Shown here: piece by piece, positions 1 to 40,327 of the stretch
Layout: every line of letters begins with the position of its first letter
How positions within the stretch are numbered: position 1 is the stretch's first letter
Source: Clostridia bacterium
GTDB taxonomy: Bacteria > Bacillota_A > Clostridia > Christensenellales > Aristaeellaceae
DNA length: 40,327 bases
Assembly: GCA_017938645.1 (NCBI GenBank)
Contig: JAGBBE010000069.1
Coordinates: 1 to 40,327 of the forward strand
Direction of reading: 5' to 3'
Made by a program: the position numbers and the translations under genes
Notes under the pieces: model-generated
What the model was told of the DNA's origin: nothing
What the model saw: the letters and a program-made list of their open reading frames with translations, nothing else
Database searches by the model: none

Positions 1-1411
1 CTCCTGGTTCGGTAAGCCCGAAGACCTGAAATACCTGGTGAACAAGGCCCACGAGATGGGCATCCGTGTGCTGCTGGACGTGGTCCACTCCCATGCTGTC
101 AAGAATACTGCTGAGGGTATCAATATGTTCGACGGCACCACGTGGCAGTTCTTCCACGACGGCGAAAAGGGCGAACATCCCGCGTGGGGCACCAAGTGCT
201 TTGACTACGGCAAGACCGGCGTCATTCACTTCCTGCTTTCCAACCTCAAGTTCTGGATGAAGGAATACCATTTCGACGGCTTCCGCTTCGACGGCGTTAC
301 CTCCATGCTGTACCACAACCATGGCCTGGGCGTGGATTTCGATGACAACAGCAAGTATTTTTCCTATAACACCCATGTGGAGGCCATCACCTATCTGCAG
401 CTGGCCAACGAGCTGATTCGTCAGGTGAATCCCGAGGCCATCACCATCGCTGAGGACATGAGCGGCATGCCCGGCATGTGCCTGCCCATTGAAGACGGCG
501 GCATCGGCTTTGACTACCGTCTGGGCATGGGTCTGCCGGATATGTGGATCCGCACCGTGAAGGAAAAGCAGGACACTGAGTGGGAAATCGGCAAGATCTG
601 GGGCGATATGTGTCTGCGCCGCCCGGGCGAAAGCACGGTGGCCTATGTGGAAAGCCACGATCAGGCGCTGGTGGGCGACAAGACGATGATCTTCCGTCTG
701 GCTGATGCGAACATGTACACCGACATGGACAAGAACACCCACAACTGGGTGATCGATCGTGCCACTGCGCTGCACAAGATGATCCGTCTGCTGACGCTCG
801 GCGGAGGCGGCGAAGGCTACCTCAATTTCATGGGCAATGAGTTCGGTCATCCTGAATGGATCGACTTCCCGCGTGAGGGCAACGGCTGGAGCTTCCATTA
901 CTGCCGCCGCCAGTGGAGCCTGCTGGATAACGGTTTCCTGAAGTATCAGGGACTGGGCGAATTTGATCGCGATATGATCCATCTCGCCCGTGAGAATCAC
1001 ATCTTCGAGCATCGCATGGCGAACCTGCAGCTGCTCAAGGAGCCGGAAAAGATCATCGTGTTCTATCGCAAGGGATTGCTGTTCGCGTTCAACTTCCATC
1101 CCGTGCAGTCGCTGACCAACATTCTGGTGCCGGTGCCCAATCCGGTGGATTACGAAGTGGTGCTGTCCAGCGACGACAAGCAGTACGGCGGCTTCGCGCA
1201 GGTGGAGCACATGACCTATCCCGTCAAGAAGTTTGACGGCGTGGACTATGTGGAACTGTACCTGCCTGCCCGCACTGCGGTGGTGCTCAAGGAAATCTGG
1301 CCGGTTCAGAAGAAAAAAGTGCCTGCCAAGAAGAAGGAGGCTGCGCCTAAAAAAGCTGAGCCCAAGACTCCCGCCAAACCCAGAACCCGCAAGAAGAAAG
1401 AAGAAGCATAA
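1..1411 (+). CDS. glgB: 1,4-alpha-glucan (glycogen) branching enzyme, 3' part only
   Basis: The reading frame is open from the window edge (codons start at base 2), so the N-terminus, including any CBM48-like domain, lies outside. The enzyme makes alpha-1,6 branches in glycogen. Numbering from the GTG at 38, the GH13 catalytic residues are the nucleophile Asp85 in GFRFDGVTSM, the acid/base Glu139 in ITIAEDMSG and the transition-state His207-Asp208 in YVESHDQAL. The motifs HPEWIDFPREGNGWS and GDKTMIFRL place it with the eukaryote/Bacteroidetes-type branching enzymes rather than with E. coli GlgB; this rests on remembered family motifs, not a search. After the C-terminal beta domain comes a basic tail (residues about 425-457) with 13 Lys and 2 Arg plus Pro and Ala, resembling histone H1 tails and not a usual part of this enzyme. 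The gene converges on a GH38 gene with a shared terminator. Confidence 0.93.
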   Translation, partial: SWFGKPEDLKYLVNKAHEMGIRVLLDVVHSHAVKNTAEGINMFDGTTWQFFHDGEKGEHPAWGTKCFDYGKTGVIHFLLSNLKFWMKEYHFDGFRFDGVTSMLYHNHGLGVDFDDNSKYFSYNTHVEAITYLQLANELIRQVNPEAITIAEDMSGMPGMCLPIEDGGIGFDYRLGMGLPDMWIRTVKEKQDTEWEIGKIWGDMCLRRPGESTVAYVESHDQALVGDKTMIFRLADANMYTDMDKNTHNWVIDRATALHKMIRLLTLGGGGEGYLNFMGNEFGHPEWIDFPREGNGWSFHYCRRQWSLLDNGFLKYQGLGEFDRDMIHLARENHIFEHRMANLQLLKEPEKIIVFYRKGLLFAFNFHPVQSLTNILVPVPNPVDYEVVLSSDDKQYGGFAQVEHMTYPVKKFDGVDYVELYLPARTAVVLKEIWPVQKKKVPAKKKEAAPKKAEPKTPAKPRTRKKKEEA

Positions 1412-1416
1412 AAAAT

Positions 1417-1448
1417 ACGCCGCTCATCCAAATCCGGATGAGCGGCGT
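1417..1448. terminator. Bidirectional rho-independent terminator between glgB and the GH38 gene
   Basis: A perfect 13-bp stem (1417-1429 with 1436-1448) closes a 6-nt loop. Five to six A residues precede it and T residues follow it, so it can stop transcripts from both convergent genes. Confidence 0.85.
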
Positions 1449-1462
1449 TTGCTGTTGACGGA

Positions 1463-4400
1463 TTATTTTGCGATGCGCAGGGTCTTCACTTCGAAGGTGT
1501 GGAAGTGTAGCTTCACGCACTCCTCTTCCACCGCAAGCTCTTCCAGCTTGTTCTCCAGCATATCGCAGGCCCAGACCTTGCCGCAGGGAATATTGATGCC
1601 CAGCGTGCAGTCGGTATCGGCCTTCTTGCTTTCGTACAGACGGACGATCACATCGCCGCTGCCGTCTTCGGCGGGCTTCACGGTGTCGATGAACACATTG
1701 GGCTCATCCACGAAGAACGCGCTGAAGCCTTCCAGCGTGCCGGGAGCTACCTGCAGGGGCACGTTGAGGTCGTAGGCCTCGTCTACGACGGGACTGTCGA
1801 TGAAGCTGCCTTCCCATGCGGTGAATGCATAGGTGAAGGTGTGCACGCCGTTGTCCGCGCGCATCTCAGGCGCGGCGGGCGCGCGCAGCAGGGTCAGTTC
1901 GATGGCATTGCCATTCATGCTCACGCCGTACTTGCAGTCGTTGAGCACGGCTGCACCGTGGCTCATGTCGCATAGCGCGGAGTAGCGCTGGTTGCAGACC
2001 TCAAAACGGTCGATGTCGTACGGGCGGGAACGGTGGGTGGGACGGTTCATGTAGCCGAATTGGATCTCGTTGATGCCTTCGGTGGCCTGTACCTTCACCG
2101 GGAAGGAGACCTTCAGCATGCGGTGCAGTTCCTTCCAGTCCACGGTGGTCACGAAGTCCACGCGGCGGCTGCCGGCTTCCAGCACGATATCCTGAGAGAA
2201 GGTGGAATCAAGCAGCTTGCGGCTGAGGCGGATCACAGCGCGCAGACCGCTCATTTCCTTCACGGTCAGGATTACGGGCTCGCTGATGTCCACGGGCTGC
2301 TGGATGTAGTTGGAGTCGATATCCCATGCGTCGAACAGGCGCGGAACGTCCTTGTACATAAGCAGACGGTTCATCGCGCCGTCGGCGAACTCGCGGCCGG
2401 TTTCCTTGTCGATGAAGGAGGTGACTTCGCCGCGGGCGTTGAGTTCCACGCGCACGATTTCGTTTTCCAGCACCGCACCATTTTCGGTGAGGACGGCGCA
2501 GGCGGTTTCGGTTTCGGCGGCCAGTTCGGCAGGCAGGAGGGATACAGCACCCATGGAGGGAACCGTCACATGCGCCAGCACGCCGCTTTCGGTCTTCTGC
2601 ACAGGCACGGGCTCGCCGTCGGTGGTGACAGCGCCGTTTTCGTATTCGGCAGGCAGATAGACCAGACCCGTTCGGTCAAAGCTCAGGGAGTTGAACACAG
2701 TCACACCTTCGCCTTCGGTGAGCGCCTTCATGGCGTCGGCCTTCACGGCATTGGCTTCGTCCTGAATCCAGATGTGCTCGGCGCGCGCATCCTCATAGAC
2801 TTTGCCGATGGAAGAGCCGGGCAGAATGTCATGGAACTGGTTGAGCAGCAGTTTCTTCCATGCTGCGTCCATACGGGCAAGCGGATACTCCGCGCCCTCA
2901 ATCATGGCGATGGTTCCCCACATCTCAGCCTCGCGCAGGGCCAGTTCGCCCTTGCGATTGCCGCGCTTGATGGCTGCCTGAGAGGTATATACGCCGCGGT
3001 GGGCGGAGAAATACAGCTCGCCTACATAGGTGTGATTCGGGCCGCCCTTCTTTTCCATATCCTCAAAGAATACGACGGGCGACTCGTTGCGCACCTTGGG
3101 CATGCCTTCGAGGTTGCCTTCGCGCTTGATGTATTCGATGTGGTCGCGGCAGGGACCGCCGCCGCCGTCGCCGTAGCCATAGGGCAGGAGGAAAGCGTCC
3201 AGATTGCGCTTCTGCACGCGGCCCTTCCATGCGGAGCAGATCTCGCTGGGATCGGTGCGGTAGGTGTAGCTGGTGGGCAGGAAGCTGACCACCTCGGTGC
3301 CGTCTGCGCCCTGCCACTTGAAGTAGTGGTACGGGAAACGGTCGCCTTCGTTATACGACCAGAAGATCTTCTGCGTAACCAGATACTTCACGCCGCAGCC
3401 CTTCAAAATCTGCGGAAGCGCGGCAGAATAGCCGAAGGTGTCCGGCAGCCACAGAAGCACGCTGTCCACGCCGAGCTGATCCTTGTAGTAGCGCTTGCCG
3501 TGGATGAGCTGGCGGATGAGGGATTCGCCGCTGGTCATGTTGGTGTCGGGTTCGACCCACATGGCGCCTTCGGCAATCCACTGGCCGCCTTTGATGGCCT
3601 CGCGGATGCGCTCATAGAGCTCCGGATAGTGCTCGCGGCACATTTCGTATGCGGCGGGCTGGCTCTGGATAAACTTGTACTCGGGGTTCTGCTCAATCAG
3701 GCGCAGCTGCTGGGCAAAGGTACGGCTGGTCTTGCGGCGGGTTTCGTCCATGGGCCACAGCCATGCCAGATCCAGATGCGCGTTGCCCACGGCGTAGAAT
3801 TCCGGCACGGTGGAACCGTTGTGCGCTTCCAGAACAGGCTTGAGCACTTCGCGGGCAGCCTTGTAGCTTTCGATGCGGCCTTCCAGCGGCTGCTCGAATT
3901 CAGCAATCAGCGTAGCATTTTCCAGCGCTTCGGCGATCTTGTCGGCGCGCAGGCTTTCCTCATTGACCTGATCGCCCAGCTGGCGCAGGGTTTCCAGATC
4001 CATGTAGAGCTGATACGCGTCCTCGTTCCAGATGCCATAGGTCAGGCGTTCCAGCATGGCGCGGCGGCCTTCCACTTTGGGATCCTGATAGGCACCGGGC
4101 AGCACAGGGCCGGTGGCACAGCCCTTGAGAGGCTCGCTCTCGGGGAAATAATGACCCGCATAGGCTTCCAGCAGCAGCTCGTAGGTACGGCCTGCTTCGC
4201 CGCAGGGGGTCAGCACATTGTCAACAATGTAGTGATGAGGCGTATGAACCCACTCGGCGCGGTAGGTACCGAAGGATTTGCCGTCTACAAATACCGTGGT
4301 TTCACCGCCGGTGTGCAGGTTCATCACAATCCGCTTGCCCTGTGCTTCCTCGGGCAGGGTGATCTGACCCTTCATCCAGCAGTATTCCCATGTGCGGCCC

Positions 4401-4579
4401 CATTCGGTACCCACGGGCATAGGCTCGAAATGACCTTTGAGGGCTTCGTCGGGCGTGAGGTAATCCATGGTCAGGAAGGATTCCACAGGGATATCGCCAA
4501 GGGGCAGATAGAGGTCCTGCTTGAGCGCCTCCAGCCAGTGGGCCAGACGCTGTCGCCATTCGGAATGCATGTATTTCAT
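1463..4579 (-). CDS. GH38 family alpha-mannosidase
   Basis: The 1038-aa protein has the standard length of bacterial GH38 alpha-mannosidases, which release alpha-mannose from oligosaccharides with a zinc-dependent retaining mechanism. The zinc ligands and nucleophile are visible: His268 and Asp270 in GNAHLDLAWLW, nucleophile Asp380 in WLPDTFGYSAALPQI, and His583 in NQFHDILPGSS. An N-terminal jelly-roll-like region (about 60-150) precedes the catalytic barrel, and the last 400 residues form the beta-sandwich region. There is no signal peptide, so it acts in the cytoplasm. The ATG at 4579 has an AAGGAG site about 8 nt upstream and a TTGACA/TATATT promoter before it. It is transcribed alone. A second GH38 gene at 10445-13387 shares these motifs but is clearly diverged. 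The linkage cleaved cannot be read from sequence. Confidence 0.93.
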   Translation of the reverse strand: MKYMHSEWRQRLAHWLEALKQDLYLPLGDIPVESFLTMDYLTPDEALKGHFEPMPVGTEWGRTWEYCWMKGQITLPEEAQGKRIVMNLHTGGETTVFVDGKSFGTYRAEWVHTPHHYIVDNVLTPCGEAGRTYELLLEAYAGHYFPESEPLKGCATGPVLPGAYQDPKVEGRRAMLERLTYGIWNEDAYQLYMDLETLRQLGDQVNEESLRADKIAEALENATLIAEFEQPLEGRIESYKAAREVLKPVLEAHNGSTVPEFYAVGNAHLDLAWLWPMDETRRKTSRTFAQQLRLIEQNPEYKFIQSQPAAYEMCREHYPELYERIREAIKGGQWIAEGAMWVEPDTNMTSGESLIRQLIHGKRYYKDQLGVDSVLLWLPDTFGYSAALPQILKGCGVKYLVTQKIFWSYNEGDRFPYHYFKWQGADGTEVVSFLPTSYTYRTDPSEICSAWKGRVQKRNLDAFLLPYGYGDGGGGPCRDHIEYIKREGNLEGMPKVRNESPVVFFEDMEKKGGPNHTYVGELYFSAHRGVYTSQAAIKRGNRKGELALREAEMWGTIAMIEGAEYPLARMDAAWKKLLLNQFHDILPGSSIGKVYEDARAEHIWIQDEANAVKADAMKALTEGEGVTVFNSLSFDRTGLVYLPAEYENGAVTTDGEPVPVQKTESGVLAHVTVPSMGAVSLLPAELAAETETACAVLTENGAVLENEIVRVELNARGEVTSFIDKETGREFADGAMNRLLMYKDVPRLFDAWDIDSNYIQQPVDISEPVILTVKEMSGLRAVIRLSRKLLDSTFSQDIVLEAGSRRVDFVTTVDWKELHRMLKVSFPVKVQATEGINEIQFGYMNRPTHRSRPYDIDRFEVCNQRYSALCDMSHGAAVLNDCKYGVSMNGNAIELTLLRAPAAPEMRADNGVHTFTYAFTAWEGSFIDSPVVDEAYDLNVPLQVAPGTLEGFSAFFVDEPNVFIDTVKPAEDGSGDVIVRLYESKKADTDCTLGINIPCGKVWACDMLENKLEELAVEEECVKLHFHTFEVKTLRIAK

Positions 4580-4623
4580 TGTGGTTCTCCTTTGAAAAAT
4601 GAAATGAGGAGTTACGCAGCATC

Positions 4624-4652
4624 AATATATCGTGAAGCCTGCGGAATGTCAA
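4624..4652 (-). promoter_or_regulatory. Sigma-A-type promoter of the GH38 gene
   Basis: On the minus strand a consensus -35 TTGACA (plus 4647-4652) is followed after exactly 17 bp by TATATT (plus 4624-4629). The expected start is near 4617, giving a leader of about 38 nt before the ATG at 4579. Confidence 0.75.
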
Positions 4653-4727
4653 TCATCATTCTGGAAGAAAATACAACGAAAAAAGAGGACGAAGAAAAAA
4701 GGAGTTTGAAGAAGTTGTGCAGAAATA

Positions 4728-4753
4728 ATAATACGAACATGTGTTCGTATTAT
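4728..4753. promoter_or_regulatory. LexA (SOS) operator
   Basis: The core CGAACATGTGTTCG (4734-4747) is a perfect match to the Gram-positive LexA/DinR box CGAACRNRYGTTYG. It sits in a 26-bp perfect palindrome (4728-4753) ending 22 bp before the polymerase start codon. A possible promoter (TTGAAG at 4706, TAATAC at 4729, 17-bp spacing) would be overlapped by it. The SOS assignment follows from known LexA biology; binding is inferred. Confidence 0.88.
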
Positions 4754-4775
4754 GAGAAACCGGAGAGAACAGCGG

Positions 4776-6281
4776 ATGGAGAAAAGCTACATTGCAATCG
4801 ACCTGAAATCCTTTTACGCCTCGGTTGAATGCGTGGAGCGGGGGTTGGATCCGCTGAAGACGCATCTGGTGGTGGCGGACGCGAGCCGCACGGAGAAGAC
4901 GATCTGTCTGGCGGTTACGCCGCCTTTGAAAAAGCTGGGCGTTCCAGGACGCGCAAGGCTGTTTGAGGCCATTCAGAAGGCGGATGAAATCAACGCACGG
5001 CGTCTCAGAAGCGCGCCCGGGAGGCGTTTTACCGGGAAGAGCTGCCATGCGGAGGAACTCAGCCGCCATCCGGACTGGGCGCTGGATTTTCTCAAAGCGC
5101 CGCCGCGCATGGCGCTGTATATGGACTACAGCACGAGGATTTATCAGATCTATCTGCGGCATGTCGCGCCGGAGGATATCCATGTGTATTCCATCGACGA
5201 GGTTTTCATCGACGCGACGCCCTATCTCAGAGCCTGCCGGATGACGGCGCGCGCGTTCGCCTCCATGATGATCCGCGAGGTTTTTGAGGAAACCGGCATC
5301 ACCGCTGCTGCGGGCGTGGGAACCAATCTGTACCTGTGCAAGGTGGCGATGGACATCGTGGCCAAGCATGTTGCGCCGGATGAATACGGCGTTCGCATCG
5401 CAGAACTGAATGAACTCACCTACCGCAAAATACTCTGGTCGCACCGGCCGCTTACGGATTTCTGGCGCGTGGGCGGAGGGTATGCAAGAAAGCTCGAGCA
5501 GAATGGCCTGTTCACCATGGGCGATGTGGCGCGCTGCTCGCTGGATCACCGCGAGGAACTGCTCTACCGCCTCTTCGGCGTCAATGCGGAACTGCTGATC
5601 GATCACGCATGGGGCTGGGAACCCTGCACCATGCATGACATCAAGTCCTACCGCCCTTCAGCCTCCAGCATGGGCATGGGACAGGTGCTGCACTGTCCCT
5701 ACAGCTGGGAAAAGGCGCGGCTGATTGTGAAGGAAATGACCGATCAGCTGACGCTGGATCTGGTGGACAAGGGACTGGTGACGGATCAGCTGGTGCTCAC
5801 CATTGGCTACGATATCGAAAATCTCACCAATCCAGAGATCAAAAGCCGGTATCAGGGCCCGGTGACCATCGATCATTACGGCAGAAGAGTGCCCAAGCAC
5901 GCACACGGCACCATCGGCCTTGACCGGATGACCTCCTCAACGCGTCTGATTTCAGCCGCTATGCTGGAACTCTACGACCGGATTGCTGATCCGGCGCTGC
6001 TGATCAGACGTATCAACATCGTGGCAGGAAGGGTGCTGAATGAGGATGATCCCTCGCTCAGACCGAAGTTTGAGCAGTTGGATCTGTTCACCAATTATGA
6101 AGCGGAAATGAAGCGCCGCGAGCAGGAAACGCTCATGCTTCGACGGGAGCGCAGCCGTCAGGAGGCCGTGCTTCAGATCCGCAAACGCTATGGCAAAAAT
6201 GCCATCCTGCGCGGCATGAATCTGGAGGAAGGCGCCACGGCACGGGACCGCAACCGGCAGATTGGAGGACACAAGGCATGA
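4776..6281 (+). CDS. Y-family (DinB/UmuC-type) translesion DNA polymerase, SOS regulated
   Basis: A 501-aa error-prone polymerase of the UmuC/ImpB/MucB group, expected to copy past DNA lesions. Catalytic carboxylates are visible at Asp9 (IAIDLKSFYASVE, with the steric-gate aromatic region SFY) and at Asp141-Glu142 (YSIDEVFID). A helix-hairpin-helix-like and little-finger region follows. Residues 434-438 are QLDLF, an ideal beta-clamp-binding motif, followed by a charged tail of 63 residues. I chose the ATG at 4776 because GGAGAG lies 8 nt upstream; the in-frame ATG at 4752 overlaps the LexA palindrome and lacks a ribosome site. The stop codon overlaps the ATG of the next gene (ATGA). The length exceeds the roughly 410 aa of B. 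subtilis UvrX/YqjW. The symbol is left blank because the DinB/UvrX subgroup is uncertain. Confidence 0.92.
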   Translation: MEKSYIAIDLKSFYASVECVERGLDPLKTHLVVADASRTEKTICLAVTPPLKKLGVPGRARLFEAIQKADEINARRLRSAPGRRFTGKSCHAEELSRHPDWALDFLKAPPRMALYMDYSTRIYQIYLRHVAPEDIHVYSIDEVFIDATPYLRACRMTARAFASMMIREVFEETGITAAAGVGTNLYLCKVAMDIVAKHVAPDEYGVRIAELNELTYRKILWSHRPLTDFWRVGGGYARKLEQNGLFTMGDVARCSLDHREELLYRLFGVNAELLIDHAWGWEPCTMHDIKSYRPSASSMGMGQVLHCPYSWEKARLIVKEMTDQLTLDLVDKGLVTDQLVLTIGYDIENLTNPEIKSRYQGPVTIDHYGRRVPKHAHGTIGLDRMTSSTRLISAAMLELYDRIADPALLIRRINIVAGRVLNEDDPSLRPKFEQLDLFTNYEAEMKRREQETLMLRRERSRQEAVLQIRKRYGKNAILRGMNLEEGATARDRNRQIGGHKA

Positions 6282-6697
6282 ACGAAGACGACGGACGGTA
6301 CGACGACATCATCGATCTGCCGCATCCCACCTCGCGCAGACATAAGCGTATGCCTGTCATCGGACGCGCTGCTCAGTTTGCACCTTTTGCCGCGCTCAAC
6401 GGCTACGAAGAAGCTGTGGATGAAACCGCGCGGCTCACCGAGCCCTGCGCCGAGATGGATGAGGAAATGCAAAAACGCCTCGACAAGGCGATTCATATTC
6501 TGATGAAACGAATTGACGAACAGCCGGAGGCGGCGATTACCTGCTTTGTGCCGGATGAGAAAAAATCCGGCGGCGCATATATCTGCGTAACCGGACGGGT
6601 GCGGAGAATTGATGAAATTGCGCGCGAGATCATCCTGACCGACCGCAGGGTGATTGCGATGGAGAGCATTTTCGGCATTGCCATCACAGAAAACTGA
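6278..6697 (+). CDS. YolD-like protein, partner of the Y-family polymerase
   Basis: A 139-aa protein with the block MPVIGRAAQFAPFAALNGYE typical of YolD-like proteins, which in Firmicutes are repeatedly encoded beside UvrX/YqjW-type polymerases. By analogy it may act as an accessory subunit, somewhat as UmuD does for UmuC, but its activity is not known from sequence. The ATG overlaps the polymerase stop codon by 4 nt and has GGAGGA 8 nt upstream, so the two are translationally coupled and share the LexA operator. The C-terminal half (CFVPDEKKSGGAYICVTGRVRRID) looks like a small beta-rich domain. The stop codon lies inside the terminator stem. Confidence 0.8.
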   Translation: MNEDDGRYDDIIDLPHPTSRRHKRMPVIGRAAQFAPFAALNGYEEAVDETARLTEPCAEMDEEMQKRLDKAIHILMKRIDEQPEAAITCFVPDEKKSGGAYICVTGRVRRIDEIAREIILTDRRVIAMESIFGIAITEN

Positions 6698-6732
6698 GCC
6701 GCCCCATAAAAGGGGCGGCTCAGCGCTTTTTT
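6694..6732 (+). terminator. Rho-independent terminator after the SOS unit
   Basis: A perfect 12-bp stem (6694-6705 with 6712-6723) with a 6-nt loop is followed by CGC and six T residues. It includes the YolD stop codon and also separates this unit from the convergent GH120 gene. Confidence 0.88.
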
Positions 6733-8704
6733 ACCAGAGCTTGTCTTTGAGATTGTCCTTGCTGGCGAACGGGCCGGGCAGGACGCTGAGGCCTCTGGGA
6801 TTGCCGAAATAGTCGCGGTCAAAGGTGATGGGGGATCCATCGGGATTTTCGAAGCGCTGATCAGGCTCGAAGGCATTGCCGAGAATGTCGCTGTGGATCA
6901 TGCCGCCGCAGAAATCGCCGAGGAAGTCGTATACATTGGTTTCAAGCCTGTACTCGCCATCTTTTTCGACAAGCTCAATCCGGACCTGAGCATCTTCGCT
7001 GATCAGGTTGTGCTTTTCGTTCTTCCATGCCTTTGCGCCGCCCAGATAGGCGTTGCCGTCGATCCACACGGGCAGATGGCTGCGGTGATATTTCTCCAGC
7101 TTGCCCATGTCGGGACGCTTGACATCCATATCGAACCACGAAATCCATTCCTCGTAGGTGGGATATTCGTCGAAGCACCAGGTGCCGACCACGCGTTCAT
7201 GCTCTTCGGGACCGCCTGCACACACAGGCGCATCTGCCGGGCGTCCCTGGATGAAGATATTGTTGTAAAAACGGTCGTCACCGTGGAGGATGGTCATGAA
7301 GCCGGCCACTTCCGTGCGGTGGCGGATATGATAGGGCGTATAACGGTCGCCCGTGCCGCCGCCTACAAAGGTGAGCGGGCCGGTCATGAGGTTGTGCACC
7401 ATGGCCACGCCCTCGGTGGCAATGCGCAGCGAGCACTGGGAGAGCATAATGTTGTTGTCAATCAGCGTGGGGCCGTGTCCGACCTCGACAAAGACGTCCT
7501 GGCTGCCCGTGCCGCCCTCGGCCCAGGTGCAGTAATCCGGGCGTTCGTTGTGATGCAGCAGATTCTGCGTGATGCGTGCACCCTGTGCTTCCCAGTCGCA
7601 CCAGATGCCCATGGTGCAGTGGTGGATGTGATTGCGGCGGAAGGTGACGTCGATGGCGGCATGCAGCTTGATGCCGGCGATTTCAGCGCCGCCCAGCTCC
7701 TGCATGTTGTTGATGTGATGGATGTGGTTGTCCTCGATGATGGAGAATACCGCGCCCATGCGGCCGACGATGCCGGTCTGCTCGCAGTGATGGATATGGC
7801 AGCGGCGCACAATGTGAGAGCCGACCTTTTCCTTGAGCCAGCCGTGGTACTGGCCGCGGCATACGGCGTCGCGCTCCATCTGGGTGGGGCTCTTCAGGTG
7901 CTTGGTCGTGAAGTAGTGATCGTTTTCAGGATCATAATACTTGCCCAGCGAGATGCCGTTGCACTTGCTGTTGGAAATGTCGCAGTCCTCGATAATCCAG
8001 CCCTTGGACCAGTGCGGGCCGACCATGCCGTCCTGGAAGGCAGCGGGCGGAGACCAGGTAGTGGCGGCCTTTTCGACCTTGAAGCCGGAGAAGGTGATAT
8101 ATCCGCGTCCGGTTTCTTCCGGGAAGAAGCAGCGGCGGCGCACATTGATTTCAACCTTCTGCGTGTTGGGATCAACGTCCTGGAAGTTGGCGTAGAACAC
8201 GGTTTCATCGCCTTCCTGAACGCTGAACCACTTGTACACGGAATACTCCGGCTCCCAGGAGGGCTTGTAGACTTCGCCGGCAATGCATTCCTCCAGCGTC
8301 TCAGCCTCGTAGAGCATGCGGTCGTTGAGATAGACCGCGCCGGCGTGACGCACGGAGGGCGCAAAGTACCAGTCGCCGTATACTTCGGTGGTATAGGGAT
8401 TGAAATTGCCGAAAATGCCGTTGTTGACGCGTGCTGTCCATACTGTTCCCTGCCAGCGCGTCCAGCCAGTCAGATCCTCAGCGCCGGTGATCACAGCGCC
8501 CAGCGGCTCCACGGAGCGGTACACAATGCGCTTGTCCTCGGTGCCGCCGTTTCTGGGGCTGACGTTCTCGCGGTAAAGGCCGGGGAATACGAGCACTTCG
8601 TCACCGGGCTGAGCGATTCGGGCCGCTTCGCTGATCCAGCGGAACGGACGGCTCTGGCTGCCGTCGCCTTCGCGCGGAGCAGACTGGTTGACATAATAAA
8701 TCAT
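6731..8704 (-). CDS. GH120-like beta-xylosidase (right-handed beta-helix)
   Basis: The 657-aa protein closely follows, from memory of that sequence, the GH120 beta-xylosidase XylC of Thermoanaerobacterium saccharolyticum. Shared landmarks are EVYGDWYF, YANFQ, VEINVRRRCF, WSKGWIIED, EIAGIKLHAAIDV and TEVAGF. The XylC nucleophile and acid/base map to Asp370 in WCDWEAQG and Glu407 in DVFVEVGHGP. Between them this protein carries about 14 extra residues (390-403). It should release xylose from the non-reducing end of oligosaccharides. There is no signal peptide, so it acts inside the cell. The ATG at 8704 has AAGGAGGAA 8 nt upstream; an extended upstream start is rejected because it would overlap the promoter. 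It is the last gene of the glycan locus and has its own promoter. Confidence 0.88.
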   Translation of the reverse strand: MIYYVNQSAPREGDGSQSRPFRWISEAARIAQPGDEVLVFPGLYRENVSPRNGGTEDKRIVYRSVEPLGAVITGAEDLTGWTRWQGTVWTARVNNGIFGNFNPYTTEVYGDWYFAPSVRHAGAVYLNDRMLYEAETLEECIAGEVYKPSWEPEYSVYKWFSVQEGDETVFYANFQDVDPNTQKVEINVRRRCFFPEETGRGYITFSGFKVEKAATTWSPPAAFQDGMVGPHWSKGWIIEDCDISNSKCNGISLGKYYDPENDHYFTTKHLKSPTQMERDAVCRGQYHGWLKEKVGSHIVRRCHIHHCEQTGIVGRMGAVFSIIEDNHIHHINNMQELGGAEIAGIKLHAAIDVTFRRNHIHHCTMGIWCDWEAQGARITQNLLHHNERPDYCTWAEGGTGSQDVFVEVGHGPTLIDNNIMLSQCSLRIATEGVAMVHNLMTGPLTFVGGGTGDRYTPYHIRHRTEVAGFMTILHGDDRFYNNIFIQGRPADAPVCAGGPEEHERVVGTWCFDEYPTYEEWISWFDMDVKRPDMGKLEKYHRSHLPVWIDGNAYLGGAKAWKNEKHNLISEDAQVRIELVEKDGEYRLETNVYDFLGDFCGGMIHSDILGNAFEPDQRFENPDGSPITFDRDYFGNPRGLSVLPGPFASKDNLKDKLW

Positions 8705-8761
8705 ACGGATTTCCTCCTTAGATGCATTTGTCAGGTTTGGAACGTTTCTTTCGATACTTCC

Positions 8762-8789
8762 ATTATACCGGAAAAAACGGATTTGTCCA
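8762..8789 (-). promoter_or_regulatory. Internal promoter for the GH120 gene
   Basis: On the minus strand TGGACA (plus 8784-8789) and a perfect TATAAT (plus 8762-8767) are 16 bp apart. It lies in the 99-bp gap after the toroid gene, so GH120 can be transcribed separately from the rest of the locus. Confidence 0.7.
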
Positions 8790-8803
8790 TCCAAAGAGGA
8801 AGA

Positions 8804-10438
8804 TTATGGACGAATTTTGATGACATGATGGAACGCGGTGTAATCGGTGAGGTAAACAGTAGCAGCGCCGGGCGTTTTGGCCTCGCTGTCCTCCTTGCCC
8901 TCGGTGAAGTGATGCACGCCGAAGGCCGGGCCGATCTGCATGGAGGCGGTGGCATTGGAAACCTCAAAGAACGAGTCGCGAAGCACCAGCACCTCGTCGC
9001 CGTGGACGGGCATGGTCATGTGCTCGTTGGAGATGCGCTCGATGCCGCTGAAGGCCATCTCCACGCGCCAGGGAGCGCCCTCCACGCCGGAGGTTGCAAT
9101 GTCCAGTTCAAGACCGTCGTCCATTTCACGGATCACGACGTCGATGTCCATGTCCGGGCCGAGCTTCTTGTCGCGGGAGGCATTATCCATCTGCCACCAG
9201 TCGCTGGTCGCGGGCTTTTCCTTGAAAGGCAGATAGTACCAGCCGCGCATGGTCTGATGCAGATGGAACGCGCCGTTTTCATCCTGCGTCATGGTTTCGG
9301 CCTTGAAGGCGCGATGCTCGCAGAAGCTGCCGCCGATCTTCACGGCCAGCTTGATGGTTCCATTGTGCACATAGAGGAAGTTGGATTTGCCGCGCATAAC
9401 GGTGTAGGTGTAATCGCCGCGGCGCACCCTCGCAATGCCGGAATCCTGATAGAAGGCGTGATAGGTAAGCGGCGTTGCGCTTTCGTCAGCCTCCTGAGCG
9501 ACCCACTCAGGATGGTTCATCAGGTCGATGAGCACGTCGGGAGCGGCGATGTTCTTGTCGCGGATGACGTCGAAGATGTGGTTGGCCATGGCGAGAAATT
9601 CGGGAATCTGATATTTCACGCCCATGGCGAGGTATTCGGTGTAATAGCCGTCCGCATAGACGAGGCGATCCTTGTCAAAGCGGGTGGAGTTGGCGGTGAA
9701 GACGCTGTCGTCGGGCTCCCAGTAGGTCAGCATCATGCGCAGATTGCGGATGACATGCTCCTCAAAGGAGGGATCGTCCAGCCCTTCGGAGAGCAGAAGC
9801 ATGGCGTCGTTGTTGACGGCATTGTAGTTGCCGGCGGATTTTTCGGCATACTCGCCGTCGGCGTTGCAGTCAATGCCCTCGTTGAGGTACTGCGCGCAGG
9901 CGGCGGTGAGGTCGGGCTCATGGAAGAGCCTTCCGCAGATGGAAAGCACCGATGCGATGGCCCAGCGGTGATTGGGCGTGTGGAACCCGCCTTCCAGCAG
10001 ACCGCGCGCACCCTTGTGAATGATCGTATCAATCCGGTCGCGGATGAGCGCCTCTTCCGGGGTCAGATCCTTCTGCGCGCGCAGATACTGCAAATGCGGA
10101 ATGATCTTCACAATGCAAAACGCCGTGTCCGGAGCGGAAAAGAAATTGCAGGTCACATAGTCAAACAGGCCGTTTTCGTGCTGCACACGGCTGATGTAGT
10201 CCAGTCCCTTGTGGATGCGGTCCAAAACCAGCGCGTCGTGGTAGTAGCGCGTGTCGGGATTGACATAGGCGGCGATCATGGTGGCTACGCGGTAGATGGC
10301 GAACTTCGCCTGATACACGCCGTCGGGCTGATTGAACGCGCCAAAATACGGGCTGTCCTCATGAAGATTCTGGATCCTCAGCGAACGCGCCACGTGACGC
10401 TCGCTGTCGCGTACGATGAGATCATAATGGGAACGCAT
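8804..10438 (-). CDS. Alpha/alpha-toroid plus beta-sandwich protein, polysaccharide-lyase-like
   Basis: I do not recognise a named family for this 544-aa protein. Its first 330 residues are helix-rich with toroid-like features: GGFHTPNHRWAIASVL, NYNAVNNDAMLLL and DGYYTEYLAMG. From about 340 a beta-rich C-terminal part follows (DSGIARVRRGDYTYTVMRG, LYVHNGTIKLA). This order resembles heparinase II/III-type and alginate-lyase-type polysaccharide lyases, in which Asn, His and Tyr of the toroid do the chemistry; the conserved Asn-His in TPNHRW and the Tyr in NYNAVNN are candidates. No signal peptide is present, so it would act on imported oligosaccharides. It starts 6 nt after the second GH38 gene and has AAAGGAG upstream. 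The role as a lyase is inferred from fold-like features and from the GH105 gene in the same operon, whose substrates are lyase products. Confidence 0.6.
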   Translation of the reverse strand: MRSHYDLIVRDSERHVARSLRIQNLHEDSPYFGAFNQPDGVYQAKFAIYRVATMIAAYVNPDTRYYHDALVLDRIHKGLDYISRVQHENGLFDYVTCNFFSAPDTAFCIVKIIPHLQYLRAQKDLTPEEALIRDRIDTIIHKGARGLLEGGFHTPNHRWAIASVLSICGRLFHEPDLTAACAQYLNEGIDCNADGEYAEKSAGNYNAVNNDAMLLLSEGLDDPSFEEHVIRNLRMMLTYWEPDDSVFTANSTRFDKDRLVYADGYYTEYLAMGVKYQIPEFLAMANHIFDVIRDKNIAAPDVLIDLMNHPEWVAQEADESATPLTYHAFYQDSGIARVRRGDYTYTVMRGKSNFLYVHNGTIKLAVKIGGSFCEHRAFKAETMTQDENGAFHLHQTMRGWYYLPFKEKPATSDWWQMDNASRDKKLGPDMDIDVVIREMDDGLELDIATSGVEGAPWRVEMAFSGIERISNEHMTMPVHGDEVLVLRDSFFEVSNATASMQIGPAFGVHHFTEGKEDSEAKTPGAATVYLTDYTAFHHVIKIRP

Positions 10439-10444
10439 ATCTTG

Positions 10445-13387
10445 TCACTCCTTTGGCAGGGTCAGCAGGAAGGTTTTGATTTCAAATGCGCGGAAGGAAA
10501 CGGACCGCACATCACAGGCGACGGGATGTTCCTCAAGCATATCGGTTTGCGTAACCTTCTGCACCTTCGGATGAACCGTGAACGCGGCGCTGGTCTGCAT
10601 GCCCATGGCTTCATAGGCGCGCACCAGCAGCGTGTCCGGCAGCGTATCCGCAGGCTTGATGGTTTCAATCACGATATTGGGGCTTTGCGAAAGGAAAATG
10701 GGCTCGCAGCGCTCCATGGCAGCGCACGGAATGGGCGGCTCATTGAGCTCGCAGGCTTCGCGTACAACGCTGCTTTGCTCAATTGCCCCATCAAACGGGA
10801 AGAAGGAATAGGTGAAACGGTGCATGCCCTGATCCGCAGTCATGTCCGGCATAAGAGGCGCGCGCATAAGCGTCAGACGGATTTCGTTTCCATTGGCGCT
10901 TACGCCGTATTTGCCGTCGTTGAGCACCGCTGCACCGCCTGCACCGTCGCACAGGGCGGTGTAGCGGTGGTTGCATACCTCGTACTGATCCCGGTCATGC
11001 TGGCGCGAGCGGTGCGCCGGACGCTTCACGTGGCCGAACTGAATCTCGTGGATGGCTTCAGTGGCGTAGACGTTCACAGGGAAAGCAACCTTCAGCAGCT
11101 TGTGGCGCTCGTGCCAGTCGAGGTCCGTGATGAAGTCCAGCCGCACGGCATCATTGGCCAGATAGATGATCTGCGTTATGGCGGACTGGTGCACAGCGCG
11201 CGTGATCTTCACGCCTGCGCCATATGCATCCGCGTATGTTTCGGAATGTACCTCCTCGTCCAGCACCACAGGAACGTTTTCGGTAATGCTGCCGACTTCC
11301 CATGCATCGTAGTAGTTATTCACGTCTCTGAACATCATCAGGCGGTTGCCTGTGCCGCGCAGGAATTCTCGTCCGCCCCAAAGAACACTTTCAACCTCGC
11401 CGCGAGGAGTGATCTTGCAGGTCAGACGGCCGTTGGAAAGTTCCCAGCCGCCGCAGCTTTTGCGCACAACGGTTTTTCCGGCAGCTTTGGTCAATTCTGC
11501 ACAGCCCTGTGCAGGAAGAAGCTGTCCGTGCCAGAGACGGTCCCAGCCCAGCGGATTGTAGACCGCTTCGCCGTTTCCGAGCATTTCGGAAAGAAGCGCG
11601 GCGCATCCATCGCATACGGACAAAAGCTCCTGTTCGGCGCGCTCATGCACACGTCTGATGGACGTGCCGGGCGCGATGTCGTGGAATTGGTTGAACAAAA
11701 GCAGATGCCACAGGCTTTCCAGCTTTACCGTCCATTCGGGTTTGATTTTTCGGCCATCGATCATCAGACGCGAAAGCGCGTGTTCGGTCTGCTTGAGCGC
11801 AATTTCAGCCTTTCGGATCAGACGCTTGGTTTCAGACTGTGCAGTCAGCGTCCCGCGATGCCACGCCAGATACAGTTCGCCGCAATAGGTATTCTCCACG
11901 CCGTTCTCCAGCGCACGCTCGAAATAGCGCACGGGGCTTTCCATGCGGCAGCGCGGCGCACCTTCCAGATCGCGGCAGCGGCGTGCGGTTTCGAGCATTT
12001 CGCGCGTAGGACCGCCGCCGCCGTCGCCAAAGCCGAAGGGATAGATCATGCCGTCGATGTTCTCCTGCTGGATTCGGTCGACCTCCCAGCGGGTGATCAA
12101 GTCACCGGCGTCAAAATTGGCGTTGTTTTTCTTGTACAGATGTGAAAGCACTCGGCTGCCGTCCAGACCTTCCCACCAGAAAAGATTGTAGGGGAAGGGA
12201 TCGCATTCCGGGTCCTGACGCACCAGCTTTTGCGTGGCAAAGTAGGGCACGCCGCATTTTTGCATGATCTGCGGAAGTGCGGCGGAGAAGCCGAAGGTGT
12301 CCGGCATCCACGCGAGCCTGCTTTCGGTATTCGTGTTTTCGCGGAACCAGCGCTTGCCGCGCACAAACTGGCGGATGAGGCTCTCGCCAGAGGGAATATT
12401 GGTGTCGGCCTCCACCCACAGCGCGCCTTCCGGCAGGAAGGAACCGTTTTTCTCCATCACGCGCTGATACAAATCCGGGTAGTCCCTGCGCAGGTATTCC
12501 AGAATGGGCGGCTCACACATCAAAAACAGATAGTCGGGATATTCCTCCATCAGCGCCAGCTGATTGGAATAGGTCCGCGCGGATTTGCGCATGGTTTCCT
12601 CCACCGGCCACAGCCAAGCCAGATCCAGATGGGACTGGCCGAAAACGCTGTATTCAGGCGCGGTGGAGCCGTTAGTGCATCGGAGAAGCGGCTGAAGCAC
12701 CTTTGCGGCCTCGGCGACGCTTTGAGTGAGCGCGGGCTCGGGCAGCTCAAAGTCCGCGATATAGGTAAACTTTTTCAGCCCGTCGATGATTTTCATCGCA
12801 CGCAGGCTCTTTTCCGGCAGCTTTTTGACGAGGCTGTACAGCGTATGATAATCCATCGCGGCCTGAAACACCGTTTCGTTCCAGACGCCCACAAAGGAAG
12901 TGCCCACTGTGACCTGACATTCCGGAGGTTCGGGAACGGTGATCTCGTCCCACGCCGCAATGCCCGCTTCCTCCCGGCGCACACCGTGGCCTGCATAGCA
13001 TTCGGCATAGAGGTCAAAGGTTTCGCCTGCTCTGGCCGATCGGGTCAGGGTGATATAGCCATGTTTTTGATCGACGGCTCCGGCTTCCCTGCCGTTGACC
13101 CAGACCAGCATTTCTTCGCCAAAGCGCAGAAACGCCGCAAGCCGCTTTCCCTCCATAGCCGCAGGAACGGTAAAGGTGGCGTGAAACCAGCCGTACTCCC
13201 ACTTGCAGCCCCATTTCATGCCCGGATTGGCAGGTGAAAAAGACCGCTGAGCAGCCTGATCAGGGCTCAGACGATCCATGGTGGTAAAAAAGGAAGCAGA
13301 AAGCGGCGCTTTTTCAAGCACATAATGCTTTTGAAACGCTTCGTCCCAGATGCGCAGGCGGTCCGCCCACTGTCTGCCGATATTCAT
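10445..13387 (-). CDS. GH38 family alpha-mannosidase (second copy, in glycan locus)
   Basis: A 980-aa GH38 enzyme. Numbering from the chosen start, zinc ligands are His253 and Asp255 in FGQSHLDLAWLW, the nucleophile is Asp363 in WMPDTFGFSAALPQI, and the later His lies in NQFHDIAPGTS. An N-terminal jelly-roll-like region precedes the barrel and a beta-sandwich region follows. Two start codons are possible: the ATG at 13393 directly abuts the GAGGA site, while the ATG at 13387 has a normal 6-nt spacing and is preferred. No signal peptide. It lies between GH105 and the toroid protein on one transcript, so its substrate is likely an alpha-mannoside within the oligosaccharide imported by the neighbouring transporter. 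It is paralogous to the gene at 1463-4579 but diverged, for example in the loops after PQI. Confidence 0.93.
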   Translation of the reverse strand: MNIGRQWADRLRIWDEAFQKHYVLEKAPLSASFFTTMDRLSPDQAAQRSFSPANPGMKWGCKWEYGWFHATFTVPAAMEGKRLAAFLRFGEEMLVWVNGREAGAVDQKHGYITLTRSARAGETFDLYAECYAGHGVRREEAGIAAWDEITVPEPPECQVTVGTSFVGVWNETVFQAAMDYHTLYSLVKKLPEKSLRAMKIIDGLKKFTYIADFELPEPALTQSVAEAAKVLQPLLRCTNGSTAPEYSVFGQSHLDLAWLWPVEETMRKSARTYSNQLALMEEYPDYLFLMCEPPILEYLRRDYPDLYQRVMEKNGSFLPEGALWVEADTNIPSGESLIRQFVRGKRWFRENTNTESRLAWMPDTFGFSAALPQIMQKCGVPYFATQKLVRQDPECDPFPYNLFWWEGLDGSRVLSHLYKKNNANFDAGDLITRWEVDRIQQENIDGMIYPFGFGDGGGGPTREMLETARRCRDLEGAPRCRMESPVRYFERALENGVENTYCGELYLAWHRGTLTAQSETKRLIRKAEIALKQTEHALSRLMIDGRKIKPEWTVKLESLWHLLLFNQFHDIAPGTSIRRVHERAEQELLSVCDGCAALLSEMLGNGEAVYNPLGWDRLWHGQLLPAQGCAELTKAAGKTVVRKSCGGWELSNGRLTCKITPRGEVESVLWGGREFLRGTGNRLMMFRDVNNYYDAWEVGSITENVPVVLDEEVHSETYADAYGAGVKITRAVHQSAITQIIYLANDAVRLDFITDLDWHERHKLLKVAFPVNVYATEAIHEIQFGHVKRPAHRSRQHDRDQYEVCNHRYTALCDGAGGAAVLNDGKYGVSANGNEIRLTLMRAPLMPDMTADQGMHRFTYSFFPFDGAIEQSSVVREACELNEPPIPCAAMERCEPIFLSQSPNIVIETIKPADTLPDTLLVRAYEAMGMQTSAAFTVHPKVQKVTQTDMLEEHPVACDVRSVSFRAFEIKTFLLTLPKE

Positions 13388-13407
13388 ACGCATTCCTCGC
13401 TTTGTAA

Positions 13408-13440
13408 GGAAAAATGAGGCGGCGAGGCCTCATTCTTTCC
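13408..13440 (-). terminator. Hairpin between GH105 and GH38, possible partial terminator
   Basis: An 8-bp stem (13413-13420 with 13427-13434) extends with one bulge to 13408-13440. On the minus strand its 3' foot is U-rich. It may reduce read-through or mark an mRNA end, giving uneven expression within the operon. Confidence 0.5.
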
Positions 13441-13445
13441 TGTGA

Positions 13446-14540
13446 TCAACCCAGGCACTCGATCAGAAAGAGCATAGCCAGCGCCTGCCCGTAGGGCATG
13501 GGTTTGATTTCGATTTTTTTGTAAAAATCCCTGCTTTCGCGTCCCATGGGCGTGCCATAGGACACCTGCTGCACCACGCCGTCCTCACCGATCAGACCGA
13601 GGATGGGATCAAGCGCATCCCATGCGGCCTCTTCGAACTCAGGCGCAAGCAGACCCATGCGAACGCCGCGCAGAATGCCGTAGCCAAAGCCGCAGGTCGC
13701 GCTGGATTCCACATAGGAAGTGGGGTCGTCAATCAGCGTATGCCACATGCCATTGGGATTCTGATGGTTCACAAGGCTGGAAACCTGACGGCCCAGCAGA
13801 TAGGTCAGCTGTTCCTCAACGGCTTCGTCACACTCCGCCATCTGCAGGAATTCCGGAATGGCGATGGTGATCCAGCAGTTGCCGCGTCCCCAGAAGGCCT
13901 TGGCAAAGTTGTGGCAGCCGTTGAACGTCCAGCCGTGGTACCACAGACCGGTTTCAGGGTCTGCCAGATAGCAGGCATGCAGCAAAAACTGCTTCTGTGC
14001 TTCGTCAATGTACTCGCGCCTGCCTTCGATGCGGCCCATGTTGGCCAGGAACAGCACCGTCATAAACAGCGTATCGTCCCACAATTCCTGATCGTTGAGC
14101 GTGTCGGAGGTCATGTGCTGGAAGCCGCCCTCCTGCGTGCGCGGAAAACGGTCCATGATCCAGCGCGCGGCGTCGCGGCAGGGCGCAAGATACTTTTCAT
14201 CGCCCAGATACTCGCCCACGAAGGACATGGTCAGAAAAGGCGTAACGGTATTGACGTTGAGCGCAGGAAAGCCAATGGCAAGCTGGCTGTCGTAGAAGCG
14301 GGTGAGGATGTCCAGATACTGCTGCTCTTTCGTGCGCACAAACAGCTTCCACAGCCCGTACAGACCCACGCCCTGCGTCCACTCCCAGTGCTGGTAGAGG
14401 CGGATGTCGTCTCCGGCGAGGTTTCGGTCCTTCATGTTTTCCAGAAAGATCTCGTCATCCTCATACAGAAGCGGACAGAATGCCTCGATCAGACGTGCAA
14501 GCTTTTTTTGAATTTGTTCTTTGTGAGCAACTCTTTCCAT
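13446..14540 (-). CDS. GH105 unsaturated uronyl (rhamnogalacturonyl) hydrolase
   Basis: A 364-aa YteR/YesR-type enzyme that hydrolyses the unsaturated uronic acid left on oligosaccharides by polysaccharide lyases. Diagnostic segments are HWEWTQGVGLYGLWKL, FMTVLFLANMGR and FWGRGNCWITIAIPEFL, with the likely catalytic Asp156 in WDDTLFM. The last segment near the C-terminus, PMPYGQALAMLFLIE, also fits the family. There is no signal peptide, as expected for cytoplasmic GH105 enzymes. The ATG at 14540 has GAGGTG close upstream and lies 13 nt after the HAD gene. GH105 enzymes act on rhamnogalacturonan, ulvan and other lyase products, so the exact sugar cannot be fixed. Its presence shows that the imported sugars carry lyase-generated uronides. 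Confidence 0.88.
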   Translation of the reverse strand: MERVAHKEQIQKKLARLIEAFCPLLYEDDEIFLENMKDRNLAGDDIRLYQHWEWTQGVGLYGLWKLFVRTKEQQYLDILTRFYDSQLAIGFPALNVNTVTPFLTMSFVGEYLGDEKYLAPCRDAARWIMDRFPRTQEGGFQHMTSDTLNDQELWDDTLFMTVLFLANMGRIEGRREYIDEAQKQFLLHACYLADPETGLWYHGWTFNGCHNFAKAFWGRGNCWITIAIPEFLQMAECDEAVEEQLTYLLGRQVSSLVNHQNPNGMWHTLIDDPTSYVESSATCGFGYGILRGVRMGLLAPEFEEAAWDALDPILGLIGEDGVVQQVSYGTPMGRESRDFYKKIEIKPMPYGQALAMLFLIECLG

Positions 14541-14553
14541 AGCCCACCTCGAT

Positions 14554-15090
14554 TCATTCGTTTTCCAGCTGGTCGTTGAGCCGGGTAAGAAGCGGAATAA
14601 GCTCCTGCGGCGTGTGCACGGTGTAGTCCGGCTGCCAGTCGGGTTCCTCCACGGTGTGGAAGTAACGGGGCGACCAGTCCAGCCAGATCGAAATGATGCC
14701 CTGACGGTTCGCACCGGCAATGTCCTTTTTGAGGTTGTTGCCGATCATGACGATGCGTTTTTTGTCATCCGCAGTCAGCCCGAGTTTTTCATAAGCCGTT
14801 TCAAACATGATGGGTGCAGGCTTCTGCATGCCCACCACTTCGGACACAACCCATGCATCGAAACAATCGCCCAGACCATTCTCGCGGAATACGTTCTGGA
14901 ACGATTCCCATTCGCCGTCGGCAACCAGCGCGATGGTATAGCCTTCGTCGTGAAGCTGGCGAAGCACCTTGTCTGCACCGGGAATGCACCCGGCACGCAG
15001 CACAATGCCGCGTTCGTCGCGAATCTGCGTAGCTTCGTCGATGATGGTATCGCCGCTGTCGGTAAAGATGATCAGTTTCTTATTCGTCAT
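14554..15090 (-). CDS. HAD-superfamily hydrolase with an altered motif I
   Basis: A 178-aa protein with HAD landmarks: motif I at FTDSGDTIID (Asp11), motif II around ALVADGE, motif III Lys in GMQKPAP and motif IV at MIGNNLKKDI. It has a short cap, so it would be a small phosphatase or dephosphorylating enzyme. The usual general acid at +2 of motif I (DxD) is Gly13 here, with Asp14 one position later, and motif IV has GNN where GD is common. These changes may alter or weaken phosphatase activity. The ATG overlaps the end of the upstream ABC gene by 11 nt, with GAGAGG 8 nt before the start. Its place between transporter and GH105 suggests a role with sugar phosphates from the imported glycan; this is inference. 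Confidence 0.75.
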   Translation of the reverse strand: MTNKKLIIFTDSGDTIIDEATQIRDERGIVLRAGCIPGADKVLRQLHDEGYTIALVADGEWESFQNVFRENGLGDCFDAWVVSEVVGMQKPAPIMFETAYEKLGLTADDKKRIVMIGNNLKKDIAGANRQGIISIWLDWSPRYFHTVEEPDWQPDYTVHTPQELIPLLTRLNDQLENE

Positions 15091-16084
15091 AGGAGAATCC
15101 TCTCAGCTTGAGCTCCTGCGCGCGGTGACAGGCCACATAGTGCCCGGGTTCCAGCTCTTCGTAGTCGGGAACATCGGTTTTGCATTTGTCCATGCAGTAG
15201 CGGCAGCGGGTGTGGAAATGGCAGCCGCTGGGCGGATTGGCCGGATTGGGAATCTCACCTTCCAGCGGAATGCGTTCGTTTTTGACCGTGGGATCTGCGA
15301 TCGGCACGGCGGACAGCAGGCTCTCAGTATAGGGATGCATGGGATGCTCGAACAGATTTTTCGTGGGTGCGAATTCAACCATCTTGCCCAGATACATCAC
15401 GCCTACCTTGTCGGAGATGTATTCCACCACGCTCAGGTCGTGGCTGATGAACAGGTACGTCAGCCCGAACTCCTGCTGCAGATCATGAAGCAGATTGATC
15501 ACCTGCGCCTGAATGGATACGTCCAGCGCAGAAACCGCTTCGTCGCACACGATCACACGGGGGTTGAGAACCAGCGCGCGGGCAATACCGATGCGCTGAC
15601 GCTGTCCGCCGGAGAAGGCGTGGGGATAGCGCTTGAGATAGGAGGTGTTCAGGCCGACTTTGGCCGCGATGTCCATGACCTTCTGTTCGATTTCGGCCTT
15701 GGGCATTTTGGGATAGTTGGCCACGATGGGTTCCTTGATGATATCCAGCACCGTCATGCGCGGATCCAGCGAGGAATAGGGATCCTGGAAAATCATCTGG
15801 ATTTCCTTGCGGTATTTTTTCATGGTCTGCTTGTCGATTTTGAGGAAATCGATGAGCTGACCGTCGGAGGTGGTGTACATGACGCTGCCTTCAGAAGCCT
15901 CGTAGGCGCGCACGATGCAGCGGCCAAGCGTGGTTTTTCCGCAGCCGGATTCGCCGACGATGCCGATGGTCTCGCCTTCGTTCACCGGGAAGCTTACGTC
16001 GGTTACGGCCTTGACGCAGATGCCCTTGGATTCAAAGCGCATGTGAATATTGCGCACATCAAGAATGCGTTCACCTTTACTCAT
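15080..16084 (-). CDS. OppF/DppF-type ABC transporter ATP-binding protein
   Basis: A 334-aa ATPase of the oligopeptide/nickel transporter group. Walker A is GESGCGKT (residues 44-51), the signature is FSGGQRQR, and Walker B is VIVCDEAVSALD. The C-terminal oligopeptide-transporter extension contains the usual Cys-rich segment CHFHTRCRYCMDKC. It pairs with the next gene upstream as a heterodimeric motor for the OppB/OppC-type permeases. The ATG overlaps the upstream stop codon (ATGA) and has AAGGAGGG 9 nt before it. Although the family is named for peptides, Opp-type systems import oligosaccharides in several bacteria, and the linked glycoside hydrolases favour that here. Confidence 0.93.
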   Translation of the reverse strand: MSKGERILDVRNIHMRFESKGICVKAVTDVSFPVNEGETIGIVGESGCGKTTLGRCIVRAYEASEGSVMYTTSDGQLIDFLKIDKQTMKKYRKEIQMIFQDPYSSLDPRMTVLDIIKEPIVANYPKMPKAEIEQKVMDIAAKVGLNTSYLKRYPHAFSGGQRQRIGIARALVLNPRVIVCDEAVSALDVSIQAQVINLLHDLQQEFGLTYLFISHDLSVVEYISDKVGVMYLGKMVEFAPTKNLFEHPMHPYTESLLSAVPIADPTVKNERIPLEGEIPNPANPPSGCHFHTRCRYCMDKCKTDVPDYEELEPGHYVACHRAQELKLRGFSYDE

Positions 16085-17100
16085 GCGTTCTTTCCCTCCT
16101 TGCCGGGGCAGCCGGTGCAGGCGAAGCAGGCGATCCTGTGATCGCCGCCCACATCCACAAGCTCGGGATCATAGACGTTGCATACGCCTTCAATGCGCTT
16201 GTGGCAGCGCTCGTAGAAGCCGCAGCCCTTGGGCAGATTCAGCGCCAGCGGAACCGTGCCTTCGATGGAGAAAAGCCTGTCCTGCGATTTGGTGCCGATT
16301 TTGTGAACGGAACCGATCAGTCCCTGTGTATAGGGATGCTGCGGGTTTTTGTAAATTTCCACCGCAGGCGCGGATTCGACGATTTTGCCCAGATACATAA
16401 CCGCCACGCGGTCGCACATGCGCGCAACCGTGCCAAGGTCGTGGGTGATGAAGAGAATCGACATGCCGAAGTCCTTCTGCAGTTCTTTCATCAGTTCCAG
16501 AATCTGCGCCTGAATGGTTACGTCCAGCGCAGTGGTGGGTTCGTCGGCGATGAGCAGCTTGGGATTGCACACCAGCGCCATGGCAATCAGCGCGCGCTGG
16601 AGCATGCCGCCGGAGAATTCATGAGGATACTGATCATATCTTTTCTCCGCGTTGGCAATGCCTACCTTCTTCATTACGTCGATAGAGATTTCTTTTGCCT
16701 TCTTCTTGTCTTTGGTGATGTGCAGAAGCGTGGCTTCGTTAATCTGGTTGCCGATGGTGTACATGGGGGAGAAAGCCACCATGGGCTCCTGAAAGATCAT
16801 GGAGATCTGCTTTCCGCGCACCGAGCGGATTTCCTTGCCGCGCGGATTCAGGCTGAGCAGGTTGACGCGGCCCAGATCGTCTGCATCAAAGATGATCTCG
16901 CCTTCCGCCTTGCACTTCTTGTCGTTGATGCCGAGAATGGCCTTGCTGGTCAGGCTCTTGCCGCAGCCCGATTCGCCCACCAGACCCAGCGTTTCGCCTT
17001 TTTTGATTTCAAAATCCACACCACGAACAGCGGTCAGCGTACCTTCGTCGATCTTGATGTTGATTTTCAAGTCCTTGACTTCGATGATCGTATCGTTCAT
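16081..17100 (-). CDS. OppD/DppD-type ABC transporter ATP-binding protein
   Basis: A 339-aa ATPase partnering the OppF-type subunit. Walker A is GESGCGKS (42-49), the signature is FSGGMLQR (162-169) and Walker B is [12 protein letters not shown] (from 182). The C-terminal segment [15 protein letters not shown] is the standard oligopeptide-transporter extension. The ATG at 17100 has AAAGGAG 8 nt upstream. The gene overlaps its downstream partner by 4 nt, so synthesis of the two ATPases is coupled. Confidence 0.93.
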
Positions 17101-17121
17101 CGTACGCGCTCCTTTCTGTTC

Positions 17122-18255
17122 TTACTTGTAGGGGTCGGCTGCGTCGCGCAGACCGTCGCCGAGGAAGTTGAACGCCAGCACCGTGATCACCACGAAAATC
17201 AGCGGAATCATCTTCCACGGGCACTGGGCGACGGAGACGAGGTCCTCGGTTTCCTTGAGCAGCACGCCCCAGCTGGTGGCCGGAGCCTTCATGCCGAGGC
17301 CGAGGTAGCTCATGGAGGTTTCGCCGAGGATGGAGCCGGGAATGCCGAGCGTGAGGTTGACGATCAGGTAGCTCAGGAAGCCCGGCACGAGGTGCTTGAC
17401 GATGATTTTGAAGTCGCTCACGCCTGCGAGCTTCGCAGCCATGACGAAGTCCTCCTTGCGCAGTGCGATGAACTTGCCGCGCACCACGCGCGCAAGACCC
17501 GTCCAGCCGATGAAGGAGAGGATGATGGTGATGTACAGGTACATCGCCGATACCGAGATGCCGGCGGGAATCGCAGCCGACAGCGCCATCCACAAGGGAA
17601 TGCTCGGAATGGCAGACAGAACCTCGATGATGCGCTGGATCACATTGTCGATGACGCCTCCGAAGTAGCCGGAGATGCCGCCCAAAAGAATGCCCAGCAC
17701 AAAGCTGATGGCAGCCGACACAAACGGGATCGTCAGGGACACGCGTCCGCCGAAGAGGATGCGCGAGAAGATACATGCGCCGGTGGAGTCTGCGCCGAAG
17801 ATGTTGATGCGGGCGCTGCGGTCCACCTCTCCGTCTTCATTGACCAGACCATAGAGATGCGTATTGCAGGGAATGAAGCCCAGCAGCTTGTACTCGATGC
17901 CTTCGACGAAGAAATCGATGTAGTACTTCTCGCTGGGGTCTTCGGTCACGATGACCGTCCAGGTCTTTTTGTCGTTGATCTTTTTGAGCTTGTGAACATA
18001 GGGACGGGAGAAATTTCCGTCCTCATCGCGCCAGTACACCTTGGTAGGCGCGGTGTTTTTGTACAGCGAGGAGAATTCCTCCAGGCCGTAGGGCGCAAAG
18101 AAGTCCGCAAACAGCGCGCCCATGTACAGCACCAGAAGCACCACAAGGCTGAAGCGCGCCAGCTTGTGCTTTTGCAGCTTGCGCCACATCAGCGTCCATT
18201 GCGACGCGAGGTAGTAGGACTCGTCGCTGGGTCTTTTTTTCCTGAACAATGCCAT
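17122..18255 (-). CDS. OppC/DppC-type ABC transporter permease
   Basis: A 377-aa inner-membrane permease. The first membrane segment (about 34-52, FSLVVLLVLYMGALFADFF) is followed by an unusually long extracytoplasmic stretch of about 120 residues rich in charged and aromatic residues. Membrane segments of the BPD_transp_1 domain follow. The EAA-type loop that contacts the ATPases is seen around REDFVMAAKLAGVSDFKII. The long first loop is seen in a subset of OppC-type permeases and may touch the binding protein. It lies 5 nt after the OppB-type gene and 21 nt before the OppD-type gene. Confidence 0.92.
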   Translation of the reverse strand: MALFRKKRPSDESYYLASQWTLMWRKLQKHKLARFSLVVLLVLYMGALFADFFAPYGLEEFSSLYKNTAPTKVYWRDEDGNFSRPYVHKLKKINDKKTWTVIVTEDPSEKYYIDFFVEGIEYKLLGFIPCNTHLYGLVNEDGEVDRSARINIFGADSTGACIFSRILFGGRVSLTIPFVSAAISFVLGILLGGISGYFGGVIDNVIQRIIEVLSAIPSIPLWMALSAAIPAGISVSAMYLYITIILSFIGWTGLARVVRGKFIALRKEDFVMAAKLAGVSDFKIIVKHLVPGFLSYLIVNLTLGIPGSILGETSMSYLGLGMKAPATSWGVLLKETEDLVSVAQCPWKMIPLIFVVITVLAFNFLGDGLRDAADPYK

Positions 18256-18260
18256 CTGCC

Positions 18261-19256
18261 TCAGCCCCTTTCCGAGAATCTGATGCGCGGATCAAGCCAC
18301 GCCAGCGCGATATCCGAAAGCAGCGTGCCCACAACCACCAGCACCGCCTGAATCAGCACGATGGTGCCCGCCAGATACATGTCCTGAGATTTGAGCGCCG
18401 TCAGCAGCACAGGACCCTGAATGGCGAGGTTCATCACGATGGCCGAAACCGTGGAGCCGGAGAAGATGGTACGAAGCGAACCGGCCATGCCGGAAACCAC
18501 CGGGTTGAGCGCGGCGCGCAGGCAGTACTTGTAGGTGATGGTCGCCTCGGAGCAGCCCTTGGCACGCGCGGTGAGCGTGTACTGGCGGGCCTGCTCGTCC
18601 AGCATCTGGGCACGCACGGTGCGGATGATGCCGCAGGTGCCGGAGGTGCCGATAACGATCAGCGGAATCAGGCAGCGGCCAAGGAACTCGGGCACATATT
18701 CCCAGCGCATGCCGTTTTGCAGCATTTCGGTGGAGAAAAGACCGAGATATACGTTGCCGGTGGTGATGTATATGTAATACATGATGATAATCGCAAGCAG
18801 GAAGTTGGGCGTGGCTGTGCCGATAAAGCCGACAAACGACAGCACATAGTCGCCCGCGGAATACTGGTGATTGGCGCAGTAGATGCCAATGGGCAGCGAT
18901 ACGCCGTACTGGAACACCAGAATGATGAAGGATACCGCCAGCGTGAGGTACAGGCGGTCCATGATGACGCTCCACACATCGCGTCCGTATTCGAAGGAGT
19001 AGCCGAAGTCGCCTTCGGTGATGATGCCCTTGACCCAGTTGAAGTACTGGACAAACCACGGATCGTCCAGTCCGAACTGGATGCGAAGCCGTTCGATATC
19101 CTCAGGCGTAAAAATTTCGCCTTCTGCGGACATGGCAGCCACATAGGAGGTTACATAGTCGCCCGGAGGCAGCTGAATGATAAAGAAGATTACAAAAGAA
19201 ATGATGATGATGGTCGGGATAAACATCAAAAGACGCTTTCCGATGTATTTCAGCAT
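18261..19256 (-). CDS. OppB/DppB-type ABC transporter permease
   Basis: A 331-aa permease starting MLKYIGKRLLMFIPTIII, the classic OppB N-terminus with its first membrane helix. A periplasm-like loop (about 30-100) includes the common motif FGLDDPWFVQYFNWVKG, followed by five more helices. The coupling loop is near YTLTARAKGCSEATI. The ATG at 19256 is chosen over a TTG at 19289 because it gives the family N-terminus and because the TTG falls in the T-tract of an upstream terminator. It follows the binding-protein gene after a 187-nt gap that holds two hairpins, so its expression probably depends on read-through. Confidence 0.92.
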   Translation of the reverse strand: MLKYIGKRLLMFIPTIIIISFVIFFIIQLPPGDYVTSYVAAMSAEGEIFTPEDIERLRIQFGLDDPWFVQYFNWVKGIITEGDFGYSFEYGRDVWSVIMDRLYLTLAVSFIILVFQYGVSLPIGIYCANHQYSAGDYVLSFVGFIGTATPNFLLAIIIMYYIYITTGNVYLGLFSTEMLQNGMRWEYVPEFLGRCLIPLIVIGTSGTCGIIRTVRAQMLDEQARQYTLTARAKGCSEATITYKYCLRAALNPVVSGMAGSLRTIFSGSTVSAIVMNLAIQGPVLLTALKSQDMYLAGTIVLIQAVLVVVGTLLSDIALAWLDPRIRFSERG

Positions 19257-19285
19257 CCTGTCTCGCACCCTTTCCAGTGCAGTTT

Positions 19286-19331
19286 TCAAAAAGGGCGAGA
19301 GGCAATTCTTTTGTTGAATTACCTCTCGCCC
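19286..19331 (-). terminator. Intercistronic terminator between binding protein and permease genes
   Basis: A 16-bp stem (19293-19308 with 19316-19331, one G-U pair on the minus strand) closes a 7-nt loop and is followed on the minus strand by five T residues. It is a strong intrinsic terminator inside the transport operon. It should allow partial read-through, so that the binding protein is made in excess of the permease. Confidence 0.85.
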
Positions 19332-19381
19332 ACATCCGTCATGCAGTCAGCACGGAACTGTGCCTGAAAGCCTTGGGTGGT

Positions 19382-19407
19382 ACCGGAGGAGACTCAGCTC
19401 CTCCGGT
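19382..19407 (-). other. Stable hairpin just after the binding-protein gene
   Basis: A perfect 10-bp GC-rich stem (19382-19391 with 19398-19407) with a 6-nt loop lies 36 nt after the stop codon. No T-tract follows, so it is more likely to protect the 3' end of the binding-protein mRNA from exonucleases than to terminate. Confidence 0.6.
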
Positions 19408-19443
19408 GATTGTCCGCATCAACCTTGCCGGTCAGGCGGAATG

Positions 19444-21324
19444 TTACTCAGCGATGTACCAGCACTGGCAGTGCGCAATGCCCATATCACGGTAGATGTC
19501 GGACCACACGCCGTCAGCCAGGAAGTTCTGGATGCGGGCGTTGACCGCGTGATAGGTGGCAGAGGCTTCTACGTAAGCGATGGTCCACATGTTGTCCTCG
19601 TGCAGCTTGAGCATCTGCAGAGCGATCTCGGTGCGCTTGGCAGGATCGGAGGTCACGTCCAGTTCCTTCTTGAGCTCGATGAGCTTGAGCAGGTCGCCGG
19701 TCGCGGTGGTCTCGTCCATGGTGCCGTACCAGGCAACGTTGGTGGCGTAGCCGGGAACCATGGAGTTGGGCTTGAGGATGATGGAGATGTCGCCGATGCC
19801 GGTCACGGGGAAGAGCATGACTTCCACAGCGTTGGCCATCAGGTCGTTGTCGATGTTGGAGCGGTCGGAATCCTTGAAGGTGCACTTGATGCCGGCGGCA
19901 CGGAAGTAGGGCTCAAGGATCTTGTAGGTGTCGGCAGCGCCGTTGTCAGCCACGGAAACGATGTTGAGCACGAAGTCGGAACCGTCGGCGAAATCGTAGA
20001 AGCCGTCAGCGCCCATCTTCAGGCCGGCGCCTTCAAACAGGGTCTTGGCCTTTTCGACGTCGTACTCGGTCCACTTGGAGGCCCACTCCTCGCTGTAGCC
20101 CAGAGAACCGGCCTGAGGAGCAGCCTGGCCGCCCTGCAGCCAGCCGTCGGAGTACAGACCGGCGAACTCTTCGCGGTCCACGCAGATGGACATAGCCTGA
20201 CGGAAACCAGGATTGTTGAACAGAGCCTTGAGGTTGGCGTCTTCCACGTTCAGGTTGAAGTGGAGCTGGGTGCCCACGTTGCCCCAGTCGCCGCCGGTCC
20301 ACTCGTAGATGTTGATCTTGGTTTCGCTTTCCAGAATGGTCTGGATGCTTTCCATGGCTACGGTCTGGTAGTCGACGGTGCCGTCGAGCAGGAGCATGAG
20401 CTGCTGGTCAACGTTGGAAACGGTGGTATAGGTGATCTTGTCGATGTAGGGCAGCTGCTGGCCCTGAGCGTCCACCTTCCAGTAGTAGGGGTTGCGGACG
20501 AACTCATAGTACTCGCCCTTGATGTTGTTCTTGCCTTCCTCGGTGGAAAGCACGTAGGGGTTCAGGGTGGGGATGCCCGGGTAGTTCCAGAAGTAGTAGA
20601 GCATTTCCTTGCCCATCTTGCCGCTGTCGGAGAACTCGGTGCCGCAGATTTCCTTGCCGGCAGCCAGAGCTTCGGCTTCCTTGCCTTCGATGACATACTG
20701 AACCAGGTTCTCGAAGACATGCTTGGGGGCATAGTGCCACTTCAGGTCCACGGTCAGGGCTTCCACGAAGTCGTACTTGGGAGTGCCGAAGGTCACGGTG
20801 AAGGTGTAGTCGTCCACCTTTTCAACCACGGCGGGATTGCCGTTGGCATCCTTGTGGCAGTTGCGCACGCCCTTGGAGTCGACCTTGTTGAGGCATACGG
20901 CGTTGTAGAACCACACGCAGTCCTCAGCGGTGAAGGGAGCGCCGTCGGACCACTTCATGCCTTCGCGCAGATAGATGGTGTAGACGGTGGCGTCTTCGTT
21001 GACGTCGTAGCCCTTGGCCACGTTGGGTTCAACGGCGCCGGTGGTGGTGAAGCGGAACAGGCCCTCTTCGATGGGCTTGCCGGCGTCCCAGTTTCCGCCG
21101 CCGGCGGAACGCTTGAGCTCGCCGCCGTAGGTACCGATGGTGAGGTATCCGGCGTCTTCAACCATGGGTTCGGAAGGCAGACGGTCAGCCACGCTGCCGT
21201 AGGTGCCCAGAGCAGTGATGTAGGGGGCTTCGGTGTAGGCGGGAGCCTCGGCCACAGCCGCGGCGGCGCTTACGCACAGGATGGCGGCAAGCGCGAGGGA
21301 GAGCCACTTTTTGACGTTACGCAT
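19444..21324 (-). CDS. Extracellular solute-binding protein, family 5 (peptide/oligosaccharide type)
   Basis: A 626-aa secreted binding protein that delivers substrate to the OppBCDF-type transporter. Residues 1-27 form a signal peptide (KK, then a hydrophobic stretch, with likely cleavage after AVA or AEA). Family landmarks are EGLFRFTTTGAVEPNVAKGY, REGMKWSDGAPFTAEDCVW and RQAMSICVDREEFAGLYSDG. The Cys at 17 is preceded by AIL, which is not a convincing lipobox, so membrane anchoring is unclear. The ATG at 21324 has AGGAGG 6 nt upstream; the upstream in-frame extension contains no signal sequence and overlaps promoter DNA. At 626 aa it is longer than typical OppA (about 540 aa). It is the first gene of the glycan operon. 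A peptide substrate cannot be excluded. Confidence 0.9.
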   Translation of the reverse strand: MRNVKKWLSLALAAILCVSAAAAVAEAPAYTEAPYITALGTYGSVADRLPSEPMVEDAGYLTIGTYGGELKRSAGGGNWDAGKPIEEGLFRFTTTGAVEPNVAKGYDVNEDATVYTIYLREGMKWSDGAPFTAEDCVWFYNAVCLNKVDSKGVRNCHKDANGNPAVVEKVDDYTFTVTFGTPKYDFVEALTVDLKWHYAPKHVFENLVQYVIEGKEAEALAAGKEICGTEFSDSGKMGKEMLYYFWNYPGIPTLNPYVLSTEEGKNNIKGEYYEFVRNPYYWKVDAQGQQLPYIDKITYTTVSNVDQQLMLLLDGTVDYQTVAMESIQTILESETKINIYEWTGGDWGNVGTQLHFNLNVEDANLKALFNNPGFRQAMSICVDREEFAGLYSDGWLQGGQAAPQAGSLGYSEEWASKWTEYDVEKAKTLFEGAGLKMGADGFYDFADGSDFVLNIVSVADNGAADTYKILEPYFRAAGIKCTFKDSDRSNIDNDLMANAVEVMLFPVTGIGDISIILKPNSMVPGYATNVAWYGTMDETTATGDLLKLIELKKELDVTSDPAKRTEIALQMLKLHEDNMWTIAYVEASATYHAVNARIQNFLADGVWSDIYRDMGIAHCQCWYIAE

Positions 21325-21404
21325 ATAACTCCTCCTGAATGTGAAATGGGGTTTGTGTGTTCCAATTGAACCTGTTGTTTCTATATTAGCATATTGTCCG
21401 GCAG

Positions 21405-21433
21405 ATTCTACGCATAAATTGTCTTTTTTTAAA
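21405..21433 (-). promoter_or_regulatory. Candidate promoter of the transport/glycan operon
   Basis: On the minus strand TTTAAA (plus 21428-21433) and TAGAAT (plus 21405-21410) are 17 bp apart. An alternative extended -10 (TGCTAATAT) lies slightly downstream. The 310-bp region between the divergent genes (21325-21634) is AT-rich and contains no other gene. Confidence 0.45.
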
Positions 21434-21569
21434 ACAACACATTGCATATTTTGCTCTTTTTGCTTTGGACGGGACTTTGAAATTTGGGTGATTCTGGGCG
21501 AAAAACAATCAAACGATACCTTTTTGATAACGGGATTCCGCCTGAAAACGCGTGAAATGCAAGGTTTTA

Positions 21570-21598
21570 TTGCAGTGCAGCGTATTGTGTGATACACT
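21570..21598 (+). promoter_or_regulatory. Promoter of the AraC-family regulator
   Basis: TTGCAG (21570-21575) and TACACT (21593-21598) are 17 bp apart, and TGA just before the -10 makes it an extended -10 promoter. The expected start near 21605 gives a leader of about 30 nt with AAAGGAG at 21621. Confidence 0.65.
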
Positions 21599-21634
21599 TC
21601 TTACGATGAAAGGATCCGGGAAAGGAGCAAAGTC

Positions 21635-22537
21635 ATGCTGATTCAGAACCTTGCGCTCTATGAGGATCAGTACTATATTCACGTCAACCGTGAAAACGAT
21701 CTGCTGTTCTATTTCTTCGATTACGATGTGCGTTCTGCGGAAATCAACATGCAGTTTCAGCACTTTCATACCTTTTATGAGCTGTGCATTCTGCTCTGCC
21801 CTCGTGCGACGCATTTTCTCAAAGGCAAGCCGTACGAACTGCAGACCTTTGATATCCTCGGCATTCCGCCGAACGTTCTGCACATGACCCAGTATCCCGA
21901 GGGCGAGCCCTGCAAGAGGCTGATCATTCGTTTCAATCTGCCGCGTAGCGTCCCCGGACTGTCCAACGAATATGAGCAGCTTTTGAGCATCTTTCATCAG
22001 GAAGTGCCGATTTTCCGCTTTGCGCCTGAAATGCGGGGCAGAATCTATCGCAAGCTCAACGATATCTTCCTTTTGGCGCAGAAGACCGATCCCATGCGAG
22101 ATCTGATCATCCATCAGAAGTTCATTGAGTTTCTGATGCTGCTGTTCCTTCATCAGGATCAGAATGAATATGCCGACGAGGCTGAGATGAGTCCCACAGA
22201 AAAGAAGATCTACGCCATCGCCAGCTACATCCACGCCCATTACGCCGAGCCGCTTACGCTGGAATCGCTTGCGCAGCAGTTTTTTATCAGCAGCTGTTAT
22301 CTGTCGCACCAGTTTAAAAACATCACAGGATTTACTCTCACAGACTACATCCAGATGACCAAGGTACGAAACGTACAGTCGCTGCTCATCAACACACGCA
22401 CGCCCATCACTGAAGCGGCGTTGTCCTGCGGATTCACCAGCTTTTCGCAGTTCAACCGCGTGTTTCAGAAGCACATCGGCATGCCTCCGTCGCGGTACCG
22501 CAAGCTCAATCACATGCAGACGTCCGGAGAGGAATGA
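21635..22537 (+). CDS. AraC-family transcriptional regulator
   Basis: A 300-aa regulator with an N-terminal cupin-like ligand domain (HTFYELCILLCPRATHFLKG, then DILGIPPNVLHM) and a C-terminal pair of helix-turn-helix motifs (about 190-295). Typical residues there are LTLESLAQQFFISSCYLSHQFK and PITEAALSCGFTSFSQFNRVFQKHIGMPPSRYR. It is transcribed away from the binding-protein operon and is the only regulator next to it, so it most likely switches that operon in response to a sugar. The ligand and operators are not visible. The ATG has AAAGGAG 7 nt upstream. Confidence 0.92.
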   Translation: MLIQNLALYEDQYYIHVNRENDLLFYFFDYDVRSAEINMQFQHFHTFYELCILLCPRATHFLKGKPYELQTFDILGIPPNVLHMTQYPEGEPCKRLIIRFNLPRSVPGLSNEYEQLLSIFHQEVPIFRFAPEMRGRIYRKLNDIFLLAQKTDPMRDLIIHQKFIEFLMLLFLHQDQNEYADEAEMSPTEKKIYAIASYIHAHYAEPLTLESLAQQFFISSCYLSHQFKNITGFTLTDYIQMTKVRNVQSLLINTRTPITEAALSCGFTSFSQFNRVFQKHIGMPPSRYRKLNHMQTSGEE

Positions 22538-22556
22538 GCAGAGACGCTTTTTATCG

Positions 22557-22585
22557 TTGTGTGATGGGACGGGTTGTGTTATAAT
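22557..22585 (+). promoter_or_regulatory. Promoter of the phosphatase-like gene
   Basis: TTGTGT (22557-22562) and a perfect TATAAT (22580-22585) are 17 bp apart, with TG at the extended -10 position. Downstream, TGTCGA (22591) and the 8-bp palindrome TGTCGACA (22609-22616) lie in the leader and could form a 6-bp stem or an operator; no regulator is recognised. Confidence 0.7.
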
Positions 22586-22647
22586 GTAATTGTCGATTTT
22601 TGGCTTTTTGTCGACATTATGACAAGGATTGCAAGAAGGGGATAGGA

Positions 22648-24072
22648 ATGAAGAACGGTCTGTTCATGGAAGATGGCAAGCTTGTGTACTATGCCAACGA
22701 TCTGCCCAAACATGCCGGCGTAGTTCAGGTGGGAGAGGATATTTATTACATCGGCTCCCACGGTCTTGCCGTTAAAGGCAGGCATGTGGTTCGTACGGCA
22801 ATGTCCAACGGCATTCTCAAGCACGGAACCTACACCTTCGGCGAGGATTACAGACTGGTCGAGGGTTCCTATATTCCGCCGGAGAAGGTCAGAAGGAAAA
22901 GCAAGAAGAAAAAGCAGGGATTGAAGAAGCTGCTGAAAAATAAAAAGCTTCGGATTTGGGTGCCGGTGGCGTTGCTGGCGGTATTCCTGCTGAGCCTGAT
23001 TGCTATGGATGAAAGTTTGCTCCACAGGTCTCCTGTACAGAACGGAGATGTGGCGGCAGATCCTAAAGCTCCAGTGAGCAGCGAGTATCGGCCGCCCATT
23101 TCGCTTCCCACCTTTGATGAAGAAGTGCTTCTGTGTTCCGAGGCGGCTCAAAGGGTATACGAGGGCGAATTGACCATGGCCGATGTCTACAAGACGGGCG
23201 ATCCCTATCGCAGCCTGGCATTTCAGTATAATCTGCAGGGGCAGGACGGTCTTTTGATCCTGAGCGAAAATCAGAAGCTGAGCGGCGGGGAAGAATATAT
23301 TCTTCCCAAGGACAACACAGTGTTGGTTATTGATAATTTGAAAACAGACACCGACTATTACTATAAAGTAAAAGTTGGGCAACAGGATTACGTTGGAAGT
23401 TTTCATACGGCGAAATCGACGAGATATGTTTATATTCCCGGCGCGAAGAATACGCGTGATATCGGAGGATATAAGACGCTGGACGGAAAGAAAGTAAAGC
23501 AGGGACTTTTGATCCGTGGAACAGAAATTGATGGAATTGAATCGTCATATATTCTTCCTTCCAGCGAAGTAGAGAATGTTCAGAATACGTTTTCATTTGT
23601 GTATGATATGGACTTGAGATCATCTGGGTTGCTTGGCGATTCATCTGCTGCGTATCGCTCATATTTGGGAGAGAACGTTGGACATGAGTTTTACGGTGCT
23701 CCACAATATGGCCAGATATTCAATGCGGTCTTTCAAGCCAATCTGCGTCGTATTTTTTCTGCTTTGGCGGATGCGGAAAAATATCCAATGTATCTCCATT
23801 GCACATGGGGAAGGGATCGTACAGGAACGATCGTATACCTTTTGCAGGGCTTGCTGAATATGTCGGAAGAGGATATGAAAAGAGAATTTACTTTGTCTGG
23901 CTTCCTGCATACAGATCTGATTGAACCTACCTATCTGGACGCAATTGATGCCGGTCTTCAGCCCTACGATGGAAACACCCTTCAGGAGAAGATTGTCACC
24001 TTCCTGACCACTGTGGTTGGAGTGACAGATGAAGAAATCGCCTCTATCCGGAGAATTTTCCTGGAGGATTAA
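22648..24072 (+). CDS. Membrane-anchored tyrosine-phosphatase-like protein
   Basis: A 474-aa protein. The domains in order are: residues 1-75, a repeat-like segment (GLFMEDGKLVYYANDLPKHAG, VGEDIYYIGSHGLAVKG) reminiscent of cell-wall/glucan-binding repeats; 81-102, a very basic stretch; 103-120, one membrane helix; about 195-255, a fibronectin-III-like beta domain; and 260-474, a protein-tyrosine-phosphatase domain of the bacterial DSP/PTP3 type. The signature HCTWGRDRTG gives catalytic Cys385 and Arg391, and NTRDIGGYKTLDG is the usual N-terminal motif of this family. The positive-inside rule puts the basic segment and the repeat-like part in the cytoplasm and the phosphatase outside. The ATG at 22648 has AAGGGG upstream. 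The middle of the gene (about 23330-23760) is more AT-rich than its surroundings. Substrates are unknown. Confidence 0.82.
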   Translation: MKNGLFMEDGKLVYYANDLPKHAGVVQVGEDIYYIGSHGLAVKGRHVVRTAMSNGILKHGTYTFGEDYRLVEGSYIPPEKVRRKSKKKKQGLKKLLKNKKLRIWVPVALLAVFLLSLIAMDESLLHRSPVQNGDVAADPKAPVSSEYRPPISLPTFDEEVLLCSEAAQRVYEGELTMADVYKTGDPYRSLAFQYNLQGQDGLLILSENQKLSGGEEYILPKDNTVLVIDNLKTDTDYYYKVKVGQQDYVGSFHTAKSTRYVYIPGAKNTRDIGGYKTLDGKKVKQGLLIRGTEIDGIESSYILPSSEVENVQNTFSFVYDMDLRSSGLLGDSSAAYRSYLGENVGHEFYGAPQYGQIFNAVFQANLRRIFSALADAEKYPMYLHCTWGRDRTGTIVYLLQGLLNMSEEDMKREFTLSGFLHTDLIEPTYLDAIDAGLQPYDGNTLQEKIVTFLTTVVGVTDEEIASIRRIFLED

Positions 24073-24079
24073 AAATCAT

Positions 24080-24113
24080 ACGAGCCTTTCCATGGTAGAG
24101 AGGCTCGTTTTTT
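24080..24113 (+). terminator. Terminator after the phosphatase-like gene
   Basis: An 8-bp stem (24080-24087 with 24101-24108) with a 13-nt loop is followed by a run of T residues to 24113. A-rich sequence on its other side may let it also stop the convergent operon. Confidence 0.8.
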
Positions 24114-24120
24114 GCAGCAT

Positions 24121-24498
24121 TTATTTCATCAGCTCCTCCGTCAGCCGCAGAATCTCCGGCGTGATGCGTTCGCGTTCCTTCTTGAGAACATGAACATAGC
24201 GCGGGTAGGCCAGGGCGATGAACGCCATTCCGGCCAGACCGCATACGATGCCCGGAATAAACCATACGCCGCCCCAGACCATGCAGCAGCTCATACCCAG
24301 ACCGAGAACCAGCGTTCCGGTCACACCGGGGATGATGGCCTGCATGGTGGCCTTTTGTGTGACCGATGCATCCAGCCGCTGAAGACGTTCGAGCTTGCTT
24401 TCTTCTTTAGGTGCATATCGACTGCGGATTTCGCGGATTTTTGCCTGATCTTTGGCTGAATAGGTGTATTGGAAAGAGTCGTTGCGATTGTGATCCAT
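24121..24498 (-). CDS. Small membrane protein, conserved in Clostridia, unknown function
   Basis: A 125-aa protein with a soluble charged N-terminus (NRNDSFQYTYSAKDQAKI), two hydrophobic segments (about 54-73 and 76-96) and a basic C-terminal helix ending ERERITPEILRLTEELMK. I recall very similar proteins in many clostridial genomes, sometimes carrying a doubtful 'dihydropteridine reductase' label that nothing here supports. It is the last gene of a four-gene operon with a two-component system, 16 nt after the preceding gene, and has GAGG upstream. Confidence 0.7.
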   Translation of the reverse strand: MDHNRNDSFQYTYSAKDQAKIREIRSRYAPKEESKLERLQRLDASVTQKATMQAIIPGVTGTLVLGLGMSCCMVWGGVWFIPGIVCGLAGMAFIALAYPRYVHVLKKERERITPEILRLTEELMK

Positions 24499-24514
24499 TG
24501 CAGAAACCTCGTGT

Positions 24515-25399
24515 TTAATGTAGTGAGTGTTTTTTCAGCCGCCTGAGCGTGCGGGTTGCGTTGATGATCATGTACAGGGCGATTCCGTGTACTACAAGGA
24601 TGACGGCTGTGCCGGTCAGGCCAAGCATAATCTGCCGGAAGCTTTCGCTGCTGTCGGTGCCAAAAGCGGTGAGCAGGGCGTTTTCCAGCGTCAGCATGGA
24701 TACGGCGGCAGAGGCGAGGGAGATGTCTTTGCTGGCTGCATAGGCCGGACTTTGGCTTCGGCGGTTCCGAATGGCGCCGATGATGGCCAGTGTGAGGGAC
24801 GCGAAAGTGTAGGCAGCCATAGCGATGGTGGTGATTTCATGATGCGGGAAAACGCGGATGCGGAAGACAAAGTAGAGCGTGAATACGGCCAGCGTCAGGG
24901 TCATTGCCAGAAGGCAGATGCCGCACAGTCGATATCTGCGCCATTCGAGTTCGGCGTTTTCGCCGGGAGTGTGATGCGCCGTGCATCGGGCCAGCGTAAG
25001 CCTCATCACAGCCAGCAGCAGGTAATAACCTGCCATTGAATAGAACCATGCCGAGTGATGCTTCAGCCCCAGGTAGAATTGAAACAGCGCATAGGCCGCA
25101 TTCATGGTCAGGGAACTGAGCAGGGTGATGTTCATGCGCAGCTGAAGATCGCTCCGGTATCGCAGGTAGTACGGGTTTTGCTCACGGAAGCGAGCCAGCA
25201 GCCTGATTATGGCAGGCAACCGGACGCACACAAGCACCAGTGCGCAAAAAGAAAGAACATAGGATACAATGCTCAGAATGTCCGTGGCTTCAAATGCAAG
25301 AGCACTGTAAATCAGCAGTCCGAATGAAATGACCGAAAACAGAACCACCAGCGCAGGATGAGGAAACAGAACCTTTTTTGCGCTTTTCTTCCAGCTCAT
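24515..25399 (-). CDS. Polytopic membrane protein linked to a two-component system
   Basis: A 294-aa protein with about eight hydrophobic segments and no catalytic motif that I recognise. It starts at an ATGA overlap with the histidine kinase stop codon. Its AGGAGG ribosome site is embedded in the last codons of the kinase gene (the two Arg codons), 5 nt before the start, so it is tightly coupled to kinase translation. Function is unknown; a sensor partner or the target of the two-component system are both reasonable. Confidence 0.72.
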   Translation of the reverse strand: MSWKKSAKKVLFPHPALVVLFSVISFGLLIYSALAFEATDILSIVSYVLSFCALVLVCVRLPAIIRLLARFREQNPYYLRYRSDLQLRMNITLLSSLTMNAAYALFQFYLGLKHHSAWFYSMAGYYLLLAVMRLTLARCTAHHTPGENAELEWRRYRLCGICLLAMTLTLAVFTLYFVFRIRVFPHHEITTIAMAAYTFASLTLAIIGAIRNRRSQSPAYAASKDISLASAAVSMLTLENALLTAFGTDSSESFRQIMLGLTGTAVILVVHGIALYMIINATRTLRRLKKHSLH

Positions 25400-26454
25400 G
25401 AGTCCCTCCTGAGTTTTACAGTGAATGCGCTTCCTTTCCCTACGGTACTTTCCACGCTGATGTCTCCGTGCACAATGTCCATCACACGCCGGACAAGTGC
25501 AAGACCCAGACCGTTTCCGTGGGTGGCGTGCGAGCGGTCACCTTGATAAAATTTCTCAAAAATATGCGCGCCGGTTTCGGCGGACATGCCGCAGCCGGTG
25601 TCTTCCACACGTATGATGGCATAATGATCTGATTCTCTCATGGAGAGACTCACCCTGCCGCCGGATGGAGTGAATTTGAAAGCGTTGGAGAGAAGATTGT
25701 TCCATACCAGCCCGAGCAGCTCGCGGTCGGCGCTGATCATCACGTCCTCGGCAATGTCGGTTTCGATGGCAATGTCGTCCCGCTCCCAAAGGCTTTCAAA
25801 CTGCAAAAGCGCTTCGCACAGCTGTTCGCCAAGATTGTAGCGTTCAGCATGGGGATAGATCTGCTGGTTTTCCAGCTTGTTGAGCCGGAGAATGTTGCTC
25901 ATCATATCCGACAGTCTGCGCGCGCCGTCGGCCACGCCGCGGGCATATTCCACGCGCTTTGTGTCGGGCAGTTCGGAATTCTGCAGAAGTGTGGCATAGT
26001 TCTGAATAGCCGCAAGAGGTGTTTTCATCTCGTGGGAGACGTTGGAAATAAAGTCCGTACGCAGGGTTTCCACGCCTGAAAGCTCCTCGGCCATGCGGTT
26101 GAAGCAATCTGTGAGCTCGGCAAAATGTTCGTCAAGGATCATCGTGCCGGGCCGCTCGACTCTTGCGGAAAAATCTCCGGCCACAATCCGCCGGGCGGCA
26201 TCTGCAATCCGGCGGATAACGCGCTCCACTGTCAGCTTCCGCCGTGCGAAGTCAAACAGTGCACACAGCATGCTGAGCACAGCCACGTTGAGAAAGGTCA
26301 GCTTGGCGGCGGCAGAGAGATTTGCATCCGTGAGCGTTACGCCGAGTTCGGCAATCAGGGCCCGGGTGAACAGCGTGATACAGCAGGTTGTCAGAAAAGC
26401 AACCATCAGAAAAAAGATCAGGTAGTTGTTCACACCGCGCAAAATCCGTTTCAT
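25396..26454 (-). CDS. Membrane sensor histidine kinase
   Basis: A 352-aa kinase with two membrane helices (about 11-33 and 50-70) flanking a very short external loop. A HAMP-like linker (75-128), a dimerisation/phosphoacceptor domain with His141 in FISNVSHEMKTPLA, and an ATPase domain with WNNLLSNAFKFTP, EDTGCGM and GNGLGLALVRRVMD follow. With almost no external domain it may sense through the membrane or through a partner such as the downstream polytopic protein. The start is the ATG at 26454, overlapping the regulator stop codon (ATGA); a longer in-frame start is not needed. Confidence 0.93.
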   Translation of the reverse strand: MKRILRGVNNYLIFFLMVAFLTTCCITLFTRALIAELGVTLTDANLSAAAKLTFLNVAVLSMLCALFDFARRKLTVERVIRRIADAARRIVAGDFSARVERPGTMILDEHFAELTDCFNRMAEELSGVETLRTDFISNVSHEMKTPLAAIQNYATLLQNSELPDTKRVEYARGVADGARRLSDMMSNILRLNKLENQQIYPHAERYNLGEQLCEALLQFESLWERDDIAIETDIAEDVMISADRELLGLVWNNLLSNAFKFTPSGGRVSLSMRESDHYAIIRVEDTGCGMSAETGAHIFEKFYQGDRSHATHGNGLGLALVRRVMDIVHGDISVESTVGKGSAFTVKLRRDS

Positions 26455-27122
26455 TTCAGCACCGCCTTGTATCCCAAACCGTGTACGGTTTTGATCTCGA
26501 ATGCATCGCAATCCGAAAGCTTGCTTCGAAGCTTGGTCATGTAAACATCCACGGCGCGCGGCGCAGTATCGGAGTCGGCGTCCCAGAATTCATCCATCAG
26601 CTGCTGACGGGTGAAGGTCTTTTTGGGATAGGATAACAGCTTGTAGAGAATGTTGAATTCCCGCACAGTCATGGGGATTTCCTCGCCGTTGAGCTCCGCT
26701 GTGAATTCGTCTGCGTTCATCACAAAAGAGCCCAGCTCGAGCTTGCGGCTGGAGGCGATTTTTGCCCGGCGCAAAAGCGCCCCGATCCGCAGCAGCAATT
26801 CGTCCAGATCAATGGGCTTGACCATGTAATCATCCGCGCCGATGCAAAAGCCGCGCTGCTTGGACGCCAGGTCGTCGCGCGCAGTCATAAACAGAAACGG
26901 GATGTTTTCATTGAGCGCACGGACATTTCTGGCAAATTCAAAGCCGTCGATCCCAGGCATCATGATGTCCGAGATTATCAGGTCGAACATGGTTTCATAC
27001 ATGGCGTCGTAGGCTTCGGATGCATTCAGGCAGCCGCAGGGTTCGTATCCGGCCTGACTGAGATAGGCGCATACCGTGCGGTTTAAATCCTTATCGTCCT
27101 CCACGACCAGAATCCTGAACAT
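26451..27122 (-). CDS. OmpR/PhoB-family response regulator
   Basis: A 223-aa regulator with a receiver domain and a winged-helix DNA-binding domain. The acidic pocket is Glu8-Asp9-Asp10, the phosphoacceptor is Asp52 (IISDIMMPG), the conserved Thr is at 80 and Lys is at 102 (VKPID). The effector domain carries the usual MTVREFNILYKLL and DVYMTKLRSKL. The ATG at 27122 has GGAGGG about 8 nt upstream and an extended -10 promoter. It is the first gene of a four-gene operon with its kinase and two membrane proteins, so autoregulation is likely but no operator was identified. Confidence 0.95.
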   Translation of the reverse strand: MFRILVVEDDKDLNRTVCAYLSQAGYEPCGCLNASEAYDAMYETMFDLIISDIMMPGIDGFEFARNVRALNENIPFLFMTARDDLASKQRGFCIGADDYMVKPIDLDELLLRIGALLRRAKIASSRKLELGSFVMNADEFTAELNGEEIPMTVREFNILYKLLSYPKKTFTRQQLMDEFWDADSDTAPRAVDVYMTKLRSKLSDCDAFEIKTVHGLGYKAVLK

Positions 27123-27152
27123 AAACCGATCCCTCCATGTTATTCTGATATC

Positions 27153-27161
27153 ATTATACCA
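27153..27161 (-). promoter_or_regulatory. Extended -10 promoter of the two-component operon
   Basis: The minus strand reads TGGTATAAT, a perfect extended -10 element. No good -35 lies at 17 bp, which fits an extended -10 or an activator-dependent promoter. Confidence 0.65.
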
Positions 27162-27199
27162 TAGAATTGTTAAGGTTTTGTTTGCAATCTGGCGGATAG

Positions 27200-27227
27200 A
27201 AAAAAGGGTGCGAGTTATTCCGCACCC
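27200..27227 (-). terminator. Terminator after the 11-mer repeat gene
   Basis: A 7-bp GC-rich stem (27206-27212 with 27221-27227) and an 8-nt loop are followed on the minus strand by six T residues. It starts about 10 nt after the stop codon and separates this gene from the two-component promoter. Confidence 0.85.
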
Positions 27228-27236
27228 ATGAAAGCA

Positions 27237-27533
27237 TTATTTCCTGATATCGCGGTTCATGCGTTCTTTGGCTTCCTCCACCGTTTCACCTTCGCGGGTG
27301 AGAAAGTTTTCAACGATCTGGTCGGTCATTTTCGTAAAACCGGCCACAACGCCGGTTTCGATCTTTTTGTATCCGCCGACAACCGCGTCTTCGATCTTCT
27401 GGTAGGCGCCGACCACGCCGTCCTCTGCCGCGCGATAGGCCTTTTCCACATCCACTTCGGGCATGTCGCTTATGTCATGCTCCATGGCCTTCTGCTTGTA
27501 TGCCGCTTCCGCAGCCTGATTCTTTTCACACAT
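27237..27533 (-). CDS. Small protein with four tandem 11-residue repeats
   Basis: A 98-aa protein of unknown function. Residues 32-75 are four adjoining 11-residue units: AYRAAEDGVVG, AYQKIEDAVVG, GYKKIETGVVA and GFTKMTDQIVE. Such a hendecad pattern suggests a long amphipathic helix that could lie on a membrane or bundle with itself, as in LEA-type or apolipoprotein-type helices. There is no signal peptide or membrane helix. The ATG at 27533 has AAAGGAG 9 nt upstream, overlapping the stop of the preceding membrane-protein gene, so the two form an operon. Confidence 0.75.
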   Translation of the reverse strand: MCEKNQAAEAAYKQKAMEHDISDMPEVDVEKAYRAAEDGVVGAYQKIEDAVVGGYKKIETGVVAGFTKMTDQIVENFLTREGETVEEAKERMNRDIRK

Positions 27534-27546
27534 ATTCTACACTCCT

Positions 27547-27924
27547 TTACTTCAGACCCTTGCATACGGGAATGATGCCCAGTCCCAGAACGATACCTAC
27601 TATGCCGACAAGAATGCCGGGGAGCATCAGGCCCTCGAAAGCCATGATCATGGCCATGCCTGCGCCCAGAACAAGCACCGCAGCTACGCAGTAGGCAGCC
27701 TTGCCGAACGTGTGCCAGTTGATTTTTGCCACCGGCTTACCGGCTATGACCCAGCGCACCAAAGCAATAGAGACAAGGGAGACAAGTCCCAGCGCCGTAA
27801 CAGCCACGCCGGGCTTGAAAGCATTCCATTCGGGCAGCAGGCACATGCACATGCCCAGCGCAAACAGCAGACCGCTCACAACGGTGAGAACCAGGAAAAC
27901 AAAACGCTTCTTCGTCATCTTCAT
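27547..27924 (-). CDS. Small polytopic membrane protein, unknown function
   Basis: A 125-aa, very hydrophobic protein with four predicted membrane helices (about 8-30, 37-60, 78-96 and 98-121) and basic ends. I recognise no function. The first ATG (27924) is close to its GGAGG site; a second ATG two codons later (27918) has better spacing and may be the real start. It is transcribed with the 11-mer repeat protein and away from glnA. No convincing promoter was identified for it. Confidence 0.68.
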   Translation of the reverse strand: MKMTKKRFVFLVLTVVSGLLFALGMCMCLLPEWNAFKPGVAVTALGLVSLVSIALVRWVIAGKPVAKINWHTFGKAAYCVAAVLVLGAGMAMIMAFEGLMLPGILVGIVGIVLGLGIIPVCKGLK

Positions 27925-28068
27925 TTACCTCCGTCACACAAGGGTGTTCTTCACTTGACGGATCAAAGAATACCTCAGGAAGATTTGTGTTTTGTCTCCG
28001 ATTTGTTTGAGAAATGTTAAAAAGAACAGAAAGGCTTTTTGTCTGTATAAAGAGCTTTCCGGAATGAA

Positions 28069-28097
28069 TTGACGTTTGGAAAAAACACTGTTATACT
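28069..28097 (+). promoter_or_regulatory. Promoter of glnA
   Basis: TTGACG (28069-28074) and TATACT (28092-28097) are 17 bp apart, a near-consensus sigma-A promoter. I saw no GlnR/TnrA-type TGTNANATTTTNTNACA site in the 200-bp divergent region. Confidence 0.8.
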
Positions 28098-28127
28098 GAA
28101 AAAAATATTCACTTTAGGAGAATGATT

Positions 28128-29552
28128 ATGGCCAAAACAGCACAGGACATCATCCGGCTGATTCAGGAAAACAGCATTCAAATGGTCGACTTCAAGATGG
28201 TCGACATCAATGGTCAGTACCGACATGTGACCATTCCTGCGGAAAATTTTTCCGAGGAAACCATGAAAAGCGGCATCGGCTTTGACGCCTCCAACTACGG
28301 CTACGCTGTGGTGGAAAAGAGCGACATGGTCTTTATTCCTGATCCCGACACCGCGCTGATCGATCCTTTCTGCTCCATCCCAACGCTGTCGATGACCGGC
28401 AACGCGATGATCATTGACAATCCGGACAACCGTCCGCTCAAGCAGTATCCCCGCAACATCGTGCTGGCGGCGGAACAGTATATGCGTGACAGCGGCATTG
28501 CTGATACCATGCTGATTCTGCCGGAATTTGAGTTCTATCTGTTTGATGAGGTGGGCTGGGAGGTTCAGCCCAACCAGATTGCCGCCTTTGTGGACGCCAA
28601 CCAGTCCTACTGGAACAGCGGCACCGAAGGCAAGGGCGTGATTGTGCCCAAGCAGAAAAACTACCACATTGCCAAGCCCTTCGACCAGACCTATGAGTGT
28701 CGCAGCGAAATGTGCATGCACATGAAGGACGCCGGCATTGAGATTAACTACCATCATCCCGAGGTTGCGGCCTCCGGTCAGTTTGAAATCGAGCCTCAGC
28801 TGGGCGTGATGTCCAAAATGGCCGACGCGACCATGATGATCAAGTACATCATCCACAACACCGCCCTCAAGTACGGCAAGAGCGCTACCTTCATGCCCAA
28901 GCCCATCTACGGCGAGGCCGGCAGCGGCATGCACGTGCACATGCTCCTGCTCAAGGACGGCCAGCCTGTGTTCTCCGACGACAACGGCTATGCACATCTG
29001 AGCGAAAACGCACACTATTTCATGGGTGGATTGCTCAAGCACATCGCTTCCCTGTGCGCGCTGACCAACCCCAGCACCAACTCCTTCAAGCGACTGGTGC
29101 CCGGCTTTGAGGCTCCCGTAACCGTAGGCTACGCCACGTCCAACCGCAGCGCCGTCATCCGCATTCCGGCCTATGCCAAGTCTCCCGACAAGCGCCGCTT
29201 CGAACTGCGCAATCCGGATGCGACCTGCAATCCCTACTTCTGCTACGCCGCCATCCTTATGGCTGGTCTGGACGGCATCAAAAACAAGATCGATCCTCAC
29301 GCCAATGGCTGGGGTCCCTACGACATGAACCTCTACACCCTGCCCGAAGAGGAAAAGGCCAAGCTCAAGGGCCTGCCCACCTCTTTGGACGCTGCGCTGG
29401 ATGCGCTGGAAGAGGATCATGACTACCTGACCGCGGGCGATGTGTTCCCGCCGGAACTGATCGCCAACTTCATCAAAACCAAGCGTCAGGAGTGCCGTCA
29501 GATGGCAGCGATTCCGCATCCGGCGGAGTTTGACAGGTATTATAACCTGTAA
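28128..29552 (+). CDS. glnA: Glutamine synthetase, type I
   Basis: A 474-aa enzyme that makes glutamine from glutamate, ammonia and ATP. Family motifs are ILPEFEFYLFD, the ATP-binding KPIYGEAGSGMHVHM, NPSTNSFKRLVPGFEAP, RSAVIRIP and the C-terminal FELRNPDATCNPYF. The length and the segment MNLYTLPEEEK align with GSI-beta enzymes such as E. coli GlnA, in which the equivalent Tyr is adenylylated; Firmicutes more often have the shorter GSI-alpha. Whether this Tyr is modified is unknown, and no adenylyltransferase gene is in the window. The ATG at 28128 is chosen because TAGGAG lies 7 nt upstream; the in-frame ATG at 28122 is too close to that site. Confidence 0.95.
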   Translation: MAKTAQDIIRLIQENSIQMVDFKMVDINGQYRHVTIPAENFSEETMKSGIGFDASNYGYAVVEKSDMVFIPDPDTALIDPFCSIPTLSMTGNAMIIDNPDNRPLKQYPRNIVLAAEQYMRDSGIADTMLILPEFEFYLFDEVGWEVQPNQIAAFVDANQSYWNSGTEGKGVIVPKQKNYHIAKPFDQTYECRSEMCMHMKDAGIEINYHHPEVAASGQFEIEPQLGVMSKMADATMMIKYIIHNTALKYGKSATFMPKPIYGEAGSGMHVHMLLLKDGQPVFSDDNGYAHLSENAHYFMGGLLKHIASLCALTNPSTNSFKRLVPGFEAPVTVGYATSNRSAVIRIPAYAKSPDKRRFELRNPDATCNPYFCYAAILMAGLDGIKNKIDPHANGWGPYDMNLYTLPEEEKAKLKGLPTSLDAALDALEEDHDYLTAGDVFPPELIANFIKTKRQECRQMAAIPHPAEFDRYYNL

Positions 29553-29594
29553 AACAAAGCGAGGAGAAGCAGTCTGACGCACAGGGGTACGAAC

Positions 29595-29873
29595 ATGATC
29601 AAAAAACATTTCAACTTCTTCCAGAACCGTGAATGCGAGTATTTCCCCTGCCACAAGGGCGTGGCGGAGGAGGACTTCAACTGCCTGTTCTGCTACTGTC
29701 CGCTGTATGCGCTGGGACGCAAATGCGGAGGCAACTGCACCTATACCGAATACGGCTATAAAGACTGCGGGAATTGTACCTTTCCGCACCGGGCCGAAAA
29801 TTATGAGAAGGTGCTTGCGCGCTATGAGGATATCATGGATATCGTCAAGCGCATGGATCAGGAGAACAAATAA
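29595..29873 (+). CDS. Cysteine-rich small-domain protein
   Basis: A 92-aa protein with clustered cysteines (NRECEYFPCHKG, NCLFCYCPLYALGRKCGGNC, DCGNCTFPH). This matches the Cys-rich small domain (PF04071-type) found alone or attached to cobalamin-related proteins, and suggests a metal-binding or Fe-S domain. The role is unknown. It follows glnA by 42 nt without a visible terminator and has AGGGG 7 nt before the ATG, so it may be co-transcribed with glnA. Confidence 0.82.
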   Translation: MIKKHFNFFQNRECEYFPCHKGVAEEDFNCLFCYCPLYALGRKCGGNCTYTEYGYKDCGNCTFPHRAENYEKVLARYEDIMDIVKRMDQENK

Positions 29874-29883
29874 TGCTTTTCCT

Positions 29884-29911
29884 GCATCATCCTCTCCGGG
29901 CAGCATACACT
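29884..29911 (+). promoter_or_regulatory. Sigma-E-like sporulation promoter upstream of spoVM
   Basis: CATACACT (29904-29911) matches the sigma-E -10 consensus CATACANT. GCATCAT (29884-29890), 13 bp upstream, fits the -35 consensus KMATATT at 5 of 7 positions. B. subtilis spoVM is sigma-E controlled, which agrees with this call. Confidence 0.6.
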
Positions 29912-29934
29912 GTCTGTGAGCGAGGTGACGCTGC

Positions 29935-30117
29935 ATGGAAAAATGCTATCCCGCAAACAGAAATACCCCGCTCGCTGTTGCAGGCTACATTCTGCTGGCG
30001 GCGGGGATTTTGATTCTGTTTGTTTGCATTCCGCGCTGGGCATGGCTGGCATTGCTTGGCGTAGGGCTGATTGCACTCGGATGGATTGTGCTTCGACTGA
30101 GCAATGCTGGGAGGTGA
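29935..30117 (+). CDS. 60-aa membrane protein in the spoVM operon
   Basis: A 60-aa protein with two hydrophobic segments (about 13-31 and 34-53: VAGYILLAAGILILFVCI and AWLALLGVGLIALGWIVL) joined by a short turn. No family recognised. The ATG has AGGTGA 6-7 nt upstream. Its stop codon lies inside the spoVM ribosome site, so the two are coupled, and the sigma-E-like promoter suggests it is made in the mother cell. An overlapping frame starting at 29916 is rejected for lack of a ribosome site. Confidence 0.6.
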   Translation: MEKCYPANRNTPLAVAGYILLAAGILILFVCIPRWAWLALLGVGLIALGWIVLRLSNAGR

Positions 30118-30121
30118 CGGT

Positions 30122-30205
30122 ATGGCTGTAAAGATGGTTTGCATCAAGGCGCCCAGATTCCTGAGCGGCGTGCTCAGACTGCTTCTGCGCCGCAGGAAGG
30201 ATTGA
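30122..30205 (+). CDS. spoVM: Stage V sporulation protein M (SpoVM)
   Basis: A 27-codon ORF whose product aligns with the 26-aa SpoVM of B. subtilis: CIKAPRFLSGVLR here against TIKLPKFLGGIVR there, and both proteins end in RKD. SpoVM is an amphipathic helix that marks the convex forespore membrane and recruits the coat protein SpoIVA. The conserved Pro needed for its function is kept (Pro11), with basic residues along the helix and a basic C-terminus. GGAGG lies 7 nt before the ATG and overlaps the end of the upstream gene. An internal ATG at 30134 would give a 23-aa form. It lies 2 nt from the convergent spoVAE stop codon. Sporulation context and the sigma-E-like promoter support the call. 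Confidence 0.88.
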   Translation: MAVKMVCIKAPRFLSGVLRLLLRRRKD

Positions 30206-30207
30206 AT

Positions 30208-30573
30208 CTATTTGGCGTGGGGCTTGAAGAGAAAACCGGCTAGTGTACCAAAAAACACGGCGGCTGCGATGCCTCCGGCTGTGGCGGACAGACCTCCGGT
30301 GAATGCGCCGATGAGTCCGCTTTCCTCCACGGCATGCTTGACACCCTGACAAAGCGCGTGGCCGAAGCCGGTCAACGGCACGGTGGCTCCTGCACCCGCA
30401 AATTCCGCTATGGGACCATAGAGACCAAAAGCACTCAGCGCCACGCCTGATAGAATGTAGCACACCAGAATGCGCGCCGGAGTAAGCCGGGTGAAGAGCA
30501 CCAGCCATTCACCGATGAGGCAGATGGCTCCTCCGACCAGAAAAGCCTTGGCATACATCAGAACAACAGACAA
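30208..30573 (-). CDS. spoVAE: Stage V sporulation protein AE (SpoVAE)
   Basis: A 121-aa membrane protein of the SpoVA channel, which moves dipicolinic acid into the forespore during sporulation and out on germination. Typical features are GAICLIGEWLVLFTRLTPARILV, GATVPLTGFGHALCQGVKHAV and a Gly/Ala-rich last helix. The start is a TTG at 30573 with AAGGAGG 6 nt upstream; the next ATG (30558) is too far from that site. It follows spoVAD by 20 nt and is the last gene of the spoVA operon. Confidence 0.93.
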   Translation of the reverse strand: MSVVLMYAKAFLVGGAICLIGEWLVLFTRLTPARILVCYILSGVALSAFGLYGPIAEFAGAGATVPLTGFGHALCQGVKHAVEESGLIGAFTGGLSATAGGIAAAVFFGTLAGFLFKPHAK

Positions 30574-30586
30574 GATGAACCTCCTT

Positions 30587-30612
30587 AAGCGGTCTAAATG
30601 GCCGCTTTTTTT
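30587..30612 (+). terminator. Plus-strand intrinsic terminator between spoVAE and spoVAD
   Basis: A 6-bp stem (30587-30592 with 30602-30607), a 9-nt loop and seven T residues on the plus strand. No plus-strand gene ends here, but a transcript from the spoVM operon reading through spoVAE would stop at this point. Confidence 0.5.
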
Positions 30613-31634
30613 GCGCTTTCCAGCACCACAGCATGCGCGACGCCGGGAATGCTTTCGCCCTGCTGACTGGAAGTGAGCGACATCAGCGCGCCGGTAGCCA
30701 TAAAGATGATCCTCTCCAGTTCGCCGGAGCCCAGAAGAGGCAGCAGATAGGCGTTGAGTACGCTTGCACTGCAGCCGCAGCCGCTTCCGCCGGCGTGCGT
30801 GTCCTGTGCTTTGCGGTCGTAGATCATCAGCCCGCAGTCGGTATACCGGTCATGAGGCAGAGGACAGCGCTGCTCGCGCATGAGCTGCATCAGAAGATCG
30901 TGACCTACCTGTCCCAGATCGCCGGAAACGATGAGATCATAATCCTCCGGCGCGGTGTCCGTATCCTGAAAAAGTGCCAGAAGCGTATCTGCAGCGGCAG
31001 GAGCCATGGCCGCGCCCATGTTGTTGGCGTCGGTGACGCCCAGATCCACCACACGGCCCATGCAGACCTGCGTAATGCGTGCCAGCGCCGGAACCTGCTG
31101 ATGCGTGCTCAGAAGGCTTGCACCAGCGCCGGTTACCGTCCATTGAGCCGTAGGCGGACGCTGCGCGCCGAATTCCAGCGGATAGCGGTATTGACGCTCG
31201 GCAGTGCAGAAGTGGCTGCTTGCAGCGCATACGACCTCAGAGGCGTAGCCGCCGTCCAGAAGCATTCCGCCCAGTGCAAGACTTTCCGCCATGGTCGAGC
31301 AGGCTCCGTACAGCCCGATGAAGGGCACGCCCAGTTCGCGCGCTGAAAACGAGGCTGTGATGATCTGGTTGAGAAGATCTCCGCCCAGTAGAAACTGTAC
31401 GTTCTCCATCGAGGAGCCGCCCTTGCTCACAGCTTCGCGGATGGCGTCCAGATACAGCTGCTTTTCCGCCAGCTCAAAGGTTTCCTGCCCATACATTTCA
31501 TCCTCGGACACGTGGTCAAACCATTCGCCAAGCGGGCCTTCGCCCTCCTTCTTGCCCACGAAGGCTGCGCAGCCGCAGATGGCAGGCCGCGACGGCAGAC
31601 GAATGGTCTGCGCGCCGATGCGTTTGTCTCTCAT
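30594..31634 (-). CDS. spoVAD: Stage V sporulation protein AD (SpoVAD)
   Basis: A 346-aa thiolase-fold protein that binds dipicolinic acid in the SpoVA complex. Landmarks are AICGCAAFVGKKEGEGPLG, LLGGDLLNQIITASF, LYGACSTMAESLALGG and GGSGCGCSASVL. Thiolase-like residues including the Cys of GACST are present, although SpoVAD is not thought to be an active thiolase. The ATG at 31634 has AAGGAGGT 7 nt upstream; a longer in-frame start would overlap spoVAC. It lies 13 nt after spoVAC. Confidence 0.96.
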   Translation of the reverse strand: MRDKRIGAQTIRLPSRPAICGCAAFVGKKEGEGPLGEWFDHVSEDEMYGQETFELAEKQLYLDAIREAVSKGGSSMENVQFLLGGDLLNQIITASFSARELGVPFIGLYGACSTMAESLALGGMLLDGGYASEVVCAASSHFCTAERQYRYPLEFGAQRPPTAQWTVTGAGASLLSTHQQVPALARITQVCMGRVVDLGVTDANNMGAAMAPAAADTLLALFQDTDTAPEDYDLIVSGDLGQVGHDLLMQLMREQRCPLPHDRYTDCGLMIYDRKAQDTHAGGSGCGCSASVLNAYLLPLLGSGELERIIFMATGALMSLTSSQQGESIPGVAHAVVLESAKKAAI

Positions 31635-31647
31635 TGCAGTACCTCCT

Positions 31648-32106
31648 TCAGGCAAAGAACAGCGCATAGATGATCCCATACAGAACGGATGCACCCACGC
31701 CGTATACAAGCACAGGCCCGGCGATGGAAAACAGCTTTGCGCCCATGCCCAGCACCAGTCCTTCGCGCCTGAATTCAAGAGCCGGAGAAACCATGGCGTT
31801 GGCAAAGCCTGTGATGGGCACAAATGAACCTGCGCCTGCGTACTTGCCGATTTTGTCAAACAGACCCAAGCCCGTCAGAAGCGCGGTGAGGAAAATCAAC
31901 GTGATGCTGGCGAGCGATGAGGCGTCGCGTGCGGTCATGTGAAGAATATAAAAGCCCAGATCGGAAATGCCCTGTCCGAGCATGCAGATCACACCGCCCA
32001 CCCAGAAGGAGCGAAGCATGCAGATCCCGGCAGGCGACGGAGGAGAGAACTGTTCGGCAAGCCACATGTAGTGTTTACGGTCGGTGTGAACGCGCTGTTT
32101 ATCCAT
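31648..32106 (-). CDS. spoVAC: Stage V sporulation protein AC (SpoVAC)
   Basis: A 152-aa membrane protein of the SpoVA channel, described in B. subtilis as mechanosensitive. Recognisable parts are RSFWVGGVICMLGQGISDLG, KIGKYAGAGSFVPITGFANAM and ALEFRREGLVLGMGAKLF. The ATG at 32106 has GGAGG 8 nt upstream, inside a small upstream ORF that overlaps the start by 8 nt. Together with spoVAD and spoVAE it forms the minimal clostridial set; spoVAA, spoVAB and spoVAF are not in the window. Confidence 0.95.
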   Translation of the reverse strand: MDKQRVHTDRKHYMWLAEQFSPPSPAGICMLRSFWVGGVICMLGQGISDLGFYILHMTARDASSLASITLIFLTALLTGLGLFDKIGKYAGAGSFVPITGFANAMVSPALEFRREGLVLGMGAKLFSIAGPVLVYGVGASVLYGIIYALFFA

Positions 32107-32227
32107 TTTCTTCGCCTCCGTGAGGTCGTTCGTTGTGCGCAAAGCGGGGCGCTTTGACCCGGATTTCCTTTTCGCAGGGGCGCGGTCCGACCAAAAATTC
32201 CGCAGGAAAAAAGGATATGCGCTGCAT
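32099..32227 (-). CDS. 42-aa ORF coupled to spoVAC, probable small sporulation protein
   Basis: A short ORF beginning MQRISFFPAEFLVGPRPCEK, with AAAGGAGG 7 nt before its ATG, one of the best ribosome sites in the region. Its stop codon overlaps the spoVAC start by 8 nt, so it would be coupled to the spoVA operon. It has no membrane helix, is rich in Pro and charged residues, and has one Cys. I do not recognise a family. The strong site and overlap argue that it is translated; it could instead be only a leader that helps spoVAC translation. Confidence 0.5.
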   Translation of the reverse strand: MQRISFFPAEFLVGPRPCEKEIRVKAPRFAHNERPHGGEENG

Positions 32228-32254
32228 TGGGAAGCCTCCTTTGGATTTTGCCAT

Positions 32255-32284
32255 CAGTATCCCCGGAGGAATCAAAAGCAATAC
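32255..32284 (-). promoter_or_regulatory. Weak sigma-G-like promoter candidate for the spoVA operon
   Basis: On the minus strand GTATT (plus 32280-32284) and GATACTG (plus 32255-32261) are 18 bp apart, matching the sigma-G pattern gnATr-N18-cAtnnTA only partly. spoVA operons are known sigma-G targets, which is the main reason to consider it. Confidence 0.3.
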
Positions 32285-32285
32285 A

Positions 32286-32314
32286 TTGATGAAGAAGTCC
32301 GAACGTGATAAAAT
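32286..32314 (+). promoter_or_regulatory. Promoter of the queH-birA operon
   Basis: TTGATG (32286-32291) and TAAAAT (32309-32314) are 17 bp apart, with TGA just before the -10. The expected start near 32321 leaves only about 13 nt before the TTG start codon, including its AGAGGTGA site. Confidence 0.6.
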
Positions 32315-32333
32315 GAATGCAGAGGTGATTTTT

Positions 32334-33695
32334 TTGAAACTTCTTCTGCATATCTGCTGCGCACCGTGCTCGATTATGTGCATCGAAAGTCTGCGCGCAG
32401 AGGGCATTGAACCCGTGGGTTTCTGGGATAATCCCAACATCCATCCCTATACCGAATACCGCGAACGCCGCGATGCGCTTTCGGCCTACGCCAAGACCAT
32501 CGGACTGGATTTGATCCTCAATGGCGAATACGGTCTGCGTCCGTTTGTGCGGGCTGTGGCGGAGGATATCGACCATCGCTGCATCCAGTGCTACCGCATG
32601 CGCTTTTCTTCTGCGGCGAAATATGCTTCTGAAAACGGATTTACGCATTTTACTTCGACGCTTTTCATCAGCCCGTATCAGAATTATGAACTCATGCTTC
32701 AGGCTGCACAGGAAGCTGCCAAAGAATACGGCGTTGCCTTCCTCCACCGCGATTTCCGGCCTTATTTCAAGGAGGGCCAGGAACGTGCAAAGCAGCTGGA
32801 CATCTATATGCAGAAATACTGTGGATGCATTTTCAGCGAGGAAGACCGCTACAAAAAGAAAAAGCGTCCCAAGGATATGCTCACGCCGCACGAAATCGAA
32901 CGAGAGCTTGACACGCGCTGGGCTGGACGCGGCGAGATCAGCTATGCGGAGGAAATGAACTCCACTAACATCCGCGCCAAGGAGATGGCGCGCGCTGGCG
33001 CGATGCACGGAAGCCTTGCTGTGTGCGAAAACCAGACGGCCGGGCGAGGAAGACTCGACCGTTCTTGGGATACGCCTGCCGGACAGGCTCTTACGCAGTC
33101 GATGGTGCTTCGGCCTCATCTGCCGCCGGAACAGGCGCAGCTGATCACGCTGGCAGCGGCGGTGGCCTCGGCGCAGGCCATCCGCGATATCTGCCCCAAG
33201 CTCAAACCCGGCATCAAATGGCCCAACGACGTCGTTATCAACGGCAAAAAATGCGTGGGAGTTCTGTGCGAAATGGGCTTTGCCGGAAATGGAGAAACCT
33301 ATGTGATTCCCGGCGTTGGCATCAATGTAAACCAGCTTTCGTTTGACGGAGAGCTGGAGGAGAAGGCAACCTCGCTTCTGATGGAGATGCGGAAGCTTTC
33401 GCCCAAAATGCAACCCATCAGCCGCAGGCATCTGCTATGCGCCTATCTCAAACGCATGGAGGATGCGGTGGATGCGCTGGAGCGCGAGGGACTTCTTGGC
33501 ATTCTGAAGGAATACGTCTCCCGGAGCGTAACGCTAGGCAGCAAGGTGCATGTGATCGGGCCGGAGATTGATTTTACCGGCACGGCCAAAGCCATCGACG
33601 AAACCGGCGCGCTGATTGTAACCGATGAAGAAGGCTGCGACCGCCGCGTGATCTGCGGGGATGTGAGCGTGCGCGGCATGATGGGATATGTGTGA
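32334..33695 (+). CDS. Fusion of epoxyqueuosine reductase QueH and biotin protein ligase BirA
   Basis: One open frame of 453 codons joins two enzymes. Residues 1-180 are QueH, the last step of queuosine synthesis in tRNA: HICCAPC (Cys8, Cys9, Cys12), HRCIQCYRMR (Cys83, Cys86), STLFISPYQNYE and YCGCIFSEEDRY (Cys163, Cys165), which supply Fe-S ligands. Residues about 184-453 are a biotin-[acetyl-CoA carboxylase] ligase: EEMNSTN, the ATP/biotin loop QTAGRGRLDRSW (234-245), KWPNDVVINGKKCVGVL and a C-terminal SH3-like part. The BirA HTH repressor domain is missing, so this is a ligase-only form. The start is a TTG at 32334 with AGAGGTGA upstream and the QueH N-terminus directly after it; the ATG at 32313 overlaps the promoter -10. 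There is no stop or frameshift between the halves. Confidence 0.88.
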   Translation: MKLLLHICCAPCSIMCIESLRAEGIEPVGFWDNPNIHPYTEYRERRDALSAYAKTIGLDLILNGEYGLRPFVRAVAEDIDHRCIQCYRMRFSSAAKYASENGFTHFTSTLFISPYQNYELMLQAAQEAAKEYGVAFLHRDFRPYFKEGQERAKQLDIYMQKYCGCIFSEEDRYKKKKRPKDMLTPHEIERELDTRWAGRGEISYAEEMNSTNIRAKEMARAGAMHGSLAVCENQTAGRGRLDRSWDTPAGQALTQSMVLRPHLPPEQAQLITLAAAVASAQAIRDICPKLKPGIKWPNDVVINGKKCVGVLCEMGFAGNGETYVIPGVGINVNQLSFDGELEEKATSLLMEMRKLSPKMQPISRRHLLCAYLKRMEDAVDALEREGLLGILKEYVSRSVTLGSKVHVIGPEIDFTGTAKAIDETGALIVTDEEGCDRRVICGDVSVRGMMGYV

Positions 33696-33709
33696 AAGGA
33701 GCGGGAGAG

Positions 33710-34645
33710 ATGCTGTTTGAAGGAAGCATTACCGATGTAAAAGGAATCCGGGTCGGACAGGCGCAGAATAGGCAGGCGCGCACCGGCGTAACCGTGGTTC
33801 TGGTGGATGGCGAGGGCGCGGCGGTTGCGGCGGACGTTCGCGGCGCAGCGCCCGGCACGCGTGAAACCGATCTCTGCCGCCCGGAGAATACCGTGGAGAA
33901 GGCCAATGCCGTGGTGCTGGCCGGAGGCAGCGCGTTCGGTCTGGCGGCAGCCACGGGCGTGATGGAATATCTCGAAGAGAAGAACATCGGCGTGGACATG
34001 GGTGTGTGTCATGTGCCGATTGTGCCTGCTGCAGTTGTGTTTGATCTGATGGTCGGCGACGCGCATGTGCGGCCTGATGCGAAAATGGGCAGGGAAGCCT
34101 GTGAGAACGCATCCAAAGAGGTGCGGCAGGGTATGTGCGGCGCCGGAACAGGCGCAACGGTTGGCAAGATGATTCCCGGCGCAATTCCTCAGCAGGGCGG
34201 TGTGGGCACGGCGAGCATCCGTCTGGCCAGCGGCGTGACTGTGGGCGCCATTGCCGTGGTCAATGCCTGCGGCGATGTGTATGATATCCGAAGCGGCGAG
34301 CCCATCGGCTGCGGCCGTCTGCCGGATGGCACGCCGGTTCTGTGCGATATGATGATCACCGCAGCACTGCCGGATATGCAGGCCGGAAAGAACACCACCA
34401 TCGCCGTTGTGGCGACGGATGCAAAGCTGAGCAAGGCTGAAGCACAGCGCATGGCCACCTGCGCGCATGACGGTTACGCCCGCGCTATCCGTCCTGTGCA
34501 TACCCAGATGGACGGCGATACCATCTTCGCGCTGGCGACCGGTCAGGCGGAACACGCGGCGCATCCTGTGCAGCTGTGCGCGGCTGCGGCGGAGGTCATG
34601 GCGCGCGCAATCAACAACGCCATCCTCGCGGGGAAACAGGCATGA
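33710..34645 (+). CDS. P1 family (DmpA/S58-type) peptidase
   Basis: A 311-aa protein of the DmpA/BapA-like N-terminal nucleophile aminopeptidases, which process themselves and cleave short or beta-amino peptides. Family features are GSITDVKGIRVGQAQ, VVLAGGSAFGLAAATGVMEYLEE, GMCGAGTGATVGKM, QQGGVGTASIRLASG and VGAIAVVNACGDV. I could not place the cleavage-site nucleophile with confidence. The ATG at 33710 has GGAG upstream; a GTG at 33692 overlapping the birA stop is less likely. The end overlaps the acpS start (ATGA). The physiological substrate is unknown. Confidence 0.86.
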   Translation: MLFEGSITDVKGIRVGQAQNRQARTGVTVVLVDGEGAAVAADVRGAAPGTRETDLCRPENTVEKANAVVLAGGSAFGLAAATGVMEYLEEKNIGVDMGVCHVPIVPAAVVFDLMVGDAHVRPDAKMGREACENASKEVRQGMCGAGTGATVGKMIPGAIPQQGGVGTASIRLASGVTVGAIAVVNACGDVYDIRSGEPIGCGRLPDGTPVLCDMMITAALPDMQAGKNTTIAVVATDAKLSKAEAQRMATCAHDGYARAIRPVHTQMDGDTIFALATGQAEHAAHPVQLCAAAAEVMARAINNAILAGKQA

Positions 34646-35007
34646 AGGGAATCGGAATTGATCTGTGCTCGGTGGAACGCATCGAAGAGGCCATGACTGA
34701 CCGGTTCCTCGGACGCTGCTACACGCCGGAGGAACGAAGCTATCTGATTTCCCGCGGAAAAATGGGCGCGCAGAGCGCCGCGGCGATGTTTGCTGCCAAG
34801 GAAGCCTTTCTCAAGGCCATCGGCACAGGACTCGGCGGGGGAGTCAGCCTCAGCGATATTGGCGTGCACCACGCGGAATCAGGCGCGCCGGAGTATGCGC
34901 TGGGTGAAAAGGCGCAGGAGGCGCTGCGCGCGAAGGGGGCATCGCAGGCTTTTTTGAGCCTTACGCACGAGAAAGGAATGGCTGCCGCTGTGTGCGTGAT
35001 CGAATGA
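34642..35007 (+). CDS. acpS: Holo-[acyl-carrier-protein] synthase
   Basis: A 121-aa enzyme that transfers 4'-phosphopantetheine from CoA to acyl carrier protein. The magnesium-binding motif GIGIDLCSVERIE contains the conserved Asp, and FAAKEAFLKAIGTG contains the conserved Glu and Lys. The C-terminal LSLTHEKGMAAAVCVIE is also typical. It overlaps the peptidase gene by 4 nt and lies 15 nt before the nnr gene, an acpS-nnr order common in Firmicutes. Confidence 0.95.
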   Translation: MKGIGIDLCSVERIEEAMTDRFLGRCYTPEERSYLISRGKMGAQSAAAMFAAKEAFLKAIGTGLGGGVSLSDIGVHHAESGAPEYALGEKAQEALRAKGASQAFLSLTHEKGMAAAVCVIE

Positions 35008-35022
35008 TACGGAGGGAACGGC

Positions 35023-36876
35023 GTGTTAAGAACCATCTCGCCTGCTGAAATGAAGCGGGTCGAAACCGAGGTGATGGAGAAGACGTCCATCACAGGCGAA
35101 AGGCTGATGCAGCGCGCTGCAGCGCATGTTGCGGACATGGCGGAGCGTTTGATTTGCAGTCGCAAGGGCTGTGTCCTGTGTCTGTGCGGCACAGGCAACA
35201 ACGGCGGCGACGGCATGGCGGCCATGCGGATTCTGGCGGAACGGAGTGTGGATTTTCAGGGCGAGTGCTGGGTACTTCCGGGAAATCTTTCTGCAGATGC
35301 GGTGCGTGAATTGGATAGGCTCGCTCAAACACAGGTCAAAATCGTCCGTATCGGGAGTACGCTTCCCTCTATTCCTGATCATGTGAACTGCATCATTGAT
35401 GCGTTGTTTGGAACCGGCCTTTGCCGGGCGCTTGAGGGCTTGGCAAAGGAGTGCTGCATGCTGATGAACGCACTGGATGCGCCGGTGATAGCGGTGGACA
35501 TTCCCTCCGGCCTCAATGGTCTCACTGGAGAAATATTGGGCACGGCGGTCAAAGCTGACTATACGGTTACATTCCATCGTCCCAAGCACGGCCTGTATCT
35601 GAAACAGGGGCCGGATTGCGCCGGTGAAATCGTGGTGGGAGACATCGGCCTGCCTGCCCGGCTGGATGATGCAGGTGGTTTTGCAATGCTTGAAAAAAGT
35701 GATCTTGCCCGTCTGCTGCCCAGACGCGCGCGGGTGAGTCACAAAGGCAGCTATGGCCGCGTGCTCCTGTGGGCGGGATCGCGCGGAATGGCCGGTGCGG
35801 CGGCGATTGCTGCTACAGCGGCGCTGCGCACGGGTGCGGGTCTGGTCACCGTGGCCTGCCCCGACCGGATTGTTGAGATTGTGCAGGTGCTCTGTCCCTG
35901 CGCAACCTGCCTGCCGCTTCCGGAGGATGCGGACGAGGCATGGATACTGCTTTCGGAGGCGATAGACCACTGTGACGCTGTGGGCGCGGGATGCGGGCTT
36001 GGCAGAAGCGAATGGGCGGCTGAGCTGCTTGAAAAACTGCTTGCAGCAAAGAAGCCCATGGTGCTGGATGCGGACGTGCTCAACCTGATGGCATCAGAGG
36101 ACTTGCAGGCAAACGGCGCATTCCTTACGCCTCATCCCGCCGAGGCGGCAAGGCTTCTGGGATGCAGCGTTTCCGACATTGTTGCGGATGCGCCTCTGGC
36201 AGCGCAGAAACTCGCAAAGGACAACGCTGTCATTCTCAAGGGCGCATGCAGTGTCCTCTGCGATGGCGAAAAAATGGCGATCAATCCCTATGGAACACCC
36301 GGCATGGCCAAAGGCGGCAGCGGCGACGCGCTCACCGGCGTGATGGCTGCGCTTCTGGCTGGGCGAGCAGCAGGCGCATATGCGATGGATGATCTTGAAT
36401 TGATGCAGACTGCCTGCGCGCTTCACGGCATCGCCGGAGAAATGGCGGAGGAGGCGTATGGTGAGCGAGGAATGCTTGCCACCGACCTTTGCGATTTTTT
36501 AGGGCGGATTGAAATGGAAAAACCGAACATTCTATTTCGGAGGAAAGAGGAAAATTCGGATCACTTGGGCCGCCCTGTGACGGTTATTGTGGAACGCAGA
36601 GCGGGTATGCGCACAGAAGGAGCGGAGTCTGCTCCCGGTCGTCTCAACTGCGGTTATGCGCAGGAGGTGCTGGAGCGGGAAAACCGCTGGCAGGATGTGT
36701 TTATCTGGGGGATATCAAAGCCGCTGGAATGGTTTGAGGGCGTGGTGATTGCATCAGCGTATATAGACGGCGTGGAAAAATGGATCGCAGGATCTGAAAA
36801 TCTGCGCCTTTCCGAGTCGGAAGTCAGGCGGGAACTTTCCGTTTTGGGCAGCATTGAATCGGTCTGCTGTCTGTGA
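35023..36876 (+). CDS. nnr: NAD(P)HX epimerase/dehydratase (NnrE-NnrD) with a C-terminal pyrophosphatase-like domain
   Basis: A 617-aa protein that repairs hydrated NAD(P)H. Residues 1-215 are the YjeF_N epimerase (CGTGNNGGDGMAA at 55-67, IIDALFGTGL, VDIPSGLNG). Residues 225-495 are the ADP/ATP-dependent dehydratase (GSYGRVLLWAGSRGMAGAA, LTPHPAEAARL, GMAKGGSGDALTG). Residues 498-617 are extra: HLGRPVTVIVERRAG, NCGYAQEVL, WQDVFIWGISKPLEWFEGVVIA and EKWIAG. These follow, from memory, small Firmicute inorganic-pyrophosphatase-like proteins. Several canonical acidic metal ligands seem replaced, for instance GVEKW where DDK-type residues are usual. The start is GTG 35023 with GGAGGG upstream. The ATG at 36514 could be an internal start but has only a weak site. 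Confidence 0.9.
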   Translation: MLRTISPAEMKRVETEVMEKTSITGERLMQRAAAHVADMAERLICSRKGCVLCLCGTGNNGGDGMAAMRILAERSVDFQGECWVLPGNLSADAVRELDRLAQTQVKIVRIGSTLPSIPDHVNCIIDALFGTGLCRALEGLAKECCMLMNALDAPVIAVDIPSGLNGLTGEILGTAVKADYTVTFHRPKHGLYLKQGPDCAGEIVVGDIGLPARLDDAGGFAMLEKSDLARLLPRRARVSHKGSYGRVLLWAGSRGMAGAAAIAATAALRTGAGLVTVACPDRIVEIVQVLCPCATCLPLPEDADEAWILLSEAIDHCDAVGAGCGLGRSEWAAELLEKLLAAKKPMVLDADVLNLMASEDLQANGAFLTPHPAEAARLLGCSVSDIVADAPLAAQKLAKDNAVILKGACSVLCDGEKMAINPYGTPGMAKGGSGDALTGVMAALLAGRAAGAYAMDDLELMQTACALHGIAGEMAEEAYGERGMLATDLCDFLGRIEMEKPNILFRRKEENSDHLGRPVTVIVERRAGMRTEGAESAPGRLNCGYAQEVLERENRWQDVFIWGISKPLEWFEGVVIASAYIDGVEKWIAGSENLRLSESEVRRELSVLGSIESVCCL

Positions 36877-36933
36877 AATGGCGAAAATGGGAAACGATTC
36901 TTCTTATCGCACATAAAAAAGCAAAACTTCAAA

Positions 36934-36946
36934 AACGTTCGGAAAT
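36934..36946 (-). promoter_or_regulatory. PurBox-like site 1 (PurR operator candidate)
   Basis: The minus strand reads ATTTCCGAACGTT, 12 of 13 positions of the Gram-positive PurBox AWWWCCGAACWWT. It lies just upstream of the -35 of the purE promoter. Confidence 0.55.
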
Positions 36947-36950
36947 AAGG

Positions 36951-36979
36951 TTGACAATCCCTCTGGTTTTCGATAAAAT
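36951..36979 (+). promoter_or_regulatory. Promoter of the purine operon
   Basis: TTGACA (36951-36956) and TAAAAT (36974-36979) are 17 bp apart, among the best promoters in the window. The expected start near 36986 gives a leader of about 180 nt before purE. No known purine, PRPP or ZTP riboswitch consensus was recognised in that leader. Confidence 0.82.
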
Positions 36980-36985
36980 ATTCCT

Positions 36986-36998
36986 ATCGTTCGGAAAG
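36986..36998 (-). promoter_or_regulatory. PurBox-like site 2 (PurR operator candidate)
   Basis: The minus strand reads CTTTCCGAACGAT, 11 of 13 PurBox positions. It has the same orientation as site 1, 52 bp away (core CGTTCGGAAA on plus in both), and covers the expected transcription start. Confidence 0.45.
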
Positions 36999-37013
36999 GA
37001 GGCAGGCTGACGC

Positions 37014-37169
37014 ATGCGTTCGAAGGTTGTGTATCGCTTTGTCCGCTTTCAGCGCCAGTTCTCTCTGCTTTTTGAACGACAGCATCATATTTGCATTCCG
37101 GATGCAGCCGCGCAGCGTCCCTGCGTGATGGCTGCATCTTTTTATGCACATGGAGGCACAGAAGAATGA
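37014..37169 (+). CDS. 51-aa leader ORF spanning the purE attenuator
   Basis: An uninterrupted ORF in the purE leader, starting MRSKVVYRFVRFQRQF and ending GGTEE. AGGAGG lies 11 nt upstream, and the TGA stop overlaps the purE ATG (ATGA). The frame runs through the intrinsic terminator hairpin at 37101-37143, so ribosomes translating it would cover that hairpin and hand over directly to purE. The peptide is basic, has no recognised family, and may matter only for its translation. It is not proven to be expressed. Confidence 0.5.
   Translation: MRSKVVYRFVRFQRQFSLLFERQHHICIPDAAAQRPCVMAASFYAHGGTEE
37092..37143 (+). terminator. Transcription attenuator before purE
   Basis: The terminator has an outer 9-bp stem (37101-37109 with 37130-37138), an inner 5-bp stem (37111-37115 with 37121-37125) and five T residues (37139-37143), ending 22 nt before purE. 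An alternative 5-bp hairpin (37092-37096 with 37102-37106) uses the 5' half of the outer stem and could serve as an antiterminator. Confidence 0.72.
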
Positions 37170-37648
37170 AAAAAGTAGCGGTTATCATGGGTTCCGACAG
37201 CGATCTCCCCGTTCTCGAAGGCTGCTTCAAGACCCTCAAGAAGCTCGATATTCCCTATGAGGCGCACGTTTATTCCGCTCACCGCACCCCTGCGGAAGCG
37301 GCGGAGTTTGCCAGAAATGCCCGTGCCAACGGCTTTGGCGCCATCATCGCCGCTGCCGGCAAGGCTGCTCATCTGGCCGGTGCGCTGGCTGCACAGAGCA
37401 TTCTGCCCGTCATCGGCATCCCCGTCAAAGCGAGTGCGCTGGACGGTTTGGACGCGCTGCTGTCCACCGTGCAGATGCCCGGCGGCATTCCCGTTGCCAC
37501 TGTTGCCATCAACGGCAGTGAAAACGCTGCGCTTCTGGCCGCGCAGATGATTGCCCTGAGCGATGAAGAACTTGCCGGCAAGCTCCTCGACATGCGCGAG
37601 GAAATGCACCAGAGCGTTCTGAAGAAGGACGCCGCCCTGAACGTTTAA
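37166..37648 (+). CDS. purE: N5-carboxyaminoimidazole ribonucleotide mutase
   Basis: A 160-aa class I PurE for de novo purine synthesis. Motifs are [10 protein letters not shown], the catalytic-region YSAHRTP (His39, Arg40), [16 protein letters not shown] and [15 protein letters not shown]. The ATG at 37166 has GGAGG 9 nt upstream and overlaps the leader ORF stop. It is first of purE-purM-purN-purO-AICAR transformylase. A class I PurE normally works with PurK, which is not in the window. Confidence 0.96.
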
Positions 37649-37668
37649 CCTACGGAGGAAAGAAAATC

Positions 37669-38709
37669 ATGAAGAGCGAAAGCGCAAGCTACAAGGCTGC
37701 AGGCGTGGATATCACCGCCGGTTACAAGGCTGTTGAACTGATGAAAAAGCACGTTGCCCGCACCCGCAACGAGGGCTGTCTGGACGATGTGGGCGGCTTC
37801 GGCGGCTGCTTCGGCCTGCCTGTGGCCGGAATGGAAGAGCCTGTGCTCGTTTCCGGCACCGACGGCTGCGGCACCAAGGTCAAGCTCGCCATCCTGATGG
37901 ACAAGCACGACACCATCGGCATCGACGCCGTGGCCATGTGCGTCAACGACATCATCTGCTGCGGCGCAAAGCCCCTGTTCTTCCTGGACTACATCGCCTG
38001 CGGCAAGAACGTCCCCGAGAAGATCGCCGAGATCGTCGGCGGCGTGGCCGAGGGCTGCGTCCAGTCCGGTGCTGCCCTGATCGGCGGCGAGACTGCCGAG
38101 CATCCCGGCCTGATGCCCGTGGACGAGTATGACCTGGCCGGCTTCGCCGTGGGCATCGTCGACAAGAAGAAGATCATCGACAACACCCGCATGGCCGCCG
38201 GCGACGTGGTCATCGGCCTGGCCTCCACCGGCATCCACTCCAACGGCTTCTCCCTGTGCCGGAAGGTCTTCAACATCGACGCCAATCCCGATTCTCTGTA
38301 TGTGAAGCGCGAGGACCTGGGCGGCAAGAGCGTTGCCGAGGCCCTGCTGGTCCCCACCCGCATCTATGTCAAGTCCGTCCTGGCTCTGCTGGAGCAGGTG
38401 GATGTGAAGGGCATCTCCCACATCACCGGCGGCGGCTTCTATGAGAACATTCCCCGTTCCATCCCCGACGGTCTGGGCGCGAAGATCGACAAGAGCGCCG
38501 TCAAGGTCCTGCCCATCTTCGACGTCATCGCCAAGGAGGGCAACATCCCCGAGCGCGACATGTTCAACACCTACAACATGGGCGTGGGCATGAGCATCGT
38601 GGTCCCCGCAGCTGAGGTCGATAAGGCCCTTGAGATCCTGAGCGCCAACGGCGAGACTGCCTATGTCATCGGCGAGATCGTCGAATCCGACGAGAAGGTG
38701 ATCCTGTGA
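37669..38709 (+). CDS. purM: Phosphoribosylformylglycinamidine cyclo-ligase (AIR synthase)
   Basis: A 346-aa PurM, which closes the imidazole ring to make AIR using ATP. Characteristic segments are [67 protein letters not shown] and [20 protein letters not shown] lies 10 nt before the ATG, and the stop overlaps the purN start (TGATG). Codons end in C or G far more often than in genes upstream of purE. Confidence 0.97.
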
Positions 38710-39314
38710 TGAAGACCCGGATCGCAGTTCTCGTCTCCGGCGGCGGCACCAATCTCCAGGCTCTGCTGGAGGCCGAGGCTGCCGGTAAGATCCCCCACGG
38801 TGAGATCTCCCTGGTGCTGGCCAATAATCCGGGCGCTTACGCGCTGGAGCGGGCCAAGAACTTCGGCGTTCCCGGCGCTGTCGTCACGAAAAAGGAGTGC
38901 GGCGGCTCCCAGGAGCAGTTCGAGGACACCATCCAGGCGGTCCTGGAGCGCAACGGCACCGACATGATCATCCTGGCGGGCTTCATGAGCATCCTGAGCG
39001 AGCGGTTCACTTCCCGCTGGCCGGGCCGGATCATCAACATCCACCCCAGCCTGATCCCCGCCTTCTGCGGCGAGGGCTTCTACGGCCTGCGGGTCCACGA
39101 GGCTGCCCTCCAACGGGGCGTCAAGCTCACCGGCGCCACCGTCCACTTCGTCAACGAGATCCCCGACGGCGGCCCCATCATCCTGCAGAAGGCTGTGGAG
39201 GTCCGCGAGGGCGATACCCCTGAGATCCTGCAGCGCCGGGTCATGGAGCAGGCTGAATGGCTCCTGCTGCCCCAGGCCGCAGAGATCGTGGCTGAGCAGC
39301 TGCAGAAGAAGTAA
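38709..39314 (+). CDS. purN: Phosphoribosylglycinamide formyltransferase
   Basis: A 201-aa folate-dependent GAR transformylase. The catalytic triad is visible as Asn110 and His112 in IINIHPSLIPAF, and Asp153 in IPDGGPIILQKAV. The N-terminal VLVSGGGTNLQALL is also standard. It starts at the ATG overlapping the purM stop. A palindromic repeat immediately follows the stop codon, before purO. Confidence 0.96.
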   Translation: MKTRIAVLVSGGGTNLQALLEAEAAGKIPHGEISLVLANNPGAYALERAKNFGVPGAVVTKKECGGSQEQFEDTIQAVLERNGTDMIILAGFMSILSERFTSRWPGRIINIHPSLIPAFCGEGFYGLRVHEAALQRGVKLTGATVHFVNEIPDGGPIILQKAVEVREGDTPEILQRRVMEQAEWLLLPQAAEIVAEQLQKK

Positions 39315-39320
39315 TTATTA

Positions 39321-39477
39321 GCCTTCCCCTCTGGGGAAGGTGCCCCAACGCGCACAGCGCGGCAGGGGCGGATGAGGCTGGTACGCGGTACGGATTCGCC
39401 GGAATGTATCAGAAATCGCAATGCCGTGCTGCACCTCACCCGTCCCCTTCGGGGCCACCCTTCCCAAGGGGGAGGGC
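39321..39477. repeat. MITE-like interspersed palindromic repeat within the purine operon
   Basis: The left arm (39321-39377) begins GCCTTCCCCTCTGGGGAAGG and ends GGATGAGG. The right arm (39434-39477) is its imperfect inverse, starting CCTCACCCG and ending in GGGGGAGGGC. Each arm also contains its own small hairpin. Similar CCTTCCCC...GGATGAGG elements are, as I recall, dispersed in many gut Clostridia (for example Faecalibacterium relatives). It encodes nothing, and no clear target duplication was seen. Confidence 0.72.
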
Positions 39478-39503
39478 ATGACTTACATAGAGGAGAAATC
39501 ACA

Positions 39504-40217
39504 ATGAACGTTTACGAGACCAAGACCATGGCTGAGCGCCTGGACGGTAACACCTATCCCGGCCGCGGCATCGTGCTGGGCGTCACCGCCGACGGCAAGA
39601 AGGCCGTCGCCGCCTACTTCATCATGGGCCGCTCCGTCAACTCCCGCAACCGCGTCTTCATCCAGGAGCCCGACGGCATCCGCACTGAGGCCCACGACCC
39701 CGCCCTGATGAAGGATCCCCACCTGATCATCTACCATCCCGTCCGGGAGCTGGGCAACGGCCTGATCGTCACCAACGGCGACCAGACCGACACCATCTGG
39801 GAGTTCGCCGCCCGGGGCGAGAGCTGGGAGGCTGCCCTGAGGACCCGCCAGTTCGAGGACGACGGCCCCAACTGGACCCCCCGGATCTCCGGCATCCAGG
39901 CAAATGACGGCTCCTACAAGATGTCCATCCTGAAGGCCGCCGATCCCGAGGGCAAGGCCTGCGCCCGTTTCTTCTGGGAGTATCCTGCCACCGCCGGCCT
40001 GGGCCACTTCCTGCACACCTATGTCTGCGACGGCAATCCCGTGATCCCCACCTTCCAGGGCGAGCCCGAGCGCGTGTCCATCCCCGCTGACATCGACGCC
40101 TTCACCGAGGAGCTGTGGACCAACCTGGACGAGAACAACAAGATCTCCCTGTTCGTCCGCTACACCGACATCGCCACCCGGGAAGTCGAGCAGCGCATCA
40201 TCAACAAGCACAACTAA
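39504..40217 (+). CDS. purO: IMP cyclohydrolase, PurO type
   Basis: A 237-aa protein of the archaeal-type IMP cyclohydrolase family, which closes the second purine ring to give IMP. Family-like segments are the N-terminal NTYPGRGIVLGVTADGKKAV, AYFIMGRSVNSRNRVF, LIVTNGDQTDTI and NWTPRISGI. In most bacteria this step belongs to the C-terminal... or N-terminal halves of bifunctional PurH; here it is a separate gene followed by an AICAR transformylase gene. The ATG at 39504 has GAGGAG 8 nt upstream. An upstream in-frame extension would run into the repeat and is rejected. Confidence 0.88.
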   Translation: MNVYETKTMAERLDGNTYPGRGIVLGVTADGKKAVAAYFIMGRSVNSRNRVFIQEPDGIRTEAHDPALMKDPHLIIYHPVRELGNGLIVTNGDQTDTIWEFAARGESWEAALRTRQFEDDGPNWTPRISGIQANDGSYKMSILKAADPEGKACARFFWEYPATAGLGHFLHTYVCDGNPVIPTFQGEPERVSIPADIDAFTEELWTNLDENNKISLFVRYTDIATREVEQRIINKHN

Positions 40218-40236
40218 TTAAGAATCAATAACGTAG

Positions 40237-40274
40237 CGTCATGGATACAGACTCTGAGCGTTCTGTGCATGACG
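40237..40274 (+). other. Hairpin between purO and the AICAR transformylase gene
   Basis: A 7-bp stem (40237-40243 with 40268-40274) with an inner 4-bp ACAG/CTGT pairing. No T-tract follows, so it is unlikely to be a terminator; it may influence mRNA stability. Confidence 0.4.
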
Positions 40275-40296
40275 TGGATCAATGGAGGTTTTTATT

Positions 40297-40327
40297 ATGA
40301 AGAATTTTGAACTGAAGTACGGCTGCA
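40297..40327 (+). CDS. AICAR formyltransferase, 5' end only
   Basis: Only the first ten residues, MKNFELKYGC, are in the window. They match the start I recall for the monofunctional phosphoribosylaminoimidazolecarboxamide formyltransferase of Clostridia, which normally pairs with a separate PurO-type cyclohydrolase. GGAGG lies 8 nt before the ATG, and position after purO supports the call. Confidence 0.7.
   Translation, partial: MKNFELKYGC

Follow-up and report, generated by a model that had tools for sequence, protein, structure and literature searches.

A leader open reading frame reaching an intrinsic terminator at the purE operon of a Clostridia bacterium and its relatives, a candidate translation-dependent attenuator

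The purE leader in the window (the whole stretch of 40,327 nucleotides that was analyzed) is probably a translation-dependent transcription attenuator of a purine operon, predicted from its sequence to act on top of PurR-type promoter control and to be ON when its leader open reading frame (ORF) is translated. A 51-codon open frame is by itself not improbable; the evidential weight rests on relatives. Judged against shuffled sequences, the unit of ORF plus terminator at purE is not due to chance. An earlier note on this DNA had proposed translation-linked attenuation with passage of the ribosome through the terminator into purE; that overall reading is partly supported.

Architecture of the purE leader

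The features of the promoter, the leader, and the start of the operon are as follows.

36934..36946, + strand: PurBox-like site 1 (AACGTTCGGAAAT), just 5' of the -35 element, with GTTCGG at 36937
36951..36979, + strand: promoter TTGACA-17-TAAAAT, sigma-70-like, 11/12 consensus matches
36986..36998, + strand: PurBox-like site 2 (ATCGTTCGGAAAG), at the predicted transcript start, with GTTCGG at 36989
36987..37079, + strand: leader hairpin, predicted by folding, pairing the ORF ribosome site with the middle of the ORF
36995..37002, + strand: Shine-Dalgarno sequence of the leader ORF (AAAGGAGG), strong, from the sequence
37014..37169, + strand: leader ORF of 51 codons, ATG start, TGA end, from the ORF list, with such ORFs recurring in relatives
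37030..37035, + strand: TGTATC, a copy of the UGUAY motif over-represented in the leaders
37100..37143, + strand: intrinsic terminator inside the leader ORF, predicted by folding (hairpin 37100-37139, T tract 37139-37143)
37166..37648, + strand: purE (AIR carboxylase family; PF00731, 205.7 bits), the putatively regulated gene

The gene cluster behind the leader is purE-purM-purN-IMP-cyclohydrolase. The promoter scan of 36500-37400 returned a single sigma-70-like promoter, with 0.5 expected, from which transcription would start at approximately 36986. The two PurBox-like sites form a direct repeat, 52 nt apart, with one on each side of this promoter. These GTTCGG sites resemble the PurBox consensus and are putative binding sites of PurR.

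The leader ORF and its strong ribosome site were present as the earlier note had described them, and so were a complete terminator within the ORF and a stop codon overlapping the purE start, the TGA and the ATG (37166-37168) being joined as ATGA at 37166. The terminator hairpin has a predicted energy of -25.9 kcal/mol (z -4.70), and 0 of 200 shuffled sequences were equally stable; a simple terminator scan, which allowed no bulge and loops of 3-8 only, left this bulged hairpin unlisted and listed one other site (1.4 expected). Against the protein database, the leader peptide matched itself alone (a cluster of 2 member sequences from 6 contigs). The upstream hairpin that the note had called a competitor of the terminator does exist, at -36 kcal/mol, but 10 of 200 shuffles were equally stable (z -2.08), so that it is only mildly unusual. 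Moreover, the single minimum-energy fold contains both the leader hairpin and the terminator; therefore the two would not compete, and the leader hairpin would instead bury the ribosome site.

When the whole window was compared with 4227 Rfam families, riboswitches and T-boxes included, no match reached its gathering score, which bears out the earlier statement that no known riboswitch could be found here. At E values up to 10, the region 36870-37260 gave one chance-level sRNA match only, and the ZTP riboswitch (RF01750) was absent. A known riboswitch at the window leader was rejected for want of a match. When six leaders of the genus-level group to which the window belongs were aligned with it, the parts that proved conserved were the box, the promoter, the ribosome site, and the terminator core, and the interior of the ORF was little conserved, a pattern that argues against an aptamer.

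The leader unit and its promoter in relatives

Relatives were gathered with PurE as bait, the first set comprising 80 loci. PurE was present in 16 of 17 genomes in the genus of the closest relative, and the further sets yielded it in 77 of 100 relatives and in 18 of 18 genomes of a second genus; across the family it occurred in 243 of 308 genomes, from part of which upstream regions were taken. Twelve loci without a placed purE start were dropped before all counts, and the 229 placed starts gave 226 with at least 200 nt upstream and 205 non-redundant upstream regions. With the terminator cut-off at -11 kcal/mol and a T-rich tail ending in -140 to -8, these 205 were divided into 13 with a ZTP pattern, 100 without a terminator by the cut-off, 37 in which the terminator was not preceded by a strong ribosome site at 40-150 nt, and 55 that were testable. 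The figure of 13 is a sequence-pattern count and is too low, as the Rfam-confirmed L114 and L115 were missed; neither is among the 52 leaders described below. The likely terminator of L088 fails the cut-off, and this locus stands outside the 55, with its leader ORF assigned by eye only.

In 52 of the 55 leaders, an ORF no shorter than 15 codons extended as far as the terminator, compared to 28.0 +/- 3.4 (maximum 37) in 300 dinucleotide shuffles. The criterion for these 52 was an ORF that ended at most 20 nt short of the hairpin, the three others being L023, L215, and L202. When one fixed start was used per leader, 50 of 55 reached the terminator versus 26.7 +/- 3.0 (maximum 36). For the subset with less than 60% identity, the values were 12 of 15 and 6.3 +/- 1.7, with the highest of 500 shuffles also giving 12. 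The leaders share ancestry. The note's reading is supported by the ORF plus terminator, which recurs above shuffles, but not in respect of passage through the terminator, which is a minority form (8 of 52).

Among the 52 leaders, the ORF stopped before or at the 5' edge of the hairpin in 15, inside it in 29, and beyond it in 8. Seven of these last 8 stop within -5 to +4 of the purE start (background over all frames after the hairpin, 36 of 156 frames), a result that favors the proposed joining of the ORF to purE, and 5 of the 8 end in an ATGA overlap like that of the window (background, 27 of 156 frames). On this comparison of sequences, the window is of the minority form, its ORF crossing the terminator and linking up with purE; what the leaders have in common is that the frame stays open as far as the terminator, and not that it continues through the hairpin. 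Conservation of the frame through the hairpin was rejected, frame-breaking changes in close relatives that keep the hairpin being an outcome that the note had named as refuting its reading: the start-to-hairpin distance varies among kin (86 nt in the window, 88 in L101, 78 in L086, 86 in L001, 86 in L087, and 76 in L089). Relative to L101, by eye the most similar leader, the window ORF carries a net change of frame with the hairpin kept, and L086 and L089 likewise differ from the window in frame. The window-like leader of L101 (1310-2832) precedes a decayed pur operon, in which an interrupted purE passes into purM-like sequence with a purL-like frame behind it (the purM and purL labels are by reading); because of this decay, constraint on L101 may be relaxed.

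Coding evidence for the leader frame, as read from composition and alignments, is moderate. Over 1329 in-frame codons, Pro was depleted (63 versus 108 in shuffles) and Lys (69 versus 37), Met (38 versus 20), and Gly (99 versus 78) were enriched. Stop codons numbered 40 and 34 in the other two frames, their absence in frame stemming partly from the selection of ORFs. A column-permutation coding test gave 25/1000 and 14/1000 for two sets from a single genus, whereas a third set, of five sequences that are 93% identical, showed no signal (328/1000). The leader peptides differ between lineages. By eye, the Ruminococcus-type leaders L044, L061, and L073 have an in-frame SAHS-like stretch in common, possibly a lineage-specific arrest or constraint motif.

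Among 20 loci put to Rfam, RF01750 was found in front of purE in 7 (L093, L095, L110, L113, L114, L115, and L117) and in 0 of the 11 leader-ORF loci tested. Within the nearest genus, the 16 genomes that have purE were sorted by reading into 7 with leader-ORF forms (L081, L086, L087, L088 by eye, L089, L090, and L092), 2 with ZTP forms (L093 and L095), 1 with purE close behind the promoter (L091), 5 with box-like sites but without a leader ORF (L094 and L096-L099), and 1 with a leader ORF before the decayed operon (L101) together with a second purE lacking a leader ORF (L100).

The promoter-proximal sites also recur. PurBox-like site 1 lies 5' of the -35 element in most kin aligned with the window, and pairs 51-54 nt apart were seen in L088, L089, L120, L101, and L195 as well. 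GTTCGG or CCGAAC occurred in 104 of the 205 purE upstream regions, where base composition would predict approximately 32, and 33 of the 52 leader-ORF leaders contain one or the other. In the nearest genus, a profile search found PuR_N (PF09182) above its cut-off in 13 of 17 genomes; G016 and G001, the two with the closest PurE, are among the 13, and G011, G013, G018, and G020 are not. In the same 17 genomes, the PurBox-plus-promoter pattern matched 7 places in 6 genomes, compared to 5 matches of a reversed control pattern, and by coordinates 4 of the 7 are the purE promoters of G006, G018, G001, and G020. PurR-type control of the purE promoter is the probable layer beneath the proposed leader attenuation. 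Elsewhere, a PurBox-like site with TTGAC lies near position 1500 of L248 (genome G001), 5' of a frame that is sialidase-like by reading, and the place in L246 lies 5' of a frame without assigned identity; in L250, the place was not found on the strand scanned.

A proposed translation-dependent switch and its alternatives

In the proposed switch, a ribosome would load on the exposed Shine-Dalgarno sequence and trail RNA polymerase closely, covering the 5' arm of the terminator so that the hairpin is prevented and transcription continues into purE. In leaders with an ORF that overlaps purE, such as that of the window, the ribosome could in addition pass on to purE. Without timely arrival of a ribosome, the body of the ORF would fold over the ribosome site, the terminator would form, and purE would be off. 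We infer translation of the ORF, termination at the hairpin, the ON-when-translated polarity, and the handover to purE from the arrangement of these elements. Nucleotide supply, acting via polymerase speed, and general translation capacity are the leading guesses for the signal.

A recurrent antiterminator using the 5' arm of the terminator was not found in the 52 leaders (mean z 0.05, s.e. 0.13; window, -1.5), and a 7-pair hairpin at approximately 37091-37107 that overlaps the terminator foot in the window has an energy of -4.9 kcal/mol (z -0.97). Pairing of the ribosome site with the ORF body exceeded that in shuffles across the 52 leaders (mean z -1.04, s.e. 0.16); the window itself has no excess (z -0.2). 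Pause proxies, taken from the sequence of the same leaders, were TTNTTT (13 versus 10.7 +/- 2.2), TTTT (31 versus 24.2 +/- 2.7), purine runs of at least 7 (11 versus 8.3 +/- 2.0), A runs of at least 4 (18 versus 11.9 +/- 2.5), and the elemental-pause pattern (0 versus 3.4 +/- 1.9), and the NusG-type pause motif was not enriched in them. According to one study, ribosomes of Escherichia coli repress terminators located inside an ORF or close behind it, with the effect gone beyond approximately 27-30 nt, and unless there is pausing the ribosome will probably not draw level in the first 100 bp (PMC4824070). As described in PMC7858274 with reference to Johnson et al. 2020, a short stop-to-terminator distance serves as a proxy for polymerase outrunning the ribosome. 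If that proxy holds here, a ribosome could occlude the terminator only where a pause allowed it to reach the polymerase.

The arrangement could also be that of a small gene or gene remnant with an ordinary leaky terminator, purE being expressed by constant read-through and regulated at the promoter only. Ordinary long open frames at the same loci end at a median of -7 nt from a terminator (n = 82, of which at least one, 37644-38883 on the minus strand and antisense to purM, is spurious), and such gene ends in close kin do so at a median of -10 (n = 19). With 61 of the 82 ordinary ends within -20 to +35 of a hairpin, ordinary genes also end near terminators, and therefore closeness alone is no evidence of a switch; the divergence of the leader peptides between lineages would likewise suit this explanation. 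Deep overlap of stop and hairpin (at least 9 nt), however, is commoner in the leaders, at 28 of 52 versus 18 of 82 ordinary ends and 1 of 19 in close kin, and the window ORF passes the hairpin and ends on the purE start. The promoter in front of the leader was the only one that the scan of 36500-37400 returned, so that any transcript of purE has to traverse the hairpin. On balance, we consider this explanation unlikely.

Two further alternatives were weighed. Attenuation could be specific to a codon or peptide, the ribosome halting for a tRNA or at an arrest peptide, with Cys as the best candidate: its codons number 98 in the leader ORFs versus 60.1 +/- 6.7 in shuffles, they cluster 30-40 nt before the hairpin (28 versus 12.9 +/- 3.3), and at least one precedes the hairpin in 46 of the 52 leaders. 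The remaining 6 have none there, no long Cys runs occur in the listed leader peptides, and the cluster comes largely from one genus and partly reflects a TGTAY nucleotide motif that is found in other frames too. We know of no link between Cys and purE, and we regard this alternative as quite improbable. The motif itself might be the target of an RNA-binding factor or ligand, on UGUAU or an undescribed RNA fold, with the ORF incidental. No 5-mer is more over-represented in the leaders than TGTAT (37 versus 4.8 expected, 7.8-fold, compared to 1.7-1.9-fold in three comparison sets; 17 versus 3.1 outside one genus); TGTAY precedes the hairpin in 27 of 52 leaders versus 6.7 +/- 2.3, 2-4 copies are present in 16 of 52, and the last 200 nt ahead of purE contain TGTAYC in 21 of the 52 leaders, compared to 2 of 13 ZTP-like upstream regions and 14 of 140 others. 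But 23 of the 52 leaders lack TGTAY, the copies fall at varied positions and frames, terminator loops included, and the little-conserved ORF interior in the window and its six kin and the absence of an Rfam match also speak against such an element, which would leave the open frame unexplained. We therefore judge it very improbable. For the UGUAU/Cys signal, conceivable roles are those of a pause, a site for a protein, or a portion of an arrest peptide.

Returning to translation-dependent attenuation, a more elaborate version can be drawn from these observations, that of a purine attenuator lacking a riboswitch and spread through a lineage, in which a fast-drifting leader ORF is kept open to the terminator, a pause or factor marked by UGUAU couples the ribosome to an otherwise outrunning polymerase, and the leader gauges purine or translation status in the position that the ZTP riboswitch takes in relatives. 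We offer this version as speculation and judge it unlikely.

Comparison with known attenuators and purine regulators

Ribosome-dependent attenuation of nucleotide synthesis is classic for the pyrimidines in E. coli. There, pyrE is controlled by translation of the upstream rph, translation that ends beside the terminator lowering termination; the upstream ORF in that case is a full-length gene, whereas that of the window has 51 codons and is leader-specific. The ZTP (pfl) riboswitch resembles the purE leader in its location, before purE and with a terminator, at seven of the relatives' loci, but differs in that it matched neither the window nor the 11 leader-ORF loci. If the attenuation reading is true, leader-ORF attenuation and the ZTP riboswitch would be two unrelated RNA solutions to one control problem, each occupying the same junction of promoter and gene in members of a single genus-level group.

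The PurR-PurBox system of Bacillus subtilis shares with the window TTCG-centred boxes near a purine promoter. One paper describes the Bacillus PurBoxes as two inverted 14-bp boxes, 16-17 bp apart, 5' of the -35 element (PMC8789054). The geometry of the window is different because the Bacillus boxes are an inverted, close pair and those of the window are direct repeats, 52 nt apart, that flank the promoter. Leader elements before one-carbon or purine genes also include the fthC upstream ORF of Streptococcus, with a stop in the hairpin before the terminator, and the purS motif of Corynebacterium, a proposed translational riboswitch (PMC11109978); both belong to other genera and genes and have other structures than the purE leaders. 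Among open-access titles and the beginnings of abstracts, no leader-ORF attenuator at purE was encountered, and the term "purE" occurs 0 times in PMC8632094 and PMC11109978 and once in PMC6429828. Should the attenuation reading be true, the purE leaders would provide a test case for ribosome-dependent attenuation where gene ends suggest runaway transcription, in the sense of PMC7858274.

Amino-acid attenuators of the trp type likewise combine a short leader ORF, a terminator, and a biosynthetic operon. Their terminators are located more than 20 bp from the leader stop (PMC4824070); the purE leaders differ from this description in having no recurrent antiterminator and stops at or in the hairpin, and the window ORF, instead of stopping more than 20 bp before the terminator, passes the hairpin. 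In pyrBI of E. coli, an intrinsic terminator lies inside a leader ORF of 135 bp (PMC4824070). The likeness is that of a nucleotide-synthesis operon with a terminator inside a short leader ORF that a trailing ribosome can block, and the window leader ORF contains the terminator of such an operon. The differences are that pyrBI is a pyrimidine operon whereas the window carries a purine operon with PurBox-like sites, that the pyrBI terminator lies inside the ORF whereas most purE relatives have an ORF that terminates at the hairpin or within it and does not go past it, that the pyrBI leader peptide is apparently unrelated to those of purE, and that a pause or nucleotide response, a mark of the pyrBI type, is hypothetical for the purE leaders. 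On this comparison, we place the purE leaders nearer to pyrBI than to the attenuators of the trp type.
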